In this document: in pieces, positions 1 to 64,000 of the stretch | How positions within the stretch are numbered: position 1 is the stretch's first letter | Layout: every line of letters starts with the position of its first letter | Assembly (NCBI RefSeq): GCF_040729435.1 | Contig: NZ_CP160398.1 | Location: forward strand, 2,852,001-2,916,000 | DNA: 64,000 bases | DNA from: Pseudomonas sp. HOU2 | Lineage (GTDB): Bacteria > Pseudomonadota > Gammaproteobacteria > Pseudomonadales > Pseudomonadaceae | Reading direction: 5' to 3' | Notes under the pieces: generated by a model | The model's database searches: none | What the model saw: only the letters and a program-made list of their open reading frames with translations | Told to the model about the DNA's origin: nothing | Translations under genes and position numbers: made by a program

Positions 1-209
1 TCGCCGCGCAAGTCGGCCCGACTTTACGCGAGAAAGGCCTGCTGTTCGTCGGTCTGGACGTGATCGGTGAGCACCTCACCGAAATCAACGTCACCAGCCC
101 GACCTGCATCCGCGAAATCGACAATGCTTTCGGCACCGACATCGGCGGCATGCTGATGGATGCGATCGACAAGAAGCTGCAAGCCGCCGGCAAAAAGCCG
201 CAAGCTTGA
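1..209 (+). CDS. gshB: Glutathione synthetase, C-terminal end (5' partial)
   Basis: The window opens inside this gene; the readable frame begins at base 3 and gives 68 residues to a TGA. The tail reads [20 protein letters not shown], then TCIREID, the C-terminal part of the ATP-grasp fold of prokaryotic glutathione synthetase, which joins gamma-glutamylcysteine and glycine with ATP in the cytoplasm. The next gene being tonB3 and then yqgE matches the Pseudomonas gene order downstream of gshB. Only the tail is visible, so catalytic completeness cannot be judged. Confidence 0.93.
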
Positions 210-316
210 CGTGTGTCACATGCAGTCTGTCGCTTGAAGCGTGAAGCCCAAGGCGCGAAACCAACATTGCGTTATCATGCGCAGCCTCTGAAAAACGCGA
301 TGTTGGTTTTCTTGTC

Positions 317-1216
317 ATGACCCTCCCGTCCGATCTGCCCGCAGAACTCGCCCATCGTGGCGTGCGCCCGGCCGATCGCCTCGGATTTACCCTGTTTCTC
401 GCGGCGCTGATTCATTTGGCGCTGCTGCTTGGCGTTGGCTTCACCATGGTCGAGCCCAAGCAGATCAGCAAAACTCTGGAAATCACCCTCGCCACGTTCA
501 AGAGTGAGACCAAGCCGAAAAAGGCTGATTTCCTCGCTCAGGAAAACCAGGAAGGCAGCGGCACCCTCGACAAGAAGGCGATCCCCAAGACCACCGAGGT
601 CGCGCCGTTCCAGGACAATCAGGTCAAGAAGGTCACCCCGCCACCGGCCGCCAAACCGGAAGTCCGCGAAGCGGCGCCCAAGGCTGCGGTGACCACCGTG
701 GCGCCGAAACAGCAAAAGGCGCCGACCAAGAAAGAAGAAACCAAGACCGAGACCAAACCTGCGGTCAACGCACCGACGTTCGACAGCTCGCAGCTGTCCA
801 GCGACATCGCCAGCCTCGAAGCGGAACTGGCCAACGAACAACAGCTGTATGCCAAGCGCCCGCGTATCCACCGTTTGAGCGCAGCCTCGACCATGCGCGA
901 CAAGGGCGCCTGGTACAAGGATGACTGGCGCAAGAAAGTCGAGCGCATCGGCAACCTCAATTACCCGGAAGAAGCGCGGCGCAAGCAGATCTACGGCAAC
1001 CTGCGGCTGATGGTCTCGATCAACCGCGATGGCTCGCTGTATGAAGTGCTGGTGCTGGAATCGTCCGGCCAGCCGTTGCTGGATCAGGCGGCGCAGCGCA
1101 TCGTCCGGCTGGCGGCACCGTTTGCACCGTTTACCGGCGATCTGTCGGATATCGACCGACTGGAAATCATCCGCACCTGGAAATTTGCCCGGGGCGACAA
1201 GCTGTCCAGTAACTGA
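317..1216 (+). CDS. tonB3: Energy transducer TonB (TonB3-type)
   Basis: A 299-residue TonB-family protein. A cytoplasmic N-terminus is followed by one membrane segment at about residues 23-44, then a long Lys/Pro/Glu/Ala-rich periplasmic linker (about 60-165). A C-terminal TonB domain (about 215-293) holds YPEEARRKQIYGN and ends in RTWKF. Known role: couples the proton motive force through ExbB/ExbD to outer-membrane receptors; in P. aeruginosa the tonB3 copy at this locus has been tied to twitching motility. No exbB/exbD lie beside it here. ATG start chosen because it puts a short charged tail before the membrane segment. Its position between gshB and yqgE supports the TonB3 identity. Confidence 0.88.
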   Translation: MTLPSDLPAELAHRGVRPADRLGFTLFLAALIHLALLLGVGFTMVEPKQISKTLEITLATFKSETKPKKADFLAQENQEGSGTLDKKAIPKTTEVAPFQDNQVKKVTPPPAAKPEVREAAPKAAVTTVAPKQQKAPTKKEETKTETKPAVNAPTFDSSQLSSDIASLEAELANEQQLYAKRPRIHRLSAASTMRDKGAWYKDDWRKKVERIGNLNYPEEARRKQIYGNLRLMVSINRDGSLYEVLVLESSGQPLLDQAAQRIVRLAAPFAPFTGDLSDIDRLEIIRTWKFARGDKLSSN

Positions 1217-1235
1217 CCAGCGCCAAGCGAGCTTT

Positions 1236-1356
1236 TGTGGCGAGGGAGCTTGCTCCCGCTGGGCTGCGAAGCGGCCCCCTGCTTTTTCCGGACACACCGC
1301 GTTGTCAGGTTTTACGACTGCTGCGCAGCCGAGCGGGAGCAAGCTCCCTCGCCACA
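1236..1356. repeat. REP doublet (family A)
   Basis: Two inverted copies of a REP element: the left starts TGTGGCGAGGGAGCTTGCTC and the right ends GAGCAAGCTCCCTCGCCACA, with a spacer of about 70 bases. The same pair occurs at 8475, 28016, 39436, 49534 and 54808. It fills most of the tonB3-yqgE gap. Confidence 0.9.
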
Positions 1357-1429
1357 GAGGTCCGGTGAAGACCAGTTGCAACGCATCGTCAGCTTGTCAG
1401 TTTGCCCCTACGACGCCACACTATCGCTC

Positions 1430-2002
1430 ATGAAAAACGTCAGCCCCAGCTACCTCAAGCATCATTTCCTGATCGCCATGCCGCACATGGCCGACCCGAA
1501 CTTTGCCCACACCTTGACCTACATCGTCGAGCACACGGCCAATGGCGCCATGGGGCTGGTGGTCAATCGACCGCAAGAGCTGAATCTGGCTGACATCCTC
1601 GAGCAATTGCGCCCGGACATCGATCCGCCAGCGCTGTGCCAGCATGTGCCGATCTTCATTGGCGGCCCGGTGCAGACCGATCGCGGTTTCGTCCTGCACC
1701 CGGCGGGCAAGACCTTTCAGGCCACCGTCGAGCTGGACGGTGATCTGGCGCTGTCCACCTCGCAGGACGTGCTGTTCGCCATCGCCGACGGCGTAGGCCC
1801 GGCGAAAAGCGTGATCGCCCTCGGTTACGCCGGTTGGGAAGCCGGGCAACTGGAGGCCGAGCTGGCCGACAATGCCTGGCTCACCTGCCCGTACGACGCC
1901 GACATCCTGTTCAACACCAGCAGCGAACTGCGTCTGGAAGCGGCGGCCCGGCACCTGGGGATCAACCTCAGCCTGCTGACCAGTCAGGCGGGGCACGCCT
2001 GA
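1430..2002 (+). CDS. yqgE: YqgE/AlgH family protein
   Basis: A 190-residue protein of the UPF0301 (YqgE/AlgH) family, recognised by the N-terminal YLKHHFLIAMPHM, then TYIVEH and GAMGLVVNRP. The frame is open further upstream to 1235, but that extension is the REP element read as protein, so the ATG at 1430 is used. The stop overlaps the ruvX start by one base, so the two are translationally coupled, as in most gammaproteobacteria. Biochemical function is not established; AlgH was named for an effect on alginate in P. aeruginosa. Confidence 0.92.
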   Translation: MKNVSPSYLKHHFLIAMPHMADPNFAHTLTYIVEHTANGAMGLVVNRPQELNLADILEQLRPDIDPPALCQHVPIFIGGPVQTDRGFVLHPAGKTFQATVELDGDLALSTSQDVLFAIADGVGPAKSVIALGYAGWEAGQLEAELADNAWLTCPYDADILFNTSSELRLEAAARHLGINLSLLTSQAGHA

Positions 2003-2439
2003 TGGCCCTGCGCCTGATTCTCGGCTTCGACTACGGCACCAAACAGATCGGCGTTGCGGTCGGCCAGGTGATTACCGGCCAGGCCCGCGAGCTGTGCACC
2101 CTGAAAGCGCAGAACGGCGTACCCGACTGGAATCAGGTTGAAGCGCTGTTCAAGGAATGGAAACCCGACGCCGTGGTGGTCGGCCTGCCGCTGAACATGG
2201 ACGGCACGCCCAGCGAAATGTGCCTGCGCGCCGAAAAATTCGCCCGACGCCTCAATGGCCGCTTCAATGTGCCCTTCTATACCCACGACGAACGCCTGAC
2301 CACTTTTGAAGCCAAGGGTGAACGACTGGTGCGCGGCGGGCAGAAAGGCAGTTACCGCGACAACCCGGTGGACGCCATCGCCGCCGCCCTGCTGTTGCAG
2401 GGCTGGCTCGATGAAAACACTGCATTGTTTGAATCCTGA
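2002..2439 (+). CDS. ruvX: Holliday junction resolvase-like protein RuvX (YqgF)
   Basis: 145 residues, the usual YqgF length. The RNase H-fold motif FDYGTKQIGVAVG (residues 9-21) carries the first acidic residue (D10), and THDERLTT plus the C-terminal DNPVDAIAAALLLQ carry the others. YqgF proteins are nucleases linked to 16S rRNA 5' end processing and were named as putative Holliday junction resolvases. Start overlaps the yqgE stop (TGATG). A terminator-like hairpin follows two bases after the stop. Confidence 0.93.
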   Translation: MALRLILGFDYGTKQIGVAVGQVITGQARELCTLKAQNGVPDWNQVEALFKEWKPDAVVVGLPLNMDGTPSEMCLRAEKFARRLNGRFNVPFYTHDERLTTFEAKGERLVRGGQKGSYRDNPVDAIAAALLLQGWLDENTALFES

Positions 2440-2440
2440 C

Positions 2441-2464
2441 AAGCGCTTCGGCGCTTTTCTTTTG
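2441..2464 (+). terminator. Rho-independent terminator after ruvX
   Basis: Stem AAGCGC/GCGCTT closed by a TTCG tetraloop and followed by TTCTTTT. It sits between ruvX and pyrR, so it could end the yqgE-ruvX transcript or act as a leader hairpin for the pyr genes. Confidence 0.7.
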
Positions 2465-2520
2465 GTTATAAACCCAGCCACGTCCGGCAGGACGCGGCTC
2501 GGAATCACGAAGGAGCAACC

Positions 2521-3027
2521 ATGAGCCTGCCCAATCCCGCCGATCTGATCAGCCAGATGGCGACCCGCCTCAAGGCGCACCTTGCACAGCGTGATATCAG
2601 CGAACCGCGTTACATCGGCATCCGCACTGGCGGCATCTGGGTCGCGCAGGCCTTGCTCAAGGAATTGGCCAGCGACGCGCCATTGGGCACGCTGGATGTT
2701 TCCTTCTACCGCGACGACTTCAGCCAGAACGGCCTGCACCCGCAAGTGCGCCCGTCGGCCCTGCCCTTCGAGATCGAAGGCCAGCACTTGGTGCTGATCG
2801 ATGACGTATTGATGAGCGGCCGGACCATCCGCGCCGCCATGAACGAACTGTTCGACTACGGCCGCCCGGCCAGCGTGACCCTGGTCTGCCTGCTCGACCT
2901 GGACGCCGGCGAGCTGCCGATCCGCCCGAACGTGGTCGGCGCGACCCTGTCGCTGGCCCCCAATGAGCGGGTCAAGCTGTCCGGCCCGGAGCCGCTGACG
3001 CTCGAACTGCAAGACCTGAATTCCTAA
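2521..3027 (+). CDS. pyrR: Bifunctional pyr operon regulator / uracil phosphoribosyltransferase PyrR
   Basis: 168 residues with the type I phosphoribosyltransferase PRPP loop [13 protein letters not shown] at about residues 90-102 and an N-terminal [12 protein letters not shown]. It transfers phosphoribose from PRPP to uracil to form UMP, and homologues regulate pyrimidine genes. The ATG is preceded by GAAGGAGCAACC, a strong ribosome binding site. It is the first gene of a tight pyrR-pyrB-pyrC' set (28 bases to pyrB). I see no PyrR anti-terminator structure of the Bacillus kind upstream of it. Confidence 0.95.
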
Positions 3028-3055
3028 CCCGCCCTTATTGAGAGTCCCCCTCGCG

Positions 3056-4060
3056 ATGACGCCTCTAGATACCAAGCGCCCGCTGCAGCTCAATGATCAG
3101 GGCCAGCTGCGCCACTTCCTCTCGCTCGATGGCCTGCGCCGCGAGTTGCTGACGGAAATCCTCGACACTGCCGACTCGTTCCTCGAAGTCGGTGCCCGGG
3201 CGGTGAAGAAGGTCCCGTTGCTGCGCGGCAAGACCGTGTGCAACGTGTTCTTCGAAAACTCCACCCGCACCCGCACCACCTTCGAACTGGCGGCCCAGCG
3301 GCTGTCGGCGGACGTGATCACCCTGAACGTGTCGACCTCGTCGGCCAGCAAAGGTGAAACCCTGCTCGACACCCTGCGCAACCTCGAAGCGATGGCCGCC
3401 GACATGTTCGTCGTGCGCCACGGTGATTCCGGCGCCGCACACTTCATCGCCGAGCATGTCTGCCCGCAGGTGGCGATCATCAACGGCGGCGACGGCCGTC
3501 ACGCGCACCCGACCCAGGGCATGCTCGACATGCTCACCATCCGTCGGCACAAGGGTGGTTTCGAAAACCTCTCGGTGGCGATCGTCGGCGACATCCTGCA
3601 CTCGCGGGTGGCGCGCTCGAACATGCTCGCGCTGAAGACCCTCGGCTGCCCGGACATCCGCGTGATCGCGCCGAAGACCCTGCTGCCGATCGGCATCGAG
3701 CAGTACGGCGTCAAGGTCTACACCGACATGAACGAAGGCCTGAAGGACGTCGACGTGGTGATCATGCTGCGCCTGCAGCGTGAGCGCATGACCGGCGGCC
3801 TGTTGCCGAGCGAAGGCGAGTTCTATCGCCTGTTCGGCCTGACGACTGCGCGTCTGGCCGGGGCCAAACCCGATTGCATCGTCATGCACCCGGGGCCGAT
3901 CAACCGTGGCGTGGAGATCGAATCGGCAGTGGCCGACGGCCCGCACTCGGTGATCCTCAATCAAGTCACCTACGGCATTGCCATCCGCATGGCCGTGCTG
4001 TCGATGGCCATGAGCGGGCAAACAGCGCAACGTCAATTCGAGCAGGAGAACGCCCAGTGA
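3056..4060 (+). CDS. pyrB: Aspartate carbamoyltransferase catalytic subunit
   Basis: 334 residues. Makes N-carbamoylaspartate from carbamoyl phosphate and aspartate, the first committed step of UMP synthesis. Carbamoyl phosphate motif STRTRTTFE (about 70-78) and HPTQGMLDM (about 150) are intact. A TTG six codons upstream (3038) is in frame, but the ATG at 3056 gives the N-terminus [12 protein letters not shown] typical of Pseudomonas PyrB. The family is longer at the N-terminus than E. coli PyrB and assembles with PyrC'. The stop overlaps the pyrC' GTG start. Confidence 0.96.
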
Positions 4061-5328
4061 AGCTCAGCATTCTCGGCGCCCGCGTCATCGATCCAAGCAG
4101 CGGCCTGGATCAAATCACCGACATCCACGTAGAAGCCTGCAAGATCGTCGCCCTCGGCGCCGCGCCGGCCGGTTTCACCGCGGTGGAAACCATCGACGCC
4201 AATGGTCTGGTTGCCGCACCGGGCCTGGTCGACCTGAACGTGGCCCTGCGCGAGCCGGGCTACAGCCGCAAAGGCACGATCGCCAGCGAAACCCGCGCCG
4301 CGGCGGCTGGCGGCGTGACCAGCCTGTGCTGCCCGCCGAAAACCAAACCGGTACTCGACACCTCGGCCGTGGCCGAACTGATCCTCGACCGCGCCCGCGA
4401 AGCCGGCAACACCAAGGTGTTCCCGATCGGCGCGCTGAGCAAAGGGCTGGACGGCGAACAGCTTGCAGAGCTGGTGGCGCTGCGCGACGCCGGGTGCGTG
4501 GCGTTCGGCAATGGTCTGGAGAGTTTCCGCAACACCCGCACCCTGTGCCGGGCATTGGAGTACGCGGCCACCTTCGACCTGACGGTGATCTTCAATTCGC
4601 AGGATCACGATCTGGCCGATGGCGGTCTGGCCCATGAGGGCGCGGTCGCCAGTTTCCTCGGTCTGCCGGGCATCCCGGAAACTGCGGAAACCGTGGCCCT
4701 AGCCCGCGATCTGCTGCTGGTCGAGCAGACCGGCGTGCGCGCGCATTTCAGCCAACTGACCAGCGCACGCGGCGTGGCCCTGATCGCTCAGGCGCAGGCC
4801 CGTGGTTTGAAGGTCACGGCGGATGTCGCCCTGTATCAGTTGATCCTCACCGATGAAGCGCTGATCGACTTCAGCAGCCTGTATCACGTGCAACCGCCGC
4901 TGCGCACGCGCGCCGACCGCGACGGCCTGCGTGAAGCGGTGAAGTCCGGGGTGATTTCGGCGATCTCCAGCCATCACCAGCCGCATGAACGCGACGCCAA
5001 ACTGGCGCCGTTCGGCGCGACCGAGCCGGGCATCAGCAGTGTGGAGTTGCTGTTGCCGCTGGCGATGACGCTGGTTGAAGACGGCTTGCTGGATCTGCCG
5101 ACCCTGCTGGCGCGCCTGAGCGCTGGCCCTGCGGACGCGCTACGTCTGCCGGCGGGCAAACTGGCGGTGGGCGGTGCGGCGGATATCGTGCTGTTCGATC
5201 CGAAGGCATCCACCGTGGCCGGCGAAGGCTGGCTGTCGAAGGGCGAGAACTGCCCGTTCCTCGGTCACACCCTGCCGGGTGTGGTGCGCTATACGCTGGT
5301 GGACGGGCGGATCAGCCACCAGGCCTGA
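4057..5328 (+). CDS. pyrC': Dihydroorotase-like protein PyrC' (inactive, structural partner of PyrB)
   Basis: 423 residues from a GTG whose last two bases overlap the pyrB stop. The fold is that of the amidohydrolase dihydroorotase family (GLVDL then LREPG). The metal-binding HxH that precedes LREPG in active enzymes is replaced: the sequence reads [10 protein letters not shown], with Asn61 and Ala63 where the two histidines should be. In P. putida and P. aeruginosa such a PyrC' has no dihydroorotase activity and is needed to build the PyrB dodecamer; a separate active pyrC is expected elsewhere in the genome. The overlap fits a fixed PyrB:PyrC' ratio. Confidence 0.93.
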
Positions 5329-5332
5329 AGAC

Positions 5333-5367
5333 AAGAGATAGCAGGCTGCAACGGCCTGCTATCTCTT
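5333..5367 (+). terminator. Strong terminator hairpin after pyrC'
   Basis: Perfect 14-base inverted repeat AAGAGATAGCAGGC / GCCTGCTATCTCTT around a 7-base loop, starting five bases after the pyrC' stop. There is no long T run, but the stem is very stable and it separates the core pyr genes from the low-GC insert that follows. Confidence 0.7.
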
Positions 5368-5650
5368 GAGTGTCATTTGATTTGCGACAAACATTCTTAC
5401 TAATAAGCTTCACTCAAAATCATTGTTCGCAACAGACATCTCCTTCCCACCATTCCCGCCGATAGATCTACACCAAGTGGCGTAGGAAAGCGGCCACCCG
5501 CCGTAAAGAAATATCCGACGCTTTACCCGCCTGTAAAAACAGCTTCCACACAATCAGAAACAGCCTACAAAGTTACTTTAGGCGACATATACGCACAGCC
5601 ATTAATATCAAACCGTCAGAAGGACAACCAATACCCACAAGGATGAACCT
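5368..5650 (+). promoter_or_regulatory. AT-rich upstream region of the bacteriocin gene
   Basis: No gene is seen in this gap. It is clearly richer in A/T than the flanking core genes. A weak sigma70-like match is TTGATT (5377-5382), an 18-base spacer and TAATAA (5401-5406). A dyad GTAAAG (5503-5508) / CTTTAC (5521-5526) with a 12-base spacer is present. No 16-base LexA box (CTGT-N8-ACAG) was found; CTGTAAAAACAG at about 5531 has only four bases between its arms. An AAGGA ribosome site at 5639-5643 precedes the ATG. Confidence 0.35.
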
Positions 5651-6637
5651 ATGAAAAATGGACTTACGCTTCCCCCTATTGTCACCAAGGGTACAACAGG
5701 AAACTCTGGCGGCTTTACAGTCGACACCGGATTCAGCTGGGGGACCTACGCAGGAGCAGATTGGCAAGGCGCCGGAGAAGCCATCATTACAAATAACGGC
5801 CAAACCTACTCACTACCAATGAGCACTGGCCCCGTAATAACCTCAGCAGAAATGGATATGTTTCATGCCTGGCTTGAAATGAAATCCGGAATCAAAGCCT
5901 TCACCTATGAACTGCAAATGGTCAGCAAGGCAATTAATAACGATACCTTGGGTGGAATTCGAGAACTTTGGAGAATCACAGAAAGCGACAACTACTTACT
6001 AAACAGCTTCACCATTATCAGCCATGGTTACTTCAAGAACAAAGTCATCAACTTCAGCCTGGCTGATTCATTCGCGGCACAGCAAAAACTAAGCCCCATA
6101 GAAGCGTTGATCAAAGTCTCAGCCACTGCCCCGTACAACCTGAATTACGAAACACTCACAACAGAGCTCTCAGGAGGCACCTTTAGCCCGATCAAAGCTT
6201 TCGCTCATTATCTTTGGGGTAATGGTGAAAGGATGAGGGTTAACATCAATAATATCGGTCTGAATGTCAGGGCCAATGAACTGCCATTATTGGCAAGCTC
6301 TATCGCAAGCACTCGACAGGCCGGCACCTATTACTTATCCGACCCAAAGATTCCTTACGCCACTATCAATGACAGCAGCGTCACGGGAGCTTATCTAGGA
6401 AGAATAACGTTAAAAATGGAAGGAAATTTTACCCGGGACAATACTGGATCCTGGGTTTTCGATGGTGTCATCAGAGCCTACACGGATACTTACGACTTCG
6501 ACGCAAGCAACAGATCAACCGCCCTTGAGTTATTAACGACAGCAGGCAGGGTATTTTCCGGAACGCATTATGAAATCGAAATTTTCGGTAACCATAAAAT
6601 AAGGCTAAGTGGAACTGGGTTTAATCCCACCCCATAA
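5651..6637 (+). CDS. Colicin M-type (lipid II-degrading) bacteriocin
   Basis: 328 residues. The C-terminal part (about 179-320) matches the colicin M catalytic domain closely: AHYLWGNG (185-192), VNINNIGL, TGAYLGRITLKMEG, GSWVFDGVIRAY, then DTYDFDASNR and GRVFSG. Colicin M enzymes cut undecaprenyl-pyrophosphate-linked peptidoglycan precursors in the target periplasm. Their signature is D-x-Y-D, then a short loop and H-R. Here D279, Y281, D282 and R288 are present, but the loop is one residue shorter and Asn287 stands before Arg, so the family histidine is missing. The N-terminal 170 residues are unlike colicin M and probably carry receptor binding; LTLPPIVTK near the N-terminus could be a TonB box (inference). 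No signal peptide is evident, as is usual for these toxins. Low GC suggests transfer. No lysis gene is nearby. Confidence 0.87.
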   Translation: MKNGLTLPPIVTKGTTGNSGGFTVDTGFSWGTYAGADWQGAGEAIITNNGQTYSLPMSTGPVITSAEMDMFHAWLEMKSGIKAFTYELQMVSKAINNDTLGGIRELWRITESDNYLLNSFTIISHGYFKNKVINFSLADSFAAQQKLSPIEALIKVSATAPYNLNYETLTTELSGGTFSPIKAFAHYLWGNGERMRVNINNIGLNVRANELPLLASSIASTRQAGTYYLSDPKIPYATINDSSVTGAYLGRITLKMEGNFTRDNTGSWVFDGVIRAYTDTYDFDASNRSTALELLTTAGRVFSGTHYEIEIFGNHKIRLSGTGFNPTP

Positions 6638-6677
6638 ACACAAATATTGTTACAGACACCTGCACAACGGAGAGCGA

Positions 6678-7082
6678 ATGAGCAGAACTTACAAGCTACC
6701 AAGCTACATATACCTGATCGCTCTCGCACTGACATCTGGCGCAGGAGCACTCATACTATTAAAGAATCTCGAAACAGGAATTTATAGTGTAAATCAGGAC
6801 TCGATCGGCCTGCCCATTGGTGTAACGCTGATTATTTTTCTTACGCTGACGCTAACACACCTACTGCAGATTCTCTTATTACGCCGAGCACACACTAAAT
6901 CGTTCGCAGGTCTGTTATTGAAAATATCAGCCTACTTGATTGCAACAATATCGCTGATGATTCTGGTTGACCGGATTGTGTACTGGTCCATGCCCCATCA
7001 CGCCATCATTGCAATACTTTATGGTGTCACTGCCCTTACGTTTGTCGTTTTTCAAATGCAAACCTTCGCGCATCTGAAATAA
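6678..7082 (+). CDS. Small four-helix inner-membrane protein, probable colicin M-type immunity protein
   Basis: 134 residues with four hydrophobic segments at about 10-29, 42-66, 75-97 and 105-125, a short positively charged N-terminus (MSRTYKLPSY), and no enzyme motif. ATG chosen because GGAGAG lies just upstream; an in-frame start at 6609 would overlap the bacteriocin end. It follows the bacteriocin by 40 bases on the same strand and shares its low GC. Pseudomonad colicin M-type toxins are known to be paired with small polytopic membrane immunity proteins (PmiA type), while E. coli uses the periplasmic Cmi protein. Assignment rests on position, size and topology, not on a conserved motif. 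Confidence 0.68.
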   Translation: MSRTYKLPSYIYLIALALTSGAGALILLKNLETGIYSVNQDSIGLPIGVTLIIFLTLTLTHLLQILLLRRAHTKSFAGLLLKISAYLIATISLMILVDRIVYWSMPHHAIIAILYGVTALTFVVFQMQTFAHLK

Positions 7083-7104
7083 CACAGATCCACCACCGGA
7101 ATTC

Positions 7105-7147
7105 GAGGGGCCTGCCAGCGCGCGAACTGCGCCCGCGGCCTGCCCCT
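7105..7147. terminator. Bidirectional terminator between convergent genes
   Basis: GC-rich imperfect hairpin with outer arms GAGGGGC / GCCCCTC and GC-rich inner pairing, followed on the plus strand by CTTTC. It lies between the immunity gene (plus) and the TM2 gene (minus), so it probably serves both. Confidence 0.55.
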
Positions 7148-7155
7148 CCTTTCAC

Positions 7156-7587
7156 TTACTGGAAAGCGCCGCGATTCTGCGCATTGCGCACCGAAACCTG
7201 ATCATTCAGGGTCCAGAAGTCATACAGCACCCCGATAAAGAACAACCCGCCGGTCAGCAGATACAGCAACCCGCTGATCCACTTGCCCTGGTACATCCGG
7301 TGCACGCCGAATACGCCCAGGAACGTCAGCAGTATCCACGCCACGTTGTATTCGATCGGCCCTGCGGCAAAGCGCAGGTCCGCCTCGCGATCCATTGCCG
7401 GGATCAGGAACACGTCGATCAGCCAGCCAATGCCCAGCAGACCGAAGGTGAAAAACCAGATCGTGCCGGTCACCGGTTTGCCGTAATAGAAGCGGTGAGC
7501 GCCGGTAAAACCAAAAATCCACAGCAGATAACCGATGATTTTGCTGTGTGTATCCTGCGGTGCAGCGACCTGCTGATAGCGGTTCAT
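7156..7587 (-). CDS. TM2 domain-containing membrane protein
   Basis: 143 residues with two copies of the TM2 pattern: a Gly/aromatic-rich hairpin GAHRFYYGKPVTG near residue 30 and GVHRMYQGKWISG near residue 93, each flanked by membrane helices (four in all). TM2 proteins are widespread and of unknown biochemical role. Convergent with the immunity gene and divergent from the NlpC/P60 gene. GC content is back to the genome norm, so it is probably outside the low-GC insert. Confidence 0.8.
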   Translation of the reverse strand: MNRYQQVAAPQDTHSKIIGYLLWIFGFTGAHRFYYGKPVTGTIWFFTFGLLGIGWLIDVFLIPAMDREADLRFAAGPIEYNVAWILLTFLGVFGVHRMYQGKWISGLLYLLTGGLFFIGVLYDFWTLNDQVSVRNAQNRGAFQ

Positions 7588-7835
7588 GAAGACCTCGATT
7601 CACACGATAGATAAATTTTCTTTAATTCTTTGTGACTTTTTTACATGTAGCCGACGTACGGCAAATGTTACCGTGTCGTCCGTCAAAGCCTTGTAGCACC
7701 GGACTTCTGTCCGACAATTGCGTCCATTTGCCTCTTGTTTGGTTCCGTTGCCCTCCGATGGAATCGACCAACGGCCTCGGAAGGGACAAAAAAGCTGTTA
7801 TAAAGTTGCGCGCTAACACATAAGAGCCACGCCTA

Positions 7836-8462
7836 ATGCGACCATTTTTCAAGACATGGCTAACCATCTGCCTATTAATGCCACTGGCCGCCCACGCCAC
7901 CAATCGTGAGCAACGTCTTCCCAACGTTAACGGTTTCACCCCTAAATCCCATGCTTCGGCTCCTTCGAGCAAGAGCAGCAAACAAACGAAACACACCACG
8001 CTCGCCAGCAAGAGTCACGGCAAGCTGGTGCCACCGATGGCCAACAAGGAAAGCAGCAACGTCCTGAGCCGTGCGGTGAACGTCCTCGGTACTCCCTATC
8101 GTTGGGGCGGCAGCAGCCCAAGTAAAGGCTTCGACTGCAGCGGTCTGGTGAAATATGCGTTCAACGACGCCACATTCGACCTGCCACGCACCTCCAACGC
8201 GATGGCCAGCGGACATGGCGAGAAAGTCGAACGCAAGGACCTGAAGCCGGGCGATCTGATTTTCTTCAACATCAAGAGCCGTCGGGTCAACCACGTTGCC
8301 ATCTATCTGGGCAACGACCGCTTCATCCACGCCCCGCGCCGTGGCAAAGCGGTGAGCATCGATACGCTGAACAAGCCGTACTGGGAACAGCATTACGTGG
8401 TTGCCAAGCGTGTGCTGCCGAAAGAACCGGCTGGCAAGCAGATGCGTGTAGTTCAACGCTGA
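7836..8462 (+). CDS. C40-family (NlpC/P60) peptidoglycan endopeptidase
   Basis: 208 residues. Signal peptide at 1-21 (cleavage after AHA), a Ser/Lys-rich linker to about 75, then an NlpC/P60 domain with catalytic Cys101 in DCSGLV, His153 in VNHVAIY and the third polar residue His165 in FIHAPR. Such enzymes cut peptide stems of peptidoglycan in the periplasm. Catalytic residues are intact. The preceding 248 bases to the divergent TM2 gene hold the promoters of both; no operator stands out. Confidence 0.88.
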   Translation: MRPFFKTWLTICLLMPLAAHATNREQRLPNVNGFTPKSHASAPSSKSSKQTKHTTLASKSHGKLVPPMANKESSNVLSRAVNVLGTPYRWGGSSPSKGFDCSGLVKYAFNDATFDLPRTSNAMASGHGEKVERKDLKPGDLIFFNIKSRRVNHVAIYLGNDRFIHAPRRGKAVSIDTLNKPYWEQHYVVAKRVLPKEPAGKQMRVVQR

Positions 8463-8474
8463 AACACGATCAAC

Positions 8475-8568
8475 TGTGGCGAGGGAGCTTGCTCCCGCTG
8501 GGCTGCGCAGCAGCCCCAAAATCTTGTGAGCGCTACGCGCTCAAGCGGGAGCAAGCTCCCTCGCCACA
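8475..8568. repeat. REP doublet (family A)
   Basis: Inverted pair of the same REP element as at 1236: TGTGGCGAGGGAGC on the left and GCTCCCTCGCCACA on the right. It lies between the converging ends of the NlpC/P60 gene and pilT. Confidence 0.9.
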
Positions 8569-8583
8569 GGTGCATTCCAGCCT

Positions 8584-9618
8584 TTAGAAATTATCCGGCG
8601 TACGCGCCTTCTCCCGCGCATGCTCGCGACTGATCAAGCCTTTGGTCACCAACTCCTTCAGGCACATGTCGAGTGTCTGCATACCCAACGACCCACCGGT
8701 CTGAATCGCCGAATACATTTGCGCCACCTTGTCCTCGCGGATCAGGTTCCGGATCGCCGACGTTCCCAGCATGATCTCGTGGGCTGCCACCCGCCCGCCG
8801 CCGATCTTCTTGATCAGGGTCTGCGATACCACTGCCAGCAGCGACTCGGACAACATCGAACGCACCATGGACTTCTCGTCACCCGGGAACACATCGACAA
8901 CACGGTCGATGGTTTTCGCCGCCGATGTGGTGTGCAGCGTGCCGAACACCAGATGCCCGGTCTCGGCAGCGGTCAGCGCCAGACGGATGGTTTCCAGATC
9001 ACGCATCTCGCCCACCAGAATTACGTCCGGGTCTTCGCGCAGCGCCGAACGCAGCGCGGTGGCGAAGCTGCGGGTATCGCGATGGACTTCGCGCTGATTG
9101 ATCAGGCATTTGCGCGATTCGTGGACAAACTCGATCGGGTCTTCGATGGTGAGAATGTGGTGATGGCGATGGATGTTGAGGTAATCGATCATCGCCGCCA
9201 GCGTGGTCGATTTGCCGGAACCGGTCGGCCCGGTCACCAGCACCAGCCCGCGCGGCGCATCGGTGATCTTGCGAAAGACGTCGCCCATGCCGAGGTCTTC
9301 CATGCTAAGCACTTTCGAGGGAATGGTGCGGAACACCGCGCCGGCGCCCCGGTTCTGGTTGAACGCATTGACCCGGAAGCGCGCCACGCCGGGGACTTCG
9401 AACGAGAAATCCGTTTCCAGGTGTTTCTCGAAGTCGACGCGCTGGGTGTCGTTCATGATGTCGTAGATCAATTCGTGCACTTGCTTGTGATCCAGCGCCG
9501 GCAGATTGATCCGCCGCACATCGCCGTCGACGCGGATCATCGGCGGCAGCCCCGCCGACAGGTGCAGGTCGGAAGCGCCCTGTTTGGCGCTGAACGCCAG
9601 CAGTTCAGTGATATCCAT
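8584..9618 (-). CDS. pilT: Type IV pilus retraction ATPase PilT
   Basis: 344 residues from the ATG giving MDITELLAFSAKQG; an in-frame start four codons upstream is less typical. Walker A GPTGSGKST (about 130-138), Asp box, Walker B LVGEMRD, His box GTLHTTSA, and the PilT-specific AIRNLIRE near residue 288 are all present. PilT hexamers at the inner membrane depolymerise type IV pili and power twitching. pilU, which follows pilT in P. aeruginosa, is absent here: a REP element and the NlpC/P60 gene come next. Divergent from yggS by 56 bases. Confidence 0.97.
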   Translation of the reverse strand: MDITELLAFSAKQGASDLHLSAGLPPMIRVDGDVRRINLPALDHKQVHELIYDIMNDTQRVDFEKHLETDFSFEVPGVARFRVNAFNQNRGAGAVFRTIPSKVLSMEDLGMGDVFRKITDAPRGLVLVTGPTGSGKSTTLAAMIDYLNIHRHHHILTIEDPIEFVHESRKCLINQREVHRDTRSFATALRSALREDPDVILVGEMRDLETIRLALTAAETGHLVFGTLHTTSAAKTIDRVVDVFPGDEKSMVRSMLSESLLAVVSQTLIKKIGGGRVAAHEIMLGTSAIRNLIREDKVAQMYSAIQTGGSLGMQTLDMCLKELVTKGLISREHAREKARTPDNF

Positions 9619-9674
9619 AGCGTCCCTCAATTCCAGTAGAATGCCGCGAACCTTCAGACCGCCGGCGCCTCTTG

Positions 9675-10361
9675 ATGTCCACGATAGCAGACAACATCCA
9701 ACTGGTTAGTTCGCGCATCCAGGCTGCCACCGCAGCGGCCGGGCGCAGTGAAAACAGCGTGCAGTTGCTGGCGGTCAGCAAAACCAAACCCGCGCAGGAC
9801 CTGCGTGAAGCCTACGCCGCCGGCTTGCGTGACTTTGGCGAGAATTATCTGCAGGAAGCCTTGGGCAAACAGCTCGAACTGGCCGACCTGCCCTTGATCT
9901 GGCACTTCATCGGCCCCATTCAATCGAACAAGACTCGCGCCATCGCCGAGCATTTCGACTGGGTGCACTCCGTGGATCGCCTGAAAATTGCCCAACGCCT
10001 GTCCGAACAGCGCCCGGCCGAGCTGCCGCCGCTGAACATCTGCATTCAGGTCAACGTCAGTGGTGAGGCGAGCAAGTCCGGCAGCACCCCGGCCGACCTG
10101 CCGGCGCTGGCCGAGGCCATCAGCACCCTGCCCCGCCTGAAACTACGCGGGCTGATGGCGATTCCCGAGCCGACCGAAGATCGCGCCGAACAAGATGCCG
10201 CCTTTGCTGCCGTGCAACGTTTGCAGGCCAGCCTGAATCTGCCGCTCGACACACTTTCCATGGGCATGAGCCACGACCTCGAGTCGGCCATCGCCCAGGG
10301 CGCCACGTGGGTGCGGATCGGTACCGCCCTGTTTGGCGCCAGAGATTACGGTCAGCAATGA
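9675..10361 (+). CDS. yggS: Pyridoxal phosphate homeostasis protein (YggS/PLPBP)
   Basis: 228 residues, an alanine racemase-like TIM barrel with the PLP lysine in LLAVSKTKPAQDL (about 34-46) and the C-terminal GMSHDLESAIAQGATWVRIGTALFG phosphate-binding region. It binds PLP and helps balance B6 vitamers and amino acids; no catalytic reaction is known. A TTG directly before the ATG is also in frame. proC follows by 28 bases, the usual Pseudomonas pairing. Confidence 0.95.
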   Translation: MSTIADNIQLVSSRIQAATAAAGRSENSVQLLAVSKTKPAQDLREAYAAGLRDFGENYLQEALGKQLELADLPLIWHFIGPIQSNKTRAIAEHFDWVHSVDRLKIAQRLSEQRPAELPPLNICIQVNVSGEASKSGSTPADLPALAEAISTLPRLKLRGLMAIPEPTEDRAEQDAAFAAVQRLQASLNLPLDTLSMGMSHDLESAIAQGATWVRIGTALFGARDYGQQ

Positions 10362-10389
10362 CCGACAGCCATCTGAAAAAGGACCTGAC

Positions 10390-11208
10390 ATGAGCAACAC
10401 ACGCATTGCCTTTATCGGTGCCGGCAACATGGCCGCCAGTCTGATCGGCGGCCTGCGGGCCAAGGGTCTGCAAGCCAGCCACATTCGCGCCAGCGATCCG
10501 GGCGAAGAGACCCGCCAACGCGTCAGCGCCGAACACGGCATCGAAACCTTCGCCGATAACGCCCAGGCCATCGACGGCGTTGACGTGATCGTGCTGGCGG
10601 TCAAGCCACAGGCGATGAAAGCCGTGTGCGAAGCCATCCGCCCAAGCCTGAAACCGCAGCAACTGGTGGTGTCGATCGCCGCCGGCATCACCTGCGCGAG
10701 CATGACTGCGTGGCTCGGCGAGCAGCCAATCGTGCGCTGCATGCCGAACACCCCGGCGCTGCTGCGTCAGGGCGTCAGCGGCCTGTACGCCACCAGCGAA
10801 GTGACCGCTGAACAGCGTCAGCAGGCTGAAGAGCTGCTGTCCGCCGTCGGCATCGCGCTGTGGCTGAACGAAGAGCAGCAACTCGATGCAGTGACCGCGG
10901 TCTCCGGCTCCGGCCCGGCGTATTTTTTCCTGCTGATCGAAGCGATGACCGCCGCTGGCGTCAAACTCGGTCTGCCCAGGGAAATCGCCGAGCAACTGAC
11001 TGTGCAGACGGCCTTGGGCGCCGCGCACATGGCGGTATCCAGCGATGTCGACGCCGCCGAACTGCGCCGCCGCGTGACCTCGCCAAATGGCACCACAGAG
11101 GCCGCGATCAAATCATTCCAGGCTGATGGCTTCGAAGCCCTGGTAGAAAAAGCACTCGGCGCCGCCGCGCACCGCTCGGCCGAAATGGCCGAACAACTGG
11201 GCAAATAA
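10390..11208 (+). CDS. proC: Pyrroline-5-carboxylate reductase
   Basis: 272 residues. Reduces pyrroline-5-carboxylate to proline with NAD(P)H. N-terminal Rossmann motif IAFIGAGNMAASLIGG (5-20), and the C-terminal signature AVSGSGPAYFFLLIEAM followed by TSPNGTTEAAI. Second gene of yggS-proC-yggT-yggU; the gap to yggT is 10 bases. Confidence 0.96.
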   Translation: MSNTRIAFIGAGNMAASLIGGLRAKGLQASHIRASDPGEETRQRVSAEHGIETFADNAQAIDGVDVIVLAVKPQAMKAVCEAIRPSLKPQQLVVSIAAGITCASMTAWLGEQPIVRCMPNTPALLRQGVSGLYATSEVTAEQRQQAEELLSAVGIALWLNEEQQLDAVTAVSGSGPAYFFLLIEAMTAAGVKLGLPREIAEQLTVQTALGAAHMAVSSDVDAAELRRRVTSPNGTTEAAIKSFQADGFEALVEKALGAAAHRSAEMAEQLGK

Positions 11209-11218
11209 GGAGCCTTAC

Positions 11219-11809
11219 ATGATTGGATTGAACACCGCAGCGGTTTACGTGCTGCAAACCCTCGGCAGTCTGTACCTGCTGATCGTGCTGCTGCGCTTCG
11301 TCCTGCAACTGGTGCGCGCGAACTTCTACAACCCGCTGTGCCAGTTCGTGGTCAAGGCCACCCAGCCGCTGCTCAAACCACTGCGCCGGATCATCCCGAG
11401 CCTGTTCGGCCTAGACATGTCGTCGCTGGTGCTGGCGATCCTCGTGCAACTGGCGCTGATGGCCCTGACCCTGCTGCTGACCTATGGCACCACCGGCAAC
11501 CCGCTGCAGCTGTTCATCTGGTCGATCATCGGCGTGACCGCGCTGTTCCTGAAGATCTTCTTCTTCGCCCTGATCATCAGCGTGATCCTGTCGTGGATCG
11601 CTCCGGGCAGCCACAACCCGGGCGCTGAACTGGTGAACCAGATCTGTGAGCCGGCGCTGGCACCGTTCCGCAGGATTCTGCCGAACCTCGGCGGTCTGGA
11701 TCTGTCGCCAATCTTCGCCTTTCTCGCGCTGAAGCTGATCGACATGCTGGTGATCAATAATCTGGCGGCGATGACCATGATGCCGGAAATCCTGCGCCTG
11801 CTGATGTGA
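11219..11809 (+). CDS. yggT: YggT family membrane protein
   Basis: 196 residues containing two YGGT units, each a pair of membrane helices separated by an amphipathic stretch with (L)LKPLRRIIPSLFGLDMSSL in the first and LAPFRRILPNLGGLDLSP in the second. Inner-membrane protein of unknown molecular function, linked in other bacteria to osmotic stress and septum or nucleoid organisation. Its end overlaps the GTG start of the next gene, so the pair is coupled. Confidence 0.9.
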   Translation: MIGLNTAAVYVLQTLGSLYLLIVLLRFVLQLVRANFYNPLCQFVVKATQPLLKPLRRIIPSLFGLDMSSLVLAILVQLALMALTLLLTYGTTGNPLQLFIWSIIGVTALFLKIFFFALIISVILSWIAPGSHNPGAELVNQICEPALAPFRRILPNLGGLDLSPIFAFLALKLIDMLVINNLAAMTMMPEILRLLM

Positions 11810-12102
11810 GCTGGTTTCGCTGGGACGGGGACGACTTGATCCTCGAATGTCATCTGCAACCGGCAGCCCGCAGCGATGATTTCGCCGGGCTGCACGGTGA
11901 CCGCCTGAAGATCCGCCTCACCGCGCCGCCGGTCGAGGGCAAGGCCAATGCTTATTTGATGGGTTTTCTGGCCAAGGCGTTTGGCGTGTCCAAGAGCCAG
12001 GTCAGCTTGCTCAGCGGCGAGTTGAACCGGCAGAAACGGGTGAAGATCTGTGCGCCTAAGAAGCTGCCGGAGTTGCCTGGGTTGGTTGGGCGCTTGTCTT
12101 GA
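11806..12102 (+). CDS. yggU: DUF167 (YggU) family protein
   Basis: 98 residues from a GTG inside the last codons of yggT. Carries the DUF167 core LQPAARSDDFAGLHGDRLKIRLTAPPVEGKAN and the following NRQKRVKI. Small soluble protein of unknown function, conserved directly after yggT in many proteobacteria. Confidence 0.9.
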   Translation: MSWFRWDGDDLILECHLQPAARSDDFAGLHGDRLKIRLTAPPVEGKANAYLMGFLAKAFGVSKSQVSLLSGELNRQKRVKICAPKKLPELPGLVGRLS

Positions 12103-12120
12103 GTTTTTGCGGCGTCTGTA

Positions 12121-12270
12121 CCCCTCACCCCAGCCCTCTCCCCCTGGAGAGGGAGCCGATCCAGGGTGTTTTCAGAACCTGAGTTCACCCCGGATAGATC
12201 AGGTCGGTGTAGCTCAAAAGAACACCTCGGTCGGTCCCCTCTACCTCTGGGAGAGGGCTAGGGTGAGGGC
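12121..12270. repeat. Interspersed palindromic repeat (CCCTCACCC...GGGTGAGGG type)
   Basis: Begins CCCTCACCCCAGCCCTCTCC and ends in the inverse form GGGAGAGGGCTAGGGTGAGG, about 150 bases in all. This is a non-coding repeat type common in Pseudomonas genomes. It sits between yggU and metX, and no promoter was identified inside it. Confidence 0.75.
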
Positions 12271-12331
12271 CGCTTGCCGCTAACCCCCCCGGTCTTTAGA
12301 CTTACGCCTCATTTCAACGAGAGCAGGGTCG

Positions 12332-13471
12332 ATGCCAGCTGCCTTTCCCCCCGATTCTGTTGGTCTGGTGACGCCGCAAACGGCGCACTTCAGTGAACCT
12401 CTGGCTCTGGCCTGTGGCCGTTCGCTGCCCGCCTACGACCTGATCTACGAAACCTACGGCACGCTGAACGCGCAGGCGAGCAACGCCGTGCTGATCTGCC
12501 ACGCCTTGTCCGGGCATCACCATGCCGCCGGCTATCACAGCGTCGACGACCGCAAACCCGGTTGGTGGGACAGCTGCATCGGCCCAGGCAAGCCGATCGA
12601 CACCAACAAGTTCTTCGTGGTCAGCCTGAACAATCTGGGCGGCTGCAACGGCTCCACCGGCCCGAGCAGTATCAACCCGGAGACCGGCAAGCCGTTCGGT
12701 GCCGACTTCCCGGTGCTCACCGTGGAAGACTGGGTGCACAGTCAGGCGCGCTTGGCCGATCTACTCGGCATCCGCCAGTTCGCCGCCGTGATCGGCGGCA
12801 GCCTCGGTGGCATGCAGGCCTTGCAATGGACCATCACCTATCCGGATAGGGTGCGTCACTGCCTGGCCATCGCTTCGGCGCCCAAGCTGTCGGCGCAGAA
12901 CATCGCCTTCAACGAAGTCGCGCGTCAGGCGATCCTCACCGACCCGGAATTCCACGGCGGCTCGTTCCAGGAAGCGGGCGTGATCCCCAAGCGCGGGCTG
13001 ATGTTGGCGCGGATGGTCGGGCACATCACCTACCTGTCCGACGACTCGATGGGCGAGAAATTCGGTCGTGGCCTGAAGAGCGAAAAGCTCAACTACGACT
13101 TCCACAGCGTCGAGTTCCAGGTTGAAAGCTACCTGCGTTATCAGGGTGAAGAATTCTCCGGTCGTTTCGATGCCAACACCTATCTGTTGATGACCAAGGC
13201 GCTGGACTACTTCGATCCGGCGGCGAACTTCGACGATAACCTGGCGAAAACTTTCGAAAACGCCACCGCCAAGTTCTGCGTGATGTCGTTCACCACCGAC
13301 TGGCGCTTCTCCCCGGCCCGCTCGCGAGAACTGGTGGACGCGCTGATGGCGGCACGCAAAGACGTGAGCTATCTGGAAATCGATGCCCCCCAGGGCCACG
13401 ACGCCTTCCTGATTCCGATCCCGCGCTATTTGCAGGCGTTCGGCAATTACATGAACCGAATTACGGTGTGA
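12332..13471 (+). CDS. metX: Homoserine O-succinyltransferase (MetX)
   Basis: 379 residues, alpha/beta-hydrolase fold. Nucleophile Ser157 sits in GGSLGGMQ, and His356 in QGHDAFL is the catalytic histidine. The enzyme acylates homoserine for methionine synthesis by direct sulfhydrylation. Pseudomonas MetX enzymes use succinyl-CoA (known for the group; acyl choice is not proven from sequence alone). metW follows by seven bases, the conserved metXW arrangement. No SAM riboswitch was recognised upstream. Confidence 0.95.
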
Positions 13472-13478
13472 ACAAGCC

Positions 13479-14099
13479 ATGAGAGCTGATCTGGAAATCA
13501 TCCAGGAATGGATCCCCGCCGGCAGCCGCGTGCTCGACCTCGGTTGCGGCGACGGCGAACTGCTGACCTGGCTGCGCGACAACAAGAACGTCACCGGCTA
13601 TGGCCTGGAAAACGACGCCGACAACATCGCCGAGTGCGTGGCCAAGGGCATCAACGTCATCGAGCAGGACCTGGACAAGGGCCTGGGCAACTTCGCCAGC
13701 AACAGTTTCGACATCGTGGTCATGACCCAGGCCCTGCAGGCCGTGCACTACCCGGACAAGATCCTCGACGAAATGCTGCGGGTCGGTCGTCAATGCATCA
13801 TCACCTTCCCCAACTTCGGTCACTGGCGCTGCCGTTGGTATCTGGCGAGCAAGGGCCGCATGCCAGTGTCGGAGTTCCTGCCGTACACGTGGTACAACAC
13901 GCCGAACATTCACTTCTGCACCTTCGAAGACTTTGAAGAACTTTGTCGCGAACGTGATGCGAAGGTCATTGATCGGCTTGCCGTGGATCAACAGCACCGC
14001 CACGGGTGGGCCAGTAAGCTATGGCCTAATCTGTTAGGTGAGATCGGTATCTACCGCGTCAGCAGTCCGGGCCTTGCAGATCACCGGATCGCGGTCTGA
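13479..14099 (+). CDS. metW: Methionine biosynthesis protein MetW
   Basis: 206 residues with an AdoMet-binding motif VLDLGCGDGELLTWL (about 19-33) and the MetW-typical FPNFGHWRCRW. MetW is required together with MetX for acylation of homoserine in several Pseudomonas and related bacteria; whether it methylates anything is unknown. Translated just after metX, so probably co-transcribed. Confidence 0.94.
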   Translation: MRADLEIIQEWIPAGSRVLDLGCGDGELLTWLRDNKNVTGYGLENDADNIAECVAKGINVIEQDLDKGLGNFASNSFDIVVMTQALQAVHYPDKILDEMLRVGRQCIITFPNFGHWRCRWYLASKGRMPVSEFLPYTWYNTPNIHFCTFEDFEELCRERDAKVIDRLAVDQQHRHGWASKLWPNLLGEIGIYRVSSPGLADHRIAV

Positions 14100-14125
14100 A
14101 CCACGACATTTCGAGGAGAACGATC

Positions 14126-14560
14126 ATGGCTCGTCTAGCCCTGTTGTTACTGACCGCCTGCCTAAGCGCCAGCGCCATGGCAGCGGACGTCATCAAAAGC
14201 GAGCGCCAGGAAACCTTCGGCGACGTGACGGTGCACTACAACACCTTCAACTCCACGTATTTGCAGCCGGACATCGCCAAAGCAGCCGAGCTGATCCGCA
14301 GCAAGAACCAGGGCGTGATCAACGTCTCGGTGATCAAGGACGGCAAACCGCTGAGCGCCAATGTCACCGGCACAGTCAAGGACCTGACCAGCCAGAGCGT
14401 GCCGCTGAACTTCCGCCAGGTCACCGAACAGGGCGCGATCTACTACATCGCCCAGTATCCGGTGGAGCAGCAGGAAACCCGCACCTTTGAAATCAAGGTG
14501 CAGAACGGCGACAAGATCAACACCATCAACTTCAACCAAGAACTTTTCCCCGGCGAATGA
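14126..14560 (+). CDS. Periplasmic DUF4426 domain protein
   Basis: 144 residues with a signal peptide (about 1-19, [19 protein letters not shown]). The mature part is a beta-rich DUF4426 domain ([21 protein letters not shown] near residue 36). A cysteine at residue 12 is inside the hydrophobic core and is not a convincing lipobox. Function unknown; the gene is conserved between metW and rdgB in Pseudomonas. Its stop overlaps the rdgB start. Confidence 0.85.
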
Positions 14561-15153
14561 TGAACCTCAAGCAGCTCGTACTGGCCAGCCATAACGCCGG
14601 CAAACTCAAAGAACTCCAGGCCATGCTCGGCGATTCGGTGCAACTGCGCTCGATCGGCGAATGGAGCAAGGTCGAACCGGAGGAAACCGGTCTGTCGTTC
14701 GTCGAGAACGCGATCCTCAAGGCGCGCAATGCCGCGCGCATCTCCGGTCTGCCGGCGCTGGCCGACGATTCCGGTCTAGCGGTGGACTTCCTCGGCGGTG
14801 CGCCGGGCATCTACTCGGCGCGTTATGCCGATGGCAAGGGCGATGCGGCGAACAACGCCAAACTGCTCGACGCCCTCAAAGACGTGCCTGAAGCCGAGCG
14901 CGGCGCGCAGTTCGTCTGCGTGCTGGCACTGGTGCGGCATGCCGATGATCCGCTGCCGATTCTCTGCGAAGGCCTGTGGCACGGGCGCATCCTGACCGCC
15001 GCCAGTGGCGAGCACGGTTTCGGCTACGACCCGCTGTTCTGGGTGCCGGAGCGTGACGTGTCCAGCGCCGAACTGAGCCCGGCCGACAAGAACCAGATCA
15101 GCCACCGCGCCCGTGCAATGGATCTGCTGCGCCAGCGTCTGGGCCTGAAATGA
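14557..15153 (+). CDS. rdgB: XTP/dITP pyrophosphatase RdgB (HAM1)
   Basis: 198 residues from the first of two adjacent ATGs (14557, 14560). Hydrolyses dITP, XTP and other non-canonical purine triphosphates to monophosphates, keeping them out of DNA. Motifs [12 protein letters not shown] (8-19), [39 protein letters not shown] and GFGYDPLFW are intact. Overlaps the genes on both sides by four bases, so it is part of a tightly coupled metX-metW-DUF4426-rdgB-hemW run. Confidence 0.96.
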
Positions 15154-16355
15154 CCGACAGCCACCCCGCGTCGTCGCTGATCATCGGCGGCGCCGCCTCT
15201 TCGCCTCGGGCGCCGCTGCCAACGCTGCCGCCCCTGGCGCTGTACATCCACATTCCGTGGTGTGTGCGCAAATGCCCGTATTGCGATTTCAACTCGCACA
15301 CTGCCAGCCCGGTGCTGCCAGAAGAGGAATACGTCGACGCGTTGCTGGCTGACCTCGATCAGGATCTCCACGCGGTGTATGGCCGTGAAATCAGTTCGAT
15401 CTTCTTCGGCGGCGGTACGCCGAGCCTGTTCAGCGCGCAAGCCCTCGGGCGCTTGCTCAAAGGCGTCGAGCAACGCATCCCGTTTGCGCACGACATCGAG
15501 ATCACCCTGGAAGCCAACCCCGGCACCTTCGAGCAAGAGAAGTTCGTCGCGTATCGCAAGCTGGGGATCAATCGCCTGTCGATCGGCATCCAGAGCTTCC
15601 AGCAGCAGAAACTCGAAGCCCTCGGGCGTATCCATAACGGCGACGAAGCGGTGCGCGCGGCGGGAATGGCGCGTCAGGCCGGGTTCGATAACTTCAACCT
15701 AGACCTGATGCACGGCCTGCCCGATCAGTCGCTGGACGATGCCTTGAGCGATCTGCGCCAGGCGATTGAGCTGAAACCGACGCACATCTCCTGGTATCAG
15801 CTGACGCTGGAACCGAACACGGTGTTCTGGAACCAGCCGCCGGTGCTGCCGGAAGACGATACGCTGTGGGACATTCAGGAAGCCGGGCAAGCGCTGCTGG
15901 CCGCGCACGGTTACGCGCAATACGAAGTCTCGGCCTATGCCCAGCCCGGGCGGCCGGCGCGGCACAACCTCAATTACTGGAGTTTCGGCGACTTCATCGG
16001 CATCGGTGCTGGCGCCCACGGCAAGCTCAGTCATCCGGACGGGCGCATCGTCCGCACCTGGAAGACACGCCTGCCGAAGGACTATCTCAACCCAGCCAAG
16101 AGTTTCCAGGCCGGCGAGAAAGCCCTGACCAACGACGAGATGCCGTTCGAGTTCCTGATGAACGCTTTGCGTCTGACGGCAGGCGTGGAATCCCGCCTGT
16201 ATCCCGAGCGCACCGGCCTGCCGCTGGAAAGTCTCGCCGAACACCGCCGCGAGGCCGAACAAAGCGGCCTGATGCAGGTCGAACCGTCACGTCTGGCGGC
16301 CACCGAGCGCGGACAACTGTTTCTCAACGACTTGCTGCAGAAATTTCTGAGCTGA
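15150..16355 (+). CDS. hemW: Radical SAM heme chaperone HemW
   Basis: 401 residues. Radical SAM cluster CxxxCxxC is Cys38, Cys42 and Cys45 in CVRKCPYC, preceded by YIHIPW. The TIM barrel motif [10 protein letters not shown] and the C-terminal HemW domain follow. The extra cysteine used by HemN (CxxxCxxCxC) is replaced by Phe47, which fits HemW rather than coproporphyrinogen dehydrogenase. HemW delivers heme to respiratory enzymes. Start ATG overlaps the rdgB stop. Confidence 0.93.
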
Positions 16356-16383
16356 GCCCAAAGGCCGCCCCAAGGAAAAACCC

Positions 16384-16707
16384 ATGGATTTGATACTCGA
16401 TCTGCTCGCCACCGTGTCCCGCTGGAGCCGCAGCAACCTCTCGGAAATCGCCCTGGCCCTGGTGGGCTGCCTGTTGGTGCTGTTCGGCGCCGACTTCAAA
16501 GGCTGGGTCGAACAACGCCTGGGCAGCATCGCCGGCGCCCTGCGCGTACCGTTGATGGCCCTGCTGTGCGTGATCGGCAGCGGCGCCGCGCTGATCTATG
16601 CAACACCGTGGGTGGTCAAGGGCCTGAGCCAGTTCAACAACTACAGCCTGGCGCCGGTGTTGTTGGTGGTGCTCGTCCTTATCGGCGTCGTCGCTGACCG
16701 CCGCTGA
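16384..16707 (+). CDS. DUF3392 family membrane protein
   Basis: 107 residues, three hydrophobic segments at about 22-38, 55-76 and 88-104. It matches the short DUF3392 inner-membrane family found after hemW in Pseudomonas. No functional motif. Probably co-transcribed with hemW (28-base gap). Confidence 0.85.
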   Translation: MDLILDLLATVSRWSRSNLSEIALALVGCLLVLFGADFKGWVEQRLGSIAGALRVPLMALLCVIGSGAALIYATPWVVKGLSQFNNYSLAPVLLVVLVLIGVVADRR

Positions 16708-16730
16708 TCTTTCGCCACCCCCAAAACAAC

Positions 16731-16808
16731 TGTAGGAGCTGCGGCACGCTGCGATCTTTTGATCTTCAAATCAAGATCAAAAGCTCGCAGCGTGCCGCAG
16801 CTCCTACA
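16731..16808. repeat. Long near-perfect inverted repeat (family C)
   Basis: TGTAGGAGCTGCGGCACGCT pairs with AGCGTGCCGCAGCTCCTACA, and the inner bases GATCTT/AAGATC also pair. Separates DUF3392 (plus) from trmB (minus) and may end both transcripts. A related pair lies at 19874-19950. Confidence 0.9.
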
Positions 16809-16826
16809 TTGGATATTGCGCGGGGC

Positions 16827-17552
16827 TCAGGACAGTTTTTCGAACTTCAGATCCCACACGCCATGCCCCAGACGTTCGCCGCGGCGTTCGAACTTGGTAA
16901 TCGGCCGTTCGGCCGGGCGCGGTACGCATTTGCCGTCTTCGGCGAGGTTGCGGTAGCCCGGAGCGACGTTCATCACTTCCAGCATGTACTCGGCGTACGG
17001 TTCCCAGTCGGTGGCCATGTGCAGGATGCCGCCAACCTTCAGCTTGCTGCGCACCAGCTCGGCGAAGGACGCCTGAACGATGCGACGCTTGTGGTGACGG
17101 CTCTTGTGCCATGGATCCGGGAAGAACAGCATCAGGCGATCGAGGCTGTTGTCGGCGATGCAGCGGTTGAGCACTTCGATCGCATCGCAATCGTAGACCC
17201 GCAGGTTGGTCAGGCCCTGAGTCAGCACGCCATTGAGCAGCGCGCCAACACCCGGACGGTGCACTTCTACACCGATGAAGTCCTGATCCGGTGCCGCCGC
17301 AGCCATTTCCAGCAGCGAGTGGCCCATGCCGAAACCGATCTCCAGCGAACGCGGTGCCGAACGGCCGAACACCTGATCGTAATCCACCGGCGCGTCGGCC
17401 AGCGGCAGCACGAACAGCGGCGCGCCCTGATCCAGACCGCGTTGCTGGCCTTCGGTCATGCGCCCGGCGCGCATCACGAAACTCTTGATGCGGCGGTGTT
17501 GGCGCTCGTCGCCCTCTTCCGTCTGGAGAGGCGTGTCGTTCGATTCAGTCAT
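16827..17552 (-). CDS. trmB: tRNA (guanine-N7)-methyltransferase TrmB
   Basis: 241 residues. AdoMet motif [15 protein letters not shown], then [16 protein letters not shown] and the C-terminal [19 protein letters not shown] are typical of TrmB, which makes m7G46 in the variable loop of tRNA. The ATG at 17552 is chosen over a TTG one codon upstream. Nine bases after the thiG stop, in the same operon as thiS-thiG. Confidence 0.96.
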
Positions 17553-17561
17553 CAATGGCTC

Positions 17562-18356
17562 TTACTTGATCAGACCATCCAGCGGCGAAGAGGCGCTGGC
17601 ATAGAGTTTTTTCGGCATGCGACCGGCGAGATAGGCCAGACGGCCCGCGACGATCGCGTGTTGCATGGCTTGGGCCATCATCACCGGTTGCTGGGCGTGG
17701 GCGATGGCCGAGTTCATCAGCACCGCGTCACAGCCCAGTTCCATGGCGATAGTGGCGTCGGAGGCGGTGCCGACACCGGCATCCACCAGCACCGGAATTT
17801 TCGCTTCTTCGAGGATGATCTGCAGGTTGTACGGGTTGCAGATCCCCAGACCGGAACCGATCAGACCGGCCAGCGGCATGACCGCGATGCAGCCTATTTC
17901 CGCCAGTTGGCGAGCGATGATCGGGTCATCACTGGTGTAAACCATCACGTCGAAGCCTTCCTTGACCAGCGTTTCGGCGGCCTTGAGGGTTTCGATCACG
18001 TTGGGGAACAGGGTTTTCTGGTCGGCCAGCACTTCCAGCTTCACCAGGTTGTGACCATCGAGCAGCTCACGCGCCAGGCGGCAAGTGCGCACGGCCTCGA
18101 TAGCGTCGTAGCAACCGGCGGTGTTCGGCAGGAAGGTGTAGCGATCCGGCGACAGCACTTCGAGCAGGTTCGGCTCGCCTTCGATCTGTCCGAGGTTGGT
18201 ACGGCGCACGGCGAAGGTGACGATCTCGGCACCCGAGGCTTCGATGGCCTGGCGGGTTTCTTCCATGTCACGGTACTTGCCGGTACCAACCAGCAAACGC
18301 GACTGGTAAGTACGACCGGCCAGAACAAAAGGCTTGTCGCTGCGAACGATGCTCAT
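17562..18356 (-). CDS. thiG: Thiazole synthase ThiG
   Basis: 264 residues, TIM barrel. Builds the thiamine thiazole from deoxyxylulose 5-phosphate, a glycine-derived imine and ThiS thiocarboxylate. The Schiff-base lysine is Lys106 in VKLEVLAD, and the phosphate-binding [10 protein letters not shown] near residue 190 is intact. Follows thiS by 59 bases. No TPP riboswitch was recognised in front of thiS or thiG. Confidence 0.97.
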
Positions 18357-18415
18357 GGGGAATCCTCTTTAGGGGTGAGGGTCTTGCAGAATTCTGTGCC
18401 CTTGCGGGCCGGCGA

Positions 18416-18616
18416 TCAGCCGCCGCCGATGGCGTGCACCACTTCGACGTTGTCGCCGTCGTTGAGCACGGTGTCGGCATGCTGGCTGCGCGGGACGATA
18501 TCCAGATTGAGTTCGACTGCCACCCGGCGACTGGTCAGGTCCAGTCGAGTGATCAGGGCCGCAACGGTTTCACCGTCGGGCAGTTCAAAGGATTCGCCGT
18601 TCAACTGAATGCGCAT
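18416..18616 (-). CDS. thiS: Sulfur carrier protein ThiS
   Basis: 66 residues, beta-grasp fold, ending in the diglycine tail required for thiocarboxylation (HAIGGG). Donates sulfur to ThiG for thiazole formation. The ATG giving MRIQLNGESFELPDG is chosen; the frame is open 48 bases further upstream, but no ThiS has such an extension. Confidence 0.95.
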   Translation of the reverse strand: MRIQLNGESFELPDGETVAALITRLDLTSRRVAVELNLDIVPRSQHADTVLNDGDNVEVVHAIGGG

Positions 18617-18696
18617 GCGCCAGGCCGCCATCATTTTTAGGGGCTGGCATTCTAGCCCGATCATGACCTAAAGGTCAGCACCAAGCGTCAAGCGGT

Positions 18697-19068
18697 TTAC
18701 TGCAGGCGCCAGGCGGCAAGTCCAAGACACAGCCAGCCAACCAGAAACGCCAGACCGCCGAACGGAGTGATGATGCCGAGCTTGCTGATGCCGGTGGTGG
18801 TCAGCACATACAGGCTCCCGGAGAACAGCAGAATGCCGACAGTGAACGAAATACCCGCCCAGGTCACCAGCCGCCCCTGAATCTGCGTGGCGAGCAGCGC
18901 CACACCGAACAACGCCAGGGTGTGCACCAGTTGATAGGTCACGCCGGTGTGGAAGATCGCCAGATACTCAGGCGTGAGGCGATTTTTCAGGCCATGGGCG
19001 GCGAATGCGCCGAGGGCGACACCGGTAAAACCAAAGAAAGCGGCCAGCATCAGAAAGCCACGCAGCAT
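18697..19068 (-). CDS. DUF423 family membrane protein
   Basis: 123 residues with four membrane helices and the DUF423 patterns GFTGVALGAFAAHGLK (about 14-29) and FHTGVTYQLVHTLAL (39-53). Inner-membrane protein of unknown function, similar to YwdK/YgdD. Transcribed away from mtgA across a 74-base gap. Confidence 0.85.
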   Translation of the reverse strand: MLRGFLMLAAFFGFTGVALGAFAAHGLKNRLTPEYLAIFHTGVTYQLVHTLALFGVALLATQIQGRLVTWAGISFTVGILLFSGSLYVLTTTGISKLGIITPFGGLAFLVGWLCLGLAAWRLQ

Positions 19069-19142
19069 GTGGAACTCCAGTCAGACTCGTTCGGCAGGGT
19101 CTGTATAATGGCCCGCTCTATCGGTTCGGCCAAGCCATCTCT

Positions 19143-19865
19143 ATGCTGCGTTCACTTTTGCGTCGTCTCACGAAGGCCCTACTCTGGTTCGCGGGCGGCA
19201 GTGTATTGCTGGTGTTGCTGTTTCGCTTCGTGCCGCCGCCGGGCACGGCGCTGATGGTCGAGCGCAAGGTCGAATCCTGGATCGACGGCGAGCCGATTGA
19301 CCTGCAGCGCACCTGGAAACCGTGGGACGAAATCTCCGACGATCTCAAGGTCGCGGTCATGGCCGGTGAAGACCAGAAGTTTCCCGAGCACTGGGGCTTT
19401 GACTTCGGCGCGATTCAGGCTGCGCTGGCCCACAACGAACTCGGCGGCTCGATTCGCGGTGCCAGTACCTTGAGTCAGCAAGTCTCCAAGAACCTGTTTC
19501 TGTGGTCCGGTCGCAGTTATCTGCGCAAAGGCCTGGAAGCGTGGTTTACCGCACTGATCGAGGTGCTGTGGCCCAAGCAGCGGATTCTTGAGGTGTACCT
19601 GAACAGCGTCGAGTGGGATGACGGGGTGTTTGGTGCCGAAGCCGCAGCACGCCATCACTTTGGTGTGAGCGCGAAGTCACTGTCGCGGCAGCAGGCGAGT
19701 TATCTGGCGGCGGTGTTGCCTAACCCGCGAGTGTGGAGCGCCAGCCATCCGACAGCGTATGTATCGCGGCGGGCCGGGTGGATTCGGCAGCAAATGAATC
19801 AGTTGGGCGGGACCAGTTATTTGCTGGGGCTGGATGATTCGCGCCGGGCGCCTTGGGCGCAGTAG
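19143..19865 (+). CDS. mtgA: Monofunctional peptidoglycan glycosyltransferase
   Basis: 240 residues. One N-terminal membrane anchor (about 10-29) and a GT51 domain with GEDQKFPEHWGFDF (catalytic Glu in this motif), GASTLSQQVSKNLF and RKGLEAWFTALIE. Polymerises lipid II into glycan strands at the periplasmic face. No transpeptidase domain follows, which separates it from class A PBPs. Confidence 0.95.
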   Translation: MLRSLLRRLTKALLWFAGGSVLLVLLFRFVPPPGTALMVERKVESWIDGEPIDLQRTWKPWDEISDDLKVAVMAGEDQKFPEHWGFDFGAIQAALAHNELGGSIRGASTLSQQVSKNLFLWSGRSYLRKGLEAWFTALIEVLWPKQRILEVYLNSVEWDDGVFGAEAAARHHFGVSAKSLSRQQASYLAAVLPNPRVWSASHPTAYVSRRAGWIRQQMNQLGGTSYLLGLDDSRRAPWAQ

Positions 19866-19873
19866 CTAAAAGC

Positions 19874-19950
19874 AAAAGATCGCAGCCTGCGGCAGCTCTT
19901 ACAGGTGCAAAGCAGTCCCGTGTAGGAGCTGCCGCAGGCTGCGATCTTTT
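19874..19950. repeat. Inverted repeat (family C)
   Basis: AAAAGATCGCAGCCTGCGGC pairs with GCCGCAGGCTGCGATCTTTT around a spacer of about 37 bases. Same family as 16731-16808. Lies just after mtgA and before the terminator. Confidence 0.85.
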
Positions 19951-19962
19951 GATCTTCTAAAC

Positions 19963-19999
19963 AAAAACGCCCCGATCATCACTGATCGGGGCGTTTTTA
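19963..19999. terminator. Bidirectional rho-independent terminator between mtgA and rpoH
   Basis: AAAACGCCCCGATCA / TGATCGGGGCGTTTT with a short loop: an A run on one side and a T run on the other, so it works on both strands for these convergent genes. Confidence 0.93.
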
Positions 20000-20015
20000 T
20001 TTGCCGAGGCGCCAG

Positions 20016-20870
20016 TTAGGCGGCGATCGACAACTTGAGCTTGTTCATCGCGCTCTTCTCGAGCTGACGGATCCGCTCGGCCGATACGTTGTACTTCTGC
20101 GCCAGGTCGTGCAGCGTGGCTTTCTCTTCTGCCAGCCAGCGCTGATAGAGGATGTCGCGACTACGTTCGTCCAGCACTTCCAGCGCTTCGTGCAGGTTGT
20201 GGTTGGAGTTGTCGCTCCAGTCGGCATCTTCCAGTTGACGCGCCGGGTCGTACCGGTGGTCTTCCAGGTAGTTGGCCGGCGACTGGAAAGCACTGTCGTC
20301 ATCGGCTTCAGCAGCCGGGTCGAAGGCCATGTCATGGCCGGTCAGGCGACTTTCCATCTCGCGCACTTCACGCGGTTCGACGCCGAGGCTTTCCGCCACA
20401 CGGTGGACTTCCTCGTTGTTCAGCCACGCCAGACGTTTCTTCTGGCTGCGCAGGTTGAAGAACAGCTTGCGCTGGGCCTTGGTGGTCGCGACTTTCACAA
20501 TGCGCCAGTTGCGCAGGATGAACTCGTGAATTTCCGCCTTGATCCAGTGCACGGCGAACGAGACCAGACGCACACCCATTTCCGGGTTGAAGCGTTTTAC
20601 CGCCTTCATCAAGCCGACGTTACCTTCCTGGATCAGGTCAGCCTGAGCCAGACCATAGCCGGAATAGCTACGGGCGATGTGTACGACAAATCGCAGGTGG
20701 GCGAGCACCATCTGCCGAGCCGCCCCCAGATCCTGCTCATAGTAGAGACTCTCGGCCAGTTCACGCTCCTGCTCCGGCGTCAGCAATGGAATGCTGTTGA
20801 CGGTGTGCACATAGGCTTCCAGGTTCGCACCCGGAACCAACGCGTACGCAGGTTGCAAAGAATTGGTCAT
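20016..20870 (-). CDS. rpoH: RNA polymerase heat-shock sigma factor RpoH (sigma32)
   Basis: 284 residues from the ATG giving [14 protein letters not shown]; the open frame upstream is leader. Region 2 reads [34 protein letters not shown] and [24 protein letters not shown]. The RpoH-specific box [10 protein letters not shown] is present, and region 4.2 ends the protein ([15 protein letters not shown]). Directs transcription of heat-shock genes. An AlgU-type promoter lies upstream. ftsX ends 115 bases upstream on the same strand, as in P. aeruginosa. Confidence 0.97.
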
Positions 20871-20920
20871 GCGAAAAAACCTCCCACTTACATACTCGTG
20901 CCTCTCGGCACTGCGAAAAA

Positions 20921-20946
20921 TTGACCGGGAATTCAAGTACAAGTTC
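20921..20946 (-). promoter_or_regulatory. AlgU/sigmaE-type promoter of rpoH
   Basis: On the minus strand: GAACTT (20946-20941), a 16-base spacer, then TCAA (20924-20921), about 50 bases before the rpoH ATG. This fits the GAACTT-N16/17-TCNAA consensus of AlgU (sigma22) and RpoE. An AlgU-dependent rpoH promoter is known in P. aeruginosa. Other rpoH promoters were not resolved. Confidence 0.75.
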
Positions 20947-20985
20947 CCAAAAAAACCGCAAGGTCAATCACGCGCAAAAAAGATT

Positions 20986-22011
20986 CTACTTCGGCGCCAG
21001 CTCCCTGAGATGACGTGCGACTGCAATCCATGCACCGATATAACCCAACAGCACCGCGCCAAGCAAGAGCGACAGACCGTCGGCAACTGGCACTCCGGCC
21101 AGCGCGAAATCACTGCCGTACAAGCCGGCCAGCCCTACCACCGCGTCATTAAGCCAGTTCAGGCCGAACGCCAGCACACCCCAGGACAAGACACCCGCAC
21201 CGAAGCCATACAGCGCGCCCATATACAGAAAGGGACGACGCACATAGCTGTCAGTGCCGCCGACGAGTTTAATCACTTCTATCTCTGTGCGGCGGTTTTC
21301 AATATGAAGACGAATGGTATTGCCTATCACCAAAAGTAATGCGGAAACCAAAAGCACCGTCAGACCGAAGACGAAACGATCACCGAGCTTGAGGATGGCG
21401 GCCAGACGCTCGACCCAGACTAGATCAAGTTGCGCCTGTTGTACCTTGGGCAGCTCGGAAAGTTTTTGTCTTAATGCTTCCAGCGTCGGCTTGTCGACCT
21501 CGTTCGGGGTCACCAGCACCACGCCCGGCAGCGGGTTCTCCGGCAGCTCGCGCAGGGCTTCGCCCAGACCGGACTGCTGCTGAAACTCTTCCAGCGCCTG
21601 ATCGCGGCCGACATATTCGGCATCAGCAACGCCGGGCATGCTTTTGATCTGCTCGCGCAACGATTCGCCCTGCGCGGGCGTGGCGTCCAGTTGCAGATAC
21701 AGCGAAATCTGCGCCGCACGCTGCCACGAACCGCCGAGACGCTCGACGTTGTTGATCAGCAGCGACAGGCCCATCGGCAGGCTCAGTGCCACGGCCATTA
21801 CCATGCAGGTGAAAAAGCTGCCGATCGGCTGCTTGCCGAGGCGCCGCAGACTGTCGAGCAGGCTGGCGCGGTGACTTTCGATCCACGAACGCAGCAGCGT
21901 GGAAAAGTCCGGGCCGTCGTCATCGTCGTGTTTTTTCTTCTTTGGCGGCTGCGGATCGGCGGCTTTCGGGGCCACGCGCTCGGAAACCTTCGGACTGCGT
22001 GTTGCACTCAT
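20986..22011 (-). CDS. ftsX: Cell division protein FtsX
   Basis: 341 residues: a long charged cytoplasmic N-terminus with the tract KKKKHDDDD, membrane helix 1 at about 65-87, a periplasmic loop (about 90-210), then three more helices and VIKLVGGTDSYVRRPFLYMGALYG between them. FtsX is the membrane half of the FtsEX complex, which activates periplasmic amidases at the septum. Start overlaps the ftsE stop by four bases. Confidence 0.96.
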   Translation of the reverse strand: MSATRSPKVSERVAPKAADPQPPKKKKHDDDDGPDFSTLLRSWIESHRASLLDSLRRLGKQPIGSFFTCMVMAVALSLPMGLSLLINNVERLGGSWQRAAQISLYLQLDATPAQGESLREQIKSMPGVADAEYVGRDQALEEFQQQSGLGEALRELPENPLPGVVLVTPNEVDKPTLEALRQKLSELPKVQQAQLDLVWVERLAAILKLGDRFVFGLTVLLVSALLLVIGNTIRLHIENRRTEIEVIKLVGGTDSYVRRPFLYMGALYGFGAGVLSWGVLAFGLNWLNDAVVGLAGLYGSDFALAGVPVADGLSLLLGAVLLGYIGAWIAVARHLRELAPK

Positions 22012-22679
22012 ACGCCGGCCTCCCCGTCGCCGATCAAGCGGCCGCGTTGCAGGGTCAGCATGCGGTGGCGCATGCGCGCAATCAGGGCCAGGTCGTGACT
22101 GGCGATCAGCACGCTGGTGCCCAGCCGGTTGATGTCTTCGAATACGCCCATGATCTCGGCCGCCAGACGCGGGTCGAGGTTACCGGTCGGTTCGTCCGCC
22201 AACAGCAGCGCCGGACGGTGGACAATGGCGCGGGCGATGCCGACGCGCTGTTGCTGACCGGTGGACAGGTCGCCCGGGTACAGATCGGTTTTATCCGACA
22301 GCGCTACGCGCTCCAGCGCCGAATCGACGCGCTTGGCGATCTCGGCCTTGGACAGCCCGAGAATCTGCAGCGGCAGCGCGACGTTGTTGAACACCGTGCG
22401 ATCGAACAGCAACTGGTGATTCTGGAACACCACGCCGATCTGCCGACGCAGGAACGGAATCTGCGCATTGCTGATGGTGCTCAGATCCTGCCCGGCCAGC
22501 AGCAGTTTGCCGCTGGTCGGACGCTCCATCGCCAGCAACAGGCGCAACAGCGTGGACTTACCGGCACCGGAGTGGCCGGTGACAAACAGAAATTCGCCAC
22601 GACGGACTCGAAAGCTCAGCTCATGCAAGCCGACGTGACCGTTCGGGTAGCGTTTACCGACCTGTTCGAAACGAATCAT
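22008..22679 (-). CDS. ftsE: Cell division ATP-binding protein FtsE
   Basis: 223 residues. Walker A GHSGAGKST (35-43), Q-loop VVFQNHQLL, signature LSTGQQQRV, Walker B LLLADEPTGNLD and the switch His in IASHD. ABC ATPase of FtsEX; uses ATP to signal across the membrane rather than to transport. Overlaps both ftsX and ftsY by four bases. Confidence 0.97.
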   Translation of the reverse strand: MIRFEQVGKRYPNGHVGLHELSFRVRRGEFLFVTGHSGAGKSTLLRLLLAMERPTSGKLLLAGQDLSTISNAQIPFLRRQIGVVFQNHQLLFDRTVFNNVALPLQILGLSKAEIAKRVDSALERVALSDKTDLYPGDLSTGQQQRVGIARAIVHRPALLLADEPTGNLDPRLAAEIMGVFEDINRLGTSVLIASHDLALIARMRHRMLTLQRGRLIGDGEAGV

Positions 22680-24214
22680 GAACGCTCCCGCTCGGCAAAC
22701 AGTGCCTGGACAAAGGGTTCGGCTTCAAAGGTACGCAGGTCGTCGATGCCTTCACCGACACCGATGTAGCGGATCGGCAAACCAAACTGCTTGGCCAGGG
22801 CGAAAATCACCCCACCCTTGGCGGTGCCGTCGAGCTTGGTCAGCGCCAGGCCGGTCAGTTCGACGGTCTGGTTGAATTGCTTGGCCTGGTTGATCGCGTT
22901 CTGACCGGTGCCGGCGTCGAGCACCAGCAGCACTTCGTGCGGCGCGTCGGCGTCGAGCTTGCCGATCACCCGGCGAACTTTCTTCAGCTCTTCCATCAGG
23001 TTGTCTTTGGTGTGCAGACGACCGGCGGTGTCGGCGATCAGCACGTCGATGCCACGGGCCTTGGCGGCCTGCACGGCGTCGAAGATCACCGACGCGGAGT
23101 CGGCGCCAGTGTGCTGGGCAATCACCGGGATCTTGTTGCGCTCGCCCCAGACCTGCAGCTGCTCAACGGCAGCGGCGCGGAAGGTGTCGCCGGCGGCGAG
23201 CATGACTTTCTTGCCTTCCAGTTGCAGCTTCTTCGCCAGCTTGCCGATGGTGGTGGTCTTGCCGGCGCCGTTGACGCCGACCACCAGAATCACGAACGGT
23301 TTGTTCTGCGAGGTGATTTTCAGCGGCTGTTCGACCGGCTTGAGCATCGCGGCCAGCTCGGCCTGCAACGATTTGTACAGCGCATCGGCGTCGGCCAGCT
23401 CTTTGCGTGCGACCTTCTGGGTCAGACGCTGAATGATCTGCGTGGTGGCTTCGACACCGACGTCGGCGGTCAGCAGACGGGTTTCCAGCTCATCGAGCAA
23501 ATCGTCATCAATGGTTTTACGGCCGAGAAACAGGCTAGCCATGCCTTCGCCGATGCTGGCGCTGGTTTTCGACAGGCCTTGCTTGAGGCGGGCGAAGAAG
23601 CCGACTTTGGTTTCTTCGCTGCGCGGGGCTTCGACTGGCGTTTCAACCACTGCATCTACCGGCACGACGGAAGCAGCGACGACCGGTGCAGGTGCAGGTG
23701 CAGGTGCAGGTGCAGGTGCAGGTGCAGGCTCGGGTTGCTGCACGACCGGCGCAACAGGGGCAACGAACACCGGGGCCACTGGCTCGGGAACAACTGGCGC
23801 AGGCTCGACAACCGGCTCAACCACTGGCGCCGGAGCGACTTCAGGGACGAACGCGGCAGGCGCCGGAATCGGCGGTGTCACATGCGGCGCGGCCTCTTCG
23901 ACCAAGGCCACCGGCTCCTCTGCCACTGGCAGGGTGAGCCATGGCTCGGCAGGCGGAGTCAGTGGCAGCTCGGCCGCCACCGGAGTTTCAGGTTCTGGCT
24001 CGGGCTCGACCGGTTGCAGCACCGGCTCGGCAATCGGCAGCACAATCGGCGCCGGCTCTTCTTCTATGGCAGGCGCTGGCGTCGGAGCCGGTTCAGGAAT
24101 CGCGGGCGGCTGTTCGACGACGGGTTCCTGCGGTTTCTTACGCAGCCATCCGAACAGGCTTTTCTTCTCGCCAGCCGCAGCTGGGGTCTTCTTGTCGTCG
24201 TTGGAACCAAACAT
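22676..24214 (-). CDS. ftsY: Signal recognition particle receptor FtsY
   Basis: 512 residues. An acidic, Pro/Ala/Glu-rich A domain (about 20-200) is followed by the NG domain: [15 protein letters not shown] (G1), [19 protein letters not shown] (G3) and [10 protein letters not shown] (G4). Receptor for SRP-ribosome complexes at the membrane. The A domain holds a run of Ala-Pro dipeptides encoded by a pure hexanucleotide repeat. First gene of ftsY-ftsE-ftsX, divergent from the M16 peptidase gene. Confidence 0.97.
23685..23726. repeat. Hexanucleotide repeat inside ftsY: GGTGCA x 7
   Basis: Seven exact tandem copies of GGTGCA on the plus strand, coding for alternating Ala-Pro in FtsY on the minus strand. 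The unit is a multiple of three, so copy-number changes keep the frame and only change linker length. Confidence 0.95.
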
Positions 24215-24558
24215 GGAGGACGGCTATCTCACGGTAGCGACGCGCCATAAGGGCGCCCCGGCAAATAAATATTCGATGCAGAACAGACTGTGTTTCATCC
24301 AGCTTGTTCACGCGCAACATTTTGTCGAGGCGCCAGCGGCACCCCAAAGATTCGTATTAACGAAGGACTAAACCGGCAAAATCGGCGAAAAAGCGAAGTC
24401 TAGTCGATAAACCGCAGCTTTCTGCCGCCAACCTATACAACCGCATCAGGCCTGAAAACCTGATAGGCGTGGTCGCCGGTAAAACGGATCAGTATCCTAG
24501 CACCCTCTCGCCCGCCGACGCTAAGACCAAGCGGGCAGCCCAACAGGTTAAAAAACGA
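24215..24558. other. Divergent promoter region between ftsY and the M16 peptidase gene
   Basis: 344 bases without a supported gene. It must hold the ftsY promoter (minus) and the peptidase promoter (plus). The peptidase frame is open back to 24469, but this would bury its signal peptide. No operator, repeat or RNA was recognised. Confidence 0.6.
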
Positions 24559-25914
24559 ATGAATGCTCTAGCCCGCCGCGCTGCAGGCCTGCTGCTCAGC
24601 ACAGTCTGCCTGCCCCTTTCGGCCCTGGCGGCCGACCCGCAACCGACCCACGAATTCACCCTCGACAACGGCCTCAAGGTCGTCGTGCGCGAAGACCATC
24701 GCGCGCCGGTGGTGGTGTCGCAGGTCTGGTACAAGGTCGGTTCCAGCTACGAAACCCCGGGCCAGACCGGTCTGTCCCACGCGCTCGAGCACATGATGTT
24801 CAAGGGCAGCGAGAAAGTCGGCCCCGGTGAAGCCTCGTTGATCTTGCGCGACCTCGGCGCCGAAGAGAATGCGTTCACCAGCGACGACTTCACCGCTTAT
24901 TACCAGGTGCTGGCCCGCGACCGTCTGGGCGTGGCCTTCGAACTGGAAGCCGACCGCATGGCCAATCTGCGCCTGCCGGCCGACGAATTCGCCAAGGAAA
25001 TCGAAGTCATCAAGGAAGAGCGTCGCCTGCGCACCGACGACAAGCCGATGTCCAAGGCCTACGAGCGCTACAAGGCGATGGCTTACCCGGCCAGCGGCTA
25101 CCACACGCCGACCATCGGCTGGATGGCGGACCTGGACCGGATGAAGGTCGAAGAGCTGCGCCACTGGTATCAGTCCTGGTATGTGCCGAATAACGCCACG
25201 CTGGTGGTGGTCGGCGACGTCACCCCGGACGAAGTGAAGACCCTCGCCCAGCGCTACTTCGGGCCGATTGCCAAGCGCGACGTGCCACCGGCGAAGAAAC
25301 CGCTGGAACTGGCCGAGCCGGGTGAGCGCCAGATCACCCTGCATGTGCAAACCCAATTGCCCAGCCTGATGCTCGGCTTCAACGTGCCCAGCATCGCCAC
25401 TGCTGAAGACAAGCGCTCGGTCAACGCCCTGCGCCTGATCTCGGCGCTGCTCGACGGCGGTTACAGCGGGCGCATCCCGACGCAACTGGAACGCGGCGAA
25501 GAGCTGGTTTCCGGCGGTTCGTCGAGTTACGACGCCTACACCCGTGGCGACAGCCTGTTCACCCTGTCGGCGACACCGAACACGCAGAAGAAAAAGACCA
25601 TGGCGCAAGCTGAAGCCGGTCTGTGGAAATTGCTGGAACAGCTGAAAACCACCGCACCGTCCGCCGAAGAACTGGCGCGCGTGCGGGCACAAGTGATCGC
25701 CGGCCTGGTGTTCGAACGTGATTCGATCACCAGCCAGGCCACCGCCATCGGCCAACTGGAAACGGTCGGGCTGTCGTGGAAGTTGATGGACACCGAACTC
25801 GCCGATCTGGAAAGCGTGACCCCGCAAGACATCCAGAACGCCGCCAAGCTGTATTTCACCCGCGAACGTCTCAGCGTCGCCCATGTCCTGCCACTGGAGA
25901 CGACTCATGAGTGA
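24559..25914 (+). CDS. M16-family zinc peptidase (catalytic partner)
   Basis: 451 residues. Signal peptide about 1-25 (MNALARRAAGLLLSTVCLPL, then SALAA). The inverted zinc motif HxxEH is His74-Ala-Leu-Glu77-His78, and the distal acidic ligand region EENAFTSDDFTAYYQ follows near residue 100. Known family: pitrilysin/processing peptidase-like enzymes that cut small peptides, here exported to the periplasm. The following gene encodes a second M16 protein without the zinc motif, so the two probably form an active/inactive heterodimer. Their genes overlap by eight bases. Confidence 0.9.
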   Translation: MNALARRAAGLLLSTVCLPLSALAADPQPTHEFTLDNGLKVVVREDHRAPVVVSQVWYKVGSSYETPGQTGLSHALEHMMFKGSEKVGPGEASLILRDLGAEENAFTSDDFTAYYQVLARDRLGVAFELEADRMANLRLPADEFAKEIEVIKEERRLRTDDKPMSKAYERYKAMAYPASGYHTPTIGWMADLDRMKVEELRHWYQSWYVPNNATLVVVGDVTPDEVKTLAQRYFGPIAKRDVPPAKKPLELAEPGERQITLHVQTQLPSLMLGFNVPSIATAEDKRSVNALRLISALLDGGYSGRIPTQLERGEELVSGGSSSYDAYTRGDSLFTLSATPNTQKKKTMAQAEAGLWKLLEQLKTTAPSAEELARVRAQVIAGLVFERDSITSQATAIGQLETVGLSWKLMDTELADLESVTPQDIQNAAKLYFTRERLSVAHVLPLETTHE

Positions 25915-27394
25915 GCGCAAATCCCCACGCCTGTTGCTCGGCCTGATCGCCGTGGCGGTCATCGGCTCCGCCGCGTTCTACCTGATGCCCGGTGTCAAAA
26001 CCGACGCCAGCGAAGCGCTGGATAACGCCAAGACCAGCCAGAAACTGCAATCGCTGGCCGAACTCGACGGCAAGGCCCCGGCCAGCCGCAAGCTCGACGT
26101 GCAGACCTGGAACACTGCCGAAGGCGCCAAGGTGCTGTTCGTCGAAGCCCATGAGCTGCCGATGTTCGACATGCGCCTGATCTTCGCCGCCGGCAGCAGC
26201 CAGGACGGCAATGCGCCGGGCCTGGCAGTTCTGACCAATGCCATGCTCAACGAGGGCGTGGCCGGCAAGGACGTCGGCGCCATCGCTCAGGGCTTCGAAG
26301 GCCTCGGTGCGGATTTCGGCAACGGTGCCTACAAGGACATGGCGCTGGCTTCGCTGCGCAGCCTGAGTGCCGCCGAGCAACGTGAACCGGCGCTGAAGCT
26401 GTTCTCCGAAGTGGTGGGCAAACCGACCTTCCCGGCCGATTCCTTTGCGCGCATCAAGAACCAGATGCTCGCCGGTTTCGAATACCAGAAACAGAACCCC
26501 GGCAAACTCGCCAGCCTTGAGTTGATGAAGCGTTTGTACGGCGACCACCCGTATGCGCATTCCAGCGACGGCAACCCGCAGAGCGTGCCGAAGATCACAC
26601 TGGCGCAACTACGTGAATTCCACGCCAAGGCCTACGCCGCGGGCAACGTGGTGATCGCGCTGGTCGGTGACTTGTCTCGCGCCGAAGCCGAGGCGATTGC
26701 CAATCAGGTCTCCGGCGCCCTGCCTAAAGGCCCGGCGCTGGCGAAGATCGCCCAGCCGCAGGAACCGAAGGCCAGCGTCAATCACATCGAGTTCCCGTCG
26801 AAGCAGACCAACCTGTTGCTCGCGCAACTGGGCATCGACCGTGACGACCCGGATTACGCGGCGCTGTCGATGGGCAACCAGATCCTCGGTGGCGGCGGTT
26901 TCGGCACGCGTCTGATGAGCGAAGTGCGCGAAAAGCGCGGCCTGACCTATGGCGTGTACTCGGGTTTCAGCCCGATGCAGGCTCGCGGCCCGTTCATGAT
27001 CAACCTGCAGACCCGCGCGGAAATGAGCGAAGGCACCCTGAAACTGGTGCAGGACGTGCTCGCCGATTATCTGAAGACCGGCCCGACCCAGAAAGAACTC
27101 GACGACGCCAAACGCGAACTGGCCGGCAGCTTCCCGCTGTCCACCGCGAGCAACGCCGATATCGTCGGCCAGCTGGGCGCCATGGGCTTCTATAATCTGC
27201 CGTTGAGCTATCTGGATGACTTCATGCGTCAGTCCCAGAGCCTGACTGTCGAGCAGGTCAAAGACGCGATGAACAAACACCTGAGCACGGACAAACTGGT
27301 CATCGTCAGCGCTGGCCCGACCGTGCCGCAAAAGCCGTTACCGGCCCCATCTGATAAACCTGCCGAGCAACCGCTCGGGGTTCCGGAGCATTAA
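25907..27394 (+). CDS. M16-family peptidase-like protein (non-catalytic partner)
   Basis: 495 residues with an N-terminal hydrophobic signal or anchor (about 8-25). M16 fold is recognisable (LPMFDMRLIFAAGSSQD; GGGGFGTRLMSEVREKRGLTYGVYSGF), but HxxEH is absent: the matching helix reads GLAVLTNAMLNEGVAG. The REKRGLTYGVYS segment, which supplies substrate-binding Arg and Tyr to the partner in this family, is intact. ATG chosen eight codons inside the open frame, overlapping the preceding gene. TAATG overlap with rsmD. Confidence 0.88.
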   Translation: MSERKSPRLLLGLIAVAVIGSAAFYLMPGVKTDASEALDNAKTSQKLQSLAELDGKAPASRKLDVQTWNTAEGAKVLFVEAHELPMFDMRLIFAAGSSQDGNAPGLAVLTNAMLNEGVAGKDVGAIAQGFEGLGADFGNGAYKDMALASLRSLSAAEQREPALKLFSEVVGKPTFPADSFARIKNQMLAGFEYQKQNPGKLASLELMKRLYGDHPYAHSSDGNPQSVPKITLAQLREFHAKAYAAGNVVIALVGDLSRAEAEAIANQVSGALPKGPALAKIAQPQEPKASVNHIEFPSKQTNLLLAQLGIDRDDPDYAALSMGNQILGGGGFGTRLMSEVREKRGLTYGVYSGFSPMQARGPFMINLQTRAEMSEGTLKLVQDVLADYLKTGPTQKELDDAKRELAGSFPLSTASNADIVGQLGAMGFYNLPLSYLDDFMRQSQSLTVEQVKDAMNKHLSTDKLVIVSAGPTVPQKPLPAPSDKPAEQPLGVPEH

Positions 27395-27999
27395 TGGCTA
27401 CTCGTCCTAAAAAACCTGCGCAGAACGTTCACAACGGTGTGAACCAGTTGCGCATCATCGGCGGCGAATGGCGCAGCCGCAAACTGAGCTTCCCCGATGC
27501 GCCGGGCCTGCGCCCGACACCGGATCGCGTGCGTGAGACCCTGTTCAACTGGCTCGCACCGTATGTGGCCGGGGCCAAGGTGCTGGACCCGTTCGCCGGC
27601 AGCGGCGCACTGTTTCTCGAGGCACTGTCGCGTGGCGCAGCCATGGGTCAGGCGCTGGATGCCAGCCACGTCGCGGTATCGAGCCTGAAGGAACACCTCG
27701 GCACCCTGCGCTGCACCAACGGCCAGGTGCAGACCGCGGACGCGCTGCGCTATCTGGAAACCCAGGTCGCCACGCCGTACGACTTGGTATTTCTCGATCC
27801 GCCGTTCAACCAGAACCTGCTGCCAGCGGTCTGCACTTTGCTGGAAGAGCGCCAATGGCTCGCGCCGGATTCGTGGATCTACACTGAAAGCGAAACCGCG
27901 CCTTCGACGCTGGGCCTGCCGGGCAACTGGCGCCTGCACCGCGAACAGAAATCCGGGCGGGTGTACTACGCGTTGTGGCAACGTATGGCTGTTAACTGA
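27394..27999 (+). CDS. rsmD: 16S rRNA (guanine966-N2)-methyltransferase RsmD
   Basis: 201 residues. Substrate loop LRIIGGEWRSRKLSF, RPTPDRVRETLFNWL, AdoMet motif VLDPFAGSGALFLEALSRGA and the catalytic DPPF in LVFLDPPFNQ. Methylates G966 of 16S rRNA. Begins on the last base of the preceding stop; synteny with PA0370 holds. Confidence 0.95.
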   Translation: MATRPKKPAQNVHNGVNQLRIIGGEWRSRKLSFPDAPGLRPTPDRVRETLFNWLAPYVAGAKVLDPFAGSGALFLEALSRGAAMGQALDASHVAVSSLKEHLGTLRCTNGQVQTADALRYLETQVATPYDLVFLDPPFNQNLLPAVCTLLEERQWLAPDSWIYTESETAPSTLGLPGNWRLHREQKSGRVYYALWQRMAVN

Positions 28000-28015
28000 A
28001 CGTATTGAACAACCC

Positions 28016-28106
28016 TGTGGCGAGGGAGCTTGCTCCCGCTGGACTGCGCAGCAGTCCCAAAAAAGGGCCGCTTCGCGCCCCAGCGGGAGCAAGCTCCCTC
28101 GCCACA
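28016..28106. repeat. REP doublet (family A) abutting a gene start
   Basis: Inverted pair of the same element as at 1236, here with a short spacer. It ends seven bases before the likely GTG start of the YheT-type gene, and it is open in that gene's frame. Confidence 0.9.
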
Positions 28107-28112
28107 AAAGGT

Positions 28113-29111
28113 GTGTGCCCTCTGGAAACTGAACGCTTCACCCCCGCCTTCGGCCTCGGCAATCCGCACCTGCAAACCTTGTGGGGGCCGCTGTGGCGCA
28201 AAACCGTGCACCTTGATAGCAAGCGTGAACGCCTGTGGCTGGACGACGGGGATTTCCTCGATCTCGACTGGCACGGCCCGCACAGCGCCGAGGCGCCGCT
28301 GGTGCTGGTGCTGCATGGGCTGACCGGTTCATCCAATTCGCCTTACGTTGCCGGGATCCAGGCGGCACTCGCCGCGCAAGGCTGGGCCAGTGTCGCGCTG
28401 AACTGGCGCGGATGCTCCGGCGAACCCAATCTTTTGCCGCGCAGCTATCACTCCGGCGCCAGCGAAGACCTCGCCGAAGCCATCCGACACCTGCGCGCCA
28501 AGCGCCCGCTGGCGCCGCTGTATGCGGTGGGCTATTCCCTGGGCGGCAATGTGTTGCTCAAGCATCTGGGCGAGACCGGCAGCGACAGCGGCGTGCTCGG
28601 TGCAGTGGCGGTGTCGGTGCCGTTTCGGCTTGATCAGTGTGCCGACCGCATTGGCCAGGGGTTTTCCAAGGTCTATCAGGCGCACTTCATGCGCGAGATG
28701 GTCGCCTACATCAAGAACAAGCAACGCCAGTTCCAGCACGACGGGCGCGAGGATGGCCTGGCGGCTCTGGCGGCGCTCGGTTCGCTGGAGAACATGCGCA
28801 CCTTCTGGGACTTCGATGGCCGAATCACTGCACCGTTGCATGGCTTTACCGATGCCGAGGATTACTATCGCCGGGCGTCGAGTCGCTACTTTCTCGGCGA
28901 AATCCGCACGCCGACCCTGATCATTCAGGCCGCTGACGATCCGTTCGTGTTTCCCCACAGCCTGCCGACCGCCGAGGAGTTGTCCGCCAGCACCCGGTTC
29001 GAGTTGCAGGCCAAGGGTGGGCATGTCGGGTTTGTCGATGGCACGTTCCGCCAGCCCGGTTACTACCTGGAACGGCGCATCCCGCAATGGCTGGCCCGTG
29101 TGACGTCATGA
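28113..29111 (+). CDS. YheT-family alpha/beta hydrolase
   Basis: 332 residues from a GTG just after the REP. Starts CPLETERF, then the family pattern GNPHLQTLWGPLWR, LVLVLHGLTGSSNSPY (oxyanion region), nucleophile Ser in VGYSLGGNVLLKHLGE, acidic AADDPFVF and catalytic His in GGHVGFVDG. Known family: UPF0017/YheT, predicted lipid or ester hydrolases with unknown substrate. The frame is open through the REP to a TTG at 28005, which would add 36 REP-encoded residues; I prefer 28113, although no good ribosome site precedes it. Overlaps the next gene (ATGA). Confidence 0.82.
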   Translation: MCPLETERFTPAFGLGNPHLQTLWGPLWRKTVHLDSKRERLWLDDGDFLDLDWHGPHSAEAPLVLVLHGLTGSSNSPYVAGIQAALAAQGWASVALNWRGCSGEPNLLPRSYHSGASEDLAEAIRHLRAKRPLAPLYAVGYSLGGNVLLKHLGETGSDSGVLGAVAVSVPFRLDQCADRIGQGFSKVYQAHFMREMVAYIKNKQRQFQHDGREDGLAALAALGSLENMRTFWDFDGRITAPLHGFTDAEDYYRRASSRYFLGEIRTPTLIIQAADDPFVFPHSLPTAEELSASTRFELQAKGGHVGFVDGTFRQPGYYLERRIPQWLARVTS

Positions 29112-29950
29112 GCGATCAGGGCGAGTCGATCCGCTTCTGGCAAACCGCGCCGCTGGCCGGGGTCGAGTTGCTGTCGGCGCGCTATATCGAGCATCGCTTC
29201 GCCCCGCACGTCCACGACGGTTATGTGATCGGCATGATCATGGCCGGCGCCCAGCGTTATCGCTATCGTGGCGCCGAACACCTGGCCGGCAGCGGCACCT
29301 TGGTGCTGATCAACCCGGACGAATTGCACACCGGGCACAAGGGCACCGAGGACGGCTGGCTGTACCGGGCGTTTTATCCCGATACCGGGCAGATCGTGTC
29401 CCTGCTCGAAGAACTGGAACTGCCCACTGCGCCGATGCCGGCGTTTGGCGCGACGCTGTACCGCGACCCGGATCTGGTCAACGGTTTCTGTCAGTTGCAT
29501 CGTTTGCTGGAAAGCCCGGCCACCGCCCTGCAACAGCAGACGATGTGGCGCGAAATGATGCTGCTACTGTTGCAGCGCCATGCGGCGGTGCAGATCAATG
29601 GCAAACCGGGCAAGGAGCACCGCGCGGTGGTGATGGCCAAGGAGCTGCTGCACGCGCAACTCGCGGCGCCGCCATCGCTGGAAGAACTGGCGGCCGCGGT
29701 GAATCTGTCGCCCTTCCACTTCGCCCGGGTATTCCGCCGCGCCACCGGCATGCCGCCGCACACCTGGCTGATGCAGCAACGCATCGCCACCGCCCGGGGT
29801 TTATTGCAGGGTGGTTGTCTGCCGGTGGAAGTCGCCATGCAGTTGGGCTTTGCCGATCAGAGTCATCTGAGCCGGCAGTTCAAGCAGGTTTACGGGGTTG
29901 GGCCAGCGGCGTATCGCAGTGCCCGACGCCCCCCTTCAAACACCGAATAA
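29108..29950 (+). CDS. AraC-family transcriptional regulator
   Basis: 280 residues. N-terminal cupin-type sensor with APHVHDGYVIGMIMAG (about 32-47), C-terminal double helix-turn-helix (about 180-275) with LSPFHFARVFRRATGMPPHTWLMQQR and VAMQLGFADQSHLSRQFKQVYG. The start overlaps the YheT-gene stop. Effector unknown. An amino-acid or efflux operon target is common for this subgroup, but no such gene is adjacent. Confidence 0.88.
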   Translation: MSDQGESIRFWQTAPLAGVELLSARYIEHRFAPHVHDGYVIGMIMAGAQRYRYRGAEHLAGSGTLVLINPDELHTGHKGTEDGWLYRAFYPDTGQIVSLLEELELPTAPMPAFGATLYRDPDLVNGFCQLHRLLESPATALQQQTMWREMMLLLLQRHAAVQINGKPGKEHRAVVMAKELLHAQLAAPPSLEELAAAVNLSPFHFARVFRRATGMPPHTWLMQQRIATARGLLQGGCLPVEVAMQLGFADQSHLSRQFKQVYGVGPAAYRSARRPPSNTE

Positions 29951-29954
29951 CCCT

Positions 29955-30044
29955 TGTAGGAGTGAGCCTGCTCGCGATGGCGGCTGATCAGGCAACATTG
30001 ATGTCGACAGACACAACGCTAACGCGAGCAGGCTCACTCCTACA
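29955..30044. repeat. Inverted repeat (TGTAGGAGTGAGCCTGCTCG type)
   Basis: TGTAGGAGTGAGCCTGCTCG on the left pairs with CGAGCAGGCTCACTCCTACA on the right, spacer about 50 bases. Sits between convergent genes (AraC and sulfurtransferase). Confidence 0.88.
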
Positions 30045-30051
30045 GTCGGGA

Positions 30052-30906
30052 TTACTCGCCCGTGGCTATGCCCCGGGAAGGCTCGTTGATCCACTCACTC
30101 CACGACCCGGCATACAGCGAACCCAGCGGATACCCCGCCAGGCACAACGCAAACAGGTTGTGACACGCCGTCACCCCGGAGCCGCAATAGGCGACCAGTT
30201 CTGTTGGCGAACGATCACCTAGTTTCGCGGCAAAGCGCTGCTTGAGCTGCTCCGCCGGCAGGAAGCGTCCGTCGCTGCCAAGGTTTTCGGTAAACGCTGC
30301 GCATTGTGCACCGGGAATGTGCCCGCCGATCGGATCGATCGGCTCGACCTCACCCTTGAAGCGCGGCAAGGCCCGGGCGTCGAGCAACGTCAGCGACGGC
30401 TGAGCAAGGCGCTTGTGCAATTGTTCGGCGCTCAGCAGCAGTTTCATGTCCGGCTGACCACTGAAATTGCCCCGGCTGACCGACGGTGCATCCAGGCTCA
30501 GCGGCAGACCGGCGGCGTGCCAGGCCTTGAGCCCGCCGTCGAGAATGAACACGCCATCGCGCTTGCCCAGCCACGCCAGCAACCACCAGGCGCGGGCCGC
30601 ATAGGCACCGGGGCCGTCGTCGTACAAAACCACATCGCTGTCGGCATTGATGCCCCAGGCCTGCAGACGCTCGATCATCGCCGCCGGCTCAGGCAGCGGG
30701 TGACGTCCGGTGACGCCTTTGATCACCTTGCCGCTGAGATCGCGCTCAAGGTCGGCGAAGCTGGAACCGGCGATGTGTCCTTCGGCATAGCTGCGCTGCC
30801 CGTAGTCCGGGTCTTCGAGGGCAAAACGACAATCGAGAATCACCAGCCCCGGCTGCTCCTTGCGGGCATCCAGTGCATTCGGGCTGAGCAGTTGCGCAAT
30901 CGGCAT
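30052..30906 (-). CDS. sseA: Sulfurtransferase (SseA / 3-mercaptopyruvate type)
   Basis: 284 residues, two rhodanese domains. The C-terminal active loop is YCGSGVTAC; a CGSG(V/I)T loop points to 3-mercaptopyruvate sulfurtransferase rather than thiosulfate rhodanese. N-terminal domain carries ILDCRFALEDPDYGQRSYAEGHIAG. ATG at 30906 is preceded by AGGAGT on the minus strand; the open frame extends 90 bases further but overlaps laoR leader sequence. It follows laoR by 31 bases on the same strand and may share its transcript. Confidence 0.9.
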   Translation of the reverse strand: MPIAQLLSPNALDARKEQPGLVILDCRFALEDPDYGQRSYAEGHIAGSSFADLERDLSGKVIKGVTGRHPLPEPAAMIERLQAWGINADSDVVLYDDGPGAYAARAWWLLAWLGKRDGVFILDGGLKAWHAAGLPLSLDAPSVSRGNFSGQPDMKLLLSAEQLHKRLAQPSLTLLDARALPRFKGEVEPIDPIGGHIPGAQCAAFTENLGSDGRFLPAEQLKQRFAAKLGDRSPTELVAYCGSGVTACHNLFALCLAGYPLGSLYAGSWSEWINEPSRGIATGE

Positions 30907-30937
30907 AACGGACTCCTGTGAGCGACTTCGAAATGGT

Positions 30938-31609
30938 TTACCGCCCTTCCTCGAGGGCCTGGGCCAGCGGCACGTAGAACTCGTCGAACAAGGCATTCAC
31001 CTCTTCGCGGGCCTGATCGGTGACGAATCCGGCTTCCAGCACCAGCACCTGATACACGCCACGCTTGATGGCCTGTTCGCTGAGGTGGTTGGAGTTTTCC
31101 CGGGTGGTGCACAGAAAACGCACCCACGAGGTGAGGATGATCCAGGCATTGATCGTCAGGGATTCGATCTGCACCCGATCCATCTTGAGGATGCCGGCGG
31201 CGACGAAGCCCTCGTAGATCGCCATGCCCTGGATCACGCAGCGCTGGGAGAAACGCCGGTAGCGCGCGGCCAGGTCCGGGTCGCTGTCGAGCAGGTGCTC
31301 GAGATCGCGATGCAGAAAGCGGTAGCCCCACATCGCCGACAGCAACTCCTTGAGGTAATAGCGCTTGTCTTCGACCGTGGCGGCGCGCCCCTGCGGCGGG
31401 CGCAGAAAGCTGTCCACAAGGCTCTCGTACTCACTGAACAGCACGGCGATGATCGCCTGCTTGTTGGGGAAGTGGTAGTACAGGTTGCCCGGAGAAATCT
31501 CCATGTGCGCGGCAATGTGATTGGTGCTGATGCTGCGCTCGCCCTGCTGATTGAACAGTTCGAGGCTGTTCTGCACGATGCGCTCGCTGGTTTTTATTCG
31601 TGGGGCCAT
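30938..31609 (-). CDS. laoR: TetR-family regulator of long-chain alcohol oxidation (LaoR-like)
   Basis: 223 residues. TetR N-terminal helix-turn-helix (about 8-55): RIVQNSLELFNQQGERSIST, then HIAAHMEISPGNLYYHFPNKQAI. The C-terminal part is an all-helical ligand domain. Divergent from laoC, with a 13-base-arm palindrome on the laoC promoter between them. In P. aeruginosa the same order (PA0367-PA0364) is the laoRCBA locus for oxidation of long-chain alcohols derived from SDS and alkanes; the symbol is assigned by synteny. Confidence 0.87.
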   Translation of the reverse strand: MAPRIKTSERIVQNSLELFNQQGERSISTNHIAAHMEISPGNLYYHFPNKQAIIAVLFSEYESLVDSFLRPPQGRAATVEDKRYYLKELLSAMWGYRFLHRDLEHLLDSDPDLAARYRRFSQRCVIQGMAIYEGFVAAGILKMDRVQIESLTINAWIILTSWVRFLCTTRENSNHLSEQAIKRGVYQVLVLEAGFVTDQAREEVNALFDEFYVPLAQALEEGR

Positions 31610-31695
31610 GGCTTGAGCTTTAATTCAGAGTGCGGTGAGGGGCATCTTACGACCTAACCGGAACTTGATAAAACAAAGCTGTGTCGGGAAGTCAT

Positions 31696-31728
31696 TTGAC
31701 TTTCTAGAGCATAGACTCTAGAAAGTCA
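31696..31728 (+). promoter_or_regulatory. laoC promoter with overlapping LaoR operator palindrome
   Basis: Perfect inverted repeat TGACTTTCTAGAG (31697-31709) / CTCTAGAAAGTCA (31716-31728) around six bases. A sigma70 promoter lies on it: TTGACT (31696-31701), 17 bases, TAGAAA (31719-31724). A dimeric repressor bound here would cover both -35 and -10. TSS is expected near 31731, giving a leader of about 24 bases to laoC. Confidence 0.85.
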
Positions 31729-31754
31729 TCACTACAATAAATCCGGAGCCGACC

Positions 31755-33185
31755 ATGACTGCCGACATTGCTTATCTGCAAACGCTGCAACAGCCTCTGG
31801 AAGAGCTTGATCGGCTGTTCGCGGCACAACGCGCCGCCTATGCCGCCAACCCCATGCCAGCGGCAGAACAACGCCAACAGTGGCTCAAGGCGTTGCGTGA
31901 GTTGCTCAGCAACGAGCGGCAGGCGCTGGTCGATGCCATCAGCGCGGATTTCAGTCATCGCAGCGCTGATGAAACCCTGCTTGCCGAGCTGATGCCCAGC
32001 CTGCACGGCATCCATTACGCCAGCCGCCACCTCAAGGGCTGGATGAAGTCGTCGCGGCGCAAAGTCGGCATGGCCTTCCAGCCGGCGTCGGCCAAGGTCG
32101 TGTACCAGCCGCTCGGGGTGGTCGGCATCATCGTCCCGTGGAACTACCCGTTGTATCTGGCCATCGGTCCACTGGTCGGCGCACTGGCGGCGGGTAACCG
32201 GGTGATGCTCAAGCTCAGCGAATCGACCCCGGCCACCGGCCAGTTGCTCAAGACGCTGCTGGGGCGGATTTTCCCCGAAGACCTGGTCTGCGTGGTGCTC
32301 GGCGAGGCCGACATCGGCGTGGCGTTTTCCCGTCTGCGCTTTGATCACCTGCTGTTCACCGGCGCCACCAGCATCGGCAAACACGTGATGCGTGCGGCGG
32401 CGGAAAACCTGACCCCGGTGACCCTCGAACTGGGCGGCAAGTCCCCGGCCATCGTTTCCCGCGACGTGCCGCTCAAGGACGCCGCCGAACGCATCGCCTT
32501 CGGCAAGACCCTGAATGCCGGCCAGACCTGCGTTGCCCCCGATTACGTGCTGGTGCCGCAAGACCGCGTCGGTGCGTTCGTCGAAGCCTATCGCCAGGTA
32601 GTGAACAATTTCTATCCAACCCTCGCTGACAACCCGGACTACACCGCGATCATCAACGAGCGCCAAATGGCCCGGCTCAACGGTTATGTCAGCGACGCCA
32701 CGAGCAAGGGCGCGCTGCTGATCCCGCTGTTCGAACAGGGCCAGGGCCGGCGCATGCCGCACAGCCTGCTGCTCAACGTCACTGACGAGATGACCGTGAT
32801 GCAGGACGAAATCTTCGGCCCGTTGCTGCCGATCGTGCCGTATCAGGATCTCGATCAGGCGTTTGCCTACATCAATCAACGCCCGCGACCTCTGGCGCTT
32901 TATTACTTTGGCTACGACAAGCGCGAACAAAACCGCGTGCTGCACGAAACCCATTCCGGTGGCGTGTGCCTGAACGACACCCTGCTGCACGTGGCGCAGG
33001 ATGACATGCCATTCGGCGGCATCGGCCCGTCGGGCATGGGCCACTATCACGGCCACGAAGGTTTCCTGACTTTCAGCAAGGCCAAGGGCGTGCTGATCAA
33101 ACAGCGCTTCAATGCCGCGAAGCTGATCTACCCGCCTTACGGCAAATCGATCCAGAAACTGATCCAGAAGCTGTTCATCCGCTAA
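31755..33185 (+). CDS. laoC: Long-chain aldehyde dehydrogenase (LaoC-like; coniferyl aldehyde dehydrogenase family)
   Basis: 476 residues. NAD-binding segment VGIIVPWNYPLYLAIGPLVGALAAGN, catalytic Glu in VTLELGGKSP and catalytic Cys in LNAGQTCVAPDYVLV, with DEIFGPLLPIVPY. Class 3-like aldehyde dehydrogenase; the short length and hydrophobic C-terminus (KLIYPPYGKSIQKLIQKLFIR region) suggest membrane contact. Oxidises the aldehyde made by the GMC enzyme LaoA to a fatty acid (inferred from P. aeruginosa LaoC). Often annotated as coniferyl aldehyde dehydrogenase (calB). Confidence 0.9.
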   Translation: MTADIAYLQTLQQPLEELDRLFAAQRAAYAANPMPAAEQRQQWLKALRELLSNERQALVDAISADFSHRSADETLLAELMPSLHGIHYASRHLKGWMKSSRRKVGMAFQPASAKVVYQPLGVVGIIVPWNYPLYLAIGPLVGALAAGNRVMLKLSESTPATGQLLKTLLGRIFPEDLVCVVLGEADIGVAFSRLRFDHLLFTGATSIGKHVMRAAAENLTPVTLELGGKSPAIVSRDVPLKDAAERIAFGKTLNAGQTCVAPDYVLVPQDRVGAFVEAYRQVVNNFYPTLADNPDYTAIINERQMARLNGYVSDATSKGALLIPLFEQGQGRRMPHSLLLNVTDEMTVMQDEIFGPLLPIVPYQDLDQAFAYINQRPRPLALYYFGYDKREQNRVLHETHSGGVCLNDTLLHVAQDDMPFGGIGPSGMGHYHGHEGFLTFSKAKGVLIKQRFNAAKLIYPPYGKSIQKLIQKLFIR

Positions 33186-33213
33186 TCGTCGTCACCGCCG
33201 GGTAATAACAACA

Positions 33214-33759
33214 ATGCACCCAAGCCTGACCGAAACACCTGCCCTGTCACGCCGTGGCCTGCTGAAATTCAGCCTCGGCGCCACAGCATTTCTCGCCACC
33301 GCCGGCCTCGGCGCCAGCCTCAGTGGTTGTTCATCGAGTGTCGCGGCCAATGGCTTCGTCACCCTGCGCGACGGCGACCTGCTGTTTCTGCGCGCACTGA
33401 TTCCGGTGATGCTCGAAGGCGCCGTGGCGAGCGAAAAAATGCCCGGCGCGGTGGATGGGACCTTGAAGTCGCTGGATTACAGCCTCGATCGACTGTCGCC
33501 AGAGATGCTCAAACTCACCCGGCAATTGTTCGATGTGCTCGGCATGGCGGTCACCCGCGGGCCGCTCACGGGCATTTGGGGCAGCTGGGAAAACGCCAGC
33601 CCCGAGGCGATGCGCAACTTCCTCGAGCGCTGGCAGAACAGTTCATTGAGCCTGTTGCGCATGGGCCACAGCTCATTGCAGCAGATGGTGATGATGGCCT
33701 GGTACACCCGCGCCGAGTCCTGGGGCCATTGCGGTTATCCCGGCCCGCCTACTGTTTGA
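33214..33759 (+). CDS. laoB: Tat-signal lipoprotein-like small subunit (LaoB-like)
   Basis: 181 residues. Twin-arginine motif SRRGLLKF at about 12-19, hydrophobic core to about 35, then LSGC as a possible lipobox (Cys39). The rest resembles the small subunit that accompanies FAD-GMC dehydrogenases (GDLLFLRALIPVMLEGAV; MGHSSLQQMVMMAWYTR; WGHCGYPGPP). LaoB in P. aeruginosa is a small protein of unknown role needed with LaoA. Between laoC (28 bases) and laoA (130 bases, with a repeat in between). Confidence 0.82.
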   Translation: MHPSLTETPALSRRGLLKFSLGATAFLATAGLGASLSGCSSSVAANGFVTLRDGDLLFLRALIPVMLEGAVASEKMPGAVDGTLKSLDYSLDRLSPEMLKLTRQLFDVLGMAVTRGPLTGIWGSWENASPEAMRNFLERWQNSSLSLLRMGHSSLQQMVMMAWYTRAESWGHCGYPGPPTV

Positions 33760-33773
33760 AACCGAGTCGGGCC

Positions 33774-33840
33774 CTTCGCGAGCAAGCTCGCTCCCACAAG
33801 GGAATGCATTTCAATGTGGGAGCGGGCTTGCTCGCGAAGG
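33774..33840. repeat. Palindromic repeat (CGAGCAAGCTCGCTCCCAC type)
   Basis: CTTCGCGAGCAAGCTCGCTC on the left and GAGCGGGCTTGCTCGCGAAG on the right, a REP-like inverted pair with a spacer of about 27 bases. Related to the pair at 36501. Lies between laoB and laoA. Confidence 0.85.
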
Positions 33841-33889
33841 CGCCAGCCGGCACACCACCGCACCCAGAATAATAAAGAGAACCTGATCA

Positions 33890-35485
33890 ATGCCCGTACC
33901 CGACCCGTTCCGCGAAGGCCTCGCCCGTGGCTGGAAAACCTACAACGGCGCACAACTGACCGGCGACCTGACGCTGGAAGCCGACGTGGCCATCATCGGC
34001 AGCGGTGCCGGTGGCGGCACCACCGCAGAAATCCTCAGCGCCGCCGGCTACAAGGTGCTGCTGATCGAGGAAGGCCCGCTCAAGACCAGCTCCGACTTCA
34101 AGATGCTCGAAGACCAGGCCTACAGCAGCCTCTATCAGGAAGGCATCGGCCGCATGAGCAAGGACGGCGCGATCACCATCCTCCAGGGCCGTGCGGTGGG
34201 CGGCACCACGCTGATCAACTGGACATCGAGCTTCCGCACACCCGAGCCGACCCTCGAACACTGGGCGAAAGAGCACAACGTCAAAGGCCACAGCCCTGCC
34301 GAAATGGCGCCATGGTTCGAGAAAATGGAACAGCGTCTGGGCGTCGCGCCGTGGATGGTTCCGCCCAATGCCAACAACGACGTAATCCGCAAAGGCTGTG
34401 AACAACTCGGCTACAGCTGGCACGTGATCCCGCGCAACGTGCGCGGCTGCTGGAACCTCGGTTACTGCGGCATGGGCTGCCCGACCAACGCCAAGCAGTC
34501 GATGATGGTCACGACCATCCCGGCAACCCTGGAAAAGGGCGGCGAGTTGCTGTACCTGGCCCGCGCGGAAAAACTGCTGATCAGCGGCGACAAGATCACC
34601 GGCCTGCAATGCGTGGCGATGGACGAACGTTGCGTCGCGCCGACCGGACGCAAAATCACGATCAAGGCGCGGCATTACGTGCTGGCCGGTGGTGGCATCA
34701 ACAGTCCTGCCCTGTTGCTGCGCTCGGATGCACCGGATCCGCATCAGCGCCTCGGCAAACGTACCTTTCTGCATCTGGTGAACATGTCCGCTGGGCGTTT
34801 CGACGAAGTGATCAACCCGTTCTACGGCGCGCCGCAGTCGATCTACTCGGATCATTTCCAATGGAAGGACGGCACCAGCGGGCCGATGGGCTACAAACTC
34901 GAAGTGCCGCCGCTGCAACCCGCGCTGGCGGCGACGCTGCTCGGTGGCTTCGGCCAGCAGAACGCCGAACACATGGCTGATCTGCCGCACACCCACGCGA
35001 TGCTCGCGTTGCTGCGCGACGGTTTCCATCCGGACAGCCCCGGCGGCAGTGTCGAGTTGCGCGGCGATGGCTCGCCAGTGCTTGACTATCAGGTCTCCCC
35101 TTACGCCTGGGAAGGCCTGCGCCGCGCCTTTCACAGCATGGCCGAGATCCAGTTTGCCGGCGGCGCCAAAGCCGTGATGCCGATGCACGCCGATGCGCGC
35201 TACGTGAAAACCCTGGCCGAAGCCCGCACGCTGATCAACGGTCTGAGCCTTGAGCTGTATCGCACGCGCCTGGGCAGTGCTCACGTGATGGGCGGTTGTG
35301 CGATGGGCGAAGACCCGAAAAGCGCGGTCACCGACAGCCTCGGTCGGCATCATCAACTGAGCAATCTGTCGATTCACGATGGCTCGCTGTTCCCCACCAG
35401 CATTGGCGCCAACCCGCAATTGTCGGTGTATGGCCTGACAGCGCAATTGGCGACATCCCTCGCCGATCGACTGAGAAATCCGTGA
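33890..35485 (+). CDS. laoA: GMC-family long-chain alcohol dehydrogenase (LaoA-like)
   Basis: 531 residues. FAD dinucleotide motif VAIIGSGAGGGTTAEILSAAGYKVLLIEEG (starting near residue 33), GMC signature GRAVGGTTLINWTSSF, and the C-terminal catalytic His in GSAHVMGGCAMG, ending GANPQLSVYGLTAQLA. Oxidises long-chain alcohols to aldehydes in P. aeruginosa LaoA. A Cys-rich segment RGCWNLGYCGMGCPTNAK is present, as in membrane-associated GMC alcohol dehydrogenases. No signal peptide of its own; if it acts at the membrane it may depend on the Tat partner LaoB (inference). Confidence 0.9.
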   Translation: MPVPDPFREGLARGWKTYNGAQLTGDLTLEADVAIIGSGAGGGTTAEILSAAGYKVLLIEEGPLKTSSDFKMLEDQAYSSLYQEGIGRMSKDGAITILQGRAVGGTTLINWTSSFRTPEPTLEHWAKEHNVKGHSPAEMAPWFEKMEQRLGVAPWMVPPNANNDVIRKGCEQLGYSWHVIPRNVRGCWNLGYCGMGCPTNAKQSMMVTTIPATLEKGGELLYLARAEKLLISGDKITGLQCVAMDERCVAPTGRKITIKARHYVLAGGGINSPALLLRSDAPDPHQRLGKRTFLHLVNMSAGRFDEVINPFYGAPQSIYSDHFQWKDGTSGPMGYKLEVPPLQPALAATLLGGFGQQNAEHMADLPHTHAMLALLRDGFHPDSPGGSVELRGDGSPVLDYQVSPYAWEGLRRAFHSMAEIQFAGGAKAVMPMHADARYVKTLAEARTLINGLSLELYRTRLGSAHVMGGCAMGEDPKSAVTDSLGRHHQLSNLSIHDGSLFPTSIGANPQLSVYGLTAQLATSLADRLRNP

Positions 35486-35513
35486 AAAAACCGGTTTATC
35501 GCGGCGTCTATAG

Positions 35514-36080
<567 letters not shown>

Positions 36081-36091
36081 GCGCTGCCGAA

Positions 36092-36121
36092 GGCTGCGAT
36101 CTTTGTTTTTTGATCGCAGCT
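36092..36121. repeat. Short hairpin, fragment of family C repeat
   Basis: AGGCTGCGATC / GATCGCAGCT with a T-rich loop (TTTGTTTTTT), 12 bases after the coaD stop. Resembles half of the family C repeats at 16731 and 19874. It may act as a transcript end, but no T run follows the stem. Confidence 0.5.
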
Positions 36122-36186
36122 GTCTGTGCCCTTGATCGCAGCCGCGTGCACTGCGCTCGCCAATGCGGCACAATTGCGCGCATTGA

Positions 36187-36477
<291 letters not shown>

Positions 36478-36500
36478 GTTCTTCAGCGCCTGTTCCGACG

Positions 36501-36594
36501 CCATCGCGGGCAAGCCCGCTCCCACAGGGTTGTGTGGTGATACACAAATCGTGTGAACACCGAAATCCTTGTGGGAGCGGGCTTGCCCGCGATG
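36501..36594. repeat. Palindromic repeat (CATCGCGGGCAAGCCCGCTC type)
   Basis: CCATCGCGGGCAAGCCCGCT on the left pairs with AGCGGGCTTGCCCGCGATG on the right across about 55 bases. Lies between convergent fdx and the small membrane protein gene. Confidence 0.88.
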
Positions 36595-36628
36595 AGGCCA
36601 TCAATAACACCACTGATCTCGGATCAGC

Positions 36629-36952
36629 TCACTCACGCTGCTCAAACCCCTCCCCCGTACACCCCAAACACCGCACAAACGCAGCTTTCGCCGGGTCCAC
36701 CACCAACGCCTGCCCCGCATCGCCCACCCCGCCACCCAGCGCGGTGAACGGCAATGACACCACAAACACCCCCGCACCCAGTACTGTTGCCACCACCAAT
36801 AAAGGCCGGGCAATCAGCAAATCGCCAATCATGGCGTAGGCGGGAGGGTTCTGGATGGCGTAGCGCGGATCACCGCTGCCGTTTTCCGCGGCCTGAACAG
36901 CCAGGCTGGAACACAGCAGCAGTGTGGCAAACAGGACTTGCAAGGACTTCAT
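36629..36952 (-). CDS. Small exported membrane protein, unknown function
   Basis: 107 residues with a signal peptide ([21 protein letters not shown], 1-21) and one further hydrophobic stretch at about 45-70 ([25 protein letters not shown]). Two cysteines in [10 protein letters not shown] near the C-terminus. Homologues in Pseudomonas next to mutM are annotated as hypothetical or, without evidence, as multidrug transporter. I do not recognise a functional domain. Confidence 0.75.
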
Positions 36953-37021
36953 GGCACGATCCTTCGGGCTGAACAGTGAGACAACTCACTATAGACCGTA
37001 GGACTTTTTCAGCTTTTTGCC

Positions 37022-37834
37022 TCAGGTCTGGCAACGCGGACAGAACACACTGGCCCGTTGACCGAGCTTCACTTCGCGCAGGCCGGTGCCGCAGACCTTG
37101 CAGTGCTCACCGCCGCGACCATAGACAAACAGTTCCTGCTGGAAGTAGCCGGGCTGCCCGTCGCCGCCGATGAAATCCCGCAACGTAGTGCCGCCGCGCT
37201 CAATGGCTGCGGCCAGGATGCGTTTGATCTCGATCGCCAGCTTCAGATACCGCGCCCGGGAGATGCTTTTGGCCTCACGGCGTGGATCGATGCCGGCGGC
37301 AAACAGCGCTTCGGTCGCGTAAATATTGCCGACACCCACCACCACCGCGTTGTCCATGATGAACGGCTTGACCGCCATCGAACGCCCGCGCGACAACTGG
37401 AACAGCCGTTCGCCGTCGAACAGATCGGTCAATGGCTCCGGCCCGAGGCGAATCAGCAACTCGTGATTGAGCGGATCGGTACTCCACAGCATCGCGCCGA
37501 AACGGCGTGGATCGGTGTAGCGCAGCGCCAGACCGGATTCCAGTTCGATATCGACGTGTTCATGCTTGAGCGCCGGCAACCCGACTTCCACCAGCCGCAA
37601 GTTGCCCGACATGCCCAGATGGCTGATCAAAGTGCCGACTTCGGCATTGATCAACAGGTACTTGGCGCGCCGCTCGACCAGCACGATGCGCTGCCCGGAG
37701 AGGCGCACATCGAGGTCTTCGGGGATCGGCCAGCGCAGCCGGCGGTCACGCACGATCACCCGGCTGACGCGTTGGCCTTCCAGGTGCGGAGCAATGCCCC
37801 GGCGGGTGGTTTCGACTTCCGGCAATTCAGGCAT
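37022..37834 (-). CDS. mutM: Formamidopyrimidine-DNA glycosylase (Fpg/MutM)
   Basis: 270 residues. Starts MPELPEVET with the catalytic Pro2 and Glu3, Lys in RRAKYLLI, and ends in a zinc finger CKVCGTGL ... CPRC. Removes 8-oxoguanine and FaPy lesions and nicks the abasic site. Complete. The HDOD gene upstream on the same strand is 12 bases away, so they are probably co-transcribed. Confidence 0.97.
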
Positions 37835-37846
37835 GGCGTTCTCGAA

Positions 37847-38713
37847 TCAATGCGCGCCGAGGTCGCGGATCGTCTGTTTGAGGGTTTCGAAATCGTAGTC
37901 CGACAGGCCCACGTAATCGAGAATCAGCGCGCCGATGCTGTTCCATTCGTGGTCTTCGGTCTGATTGCCCAATACCCGGTAAGACGCACAGATGTGCTCG
38001 GCCATCTTCAGGATCGCCAGCAGATTCTTCATCTGGCTGTTGCGCGAGGACTCGTCGCTGAAGATTGCCAGCGCATTGTGGTGATTGGCGATCGCCGTGC
38101 TGACGTGTTCCGGCAGGCGCCACGACTTGGCGGTGTAGTAGCCGACCACGGCGTGATTGGTATTGAACTCGGCGTTCTCGGTATCCACCACCCGGCATTC
38201 GGCGCTGGCGTTGGCGTAAGCTTTTTCCAGTACCGACATGTAATTGGGGAAGCGTTGCAGCATCAATGGCACACCGCAGTCGTGGAACAGGCCCAAGGCG
38301 TAGGCTTCATCGCCAGCCTGGGTGCCGATGCGCTTGGCCAGGGTCAGACAGGTCATCGCCACGTCCTGGGCGGTGTCCCAGAAACGGTTGAGGGTGACGA
38401 TGGTGTCGTCGTTCATCTCGCCCTTGATCGACTGCGCGTTGATCAGGTTGATGATCGACCGACTGCCCAACAGATTCACCGCGCGCTGGATCGAAGTGAT
38501 CTTGTTGCTCAGGCCGTAATACGGCGAGTTGACGATTTTCAGCAGAGAACCGGACAGGCCGGGATCCTGGGCGATCAGCTTGGCGATCACCTCCAGATCC
38601 GGGTCGGGCATGTACTGCTCCATTTGCAGATCCACCATGATCTGCGGCTGCGCGGGCACGCTGATGCCTTGCAGGGATTGTTGAATCTGTTCGGTGGTCA
38701 GCTCTTGGGACAT
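37847..38713 (-). CDS. HDOD domain protein
   Basis: 288 residues, nearly all one HDOD domain (about 25-215): LIAQDPGLSGSLLKIVNSPYYGLSNKITSIQRAVNLLGSR is the family hallmark. Canonical HD metal residues are incomplete: FHDCGVPLM is present, but HDOD proteins in general are not proven phosphohydrolases. Often linked to signalling; no output domain is fused here. Same strand and operon as mutM. Confidence 0.85.
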   Translation of the reverse strand: MSQELTTEQIQQSLQGISVPAQPQIMVDLQMEQYMPDPDLEVIAKLIAQDPGLSGSLLKIVNSPYYGLSNKITSIQRAVNLLGSRSIINLINAQSIKGEMNDDTIVTLNRFWDTAQDVAMTCLTLAKRIGTQAGDEAYALGLFHDCGVPLMLQRFPNYMSVLEKAYANASAECRVVDTENAEFNTNHAVVGYYTAKSWRLPEHVSTAIANHHNALAIFSDESSRNSQMKNLLAILKMAEHICASYRVLGNQTEDHEWNSIGALILDYVGLSDYDFETLKQTIRDLGAH

Positions 38714-38887
38714 AAGTACACACTCTGGGACAGGCGGCGATTCTAACCTCTAAAAACCGCACGAAGACACACCAGTGGGCAATTGTCAGGAACTTTCATT
38801 CACGCTCAGGCTTCGGACTTTGTAAGGCCGACCGGACAATCAAGCACCGGCTCGGCGGTAATTTCCCGCAGACTCAGGAGCTTATCG

Positions 38888-39427
38888 ATGGCTACTTCCC
38901 TCACTGGCAAACGCGTCGCCATTTTAGTAACAGACGGTTTCGAACAGGTCGAACTGACCGGGCCAAAACAAGCACTGGAGCAGGCCGGCGCTCAGGTCGA
39001 CATCCTTTCGGCCGAGGCCGGCAAGGTCAAAGGTTGGAACCACGACAAGCCGGCGGATGACTTCAAGGTCGATCAGACCTTCCAAGGCGCCAGCAGCGAG
39101 CAATACGACGCGATCGTCCTGCCGGGCGGCGTGCAGAACTCCGACACCATCCGCATCGATCAGGACGCCCAGCACCTGGTCAAGACCGGCGCCTCCGCCG
39201 GTAAACCGATCGCGGTGATCTGCCACGGCAGCTGGCTGCTGATTTCCGCCGGGCTGGTCAATGGCAAGACCATGACCAGTTTCAAGACACTCAAGGATGA
39301 CCTGGTGAATGCCGGCGCCAACTGGGTCGATAAAGAAGTGGTCAAGGACGGCCACCTGATCAGCAGCCGCCAGCCGGACGATATTCCAGCGTTCAGCCGT
39401 GAGTTGATCGACGCGCTGTCGGCCTGA
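38888..39427 (+). CDS. DJ-1/PfpI family protein
   Basis: 179 residues. Class I glutamine amidotransferase-like fold with nucleophile Cys in VICHGSWLLISAG and the general PfpI pattern VAILVTDGFEQVELTGP and IVLPGGVQN. Probably a stress-linked chaperone, deglycase or glyoxalase; the exact activity cannot be read from sequence. ATG at 38888 preferred to an upstream in-frame start, as it gives the usual N-terminus before GKRVAILV. Corresponds to pfpI (PA0355). Confidence 0.88.
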   Translation: MATSLTGKRVAILVTDGFEQVELTGPKQALEQAGAQVDILSAEAGKVKGWNHDKPADDFKVDQTFQGASSEQYDAIVLPGGVQNSDTIRIDQDAQHLVKTGASAGKPIAVICHGSWLLISAGLVNGKTMTSFKTLKDDLVNAGANWVDKEVVKDGHLISSRQPDDIPAFSRELIDALSA

Positions 39428-39435
39428 CCCGCCTC

Positions 39436-39567
39436 TGTGGCGAGGGAGCTTGCTCCCGCTCGGCTGCGCAGCAGTCGCAAGCCCTGCCAACCGGTTCTTC
39501 CTGATGAATCGAGTTGCATGAATTGGGGCCGCTTCGCAGCCCGGCGGGAGCAAGCTCCCTCGCCACA
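39436..39567. repeat. REP doublet (family A)
   Basis: TGTGGCGAGGGAGCTTGCTC at the left and the inverse copy ending CTCCCTCGCCACA at the right, spacer about 80 bases. Between the PfpI gene and rlmI. Confidence 0.9.
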
Positions 39568-39634
39568 TGTCCAGCGCTGAACCTGCACACGCATCAACAC
39601 GGTATACTCCCGCTCTTTTTTCCGGAGCGACGTC

Positions 39635-40831
39635 ATGTCCCTGCCTAGCCTGCGCCTCAAAGCCAACGCCGACCGTCGCCTGCGCAACGGCCACTTGTGG
39701 GTCTACAGCAACGAAATCGATGTGGCCGCCACGCCACTGCACGGCTTCAAGGCCGGCGATCAGGCAATCCTCGAAGCCGCTGGCGGCAAGCCGCTGGGCG
39801 TAGTCGCGATGAGCCCGAACAACCTGATCTGCGCGCGTCTGCTGTCACGCGACATCAAACTGGCGCTGGACAAGTCGCTGCTGGTGCACCGCCTGAACGT
39901 GGCCCTGTCGCTGCGCGAGCGCCTGTTCGACAAGCCGTTCTACCGCCTGGTCTACGGTGACTCCGACCTGCTGCCAGGCTTGGTAGTCGACCGTTTCGGC
40001 GACATCCTCGTGGTGCAGATCGCCTCGGCGACCATGGAAGCGCATAAAGATGACGTGATTGCAGCGCTGACCCAAGTGCTCAAGCCAAGCGGCATTCTGT
40101 TCAAGAACGATTCTGCCGCACGTGATGCCGAAGGCCTCAACCGCTACGTCGAAACCGTGTTCGGCCTGGTGCCGGAATGGGTCGCACTGGAAGAGAACGG
40201 CGTGAAGTTCGAAGCGCCGGTCATTGGTGGCCAGAAAACCGGCTGGTTCTACGACCACCGCATGAACCGCGCCCGCCTCGCACCTTACGCCAAAGGCAAA
40301 CGCGTCCTCGACCTCTATAGCTACATCGGTGGCTGGGGCGTGCAGGCTGCCGCGTTCGGCGCCAGCGAAGTGTTCTGCGTCGACGCATCGGGCTTCGCCC
40401 TCGACGGCGTTGAGCGTAACGCCACGCTGAACGGCTTCGCCGACAAGATGACCTGCATCGAAGGCGACGTCTTCGAAGCGCTGAAGGAACTCAAGGCCAG
40501 CGAAGAACGTTTCGACGTGATCGTTGCCGACCCGCCAGCGTTCATCAAGCGCAAGAAAGACATGAAGAATGGCGAAGGTGCCTACCGTCGTCTGAACGAG
40601 CAAGCCATGCGCCTGCTGACCAAGGACGGCATTCTGGTGAGCGCTTCGTGCTCCATGCACCTGCCGGAGGACGATCTGCAAAACATCCTGCTGACCAGCG
40701 CCCGTCACCTGGACCGCAACATCCAGATGCTCGAGCGCGGCGGTCAGGGCCCGGATCACCCGGTACACCCGGCCATCGCCGAGACCCGCTACATCAAGAG
40801 CATCACCTGCCGCCTGCTGCCGAACAGCTGA
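39635..40831 (+). CDS. rlmI: Class I SAM-dependent rRNA methyltransferase (RlmI type)
   Basis: 398 residues. N-terminal PUA domain (RLRNGHLWVYSNEIDVA), AdoMet motif VLDLYSYIGGWGVQAAAFGA, motif IV ADPPAFIKRKKDMKNG and an RCSMHL-like active segment SASCSMHL. Matches the RlmI/RlmK family of 23S rRNA m5C methyltransferases (C1962 in E. coli). Last core gene before the peptide-SagB-AurF insertion; followed by a terminator. Confidence 0.9.
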   Translation: MSLPSLRLKANADRRLRNGHLWVYSNEIDVAATPLHGFKAGDQAILEAAGGKPLGVVAMSPNNLICARLLSRDIKLALDKSLLVHRLNVALSLRERLFDKPFYRLVYGDSDLLPGLVVDRFGDILVVQIASATMEAHKDDVIAALTQVLKPSGILFKNDSAARDAEGLNRYVETVFGLVPEWVALEENGVKFEAPVIGGQKTGWFYDHRMNRARLAPYAKGKRVLDLYSYIGGWGVQAAAFGASEVFCVDASGFALDGVERNATLNGFADKMTCIEGDVFEALKELKASEERFDVIVADPPAFIKRKKDMKNGEGAYRRLNEQAMRLLTKDGILVSASCSMHLPEDDLQNILLTSARHLDRNIQMLERGGQGPDHPVHPAIAETRYIKSITCRLLPNS

Positions 40832-40841
40832 TCGGCCCATG

Positions 40842-40866
40842 AACGGGGAGCCTGCGGGCTCCCCGT
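40842..40866 (+). terminator. Terminator hairpin after rlmI
   Basis: AACGGGGAGCC / GGCTCCCCGTT with a short loop, ten bases after the rlmI stop. Only a short T pair follows, but the stem is strong. The stretch from here to 41042 is A/T-rich and holds no gene I can support. Confidence 0.7.
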
Positions 40867-41042
40867 TGGCCTAACGACGATGCAATGTCGTCGAATTCAC
40901 TTCCTTTTCCTACAACAAACTTCCTACCTGTACGCAGGACATTTCCCTGCGCGTTAAATTTCAAGAGTTAAAACTTACAAGCCCGCCTTTGCAACACGCC
41001 CACTCCGACAAAATTAATAGAAATTTCCTACCCAAGTATCGC

Positions 41043-41094
41043 TTGCCAATAATTCATTACAACCTATTATTAAGTTGTCACCACGACGGTGACA
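41043..41094 (+). promoter_or_regulatory. Promoter and operator-like repeat of the peptide-SagB-AurF operon
   Basis: TTGCCA (41043-41048), 16 bases, TATTAT (41065-41070): a good sigma70 promoter. Starting at the expected transcription start is a 7-base-arm inverted repeat TGTCACC (41076-41082) / GGTGACA (41088-41094). The repeat is well placed for a repressor, or for a small 5' RNA hairpin. No regulator gene is adjacent. Confidence 0.65.
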
Positions 41095-41125
41095 TTCACT
41101 CTCAATGAACAAGGAGTTCATACTT

Positions 41126-41197
41126 ATGAAAGCAATTACTCTGGAAACCAACCAAATCGCAAACCTGGCCTTCCTGGTTGCGCCTAAAGCCCGCTAA
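41126..41197 (+). CDS. Putative 23-residue peptide, candidate precursor or leader peptide
   Basis: An ATG-to-TAA frame of 23 codons that starts MKAITLETNQ and ends LVAPKAR. AAGGAG lies nine bases before the ATG, the best ribosome site in the region. It is the first frame after the promoter and precedes a hairpin and two tailoring-type enzymes plus an exporter on the same strand. There is no Cys or Ser; two Thr, two Asn, one Gln, one Glu and two Lys are possible targets. It lacks the Glu-x3-Tyr of PqqA. It could be a modified peptide, a carrier peptide, or a translated leader that controls the hairpin. No homologue is known to me. Confidence 0.6.
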   Translation: MKAITLETNQIANLAFLVAPKAR

Positions 41198-41205
41198 GTG
41201 AGCCA

Positions 41206-41237
41206 GAACGCTGGGGAGTGCCGGCACCCCAGCGTTC
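41206..41237 (+). terminator. Intercistronic hairpin between peptide gene and SagB-type gene
   Basis: GAACGCTGGGG / CCCCAGCGTTC, perfect 11-base arms around a 10-base loop, followed by TTTCGACCCTTTT. It starts eight bases after the peptide stop, so a ribosome at the stop codon would touch it. It may partly terminate transcription or protect the 3' end of the peptide message. Confidence 0.75.
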
Positions 41238-41269
41238 TTTCGACCCTTTTCCAGAGTGATCAATACAAC

Positions 41270-42343
41270 ATGCACATCAATCCTTATTTATTCATATTGC
41301 CGCGCACACCCGGACAAATCGTCTGGAACTATAAAGATCATACCCAACATGAACTTGACCTGACTTATTCTTGTCGACTTGCACAACTTATCAATAACCC
41401 GGAACAGTTCGACAGACGCAACATAATAGACTCACAACTTCTGAACGCGGGCATATTAACCGTTGCAAAAATAGACAGTCCGCCATGGGGCTGGGATGAA
41501 TTGTCGAAGATTTATCATATCGGCACCCAGAACATTCCCTGCGAACAGATACCCCAGAATATTCAAGAGTGGTCCAGGCAATACCTGAACCATTGCAGCG
41601 CTGTGCTGACCACACCGGCACCTGCGCAAGATCGCCCGATCCAGCAAGACAAACCTCTGATCACCCTGCCCGCCTCTGCGGCCCTGACCGTCGCCAGCCT
41701 GGGCAATGTCCTGCGCCTGAGAAAAACCTGCCGCTCATTCACTGGCGCAGCGATCACCCTCAATGACGTCGGCACGCTGCTGTATCTCTCGCTGGGCTTT
41801 CTTCGCCATCGCGACAATGACCGCGACGAGAGCATCGCCGAAGGACTCGGCGCCCGTCGCAGCAGTCCTTCAGGTGGCGGGTTGAATGCCTGTGAAGGAT
41901 TTCTTCTGGCACGCAATATCGAGGGCCTGGAACCGGGCATTTACGCCTATCACCCGGCAGAACATGCGCTCAGCCGGGTCAATCCATTGCCCGAACCCGC
42001 GCTCGGCCATTTGCTGGCGGGTCAGCACTTCATCAACAATCTGCCGCTGGGTCTGTTCATCACCGCTCGTTTCGACAAGCTCTGGTGGAAGTATGAACAC
42101 TCGCGCGCCTATCGCATGGCGTTCGTCGAGGCCGGTCACTTGTCGCAGACCTTTCAACTGGTGGCCACGGCGCTGGGCCTGGGAACGTGGCTGACAGGGG
42201 CGTTTGCCGATCGTCAGGTCGAAGCCCTGCTCAAACTCGAAGGCAGCGCTGAACAACCATTGTTCTTTGTCGGCTGCGGTGCCAGTGACGGTCAGGCGAT
42301 GTGTCAGGAAATGCGCGACCTGTTGCAGGAGACGCGTCCATGA
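41270..42343 (+). CDS. SagB-type (nitroreductase-fold) flavin dehydrogenase
   Basis: 357 residues. N-terminal SagB-like region (1-140: NPYLFILPRTPGQIVWNYKDHTQHEL) followed by an FMN nitroreductase-fold domain: RKTCRSFTGAAITLNDVGTLLYLS, RRSSPSGGGLNACEGFLLARNIEGLEPGIYAYHP, YRMAFVEAGHLSQTFQLVATALGLGTW and FFVGCG. Family members oxidise azolines to azoles in RiPP pathways, but SagB-like proteins also occur outside azole clusters. No cyclodehydratase (SagC/D, YcaO) is nearby. ATG at 41270 chosen; the frame is open to a GTG at 41198, but that extension is the hairpin. Stop overlaps the next start (ATGA). Confidence 0.87.
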   Translation: MHINPYLFILPRTPGQIVWNYKDHTQHELDLTYSCRLAQLINNPEQFDRRNIIDSQLLNAGILTVAKIDSPPWGWDELSKIYHIGTQNIPCEQIPQNIQEWSRQYLNHCSAVLTTPAPAQDRPIQQDKPLITLPASAALTVASLGNVLRLRKTCRSFTGAAITLNDVGTLLYLSLGFLRHRDNDRDESIAEGLGARRSSPSGGGLNACEGFLLARNIEGLEPGIYAYHPAEHALSRVNPLPEPALGHLLAGQHFINNLPLGLFITARFDKLWWKYEHSRAYRMAFVEAGHLSQTFQLVATALGLGTWLTGAFADRQVEALLKLEGSAEQPLFFVGCGASDGQAMCQEMRDLLQETRP

Positions 42344-43317
42344 GTGCGCCAACCGCGGATCAGCCCGAAGCGCCAGAGTCCTCGGCGCTTCGATTCACCC
42401 TCGGCGATTGGGACAACCACGCTTCGGTGCGCAACAGCCGGCACGCCTACCAGTTACCCGCAGACCTGCCGTTGCAACTGCAAACGCGCTTCTGGTTTCC
42501 GCCGGCATTCCTGCCGTACCTGTCCCACCCGGCCATCGAAGCCGCAGGCAGCAGGGTCATGCATCGGCTCGCAGCCAGTCACCTGGTGCACTTTCTCGAC
42601 TACACCACGCTGCTCGAGCACCGCATCGTCAACCGCGCCGTGGAAACCATCGTCCACGGCGAGTTACCCGCATACATTCCTTCACGGATGAAAACCGCCG
42701 CGCTGCAGCTCTATACCGACGAGGGTTATCACGCGCTGTTCTCCCATCGTCTGGCCGAACAGATCGCCGAACTGCATGGTTTCACCGGTCGTCCGCAGAT
42801 ACCGCTGCGCATTACCCGCCTGACCGGTCAGATCGCCCGAACGCCGGAAAGCAAACGCCCGCTGGCATGGTTTCTGCTCGGTTTCGTTTCAGAAACCATC
42901 ATTGCCCGGGAACTGCTGGATGTGTGTCGGGAAACGCTGGTCAGCAGCGTGAATGACATGTTGCGCGACCATCTCGCTGATGAAGCGCGCCACAGCCGGT
43001 TTTTTTCCGAGGTCTTCCACTACCTCTGGTTGACCCTGAACAGCCGCCAGCGCGCCTTCGCGGCCAGAACCTTGCTGGAGACCCTGGCGACCTTCTTCGA
43101 AGTCGACGAGCAATGGCTGCACCAAAGCCTGCGCCGTGCCGGCATTGGCGAAGGCGCAATCAGGGAAATCCTCGAAAGCCTGACCAACGAACAGGCCAGC
43201 CGTGAGCGTGCCAGATCCGGAGCAACGGCTACGCTTGCTGCACTCGAAAAAGCCGGATTCTTCGCGCTACCCAACAACCGCAAACTTTTCGCCAAGGCAG
43301 GACTGATCGATGCTTGA
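42340..43317 (+). CDS. AurF-type diiron oxygenase
   Basis: 325 residues, all-helical. The seven iron ligands of the AurF N-oxygenase are matched in order and spacing: Glu93 (LLEHR), Glu128 and His131 (TDEGYH), Glu185 (SETII), His211, Glu215 and His218 (RDHLADEARHS). Spacings 35, 3, 57, 26, 4 and 3 compare with 35, 3, 60, 27, 4 and 3 in AurF. Family enzymes oxidise amines to hydroxylamines or nitro groups, and some hydroxylate carbon. Substrate unknown. ATG overlaps the SagB-type stop; its own stop lies inside the start of the MFS gene. Confidence 0.87.
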   Translation: MSAPTADQPEAPESSALRFTLGDWDNHASVRNSRHAYQLPADLPLQLQTRFWFPPAFLPYLSHPAIEAAGSRVMHRLAASHLVHFLDYTTLLEHRIVNRAVETIVHGELPAYIPSRMKTAALQLYTDEGYHALFSHRLAEQIAELHGFTGRPQIPLRITRLTGQIARTPESKRPLAWFLLGFVSETIIARELLDVCRETLVSSVNDMLRDHLADEARHSRFFSEVFHYLWLTLNSRQRAFAARTLLETLATFFEVDEQWLHQSLRRAGIGEGAIREILESLTNEQASRERARSGATATLAALEKAGFFALPNNRKLFAKAGLIDA

Positions 43318-44542
43318 AGGAAGAACAGTGGTAACGACCCGACAACGACGCGGGGCGGTCAGCCTGCTTTTGGCCATGGTGCTGCTGGGGGTGTTTCCGC
43401 TGGACGTCCTGCTGCCGTCGTTCCCGGCGCTGGCTGAACACTTCGCCAGCACTCCGACCGACATCGCCCTGTCGATCAGCCTGTTCGCGGTGGGGATTGC
43501 CTTTGCCCAACTGTTGATCGGGCCGTTGTCCGACGTTATCGGGCGCAAGGGCTTGTTGCTCGCCGGCATGGCTGTCTCGATCCTCGGCGCCATCGGTTGT
43601 GTAATGACCAGTGACTACATGCTGTTCATGACCTTTCGCATCGTGCAGGCCATCGGTTGTGGCTGTTTCGTCCTGTCACAGGCTCTGGTGCAGGATCTGT
43701 TCGAGGGCGCCGAGCGTGATCGTCTGCGGATCCTGATGGTCACGGCATCGGGGATCTTTATCTCGATCTCACCGCTGGCCGGCACCTTTCTGCAGGCGAC
43801 CCTGGGCTGGCGTGGCAGTTTCTGGCTGTTCATCGCTCTGGCAGTGGTGGTGTTGCTCAAGGCCTGGCTGTTTCTGGACGGTGGTCGGCCCGCCGTCAAA
43901 GCTACACCGCTCAACTTTCTCCGCGCCTATCGACGGGTGCTGGGGGATTTCGAGTTCGTCGGCTACTGGTTGATTTCGGCTTTCGCATTCGCCTGCCACT
44001 TCTCTTTCATCGTCATTTCGCCGCTGATCTTCATGGATCAATTGCAGCTCTCAGCCTACGACTTCTCGCTGATCCTGCTGATCTACGGTGCGGCCTATGT
44101 CACTGGCGGGATCGTCGCCACGCTGTTGAGCCGGCGAATCTCGCCCGGACAGCAAATGGTGGTCGGGCTGAGCCTGATCCTGCTGGCGGGGCTGGTGATG
44201 CTGTTCATGGCCAGGCACCTTGCGCTCTCGGCGGCCACGGTGCTGATTCCGATGTTGATCTGCACCGCCGGCACCACCATCGCACGCCCCGCAGCCACGT
44301 CGCGGGCCATGAGCCTGTTTCCCGAGAATGCCGGCACCTCGGCTTCGGCAGGCAGTACGATCATTTTCATTTGTGGTGGCTTGATCAGTGCCTTGATCAG
44401 CCTGAGCCCAAGCAACCTGCAAGCCACCCTCGGCTACTGTTTTGTCCTGCTCAGCGGCATCGCGCTGGCGTTGAACAAGCGGATCAGCCATCGCGCCAGC
44501 ATCATTGAGAACGGCGCCGTCACGCCCTCTGGCAGCGATTGA
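43310..44542 (+). CDS. Bcr/CflA-type MFS exporter
   Basis: 410 residues, 12 membrane helices. Drug:H+ antiporter features: LDVLLPSFPALAEHF after helix 1 and motif A GPLSDVIGRKGLLLAG between helices 2 and 3. Overlaps the diiron oxygenase gene by eight bases, so it belongs to the same operon and probably exports its product or gives self-protection (inference). A strand of 257 bases follows before ilvD, without a supported gene. Confidence 0.87.
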   Translation: MLEGRTVVTTRQRRGAVSLLLAMVLLGVFPLDVLLPSFPALAEHFASTPTDIALSISLFAVGIAFAQLLIGPLSDVIGRKGLLLAGMAVSILGAIGCVMTSDYMLFMTFRIVQAIGCGCFVLSQALVQDLFEGAERDRLRILMVTASGIFISISPLAGTFLQATLGWRGSFWLFIALAVVVLLKAWLFLDGGRPAVKATPLNFLRAYRRVLGDFEFVGYWLISAFAFACHFSFIVISPLIFMDQLQLSAYDFSLILLIYGAAYVTGGIVATLLSRRISPGQQMVVGLSLILLAGLVMLFMARHLALSAATVLIPMLICTAGTTIARPAATSRAMSLFPENAGTSASAGSTIIFICGGLISALISLSPSNLQATLGYCFVLLSGIALALNKRISHRASIIENGAVTPSGSD

Positions 44543-44799
44543 GCCTGCCGGTCGTCATGCCACACGCACCGTCGGCACTGGAACAATGCTTTGCGCCATT
44601 CCCTCCAGACGCCAGCGGTGTAGAATCGGCTGATTCATCGCCATTCATCCCCCGGCGGGTTTATGAGCTCAGGCTGAGGCAAGCGGCGATCCCGCAAAGT
44701 CATCGGCAACATCCAGGACACACGGCCATTTCTGAGTGTTCCAGACGTCAATAGAAGCTCACTCCCTTTTGATACCTGATTAGCCGCCCGGAGTGCTCC

Positions 44800-46641
44800 A
44801 TGCCAGATTACCGCTCGAAAACATCCACCCACGGCCGCAACATGGCCGGCGCCCGCGCACTGTGGCGTGCCACCGGGATGAAAGATGACGACTTCAAGAA
44901 GCCGATCATCGCCATTGCCAACTCCTTCACCCAGTTCGTGCCGGGCCACGTGCACCTCAAGGACCTCGGTCAACTGGTTGCCCGGGAAATCGAACGTGCC
45001 GGTGGCGTCGCGAAAGAATTCAACACCATCGCCGTGGATGACGGCATCGCCATGGGTCACGACGGCATGCTGTATTCGCTGCCGAGCCGCGAGATCATCG
45101 CCGACTCCGTCGAATACATGGTCAACGCTCACTGCGCCGACGCCATCGTCTGCATCTCCAACTGCGACAAGATCACCCCGGGCATGCTGATGGCCGCCCT
45201 GCGCCTGAACATTCCGGTGATCTTCGTCTCCGGCGGCCCGATGGAAGCCGGCAAGACCAAACTCGCTTCCCACGGCCTCGACCTCGTCGACGCCATGGTG
45301 ATCGCCGCCGACTCCAGCGCTTCTGACGAGAAAGTCGCTGAATACGAACGTAGCGCCTGCCCGACCTGCGGCTCCTGCTCCGGCATGTTCACCGCCAACT
45401 CGATGAACTGCCTGACCGAAGCCCTCGGTCTCGCACTGCCGGGCAACGGTTCGACCTTGGCCACCCACAGCGACCGCGAGCAGCTGTTCCTGCAGGCCGG
45501 CCGCACCATCGTCGAGCTGTGCAAGCGTTACTACGGCGAGAACGATGAATCGGTACTGCCGCGCAACATCGCCAACTTCAAGGCGTTCGAGAACGCGATG
45601 ATGCTCGACATCGCCATGGGCGGTTCGACCAACACCATCCTGCACTTGCTGGCTGCCGCCCAGGAAGCCGAGATCGATTTCGACCTGCGCGACATCGACC
45701 GTCTCTCGCGCAGCGTGCCGCAACTGTGCAAGGTCGCGCCGAACATCCAGAAGTACCACATGGAAGACGTGCACCGCGCTGGCGGCATCTTCAGCATCCT
45801 CGGTTCCCTGGCCCGTGGCGGCCTGCTGCACATCGACCTGCCGACCGTGCACAGCCGCAGCATGGAAGAAGCCATCGCCAAGTGGGACATTACCCAGACC
45901 ACCGACGAAGCCGTGCATCACTTCTTCAAGGCCGGCCCGGCGGGCATCCCGACCCAGACCGCTTTCAGTCAATCGACCCGTTGGGAAACCCTCGACGACG
46001 ACCGTGAAAACGGCTGCATCCGCAGCTTCGAACACGCCTATTCGAAAGAAGGCGGCCTGGCCGTGCTGTACGGCAACATCGCTCTCGACGGTTGCGTGGT
46101 GAAAACCGCCGGCGTCGACGAGTCGATCCATGTCTTCGAAGGCAACGCGAAGATCTTCGAAAGCCAGGACAGCGCCGTGCGCGGCATCCTCGCCGACGAA
46201 GTGAAGGAAGGCGACATCGTCATCATTCGCTACGAAGGCCCGAAAGGCGGCCCGGGCATGCAGGAAATGCTCTACCCGACGTCGTACCTGAAATCCAAAG
46301 GCCTGGGCAAAGCCTGTGCGTTGCTCACCGACGGGCGTTTCTCCGGCGGTACCTCCGGTCTGTCGATCGGCCACGCTTCGCCAGAGGCTGCGGCCGGCGG
46401 CGCGATCGGTCTGGTGCAGGACGGCGACAAAGTGCTGATCGACATCCCGAACCGCTCGATCAACCTGTTGGTCAGCGATGAAGAACTGGCTGCGCGCCGG
46501 GTCGAGCAGGACAAGAAAGGCTGGAAACCGGTCGAACAACGTCCACGCAAAGTGACCACCGCGCTGAAGGCCTACGCCCTGCTGGCGACCAGCGCCGACA
46601 AGGGTGCGGTGCGCAACAAGGCGATGCTCGACGGGCTGTAA
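44800..46641 (+). CDS. ilvD: Dihydroxy-acid dehydratase
   Basis: 613 residues. Converts dihydroxyisovalerate and dihydroxymethylvalerate to 2-oxo acids in Val/Ile/Leu synthesis. Fe-S cysteines in [10 protein letters not shown] (about 122) and [19 protein letters not shown] (about 190), and [21 protein letters not shown] near the C-terminus. GGAGTG is the ribosome site upstream of the ATG. A strong terminator follows the stop. Confidence 0.97.
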
Positions 46642-46657
46642 GTTTTAGCCGCCGAAT

Positions 46658-46689
46658 AAAAATGCCCCGCCAGTGCGGGGCATTTTTTT
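46658..46689 (+). terminator. Rho-independent terminator after ilvD
   Basis: AAAATGCCCCGC / GCGGGGCATTTTTTT with a short loop, starting 17 bases after the ilvD stop; classic stem plus T run. Confidence 0.95.
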
Positions 46690-46718
46690 GCCTGATCGAA
46701 TCAATGGGTGAACATGAG

Positions 46719-46819
46719 GGCCCCATCGCTGGCAAGCCAGCTCCCACAGGGATTTATGGTGCTCTCACCATTTGTGTTTGACCTTGGACCCTGTGGGAGC
46801 TGGCTTGCCAGCGATGGGA
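46719..46819. repeat. Palindromic repeat (family B, ATCGCTGGCAAGCCAGCTCC)
   Basis: CCATCGCTGGCAAGCCAGCT on the left and AGCTGGCTTGCCAGCGATGG on the right, spacer about 60 bases. Other copies at 52988, 58951 and 62761. Between convergent ilvD and the phosphatase gene. Confidence 0.9.
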
Positions 46820-46830
46820 GCGACCCGGTC

Positions 46831-47886
46831 TTACTGAATTTCCTCGGGTTTAACGATCACCCAGTTTTTGTCCGCCGTCACCGGCAACCCTTCCTTGGCC
46901 TGCGCCGCCGCGTGCTTGGCCATCATGCCGTTGAGCTGGGTCATGTATTTGTCCTTGCGGTTGACCCACAGGTGAATGCCGCCCTTGGCTACATCCACAT
47001 CGTGGAACAGCATGTAGCCGTCGCTGCTCGGGGTATCGCCGCCAATCAGTACCGGTTTTTTCCACTCGTCGATGTAGGTCAGGATCGCCGCGTGTTTGCC
47101 GGCCATCCAGGTTGCCGGGGTCCACAGGTACGGGGTCAGTTCGAGGCCGAGGTTGGCCTTCTCGTCATACTTGCCGGCGGTGATCTGCTTGCGCGCGGTC
47201 GTCAGCTCGCCGGTTTCGCGGTTCTTCAGCAACGTGGTCACGCCGATCACGTTCTGCGGTTTGACGTTGTAGCCGTACTTCGGATCAGCCGCGACCATAC
47301 GCACCAGTTCCTCCGAGGCGGCGGTCATCACATAGACCTCAATGCCGTTCTCCATCAGCTTGTTGTACAGCTCGGCCTGGCCGGTGAAGACTTTCGGCGG
47401 CTGCACGTCGATGTTTTTCACTACATCGCCTTCGTAGTAGGTCGCCGGCACCGGTTTGCCAGACGCCATCAGCTCATCGACGTAGCCCTTGAGTTCCTTG
47501 AGAGTGAAGCCGGAGAACACCTGCGCTACCCACGGGTAGCAGACCATGTCATCGACTTCGCACAGGCGATAGTAGTAACTGAACAGGCTTTCCTTATGCT
47601 CGGCGGTGTCCTTGAACGGCATCAGTTTCAGCGAGGGATCGAGTTTGTCGCGGGTGATCAGGCCCTTGTTTTCCATGAACGGCAACAACGACTCTTCGAG
47701 GTCGTAGCGGTAACTGGTGTTGTCCATGTCGAACACCGCGTAGTTACCCTTGTTGGCATTGGCGGCGATCATCGCGTCGAGTGCCTTGGCCTGATCCGCC
47801 GGCCAGTGCTTCAGGTCGGTGGCGAATGCGTGAGCGGCCAAGCCCAATCCAAGAACCACAGCGAGCATTTTCGGTGCGAACTTCAT
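46831..47886 (-). CDS. Phosphorylcholine phosphatase-like HAD hydrolase (exported)
   Basis: 351 residues with a signal peptide (about 1-22). HAD motif I is DMDNT (about 53-57), motif II is MTAASEE (about 190), and motif III/IV is GGDTPSSDGYM. This is the motif set of P. aeruginosa PchP, a periplasmic phosphorylcholine phosphatase, though PchP has Ser where motif II here has Thr. Length also matches (about 350). Substrate is inferred by family only. Divergent from the symporter gene. Confidence 0.82.
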   Translation of the reverse strand: MKFAPKMLAVVLGLGLAAHAFATDLKHWPADQAKALDAMIAANANKGNYAVFDMDNTSYRYDLEESLLPFMENKGLITRDKLDPSLKLMPFKDTAEHKESLFSYYYRLCEVDDMVCYPWVAQVFSGFTLKELKGYVDELMASGKPVPATYYEGDVVKNIDVQPPKVFTGQAELYNKLMENGIEVYVMTAASEELVRMVAADPKYGYNVKPQNVIGVTTLLKNRETGELTTARKQITAGKYDEKANLGLELTPYLWTPATWMAGKHAAILTYIDEWKKPVLIGGDTPSSDGYMLFHDVDVAKGGIHLWVNRKDKYMTQLNGMMAKHAAAQAKEGLPVTADKNWVIVKPEEIQ

Positions 47887-48127
47887 CGGCGTTTTCTCCC
47901 TGACTGAAAGACATCGACGCTAACAAATAAGTGTGACAGTCCTCGTCTGTCAGCGACCGCTTACGTCTCCTCAACGCCAGTTGCATTGCCGAGAGCGACA
48001 AGCGCTTATTCCAAAAACGACGGACAACCTGCGATTTCGGTATTAATTCATTGGAAATCAAACTGTTAGGCTTGCCGGTTCGCAGTTGCCCAAGAAGGCG
48101 ACTGGCACAAGTCTTATCGGAGTCTTC

Positions 48128-49519
48128 ATGAATCTGCCGCTGATCCTCAATCTGCTGGTGTTCCTCGCCCTGCTCTTCGGTCTGGCGCAAACCCGCCACA
48201 CGACGTGGAGCCTGGCGAAAAAAGTCCTGCTCGCGCTGGTGCTCGGCGTAGCGTTCGGCGTCGCCCTGCACACTGTTTACGGTGCCGGCAACCCGGTACT
48301 GAAAGCCTCGATCGGCTGGTTCGATCTGGTCGGCAACGGCTACGTGCAGCTGCTGCAAATGATCGTGATCCCGCTGGTGTTCGCCTCGATCCTCAGCGCG
48401 GTGGCGCGCCTGCACAACGCCTCGTCGCTGGGCAAGATCAGCTTCCTGACCATCGGCACCCTGCTGTTCACTACCGCGATCGCGGCGCTGATCGGTATCG
48501 GCCTGACCAACCTGTTCGGCCTCACCGCCGAAGGCCTGGTCGCCGGCACGCAGGAAATGGCCCGTCTGCAAACCATTCAGACCGACTACGCCGGCAAGGT
48601 CGCCGACCTGAATGTGCCGCAGCTGCTGCTGTCGTTCATTCCGCAGAACCCGTTCGCCGATCTGGCCCGGGCCAAGCCGACCTCGATCATCAGCGTGGTG
48701 ATCTTCGCTGCGTTCCTGGGGGTTGCTGCGCTGCAACTGCTCAAGGATGACGTCGAAAAAGGTCAGAAAGTGATCAACGCCATCGACACCCTGCAAGCCT
48801 GGGTGATGCGTCTGGTGCGTCTGGTGATGAAGCTGACCCCGTACGGCGTGCTGGCGCTGATGACCAAAGTGGTGGCCGGTTCCAACCTGCAGGACATCAT
48901 CAAGCTCGGCAGTTTCGTCGTGGTTTCGTACCTCGGTCTGGGCCTGATGTTTGTCGTGCATGGCCTGCTGGTGTCGGCCGCCGGGATCAACCCGCTGCGT
49001 TTCTTCCGCAAGATCTGGCCGGTGCTGACGTTTGCGTTCACCAGCCGCTCCAGCGCGGCGAGCATTCCGCTGAGCATCGAAGCGCAGACCCGTCGTCTGG
49101 GGATTCCGCAGTCGATCGCCAGTTTCGCCGCCTCGTTCGGTGCGACCATCGGCCAGAACGGTTGCGCCGGCCTGTACCCGGCAATGTTGGCGGTGATGGT
49201 TGCGCCAACGGTCGGCATCAACCCGCTGGACCCGCTGTGGATCGCGACGCTGGTGGCGATTGTGACGCTGAGTTCGGCCGGTGTGGCCGGGGTCGGTGGT
49301 GGCGCGACGTTTGCCGCACTGATCGTGCTGCCGGCGATGGGTTTGCCGGTGTCACTGGTGGCGTTGCTGATTTCGGTTGAGCCGCTGATCGACATGGGTC
49401 GTACGGCGTTGAACGTGAGTGGTTCGATCACCGCCGGTGCGATTACCAGTCAGGTGATGCAGCAGACGGACAAAGAACTGCTGGATGCGGATGAGCATGC
49501 GGAGCTTGCTCAGGCCTGA
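48128..49519 (+). CDS. L-cystine / dicarboxylate-type sodium symporter (TcyP-like)
   Basis: 463 residues. DAACS-family symporter: about nine membrane helices, re-entrant loop serines in [57 protein letters not shown], and [19 protein letters not shown]. The subfamily is usually annotated as L-cystine transporter TcyP. ATG at 48128 has GGAG seven bases upstream; the frame extends 42 bases further without a better start. Confidence 0.85.
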
Positions 49520-49533
49520 CAGCAACACACACT

Positions 49534-49627
49534 TGTGGTGAGGGAGCTTGCTCCCGCTGGGTTGCGAAGCGACCCCAACATCTTGGGCCTGCTGCGCAGG
49601 CCAGCGGGAGCAAGCTCCCTCGCCACA
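49534..49627. repeat. REP doublet (family A)
   Basis: TGTGGTGAGGGAGCTTGCTC (one base differs from other copies) and the inverse copy ending CTCCCTCGCCACA. Between convergent symporter and folA genes. Confidence 0.9.
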
Positions 49628-49633
49628 GGTTAA

Positions 49634-50146
49634 TCAAGCCTTTTCCCAGACTTCAAAGTTGTACGCAGGCTTGTCGCCCTCAGCCGGATTCGGCACGTTC
49701 GACACCAGCTTCCACTGGTTCAGATCGAACTCCGGAAACCACGCATCGCCTTCCGGGCTAAGCGCCACACGGGTCAGATACAGACGATCGGCCTGCGCCA
49801 GCCCTTGCGCATACAACTGCGCGCCGCCAATCAGCATCAACTCATCGACGCCCTGCGCTTTCGCCCACTCTTCGGCGCGCACCACCGCGGCTTCCAGCGA
49901 CGGATAAACCTCCGCGCCTTCCAGCAGCAGATCCGGCTGACGGCTGACCACGATGTTCAAGCGGCCCGGCAGCGGACGGCCGAGGGAATCCCAGGTCTTG
50001 CGGCCCATGATGATCGGCTTGCCAAGGGTCGTGGCCTTGAAGTATTTGAAGTCCCCCGGCAGGTGCCAGGGCATGCTGTTATCGACGCCGATCACGCGGT
50101 TTTCACCGAGGGCTGCGATCAGGCTGAGGGGGAGTGATTTAGTCAT
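49634..50146 (-). CDS. folA: Dihydrofolate reductase
   Basis: 170 residues. LIAALGENRVIGVDNSMPWHLPGDFKYFKATT at the N-terminus, GRKTWDSLGRPLPGRLNIVVSR and IGGAQLYAQGL. Reduces dihydrofolate to tetrahydrofolate. The open frame reaches 50326, but the family start is MTKSLPLSLIAALG. Confidence 0.95.
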   Translation of the reverse strand: MTKSLPLSLIAALGENRVIGVDNSMPWHLPGDFKYFKATTLGKPIIMGRKTWDSLGRPLPGRLNIVVSRQPDLLLEGAEVYPSLEAAVVRAEEWAKAQGVDELMLIGGAQLYAQGLAQADRLYLTRVALSPEGDAWFPEFDLNQWKLVSNVPNPAEGDKPAYNFEVWEKA

Positions 50147-50231
50147 GCCGGCGAGGATACCAGAGCCTCGCTTGACCCGATAAGCGCCACAGCGGTTATG
50201 CTCACTGCTCAATCGAGCAACGGAATGGCGC

Positions 50232-51605
50232 GTGACTGAACTGACTCCACTGCAAAACCTCTGGCTGACTGAAACCATCCGCCTGCGCGAAGAACACGCA
50301 GGTCCCCTGGAGGATCTGGAAGCCAATCGACTGGCCCGCGCGGCCGGCGGCGATCTGCCGGGCCGTATTCAGCGCCGCGCCGTGTGGCTGGCCGAGCGTG
50401 ACGGGCTGAGCGCAGCACTCAAGCACTGGCTGCAAGGCGCGCGTCTGGCGCTGGTGCTGTTGGTGATTTTCGCGCTGCTGAGCGGTGCCGGTCTGGCCTT
50501 CGCCGCGCTGAGCCAGACACCGGTCAATGTATTCTGGGCCTTGGGCAGCCTGCTCGGATTGAACCTGATTCTGCTGCTGAGCTGGGCGCTGGGGCTGGTC
50601 TTTGCCGGCGAACACGGCGCCACCCTCGGCCGATTGTGGCTGTGGCTCAGTGAAAAACTCGCCCGTGACGCGAAAGCTGCGCAACTGGCGCCGGCCCTGC
50701 TGCTGATGTTGCAACGCAGGAAACTCAATCACTGGGTCCTCGGTACACTGGTCAATGGCCTGTGGTTGCTGGCGATGCTCAGCGCACTGGTGCTATTGCT
50801 GACGCTGATGGCGACCCGGCGCTACGGCTTCGTCTGGGAAACCACAATCCTCAGCGCCGACACCTTTATCAACCTGACCCAAGCCCTCGGCGCGCTGCCG
50901 GCGCTGCTCGGCTTCAACGTGCCGACCGTAGAGATGATCCGCGCCAGCGGCGCCGCCGCGCTGGACATCGAAAGCGCGCGACAGGCCTGGGCGACCTGGC
51001 TGGTCGGCGTGCTGGTGGTCTACGGCGTGCTGCCGCGCCTGCTGCTGGCCGCGTTGTGTTTCTGGCGCTGGAATCGCGGCAAAGCCGCGCTGACCCTGGA
51101 CCTGAACCTGCCCGGTTATGCCCAGTTGCGCGAACGCCTGATGCCCACCAGCGAACGCTTGGGCATCAACGACGCCGCACCGCAGCAGTTGCATCGGGTC
51201 GAAAGCAGCGTCAGCGAACACGCCAGCGACGGCGCCCTGCTGGTCGGCATCGAACTCGACGATCAACGCTCGTGGCCGCCGGCCCTGCCGAAAACCGTGA
51301 GCAACGCCGGAATCCTCGACAGCCGCGAATCGCGCAACAAACTCCTGGAACAACTCAGTCGCTTCCCCCCGGCGCGTCTGCTGATCGCCTGCGATCCACG
51401 ACGCTCGCCGGATCGCGGCAGCCTCGCGTTGATCGCCGAACTGGCGCGCAACGCCGGCGCCACCCGGGTCTGGCTGTTGCAAGCACCGCCCGGTGAAGCG
51501 CTGGACAGCGCCCGCCTCGGCGACTGGCATGTGGCGCTGCAACAACTGGAGCTGCCGTTCGCCGATTGCGCGCCGATGAACTGGCTGGAGAACGGTCATG
51601 ACTGA
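50232..51605 (+). CDS. DUF2868 membrane protein
   Basis: 457 residues from a GTG. Four or more membrane helices at about 70-93, 100-120, 173-195 and 255-280, and a soluble C-terminal half with LLVGIELDDQRSWPPALP and ARLLIACDPRRSPDRGSLALIAELA. Matches DUF2868, which always pairs with a DUF3482 GTPase. Its end overlaps that gene by eight bases. Function unknown; the pair may work as a membrane-coupled GTPase. Confidence 0.87.
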   Translation: MTELTPLQNLWLTETIRLREEHAGPLEDLEANRLARAAGGDLPGRIQRRAVWLAERDGLSAALKHWLQGARLALVLLVIFALLSGAGLAFAALSQTPVNVFWALGSLLGLNLILLLSWALGLVFAGEHGATLGRLWLWLSEKLARDAKAAQLAPALLLMLQRRKLNHWVLGTLVNGLWLLAMLSALVLLLTLMATRRYGFVWETTILSADTFINLTQALGALPALLGFNVPTVEMIRASGAAALDIESARQAWATWLVGVLVVYGVLPRLLLAALCFWRWNRGKAALTLDLNLPGYAQLRERLMPTSERLGINDAAPQQLHRVESSVSEHASDGALLVGIELDDQRSWPPALPKTVSNAGILDSRESRNKLLEQLSRFPPARLLIACDPRRSPDRGSLALIAELARNAGATRVWLLQAPPGEALDSARLGDWHVALQQLELPFADCAPMNWLENGHD

Positions 51606-52974
51606 TGCCCACAAAGCGCCGCTGAAACTCGCGGTGGTCGGCCACACCAACGTCGGCAAGACTTCGCTGCTGCGCACCCTGACCCGCGACGTCGGCTTCG
51701 GCGAAGTCTCACACCGCCCGAGCACCACCCGGCATGTCGAAGGGGCGCGGTTGTCGGTGGACGGTGAGCCGCTGCTCGATCTCTACGACACGCCAGGGCT
51801 GGAAGACGCCATTGCCCTGCTGGATTTCCTCGAGCGTCTGGAGCGGCCCGGCGAACGCCTCGACGGCCCGGCGCGACTGGCACGGTTTCTCGACGGCAGC
51901 GAGGCGCGCCAGCGTTTCGAACAGGAAGCCAAAGTGCTGCGGCAACTGCTCGCCTCTGACGCCGGCCTGTATGTGATCGACGCCCGCGAACCGGTGCTGG
52001 CCAAATATCGCGACGAACTGGAAGTGCTCGCCAGTTGCGGCAAACCACTGCTGCCGGTGCTGAACTTCGTCAGCAGCGCCAATCATCGCGAGCCGGATTG
52101 GCGCGAAGCGTTGGCGCGGCTTGGCCTGCATGCGCTGGTGCGCTTCGACAGCGTGGCGCCGCCGGAAGATGGCGAGCGGCGCCTGTACGAAAGCCTCGCG
52201 CTGCTCTTGGAAAACGCCCGTCCGCAACTGGAACGTCTGATCGCCGATCAACAGGCCCAGCGTCTTGCCCGCCAGCAAAGTGCGGCGCGCCTGATCGCTG
52301 AACTGCTGATCGATTGCGCGGCGTGCCGGCGCAGTGTGGTCAGCGAGGCCGAGCAGGAACAGCAAGCCATCAGCGACCTGCGCAAAGCCGTGCGCCAGCG
52401 CGAACAGAAATGCGTCGAGGCATTGCTCAAGCTCTACGCGTTTCGCCCGCAGGACGCGGCGGCCAGTGACTTGCCGCTGCTGGATGGGCGTTGGGGCGAT
52501 GACCTGTTCAACCCGGAAACCCTGAAGCAACTCGGCGTGCGTGTTGGCGGCGGAATTGCAGCAGGCGCTGCAGCCGGGGCTGGCGTGGATTTGCTGGTGG
52601 GCGGGATTACCCTCGGTGCGGCGGCATTGGCCGGTGCGATTGCCGGCGGCGCGCTACAGACTGCGCGCAGTTATGGCAGCCGCCTGCTCGGCAAGATCAA
52701 GGGCCAGCGCGAATTGACCGTGGATGACGGGGTGTTGCGGTTATTGGCGCTGCGTCAGCGGCAGTTGCTGCTGGCGCTCGATCAGCGCGGGCATGCAGCC
52801 ATGGACGCGATTCAGGTCGCCACCCCGCAGGACAAGACCTGGCGCGAGGGCAAGTTGCCGGATGCGCTGAGCAAGGCGCGGGCGCATCCGCAGTGGTCTT
52901 CGCTCAATCCGCAAGCGAAGTTGAATCAGGCGGAGCGGCAGGAGCAGATTGAGTCTCTGGCTGCAGATCTGTAG
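51598..52974 (+). CDS. DUF3482 domain GTPase
   Basis: 458 residues. N-terminal GTPase domain: G1 GHTNVGKTSLL (15-25), G2 Thr in STTRHVEGARL, G3 DTPGLED (about 63). G4 is unusual (VLNFVSSANH instead of NKxD). The C-terminal half is DUF3482, with a glycine/alanine-rich hydrophobic hairpin (GGGIAAGAAAGAGVDLLVGGITLGAAALAGAIAGGA) that could insert in membrane. Overlaps the DUF2868 gene. Confidence 0.87.
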   Translation: MTDAHKAPLKLAVVGHTNVGKTSLLRTLTRDVGFGEVSHRPSTTRHVEGARLSVDGEPLLDLYDTPGLEDAIALLDFLERLERPGERLDGPARLARFLDGSEARQRFEQEAKVLRQLLASDAGLYVIDAREPVLAKYRDELEVLASCGKPLLPVLNFVSSANHREPDWREALARLGLHALVRFDSVAPPEDGERRLYESLALLLENARPQLERLIADQQAQRLARQQSAARLIAELLIDCAACRRSVVSEAEQEQQAISDLRKAVRQREQKCVEALLKLYAFRPQDAAASDLPLLDGRWGDDLFNPETLKQLGVRVGGGIAAGAAAGAGVDLLVGGITLGAAALAGAIAGGALQTARSYGSRLLGKIKGQRELTVDDGVLRLLALRQRQLLLALDQRGHAAMDAIQVATPQDKTWREGKLPDALSKARAHPQWSSLNPQAKLNQAERQEQIESLAADL

Positions 52975-52987
52975 CGCCCGGACTGAC

Positions 52988-53083
52988 GCTATCGCTGGCA
53001 AGCCAGCTCCCACAGAGCTCTCGGTGAAAACTATTTTTGTGATCAACCGAGATACCTGTGGGAGCTGGCTTGCCAGCGATGGC
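52988..53083. repeat. Palindromic repeat (family B)
   Basis: ATCGCTGGCAAGCCAGCTCC on the left and GGAGCTGGCTTGCCAGCGAT on the right, spacer about 50 bases. Between convergent genes. Confidence 0.9.
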
Positions 53084-53102
53084 AGCCACTCGATTCCAAG
53101 AC

Positions 53103-53657
53103 CTAAGAAGACAAAAGGCGCACCGCCTTCTCCTTCAATACTCCCAGATCCATCACCGGCACCGCCATTTCCTTGGCCAACTCATCCCACTGCCGCATGC
53201 GCAAACTCACGGCACACAACGGATCGCGCTCAAACACATCCGCCTCGGCCTCCGTCATCACCCCGCCCTGATATTCCAGCGTCCGGCGACTCGCTTCACT
53301 CAGGCGTTCGAAATACCCCGGCTCACGCAGCGTCAGATACCGCTTGGCCTGTACGTGATACTCCACCAGCCGTGCCATGCGTTCGCTGAATCCGGCCTCA
53401 CGCAAATAGTCCGCACCCAGTCGTTCATGGCTGACCACGCCATAACCGCCCATGTTCTCGGCCCCCTCGGCACACAAATGGCCGATGTCATGAAAGAATG
53501 CCGCCAGCACCACTTCATCATCAAAGCCTTCGGCAATCGCCAGTTCCGCAGCCTGGGACATGTGTTCGATCTGCGACACAGGCTCGCCGATGTAATCGCT
53601 GGTGCCGAAGCGCTCGTACAACCCGAATACCCGAGCGACGACTTGTTGGTGATCCAT
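53103..53657 (-). CDS. PhnZ-type HD-domain protein of a phosphonate degradation cluster
   Basis: 184 residues. Key PhnZ residues line up with a small fixed offset: Tyr22 and Glu25 (DYIGEP) for the lid pair Y24/E27, then His32 (QIEHM), His56-Asp57 (FFHDIGH), His77 (VSHERLG), His101 and Lys105 (VEYHVQAKRYL). PhnZ is a mixed-valence diiron oxygenase that cuts the C-P bond of 2-amino-1-hydroxyethylphosphonate to glycine and phosphate. The needed hydroxylase PhnY is not in this window. The gene starts one base inside the end of the flavin oxidoreductase gene upstream, so the two are coupled. Its real substrate may differ from that of PhnZ. Confidence 0.83.
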   Translation of the reverse strand: MDHQQVVARVFGLYERFGTSDYIGEPVSQIEHMSQAAELAIAEGFDDEVVLAAFFHDIGHLCAEGAENMGGYGVVSHERLGADYLREAGFSERMARLVEYHVQAKRYLTLREPGYFERLSEASRRTLEYQGGVMTEAEADVFERDPLCAVSLRMRQWDELAKEMAVPVMDLGVLKEKAVRLLSS

Positions 53658-54790
53658 CAGATTTCCTCCAGCAGCTGCGCGACATTGCGTTCGGCCAGTG
53701 CCGGGCCGACGCTCATGCCGACGCCGGTGTGCATCAGCGCCACACTCAGCCCCGGGGCCGGGCGCAGCAACGAAAACGGCCCCGGCCCCCGTGCACCATA
53801 GACGCCCTGCCAGCGCTCGACCACTTGCACCTTGCAGCCCAGCGTCTGTTCGGCCAGTTCGAGCATCCAGTTGTCGATCTGCTCGGCGTTGAACGGCGAC
53901 GGATCGCTGCCGTAATGATGCGAGTCGCCGATGATCAGCTCGCCATACGGCGTCGGGCTGATCAGCAGGTGAATGCCGTTGTCGTGCAAGTGCGGTTGCT
54001 CGCGCAGGATCTGCGCCTGCACCGCCGCCGCTTGCGGCAGATCGGCGAAGGCGCCGTAGTGCACGCAGCTCAGACCGGTGAGCAAGGCGTGTTGCAGGTT
54101 GAGCTCGATCTGCGGTTTGGCGCGGAGCATTTGCAGGCGGCAGATCTGCGGGTCGAGCGCGGCAATCGGCTCGGCCAGCAGGGTCTGATAATCGTGGCCG
54201 GAGCAGACGATGATCTGCTTCGCCGTGTAACTGCCGGCAGTGCTGTGCAGGTGCCCCGGTTCGACGTCGCGCACCAGCGTACTGAAGTGAAACTCGACAC
54301 CGAGGTCGCGGCGCAGATAGTCGATCAACGCGGGGATTGCTTCGCGCGAGTACAGCTGTTGATCGTCGAGGCCGTGCAATGCGGCGCGGTGGTGGCTGAA
54401 CTGGCCGTGGTACAGATCACGCAGTGCGGCGCCGCGCAGCAAGTCGACGTTATAGCCGTGTTCCACGGCGCGACCGGCGCAGAACGCTTCGAGCAGTTGC
54501 TCTTCGGCTTCCGTGCGAGCGAACAGGTACGAGCCGTTGCGCTTGATCTTGAGACCAGCGAGTTGCGCCCAGTAGCCCCAGATGTCGCGGCTGGCCTTGG
54601 CGAGTTCAAGCATCTGGCCCGGCGGCTGGCCGGTGACCAGCGCCTGACCGAAGTTGCGCACCGAGGCGCCGAGGGGCGTGGCGGTGCGTTCGAAAACGCT
54701 GACCTTGAGGCCGCGTCTGGCGGCGGCGTAAGCGTGGGACAGGCCGAGGATGCCGGCGCCGACGATCAGCAGGTCTTTGTGTTGGGTCAT
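53657..54790 (-). CDS. FAD-dependent oxidoreductase of the phosphonate cluster (DAO/glycine oxidase fold)
   Basis: 377 residues. N-terminal FAD motif LLIVGAGILGLSHAYAAARRGLKVSVFER (7-35), then SVRNFGQALVTGQPPG and C-terminal GARGPGPFSLLRPAPGLSVALMHTGVGMSVGPALAE. A DAO-fold flavoenzyme of the type that sits in phosphonate operons; relatives oxidise 2-aminoethylphosphonate derivatives. Together with the HD protein it would form the catabolic part of this cluster. A REP element separates it from the binding-protein gene, so expression may drop between transport and catabolic genes. Confidence 0.82.
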   Translation of the reverse strand: MTQHKDLLIVGAGILGLSHAYAAARRGLKVSVFERTATPLGASVRNFGQALVTGQPPGQMLELAKASRDIWGYWAQLAGLKIKRNGSYLFARTEAEEQLLEAFCAGRAVEHGYNVDLLRGAALRDLYHGQFSHHRAALHGLDDQQLYSREAIPALIDYLRRDLGVEFHFSTLVRDVEPGHLHSTAGSYTAKQIIVCSGHDYQTLLAEPIAALDPQICRLQMLRAKPQIELNLQHALLTGLSCVHYGAFADLPQAAAVQAQILREQPHLHDNGIHLLISPTPYGELIIGDSHHYGSDPSPFNAEQIDNWMLELAEQTLGCKVQVVERWQGVYGARGPGPFSLLRPAPGLSVALMHTGVGMSVGPALAERNVAQLLEEI

Positions 54791-54807
54791 AAAAGCAATC
54801 CCGCTTG

Positions 54808-54940
54808 TGTGGCGAGGGAGCTTGCTCCCGCTCGGCTGCGCAGCAGTCGTAAATTCGGCAGGTGCGCAGTGCCTGACACTACTCGTTTGCAGAATTTGGG
54901 ACCGCTTCGCGCTCCAGCGGGAGCAAGCTCCCTCGCCACA
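54808..54940. repeat. REP doublet (family A)
   Basis: TGTGGCGAGGGAGCTTGCTC and the inverse copy ending CTCCCTCGCCACA, spacer about 85 bases, inside the phosphonate gene run between the binding protein and the flavin oxidoreductase genes. Confidence 0.9.
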
Positions 54941-54955
54941 GGCTGTGTGAGTCGG

Positions 54956-55981
54956 TTATTTCGCAACGACTTTCTCGGACTTGCCGTCATACCGCTTGCG
55001 CCACTCGGTGAGGATCTCGTCGCGGTTCTTCGAGGCCCAGGCGAAGTCGTTCTTGATCAGGCGCTGCTCGTAGTCGGCCGGCAGTTCGGTCTGCGGCTTG
55101 GCGATGCCCGGCTGGGCAAGAACCGCGAAGTTCTCCTTGTACAGGTCCATCGCCTCGGCGCTGGCGGAGAAGTCCGCGAGTTTCTTCGCTGCCTCTTCAT
55201 GCGGCGTGCCTTTGATCACCGCTGTGGCTTCGATTTCCCAGCCCAGGCCTTCCTTCGGCAGAATGATGTCCAGCGGCGCGCCCTGGCGCTTCAGCTGTAC
55301 GGCTGGATACTCAAAGGAAATGCCGATCGGGAATTCACCCGCCGCCGCAAGTTTGCATGGCTTGGAACCGGAATGAACGTACTGGCCGATGTTCTGGTGC
55401 AGACCGTCCATGTAGGCCCAACCCTGCTTCTCGCCAAAGGTTTGCAGCCAGGCGCTGACGTCGAGGAAACCGGTGCCGGACGAAGCCGGGTTCGGCATGA
55501 CGATCTTGCCCTTGTACTCAGGCTTGGTCAGATCCTGCCAGCTCACCGGTTTGCTCAAGCCCTGCTTCTCGGCTTCGACGGTGTTGAAGCAGATGGTCGC
55601 GGCCCACACGTCCATGCCGACCCAGGCTGGCGGGTTGGCGGCGTCGCGGTAGTTCGCGCCGATCTTGCCCAGATCCTTCGGTGCATAGCTTTGCAGCATG
55701 CCCTGCTGGTCGAGGATCGCCAGGCTCGACGCGGCCAGGCCCCACACCGCGTCAGCCTGCGGACGGGCCTTCTCGGCCAGCAGTTTGGCAGTGATGATCC
55801 CGGTGGAATCGCGCACCCACTTGATCTCGACGTCCGGGTTGGCCTTTTCGAACGCAGCCTTGTAGGCGGTCAGTTGCTCGGCTTCGAGGGCGGTGTACAC
55901 CGTCAACTCGGTTTTTGCCGCGAAGGCATTCAGGCTGAAAGTAGCGAGCACAGCAGCGGCCAGGGCCATAGGCTTGAACAT
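54956..55981 (-). CDS. 2-aminoethylphosphonate-type ABC transporter substrate-binding protein
   Basis: 341 residues with a signal peptide (MFKPMALAAAVLATFSLNAFA, 1-21). Fe3+/Fbp-like periplasmic fold: TELTVYTALEAEQLTAYKAAFEKANPDVEIKWVRDSTGII, MPNPASSGTGFLDVSAWLQTFGEKQGWAYMDGLHQN. Matches the group of binding proteins that serve 2-aminoethylphosphonate. ATG at 55981 chosen because the 99-base upstream extension would precede a clean signal peptide. Confidence 0.85.
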   Translation of the reverse strand: MFKPMALAAAVLATFSLNAFAAKTELTVYTALEAEQLTAYKAAFEKANPDVEIKWVRDSTGIITAKLLAEKARPQADAVWGLAASSLAILDQQGMLQSYAPKDLGKIGANYRDAANPPAWVGMDVWAATICFNTVEAEKQGLSKPVSWQDLTKPEYKGKIVMPNPASSGTGFLDVSAWLQTFGEKQGWAYMDGLHQNIGQYVHSGSKPCKLAAAGEFPIGISFEYPAVQLKRQGAPLDIILPKEGLGWEIEATAVIKGTPHEEAAKKLADFSASAEAMDLYKENFAVLAQPGIAKPQTELPADYEQRLIKNDFAWASKNRDEILTEWRKRYDGKSEKVVAK

Positions 55982-56016
55982 GATCGTTTTCCTGTCTTGA
56001 GTTGAGGTTGGGAAAA

Positions 56017-57741
56017 TCAGTGACCGGGCGCGGTTTGCCGCCAGGCCTGGGAACGGCGCAGCAAGCCGCGCGAAGCCCACGCCAGCAGCAAGGACACGCC
56101 CGCCGAGGTGAACAGAATCAGGGTCGACATCGCCGCCGCACCACCGACGTTGCCGGCGTCATCCATGTTCAGCACCGCGACCGCTGCGAGGATGGTGTCG
56201 GGGCTGTAGAGGAAGATCGCCGCCGACACCGTGGTCATCGCCGAGACGAACAGGTAGCGCACGATATCCAGCAGCGCCGGCAAACAGATCGGTACGGTGA
56301 CCCGCAGGTAATGGCGGTACAGCGGCGCCTTGAGCGACAGCGCGGCGGCTTCGAACTCGGCGTCGAGCTGACGCAGCGCGGTGGTGGCGGTCATTTGTGC
56401 GGTGGTCAGGTAGTGCGCAATGGTGCAGACGATCAGCAGGGTCATCGTGCCGTACAGCACGTGCAGCGGGTTGCCACTGAGGTTGAAGAAGAAGACGTAC
56501 CCCAGACCGAGCACCAGCCCCGGCACTGCCATCGGGATGAAACTGAGCATGCGCAACGTCAGGTTGAGGCCGCGTTGGCTGCGGGTTTTCTCCATCAGGT
56601 AAGCGCCGGTGAAGATCAGCACGCTGCCGATCAATGCCGTGCCCAGCGCCATCTTCAAGCTGTTGCCGTAGGCCAGCCAGCCACCGCCGGCAGTCTCGTT
56701 GAACTGGTAGTGATTGAGCGACAGCGACAGGTTGTACGGCCAGAACTTCACCAGCGACGAAAACACCGCCATGCCGAACACCAGCAGCAACGCCGCGCTG
56801 ATCAGCAAAACAATCGCCAGATAGCAGGCATCGCGCAATTTCGACGGCGCTGGTTTGAACACTTGAGCGCGGCCGCTCATGGAGTCGCCGTGACGACGAC
56901 GCAGCCAGGCATCGACGCCAAAGCTGAACAGCGCCGGCAGCAACAGCACCATGCCGATCAGCGCCCCGCGTCCGAATTGTTGCTGGCCGACCACGGCTTT
57001 GTAGGCTTCCAGCGCCAGCACTTGATAGTCGCCGCCGACCACCACCGGCACACCGAAATCGGTGATGGTCAGGGTGAACACCAGACAGAACGCAGCGAAT
57101 ACCGCTTGCCGGGTCGCCGGCCAGGTGATGCTGCGGAACGCCTTGGCCGGACTGGCACCCATGCTCGACGCCGCATCGAACAGCCGCGCATCCGCCAGCG
57201 ACAGCGCCGAAAGCAAAATCATCAGTGCATGCGGGAAGGTGTAGATCACTTCGCCCAGCACAATCCCCCAGAACCCGTAGATGTTGTCCGAGAGCAGCCC
57301 GCGCAACATGCCCTGGTTGCCGAACAGATAAACCAGCGCAATCCCCGGCAGCATCGACGGCGCCATCAATGGCAGCAGGGAAATCCCGCGCCAGATGCCC
57401 TTGGCCGGAATCAGGGTGCGTTGCAGGGCGTAGGCAAACAGGTAGGCCAGCGGTACGACGATGGCCGCGACGCTGAGGGAAACTTTCAGGCTGTTGCCGA
57501 GCAGCCAGTGGAAATTGTCGCTGCTCACCAGCTCCTTGGCGGCGAGCCAGCCACCGCCCTGCCCGGCCTCGCTGCTGAAACCGCGCCAAAAGATCGCCAG
57601 CAACGGCAGCAGCACCGCGACACCGAGCAGCAACAGCAGCAGGAGTTTGCCGCCGAGGACAAAAATCCGGTCACCGACCTCGGCGCCGGACACCTGCCGC
57701 GCCTGCTTGTGCGGTAGCGGCAGTGCGATGTTCGCGCTCAT
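56017..57741 (-). CDS. 2-aminoethylphosphonate-type ABC transporter permease (fused, two-domain)
   Basis: 574 residues with about 12 membrane helices: two BPD_transp_1 domains in one chain, each with an EAA-type loop (LADARLFDAASSMGASPAKAFRSITWPATR, and LDAEFEAAALSLKAPLYRHYLRVTVPI). The size and fused layout match the phosphonate FbpB-like permeases. Last base of the ATPase stop overlaps its start. Confidence 0.87.
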   Translation of the reverse strand: MSANIALPLPHKQARQVSGAEVGDRIFVLGGKLLLLLLLGVAVLLPLLAIFWRGFSSEAGQGGGWLAAKELVSSDNFHWLLGNSLKVSLSVAAIVVPLAYLFAYALQRTLIPAKGIWRGISLLPLMAPSMLPGIALVYLFGNQGMLRGLLSDNIYGFWGIVLGEVIYTFPHALMILLSALSLADARLFDAASSMGASPAKAFRSITWPATRQAVFAAFCLVFTLTITDFGVPVVVGGDYQVLALEAYKAVVGQQQFGRGALIGMVLLLPALFSFGVDAWLRRRHGDSMSGRAQVFKPAPSKLRDACYLAIVLLISAALLLVFGMAVFSSLVKFWPYNLSLSLNHYQFNETAGGGWLAYGNSLKMALGTALIGSVLIFTGAYLMEKTRSQRGLNLTLRMLSFIPMAVPGLVLGLGYVFFFNLSGNPLHVLYGTMTLLIVCTIAHYLTTAQMTATTALRQLDAEFEAAALSLKAPLYRHYLRVTVPICLPALLDIVRYLFVSAMTTVSAAIFLYSPDTILAAVAVLNMDDAGNVGGAAAMSTLILFTSAGVSLLLAWASRGLLRRSQAWRQTAPGH

Positions 57742-58817
57742 CAGGCAAACACCTGCAGGCTGCGCGGTGGCAAGGCGACCATGATCTGCTGGGCGCCGAG
57801 GCGCGGCATGGCTTCCGGCGCCAGTTCGGCGAGCAGCGAATGGCCCGGCAACTGGTCGAGTTCAAAGCTCATGCGGCAGCGGTTACCAAGGAAAGTGATC
57901 TCGCGCACCCTGGCCGGGAACAGGTTTTCTTCGTGCACCAGCGGATTGACGTTGATCGCTTCCGGGCGGCAGAACAACCGGCCCGAAGCGCCGCTCACGC
58001 TCCCATCGGCCAGACGCACATCCATCCCGCCAACCCGGGCGTGACTGGCGCTGCTGCGTTGGAACGGCAGCCAGTTGCCCTGCCCGACGAACTCGGCCAC
58101 GAACGGCGTGGCCGGGCGGTTGTAGATTTCCTGCGGGGTGGCGTACTGCTCGACGCGGCCGTTGTTCATCACGGCGATACGGTCGGCCATCAGCATGGCT
58201 TCGTCCTGATTGTGCGTGACCATCAGGGTGGTGATGCCGAGGTTGCGCTGCAGTTGGCGCAGCTCGGTGCACAGATGCTCGCGCACTCGGGCGTCGAGGG
58301 CCGACATCGGTTCATCGAGCAACAGCAGCGACGGCGCCGGGGCCAGGGCGCGAGCCAGCGCGACTCGCTGTTGCTGGCCACCGGACAGTTGGCCCGGGTA
58401 CTTTTTCTCACTGCCGCTGAGGCCGACCAGTTCCAGCATCTGCCCGACGCGACGGCGCACTTCGTCGCGACCACTGCCGGCGAGGCCGTAGGCAATGTTC
58501 GCTTCGACCGTCAGATTGGGGAACAGCGCGTAGGACTGGAACAGGATGCCGTAGTCCCGGGCCTGCGGTGCAAGGTGCGAGACATCGCGATCACCGAGGT
58601 ACAACTCGCCGCTGTCCTGCTTCTCCAGCCCGGCGATGCAGCGCAGCAGCGTGGTCTTGCCGCAACCCGACGGGCCGAGCAGGCACACCAGCTCGCCGGC
58701 GGCGACATCGAGGGAGACGTTATCCAGCGCGGTGAACGCGCCGAAGCGCTTCTGTACGCCGCGCACTTTCATCGGCGCACCGGGGTTGGTCAGGGCAGTT
58801 GCGATGGCAGGATTCAT
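57741..58817 (-). CDS. 2-aminoethylphosphonate-type ABC transporter ATP-binding protein
   Basis: 358 residues. Walker A GPSGCGKTT (about 50), Q-loop LFQSYALFPNLTV, signature LSGGQQQRVALARAL, Walker B LLLLDEPMSALD, switch VTHNQDEAM, then a C-terminal TOBE-like domain. First gene of the transport-catabolism run; upstream is a 256-base gap to the LysR gene with a repeat in it. Confidence 0.9.
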   Translation of the reverse strand: MNPAIATALTNPGAPMKVRGVQKRFGAFTALDNVSLDVAAGELVCLLGPSGCGKTTLLRCIAGLEKQDSGELYLGDRDVSHLAPQARDYGILFQSYALFPNLTVEANIAYGLAGSGRDEVRRRVGQMLELVGLSGSEKKYPGQLSGGQQQRVALARALAPAPSLLLLDEPMSALDARVREHLCTELRQLQRNLGITTLMVTHNQDEAMLMADRIAVMNNGRVEQYATPQEIYNRPATPFVAEFVGQGNWLPFQRSSASHARVGGMDVRLADGSVSGASGRLFCRPEAINVNPLVHEENLFPARVREITFLGNRCRMSFELDQLPGHSLLAELAPEAMPRLGAQQIMVALPPRSLQVFA

Positions 58818-58950
58818 GGACAGACCTCATCAAGCAGATGGGGCCAATCCTAGAGTTGTAATGCGTCCGTCATGTGGCAGTGAGGCAAAAACGGCCGATA
58901 GTGGTATTCGGGGATTTTGGTTCAGGCCTCAAGTCATGTGTTGCCTGGTC

Positions 58951-59054
58951 TGGCCTCATCGCTGGCAAGCCAGCTCCCACAAGGATCTTCAGTGAATGCA
59001 GATTTTGTGAACACCTGAAATACCTGTGGGAGCTGGCTTGCCAGCGATGGGGCC
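58951..59054. repeat. Palindromic repeat (family B)
   Basis: CATCGCTGGCAAGCCAGCTC and GAGCTGGCTTGCCAGCGATG as an inverted pair, spacer about 55 bases. Between the LysR gene and the ABC genes, which reduces read-through between them. Confidence 0.88.
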
Positions 59055-59073
59055 AGTTCGAGCAGTGAAGAAA

Positions 59074-59943
59074 TCAGGCCGGGGACATTTCCTGAGCCAA
59101 GCCGAGGAAGGCCGCCGGCAACCGCGCCCCCTTGCGCTCCTTGAGGCAATACAGGTACTCGGGAATCTGCGGCGCATTCTCGATGGTCAGCACCCGCAGT
59201 TGCGGATCATGCGGCACTTCCTGGCGGGCAATGATGCTGATGCCGATATTGCGCAGCACCGCCTCGCGGATCGATTCGCGGCTGCCGATCTCCAGCAACG
59301 GGCCGAAACTGACCCCGGCGCTTTCCAGCAACTCCTCGGTCAACCGGCGGGTGGTCGAGCCGGATTCGCGCATCAACAACGTATGCCCGGCCAGCGCACT
59401 CAACGCCACATGCTCCTGTGCCGCCAGCGGATGGTTGCGATGCACCGCCAGCACCAGTGGATCGCTACCCAATACCCGGCGAATCAAGCGCGCATCCTCA
59501 AGCAACTGCGACGAGGCCGCGACATCCACCCGGTAATCCTCCAGCGCTTCGAGCACCTGCTGCGAGTTGCCGATTTCCACCGACACTTCCACTTGCGGCA
59601 GACGCTCGCGGAAGGTCTTCACCAGATCGAGGATGTAATACGGCGCGGTCGCAGCGATACGCAACGTGCCCTGCACCTGACCGCTGTTGCGCAGGAAGAA
59701 CTCGATGTCGGCCTCCTGCTGCAACAGCGCCTTGACCATCGGCAGCAGTCGCGCGCCTTCATCGCTGACACTCAGGCGCCGACCGCCACGGTAGAACAGC
59801 TCCACCGAGTACTGGCTTTCCAGATTGCGGATCTGCGTGGTCACGGTGGGTTGGCTGAGGCCGAGCTTTTTCGCCGCCAGCGTGATGCTGCCCAGGCGGG
59901 CGACCATGTAAAACGCTTTCAGCTCGGCACTCAGCACAACCAT
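59074..59943 (-). CDS. LysR-family regulator of phosphonate catabolism
   Basis: 289 residues. N-terminal winged helix AFYMVARLGSITLAAKKLGLSQPTVTTQIRNLESQYSVELFYRGGRRL (9-57) and a LysR substrate-binding domain. Strongly resembles LysR proteins found with 2-aminoethylphosphonate genes. It lies upstream of the ABC genes on the same strand rather than divergent. Effector probably a phosphonate or its aldehyde (inference). Confidence 0.85.
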   Translation of the reverse strand: MVVLSAELKAFYMVARLGSITLAAKKLGLSQPTVTTQIRNLESQYSVELFYRGGRRLSVSDEGARLLPMVKALLQQEADIEFFLRNSGQVQGTLRIAATAPYYILDLVKTFRERLPQVEVSVEIGNSQQVLEALEDYRVDVAASSQLLEDARLIRRVLGSDPLVLAVHRNHPLAAQEHVALSALAGHTLLMRESGSTTRRLTEELLESAGVSFGPLLEIGSRESIREAVLRNIGISIIARQEVPHDPQLRVLTIENAPQIPEYLYCLKERKGARLPAAFLGLAQEMSPA

Positions 59944-59953
59944 CCCTCATCGT

Positions 59954-62209
59954 TTATTTGCGCAGCAGGCGCAAACCGTTGAACACCACCAGCAGGCTCA
60001 CGCCCATGTCGGCGAACACCGCCATCCACATGGTGGCGAGCCCGGCGAAGGTTACCGCAAGAAAGATAGCCTTGATCACCAGGGCCAAGGCGATGTTCTG
60101 TTTCAGGATGCTCGCGGTGTCGCGCGACAGGCTGATGAACGCCGGGATCTTGCGCAGATCGTCGTCCATCAGGGCGACATCGGCGGTTTCAATCGCGGTG
60201 TCGGTGCCGGCCGCCGCCATGGCGAAACCGATTTCGGCCCGCGCCAGCGCCGGGGCGTCGTTGATGCCGTCGCCGACCATGCCGACCCGGTGACCCTGTG
60301 CATAAAGCGCTTCAATGGCTTGCAGCTTGTCCGTCGGCAGCAAGTCGCCTTGGGCCTGGTCGATGCCGACCTGCGCCGCAATGGCTTGCGCGGTGTGCAC
60401 GTTGTCGCCGGTGAGCATCAGGGTTTTCACCCCGAGGGCGTGCAACTGACGGATCGCTTCGCGGCTGCTTTCCTTGACCGTGTCGGCCACGGCAAACAGC
60501 GCCAGCGGGCCGGATCTGTCGAGCAGCAACACCACGGACTTGCCCTGTTTCTCTAGCGCAAACAGCTTCTCTTCGAGTTGCGGCGAGCACAGGCCCAACT
60601 CTTCGACCAGACGGTGGTTGCCCAAGTGATAGGTTTGGCCATTGATTTGGCCTTTCACACCGCGACCCGCCAGCGCTTCAAAGTTATCCACACTGAGCAC
60701 GGCGAGGTTTTTATCCACAGCCGCATTGGCGATCGCCAGCGACACTGGGTGATCGGAACGCCCGGCCAGCGCGGCAGCAATGGCCGGAGCCGTGGCGTCG
60801 GCAGTCGGGTCGAGCGACAGGTAATCGGTCTGCACCGGTTTGCCGTGGGTGATGGTGCCGGTCTTGTCCAGCGCCAGGTAGTCGAGCTTGAAACCGCCCT
60901 CCAGGTACACGCCGCCCTTGACCAGAATGCCCTTGCGCGCCGCTGCCGCGAGGCCGCTGACGATGGTCACCGGGGTGGAGATCACCAGCGCGCACGGACA
61001 GGCAACCACCAGCAACACCAGCGCACGGTAGATCCAGTCGAACCACGCCGCGCCCATGAACATCGGCGGAATGATCGCCACGGCCAGCGCCAGCACGAAC
61101 ACCACCGGGGTGTAGATTTTCGAGAATTGATCGACGAAGCGCTGCGTCGGCGCCCGCGCACCTTGCGCCTGCTCGACGGCGTGGATGATCCGCGCCAGGG
61201 TCGAGTTGTTCGCCGCCGCAGTCACCGTGTACTCCAGCGAACCGGCCTGGTTGATGGTGCCGGCGAAGACTTTGTCGCCGATGGATTTCTCCACCGGCAG
61301 ACTTTCACCGGTGATCGGCGCCTGGTCGATGCTCGAGTTGCCGCTGACCACTTCGCCGTCCAGCGCGATGCGCTCGCCGGGCTTTACCCGCACGCGGGCG
61401 CCAAGTTCGACGCTTTTGACCTCTTGTTCGATCCAGTTGCCATCGGCTTGCTGCACCGTGGCCTGTTCCGGGGTCATCTGCATCAGACCGCTGATGGCGT
61501 TGCGCGCACGATCCAGCGAGCGCGCCTCGATCAACTCGGCCACGGTGAACAGGAACATCACCATCGCCGCTTCCGGCCACTGCCCGATCAGCACCGCACC
61601 GGTCACCGCGATGCTCATCAGCGCGTTGATGTTGAGGTTGCGGTTCTTCAGGGCGATCCAGCCCTTTTTATAGGTGGTCAGGCCGCCGCTGAGGATCGAC
61701 ACCAGCGCAATGATCGCCACCACCGAGGTCGGCGCGGCGTTGGTGAAGTGGATCACTTCAGCCGCCAGCGCACCAACGCCGGACAGCGCCAGTGGCCACC
61801 AGTGTTTCTTCACCGGCGCCGGGGCCGGGGATTCGACGCCCGCCTCCAGCGGTTCGGCGTGCATGCCCAGCGAGGTGATCGCCTCAGTGATCGGCGCGGT
61901 GTCCGACAGGTTGTGGGTCACACCGAGCACACGGTTGATCAGGTTGAATTCCAGTTGCTGCACGCCGGCCAGTTTGCCGAGCTTGTTCTGGATCAGCGTC
62001 TGCTCGGTCGGGCAGTCCATCGCTTCGATGCGGAAACTGCTCAACCGGGCGTCGGCGCTGGTCTTTTCGCTCAGTTGCACCAACGCAGGTGCGGGGGCTC
62101 TCGACGCGCAGCAGGCATCGCCACCGTGGTCGTGCTTGTGCACAGGCTGCAATTTGGGGCTGTGGTCGTGTCCCGCGTGGGATTTGTGGTTGTGCTGGGA
62201 ATCGCTCAT
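59954..62209 (-). CDS. cadA: Zn/Cd/Pb-translocating P-type ATPase
   Basis: 751 residues. His-rich N-terminus (HNHKSHAGHDHSPKLQPVHKHDHGG), one HMA domain with MDCPTE in place of CxxC, eight membrane helices, TGES, the ion site VVACPCALV (CPC), phosphorylation DKTGT and hinge MVGDGINDAPAL. P-IB ATPase that exports Zn2+, Cd2+ and Pb2+. Transcribed divergently from cadR, with a MerR-type operator at its promoter. Confidence 0.95.
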   Translation of the reverse strand: MSDSQHNHKSHAGHDHSPKLQPVHKHDHGGDACCASRAPAPALVQLSEKTSADARLSSFRIEAMDCPTEQTLIQNKLGKLAGVQQLEFNLINRVLGVTHNLSDTAPITEAITSLGMHAEPLEAGVESPAPAPVKKHWWPLALSGVGALAAEVIHFTNAAPTSVVAIIALVSILSGGLTTYKKGWIALKNRNLNINALMSIAVTGAVLIGQWPEAAMVMFLFTVAELIEARSLDRARNAISGLMQMTPEQATVQQADGNWIEQEVKSVELGARVRVKPGERIALDGEVVSGNSSIDQAPITGESLPVEKSIGDKVFAGTINQAGSLEYTVTAAANNSTLARIIHAVEQAQGARAPTQRFVDQFSKIYTPVVFVLALAVAIIPPMFMGAAWFDWIYRALVLLVVACPCALVISTPVTIVSGLAAAARKGILVKGGVYLEGGFKLDYLALDKTGTITHGKPVQTDYLSLDPTADATAPAIAAALAGRSDHPVSLAIANAAVDKNLAVLSVDNFEALAGRGVKGQINGQTYHLGNHRLVEELGLCSPQLEEKLFALEKQGKSVVLLLDRSGPLALFAVADTVKESSREAIRQLHALGVKTLMLTGDNVHTAQAIAAQVGIDQAQGDLLPTDKLQAIEALYAQGHRVGMVGDGINDAPALARAEIGFAMAAAGTDTAIETADVALMDDDLRKIPAFISLSRDTASILKQNIALALVIKAIFLAVTFAGLATMWMAVFADMGVSLLVVFNGLRLLRK

Positions 62210-62239
62210 TGGTCGCGTCCATGAAGGTGCCTGTTGCCA

Positions 62240-62270
62240 AGTAAAGACCCTGTAGCCACTATAGGGTCAA
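62240..62270 (-). promoter_or_regulatory. cadA promoter with CadR (MerR-type) operator
   Basis: On the minus strand TTGACC (62270-62265), 19 bases, TTTACT (62245-62240). The over-long 19-base spacer holds the dyad ACCCTATAGTGGC, then TACAGGGT (62267-62247), the site known for CadR. MerR regulators activate such promoters by untwisting the spacer when metal binds. Confidence 0.93.
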
Positions 62271-62293
62271 GCACCCATTTGGAGATGGCCGTC

Positions 62294-62743
62294 ATGAAGA
62301 TCGGCGAACTGGCGAAACTCACCGACTGCGCCGTGGAGACCATCCGCTACTACGAGCGCGAAAACCTCCTGCCGGAACCGGCGCGCAGCGACGGCAACTA
62401 TCGCGTCTACACCCAGGCCCACGCCGAACGCCTGACCTTCATCCGCAACTGCCGCACCCTCGACATGACCCTCGAAGAAATCCGCAGCCTGCTGGCCATG
62501 CGTGACAGCCCGCAGGATCAGTGTGCAAGCGTGAATACGCTGATCGACGAACACATCCAGCATGTGAAAGCGCGGATTGATGGGTTGCTGGCGTTGCAGA
62601 CACAACTGCTCGACCTGCGCCAACGTTGCGGCGAAGGGCCGGGGGCGGATCAGTGCGGGATTTTGCAGCGGCTGGAGGTGAGTGGCGGGGTTGTGGCGAC
62701 GGAGGTCGAACACTCCCACGTAGGCCGCAGCCACGGCCACTGA
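62294..62743 (+). CDS. cadR: Cd(II)/Pb(II)-responsive MerR regulator CadR
   Basis: 149 residues. MerR helix-turn-helix MKIGELAKLTDCAVETIRYYERENLLPEPARSDGNYRVY, Cys residues at about 77 and 120 (DQCASVNTLIDEHIQHV; RQRCGEGPGADQCGIL), and the His-rich tail HSHVGRSHGH typical of Pseudomonas CadR. ATG at 62294 gives this N-terminus; the frame is open further upstream. Also expected to repress its own promoter on the same operator. Confidence 0.95.
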   Translation: MKIGELAKLTDCAVETIRYYERENLLPEPARSDGNYRVYTQAHAERLTFIRNCRTLDMTLEEIRSLLAMRDSPQDQCASVNTLIDEHIQHVKARIDGLLALQTQLLDLRQRCGEGPGADQCGILQRLEVSGGVVATEVEHSHVGRSHGH

Positions 62744-62760
62744 CAACACCACAAAATATT

Positions 62761-62849
62761 GTGGGAGCTGGCTTGCCAGCGATAGCGGTTTTACAGACAC
62801 ATCAATGTTGAATGTGCTGCCGTCATCGCTGGCAAGCCAGCTCCCACAG
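62761..62849. repeat. Palindromic repeat (family B)
   Basis: GTGGGAGCTGGCTTGCCAGC on the left and GCTGGCAAGCCAGCTCCCAC on the right, spacer about 45 bases. Between convergent cadR and thyA. Confidence 0.9.
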
Positions 62850-62865
62850 GTTTAATGGCAGTCTG

Positions 62866-63837
62866 TCAGACCGCCATCGGCGCGGTCATCGGCGCATGGT
62901 GCTCGTAACCTTCCAGCGAGAAATCGCTCGGTTCCACCAGCTCCAGCCACTCCGGCTGATACACACCGGTCTTGGCGAACTCCGGCACGCGGTCGGAGAT
63001 TTTCAGTTTCGGCATGGCGAACGGCTCGCGCTTGAGCTGTTCGTTAAGCATGTCCAGGTGGTTCTCGTAGACGTGCGCATCACCGATGAAATAGGTGAAC
63101 CAGCGCGGCGTGTAGCCGGTCAGGCGCCCGATCAGGCTGAGCAGCGCAGCGCCTTCGGTGAGGTTGAACGGCGTGCCCAGGCCCAGGTCGTTGGAGCGGA
63201 TGTACAGGGTCAGGGAGATCTCTCTGGTCTCGACATTCGGGTGGAACTGGTACAGCAGATGGCATGGCGGCAGGGCCATTTCATCGAGCTGGGCGACGTT
63301 CCAGCCGTGGAACAGGATGCGGCGGCTGCCCGGATCCTTGATGATCGTGTCGACACACTGGCGCACCTGGTCGATGGCTTTGTACAGCACCACATAGGCC
63401 TGGCCGTCTTCTTCGCCTTGAGCGATCTGCTTGTAGCCGTTGCTCAGGGTTTGTTCGATGGCGGCGGTGTTGCTCAGCGGGATCTGCTTGTACGCCGGCC
63501 ATTTGCGCCATTGCACGCCGTAGATTTCGCCGAGGTCGTCTTCGCCCTGACGGAACGGGTTGGCCAGCCACTGCGCGTTTTCGTTGGCGTTCTGGTCCCA
63601 GACCTTGCAGCCCAGCGCACGGAATTCAGCGGCGTTGTTCACCCCACGCAGAAAACCGCACATCTCACCGATGGCCGATTTGAACGCCATCTTGCGGGTG
63701 GTGATCGCCGGAAAGCCTTCCTGCAGATCGAAACGCAGCATCGCACCCGGGAAGCTGATGGTGTTGATGCCGGTGCGGTTGGCCTGTTTGCTGCCGTTCT
63801 TGATGACGTGCGAGACCAGTTCGAGATATTGCTTCAT
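62866..63837 (-). CDS. thyA: Thymidylate synthase
   Basis: 323 residues. Catalytic Cys in [11 protein letters not shown], dUMP-phosphate Arg in [17 protein letters not shown], and folate region [20 protein letters not shown]. Makes dTMP from dUMP with methylene-tetrahydrofolate. A longer form than the 264-residue E. coli enzyme, due to an insert around [13 protein letters not shown]; this is normal for pseudomonads. Follows lgt on the same strand. Confidence 0.96.
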
Positions 63838-63887
63838 GAGTTACCTGTGTCCTTTGAGCCCCGGCGTCGCGCGCCGGGGTTCGTAGT

Positions 63888-64000
63888 TTAAGCGGTCGGC
63901 GCGAGCGGCGCTGCCGGCGCACGACGATAGGCCAGCCAGATCAGGAACAGCCCGCCGACGATCATCGGTACGCACAGCACCTGACCCATGGTCAGCCAGT
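63888..64000 (-). CDS. lgt: Prolipoprotein diacylglyceryl transferase, C-terminal end (5' partial)
   Basis: 37 codons to the window edge on the minus strand. Reads WLTMGQVLCVPMIVGGLFLIWLAYRR, the last membrane helix of Lgt, then an Ala/Pro tail and TAA. Lgt adds diacylglycerol to lipobox cysteines. The lgt-thyA order is conserved in Pseudomonas. A GC-rich hairpin (CCCCGGCG / CGCCGGGG) lies in the gap at 63859-63879. Confidence 0.9.
   Translation of the reverse strand, partial: WLTMGQVLCVPMIVGGLFLIWLAYRRAPAAPLAPTA

Follow-up and report, generated by a model that had tools for sequence, protein, structure and literature searches.

The locus and its genes

The DNA analysed here is a stretch of 64,000 nucleotides from Pseudomonas sp. 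HOU2, called the window hereafter, and the locus under study is a block of four genes on its plus strand. The block is flanked by a gene for an RlmI-type SAM methyltransferase (39635-40831, PF10672) and by ilvD (44800-46641, PF00920), and no tRNA or tmRNA was found in the window. The first gene has only 23 codons (41126..41197, ATG at 41126 and stop codon at 41195-41197) and encodes the peptide MKAITLETNQIANLAFLVAPKAR; its Shine-Dalgarno sequence AAGGAG (41111..41116, plus strand) lies 9 nt before the ATG, and most relatives likewise have a purine-rich stretch ahead of the peptide's start codon. The other three genes, on the same strand, encode a SagB-type FMN dehydrogenase of 357 aa (41270..42343), an AurF-type diiron oxygenase of 325 aa (42340..43317) and a predicted Bcr/CflA-like MFS exporter of 410 aa (43310..44542), with overlaps of 4 nt between the SagB and AurF-type genes and of 8 nt between the AurF-type and MFS genes. 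The MFS protein matches PF07690 at 1.2e-40, and its top NCBIfam model is Bcr/CflA (TIGR00710) with 184.6 bits, just below the cut-off of 200.9. An earlier note on this DNA had proposed the same four genes, and the window sequence and the Pfam and NCBIfam scans agree with it in positions and families.

Upstream of the peptide gene is a promoter-like site, TTGCCA and TATTAT separated by 16 nt (41043..41070, plus strand), which agrees with the consensus at 10 of 12 bases. The stretch has no more sites of this kind than chance would give (3 found, 1.5 expected from shuffles), and the TTG...CTATTAT of this one is kept in an alignment of 28 selected loci. Between the peptide stop and the SagB start an RNA hairpin is predicted (41205..41238, plus strand, -25.5 kcal/mol, z -4.2), which is absent from the earlier note; 6 of its 12 pairs are changed on both sides among 14 relatives chosen out of the 118 with the peptide. 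A standard terminator after the peptide gene was considered and rejected, because no run of T follows the hairpin; nor is it among the terminators of the scan. Rfam gave no known RNA family at the hairpin, its three sub-threshold matches lying on the opposite strand and inside SagB. The hairpin would probably raise the amount of precursor over that of the enzymes, or stabilise the peptide message.

The proposed precursor peptide

Precursor genes of this family are too short for usual gene finding, and the 23-residue peptide matched no model in Pfam and NCBIfam. The peptide profile, which recovers the window copy at an E value of 1.9e-13, matches in 105 of 398 Pseudomonas genomes at 108 places, and 106 of these adjoin this SagB gene or its remnant, the other two being one decayed copy and one weak match. 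Because of this distribution, the 23-residue ORF is regarded as a real gene, and the comparison of sequences strongly supports its being conserved and travelling with SagB. The pooled pN/pS of the peptide is 0.42 (83 distinct DNA versions) and falls to 0.21 for residues 11-18; the sample of the dN/dS test was the 88 AurF-bearing loci with a 23-residue peptide. A gene-encoded precursor under protein-level selection is thus found beside modifying enzymes, as is expected of a RiPP. The earlier note had made its claim depend on the conservation of the peptide beside homologous SagB-AurF pairs; such conservation was found and the claim stands.

Alignments and models strongly support a division of the peptide, in which the first ten or so residues (MKxIxLE) would be the leader, that is, in the window, MKAITLETNQ followed by the proposed core IANLAFLVAPKAR (within 41126..41197, plus strand). 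Cys, Ser and Thr are all absent from residues 11-23 of the window peptide. Across the 88 loci that encode 23 residues, position 16 carries Phe in 69 cases and Cys in 12; position 14, a Leu in the window, can be Leu, Met, Phe, Trp or His among relatives.

The SagB-type dehydrogenase

SagB-type dehydrogenases are familiar as helpers of YcaO enzymes. The window protein matches PF00881 at 6.1e-19 and TIGR03605 with 129 bits (cut-off 78.4). Its N-terminal domain (residues ~1-85, 41270..41524, plus strand) models as a winged-helix RiPP recognition element (RRE), a reading that is strongly supported, since the 19 best structural matches of the model are all RiPP enzymes; the predicted structure therefore provides an RRE-type domain for recognising a leader, another mark of RiPP pathways. 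Models give similarly strong support to the C-terminal domain as a McbC/ThcOx-type flavin dehydrogenase. Lys274-Tyr275 (42089..42094, plus strand), the Lys-Tyr pair of SagB/McbC-type dehydrogenases, is invariant in 23 and in 36 aligned relatives. The SagB tree covered proteins of at least 320 residues from loci with a peptide call, together with L052. Among 72,556 plasmid records, 8 contain a SagB relative, and none of these covers 80% of the query. The role of the Lys-Tyr motif in such dehydrogenases is treated in a passage of PMC11055893, and a passage of PMC12636437 describes YcaO-free SagB-type dehydrogenases as rare and mostly uncharacterised and suggests that they may form dehydroamino acids.

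The AurF-type oxygenase and Asn13

The AurF-type protein belongs to PF11583 (8.6e-21, 74.8 bits against a cut-off of 29.6). Seven residues, E93, E128, H131, E185, H211, E215 and H218, are invariant in 100 of 100 aligned AurF-type sequences and align with the metal ligands of AurF (3chh). With the AurF equivalog model NF045603 (4-aminobenzoate N-oxygenase) the protein scores 66.7 bits, below the cut-off of 620. A search from a distant member of the family gave 27 proteins, of which 13 have a usable organism or source name, and these names are all Pseudomonas.

AurF is not a constant partner of SagB: 14 of the 117 loci scored lack it, a count that leaves out L040, the second, contig-end copy in G189. 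Asn13 of the peptide is invariant in all 103 AurF-bearing loci and missing in 13 of the 14 AurF-less ones, the fourteenth being a deletion remnant, and few independent events lie beneath these 103 + 14 loci.

Relatives and genomic site

The family occurs in about a quarter of the 398 Pseudomonas genomes, across species. Relatives retain a MKxIxLE-like leader and SagB, while the exporter, the core and the tailoring enzyme vary; the last is AurF, a carbamoyltransferase, a methyltransferase or none, and the core alters together with it. Precursors reach 58 residues, and those of L160 and L179 contain tandem cores, so that the repeated or exchangeable cores known from RiPPs are seen in these relatives and not in the window. 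The peptide was looked for in 29 of 80 loci (all 15 non-Pseudomonas loci and 14 of the 65 from Pseudomonas) and was found in 7 of the former and in all 14 of the latter; it is missing in 3 of 3 loci that retain the MFS gene only. L054, a 1-kb stretch that contains no gene, is outside the counts. The block looks like an undescribed RiPP branch with relatives outside Pseudomonas. In the open-licence PubMed Central papers searched no description of the operon was found, and five peptide sequences matched no paper. Judged by position only, the family may also include L164 (MAQPTKVTRTFPSMSKR) and, on a Maritalea plasmid, locus L272 (MKKVTRTFPNKEKLASFVLDVNGVC).

The A/T-rich 5' part of the block had suggested in the earlier note that it was inserted. 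This is unsupported, since the low G+C content is a family trait: it is 0.448 in the window and 0.449 on average in 88 related loci. Furthermore, 67 of the 87 longer relatives with the peptide sit between rlmI and ilvD. In 20 genomes that lack SagB, the distance from rlmI to the ilvD start is 262-350 nt in 4 and 620-1350 nt in 6, and ilvD is not within 1.5 kb of rlmI in the other 10. A recent insertion on grounds of A/T-richness was therefore rejected; because of the common G+C content, the common placing and the spacing in SagB-less genomes, the block has, judged from sequence, long occupied a preferred site and is no visibly recent insertion.

Proposed pathway and alternatives

It is likely that the block encodes a YcaO-free, SagB-centred RiPP pathway, in which a leader-read peptide is oxidised by SagB and AurF and, as predicted, exported. 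SagB would read the leader with its N-terminal RRE-like domain. The leader would dock with its alternating I4/L6 strand along the edge of the domain's sheet, and residues 11-23 would thereby be fed to the FMN. The enzyme would then take two hydrogens from a core residue, that is, a C-alpha/C-beta desaturation with a change of -2 Da. Because there is no YcaO partner and the core lacks Cys, Ser and Thr, such a desaturation is rather to be expected than azole formation. Residue 14 would be the best guess for its site, a tentative one that is individually rather unlikely. The AurF-type enzyme would next oxidise at or beside Asn13, adding 16 or 14 Da; since Asn13 is kept where AurF is present and gone where it is absent, this placing has an even chance, and N-oxygenation is possible. 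A general protease encoded elsewhere would release the core and the MFS protein would export it.

The earlier note had proposed either a peptide-derived metabolite or a small-molecule pathway, and the choice now falls on the peptide, which is conserved and linked to SagB, whose SagB carries a domain of the leader-binding type and whose relatives contain tandem cores. AurF-type enzymes of known function act on small amines and some SagB relatives have no upstream peptide, so SagB, AurF and the MFS protein could convert a free metabolite into a small molecule, and the peptide would then be a separate small protein such as a subunit or membrane peptide; this is improbable, because leader and SagB are kept together from genus to genus and the remainder of the peptide differs, in addition to the tandem cores and the RRE-like domain. 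A short conserved ORF, then a strong covarying hairpin before enzyme genes, can also look like a regulatory leader, acting by ribosome stalling or attenuation and controlling SagB, AurF and the exporter for some other substrate, and an exporter is in the operon. Such a leader would not be expected to contain tandem cores or to reach 58 residues, to face an RRE-like domain on SagB, to be missing where the MFS gene alone is retained or to vary in its core with the tailoring enzyme, and no T run follows the hairpin; a regulatory role is thus very improbable.

A thiazole/oxazole (LAP/TOMM) pathway is still harder to accept and highly improbable. Here SagB would oxidise azoline to azole after a YcaO cyclodehydratase encoded elsewhere, and its fold, its Lys-Tyr pair and the one YcaO gene elsewhere in the genome are in favour of this. 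However, that gene, one frame of 736 codons, lies 2.3 Mb from the operon, no YcaO turned up in the scan of the operon genes and their flanks, the window core offers no residue for heterocyclisation and position 16 is far more often Phe than Cys. The hallmarks of PQQ are the Glu/Tyr pair of PqqA and the radical SAM enzyme PqqE; the peptide has no Tyr, and there is no radical SAM protein among the scanned genes, which speaks against a PQQ-type peptide cofactor.

A possible, if somewhat doubtful, extension of the RiPP reading is that these loci form a separate RiPP class. Its marks would be a short precursor of MKxIxLE type (~21-58 residues) and an RRE-SagB that stands alone, without YcaO; its second enzymes would be interchangeable (AurF-type diiron oxygenase, carbamoyltransferase, TPR-methyltransferase) and its exporters of amino-acid or small-peptide type. 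The class would range over Pseudomonas, Sinobacterium, Paraburkholderia, Trinickia, Photorhabdus and Neobacillus. If this is true, the window form would contain the first diiron enzyme of AurF type with a ribosomal peptide as its substrate, and this peptide may be a scaffold for an excised amino-acid-sized product, desaturated and N- or C-oxygenated. The locus is a minimal test, in which a single peptide of 23 residues is joined by an enzyme that brings its own leader-binding domain and by a diiron oxygenase that is optional; natural versions without the second enzyme, or with a substitute, exist among relatives. It would become directly testable what YcaO-free SagB enzymes do and what reactions AurF-type enzymes carry out on peptides.

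Comparison with known systems

ThcOx, BmdC and McbC, the azoline dehydrogenases, have the Lys-Tyr pair in common with the window SagB, and BmdC and part of ThcOx also have its two-domain plan of an RRE-like domain and an FMN oxidase; their step follows heterocyclisation by YcaO or an NRPS, and the window operon has no such partner. The TIGR04509/04510/04511 systems of Xanthomonadaceae likewise contain a SagB-related putative peptide-maturation dehydrogenase, but a large cyclase-like gene, missing from the window operon, lies upstream there, as judged by eye, and the window SagB scores 159.6 bits with TIGR04511 (peptide maturation dehydrogenase), below the curated cut-off of 240. AurF, the p-aminobenzoate N-oxygenase, shares the PF11583 fold and all seven aligned metal-ligand residues with the window enzyme, which differs in its peptide context and in its equivalog score.

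The pfl/pos RiPP clusters (PflD, PMC12636437; Os17 cluster, PMC7726476) are alike, as the relevant passages describe them, in their Pseudomonas hosts, ribosomal precursor, SagB/nitroreductase-type domain without YcaO and second oxygenase beside it. They differ in a precursor of at least 85 residues with a nitrile-hydratase-type leader, an MNIO fusion (PflD) and a HEXXH hydroxylase, whereas the window has a 23-residue precursor, an RRE-SagB and a separate AurF-type enzyme. The nitroreductase domain of the PflD-type architecture is 35% identical to the window SagB, whose only Pfam above cut-off is PF00881, so it is not an MNIO fused to a nitroreductase; that fusion was confirmed in L125. In the gvg clusters for 4-formylaminooxyvinylglycine, also from Pseudomonas, SagB is not mentioned in the passages of PMC8064604 and PMC8067088 that describe them. 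These clusters have a required small ORF, a carbamoyltransferase and LysE exporters, and, with an amino-acid-sized product, they parallel by description the carbamoyltransferase and LysE forms of the present family.

Operon and peptide gene

The four reading frames of the operon and their overlaps of four and eight bases, as claimed in the earlier note, were confirmed from the sequence. The precursor peptide, read from the DNA as MKAITLETNQIANLAFLVAPKAR, starts at ATG 41126, and its strong ribosome site, also claimed before, is AAGGAG nine bases upstream. A hairpin (41205-41238, -25.5 kcal/mol) separates the peptide gene from that of a SagB-type protein of 357 amino acids (PF00881; TIGR03605 above and TIGR04511 below cut-off), and the others encode an AurF-type protein of 325 amino acids (PF11583) and a Bcr/CflA-like MFS protein of 410 amino acids.

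SagB relatives (E 1e-10 or better) are carried by 122 of 398 Pseudomonas genomes, and 121 of their loci were retrieved for inspection. At 118 of them a pattern search found, ahead of SagB, a short ORF built on the same plan; among the three missed, L052 has such an ORF (MRKANLQT...), L122 has one found by profile, and none was found in the deletion remnant L121. In addition, a 22-peptide profile matches 105 of the 398 genomes at 108 places, 106 of which are retrieved loci (103 AurF-bearing, L118, L122 and L040), so that the conservation which the earlier note wished to see beside SagB-AurF pairs is present at 103 AurF-bearing loci. Genome G308 has lost SagB and AurF, and its matching peptide frame continues into an altered end; G355 gives a weak second match (E 0.0085). 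The window-type peptide is missing from 18 of the 122 genomes: seven are of the AurF-less and six of the carbamoyltransferase type, one has a remnant, and in four the sole SagB match is a long frame resembling MNIO-nitroreductase fusions (one fusion verified). SagB is broken or deleted at about a dozen Pseudomonas loci (L098, L107, L113-L122, L273), so the pathway has been lost repeatedly.

The 23-residue form is represented by 83 distinct DNA versions; their pooled pN/pS comes to 0.42, with 0.71 in residues 2-10, 0.21 in 11-18 and 0.35 in 19-23. All 103 peptides from AurF-bearing loci have Ile or Val at residue 4 and Leu or Met at residue 6; Glu7 is present in 102 of them, and Ala12, Asn13 and Leu14 are invariant across the 88 having 23 residues. 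Judged by its sequences, the 23-residue peptide is a conserved gene.

Core and AurF

AurF and core were scored at 117 loci (L040 dropped). AurF is present at 103, all with Asn13 within [AE]N[LMWF], and absent at 14, of which 13 lack this motif (for example MKTVILESKELAAFSLIGMPK and MAKIKLEHEVSAGHHTMLGTLK) and one, L118, is a deletion remnant. The pattern is clean but reflects few independent events, since AurF presence requires only three changes on a SagB tree of 109 proteins. All 100 aligned sequences share the seven residues that correspond to the metal ligands of AurF; scored against the AurF equivalog, the window protein is not a member. As a guess from its conservation, Asn13 might be the site of the AurF-type enzyme.

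Hairpin

An alignment of 14 chosen relatives has pairing bases in 91% of cells and changes on both sides of 6 of the 12 pairs, with a covariation score of 0.322 against 0.182 in shuffles (0/500) and 0.034-0.216 in slid controls. A hairpin is present in distant relatives too, with z -6.4 for Neobacillus L172 and -2.5 for L046; in L041 z is -1.9 and 11 of 200 shuffles fold equally well. Since no run of T follows the window hairpin, a role in processing or stability would be likelier than one in termination.

Pathway and product

The best-supported account is a RiPP precursor with an RRE-SagB, that is, a SagB whose N-terminal domain is modelled as a RiPP recognition element, and an optional second enzyme, which favours the peptide-derived alternative of the earlier note. 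Desaturation by SagB is favoured over azole formation, since no YcaO partner lies nearby, as had been noted for the operon (the sole YcaO gene found is 2.3 Mb away), and the window core contains no Cys, Ser or Thr. Furthermore, PflD, the MNIO-nitroreductase fusion of the Pseudomonas pfl RiPP cluster and the nearest characterised relative that works without YcaO, makes dehydroPhe according to PMC12636437, and AlbAB desaturates Phe and Leu according to PMC11055893. Residue 14 might, as a guess from its conservation, be the target. The exporters LysE and AzlCD in some relatives suggest a small, amino-acid-like product there; for the window, such a product and a hydrophobic oligopeptide are equally likely.

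RiPPs and SagB enzymes are already known. No description of a 23-residue precursor combined with a stand-alone RRE-SagB and AurF was found in the open-licence literature searched, in agreement with the operon having been called undescribed.

Wider family and surroundings

Longer peptides occur at seven Pseudomonas loci, namely L048, L049, L051, L052, L053, L119 and L120. L048 and L051 have a carbamoyltransferase (PF02543/PF16861) and an MFS protein downstream by Pfam, L051 additionally a TPR-methyltransferase; L049, L052 and L053 resemble them by eye. Paraburkholderia L179 has one precursor with two leader-core units (...LEPTLSFQSNDAYNKPVG... twice) and Photorhabdus L218 a single unit, both with a carbamoyltransferase (Pfam); Trinickia L185 and the MAG locus L225 are similar by eye. 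Outside Pseudomonas, L160 has an FCALMPVM core in two copies and a LysE exporter, Neobacillus L172 the peptide MKKIQLESKNFCALLPVIVRK (GTG start) with AzlC/AzlD, and L230 a Vut_1 transporter. No recognisable peptide was found at 8 of 15 non-Pseudomonas loci examined, all eight Holosporales-type. Full-length SagB is rare beyond Pseudomonas, with two non-Pseudomonas matches in a 390-genome order sample and one in a 398-genome phylum sample.

In the endosymbiont genomes of Candidatus Odyssella (L173, L176, L193) and Holosporales (L186, L188) this SagB family is present in two or three copies, and the upstream regions show no recognisable precursor; a POT-family transporter gene adjoins SagB in L186. 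Another SagB-type gene, in L168 and L169 (one family, phylum sample), is preceded by a conserved peptide of 31 residues, MAKKV.NAPKLT.AAGTQTVFFSQGMHYNKR, and probably belongs to a further short-precursor SagB system. Unannotated short ORFs sharing KVTRTFP precede SagB in L164 and in L272 (3130-3210, plasmid pHL2708X3 of Maritalea myrionectae), where an MFS gene overlaps SagB.

In three of 20 SagB-less Pseudomonas genomes (L252, L261, L264) an MFS relative (49-58% identity) adjoins rlmI, with peptide, SagB and AurF all absent. Some operons are flanked by a second copy of the rlmI 3' end (about codons 348-398, with 55-85% identity at the amino-acid level), downstream of MFS in L102, L105 and L122 and upstream of the peptide in L101, as if homology at rlmI had served for exchange of the operon between species.
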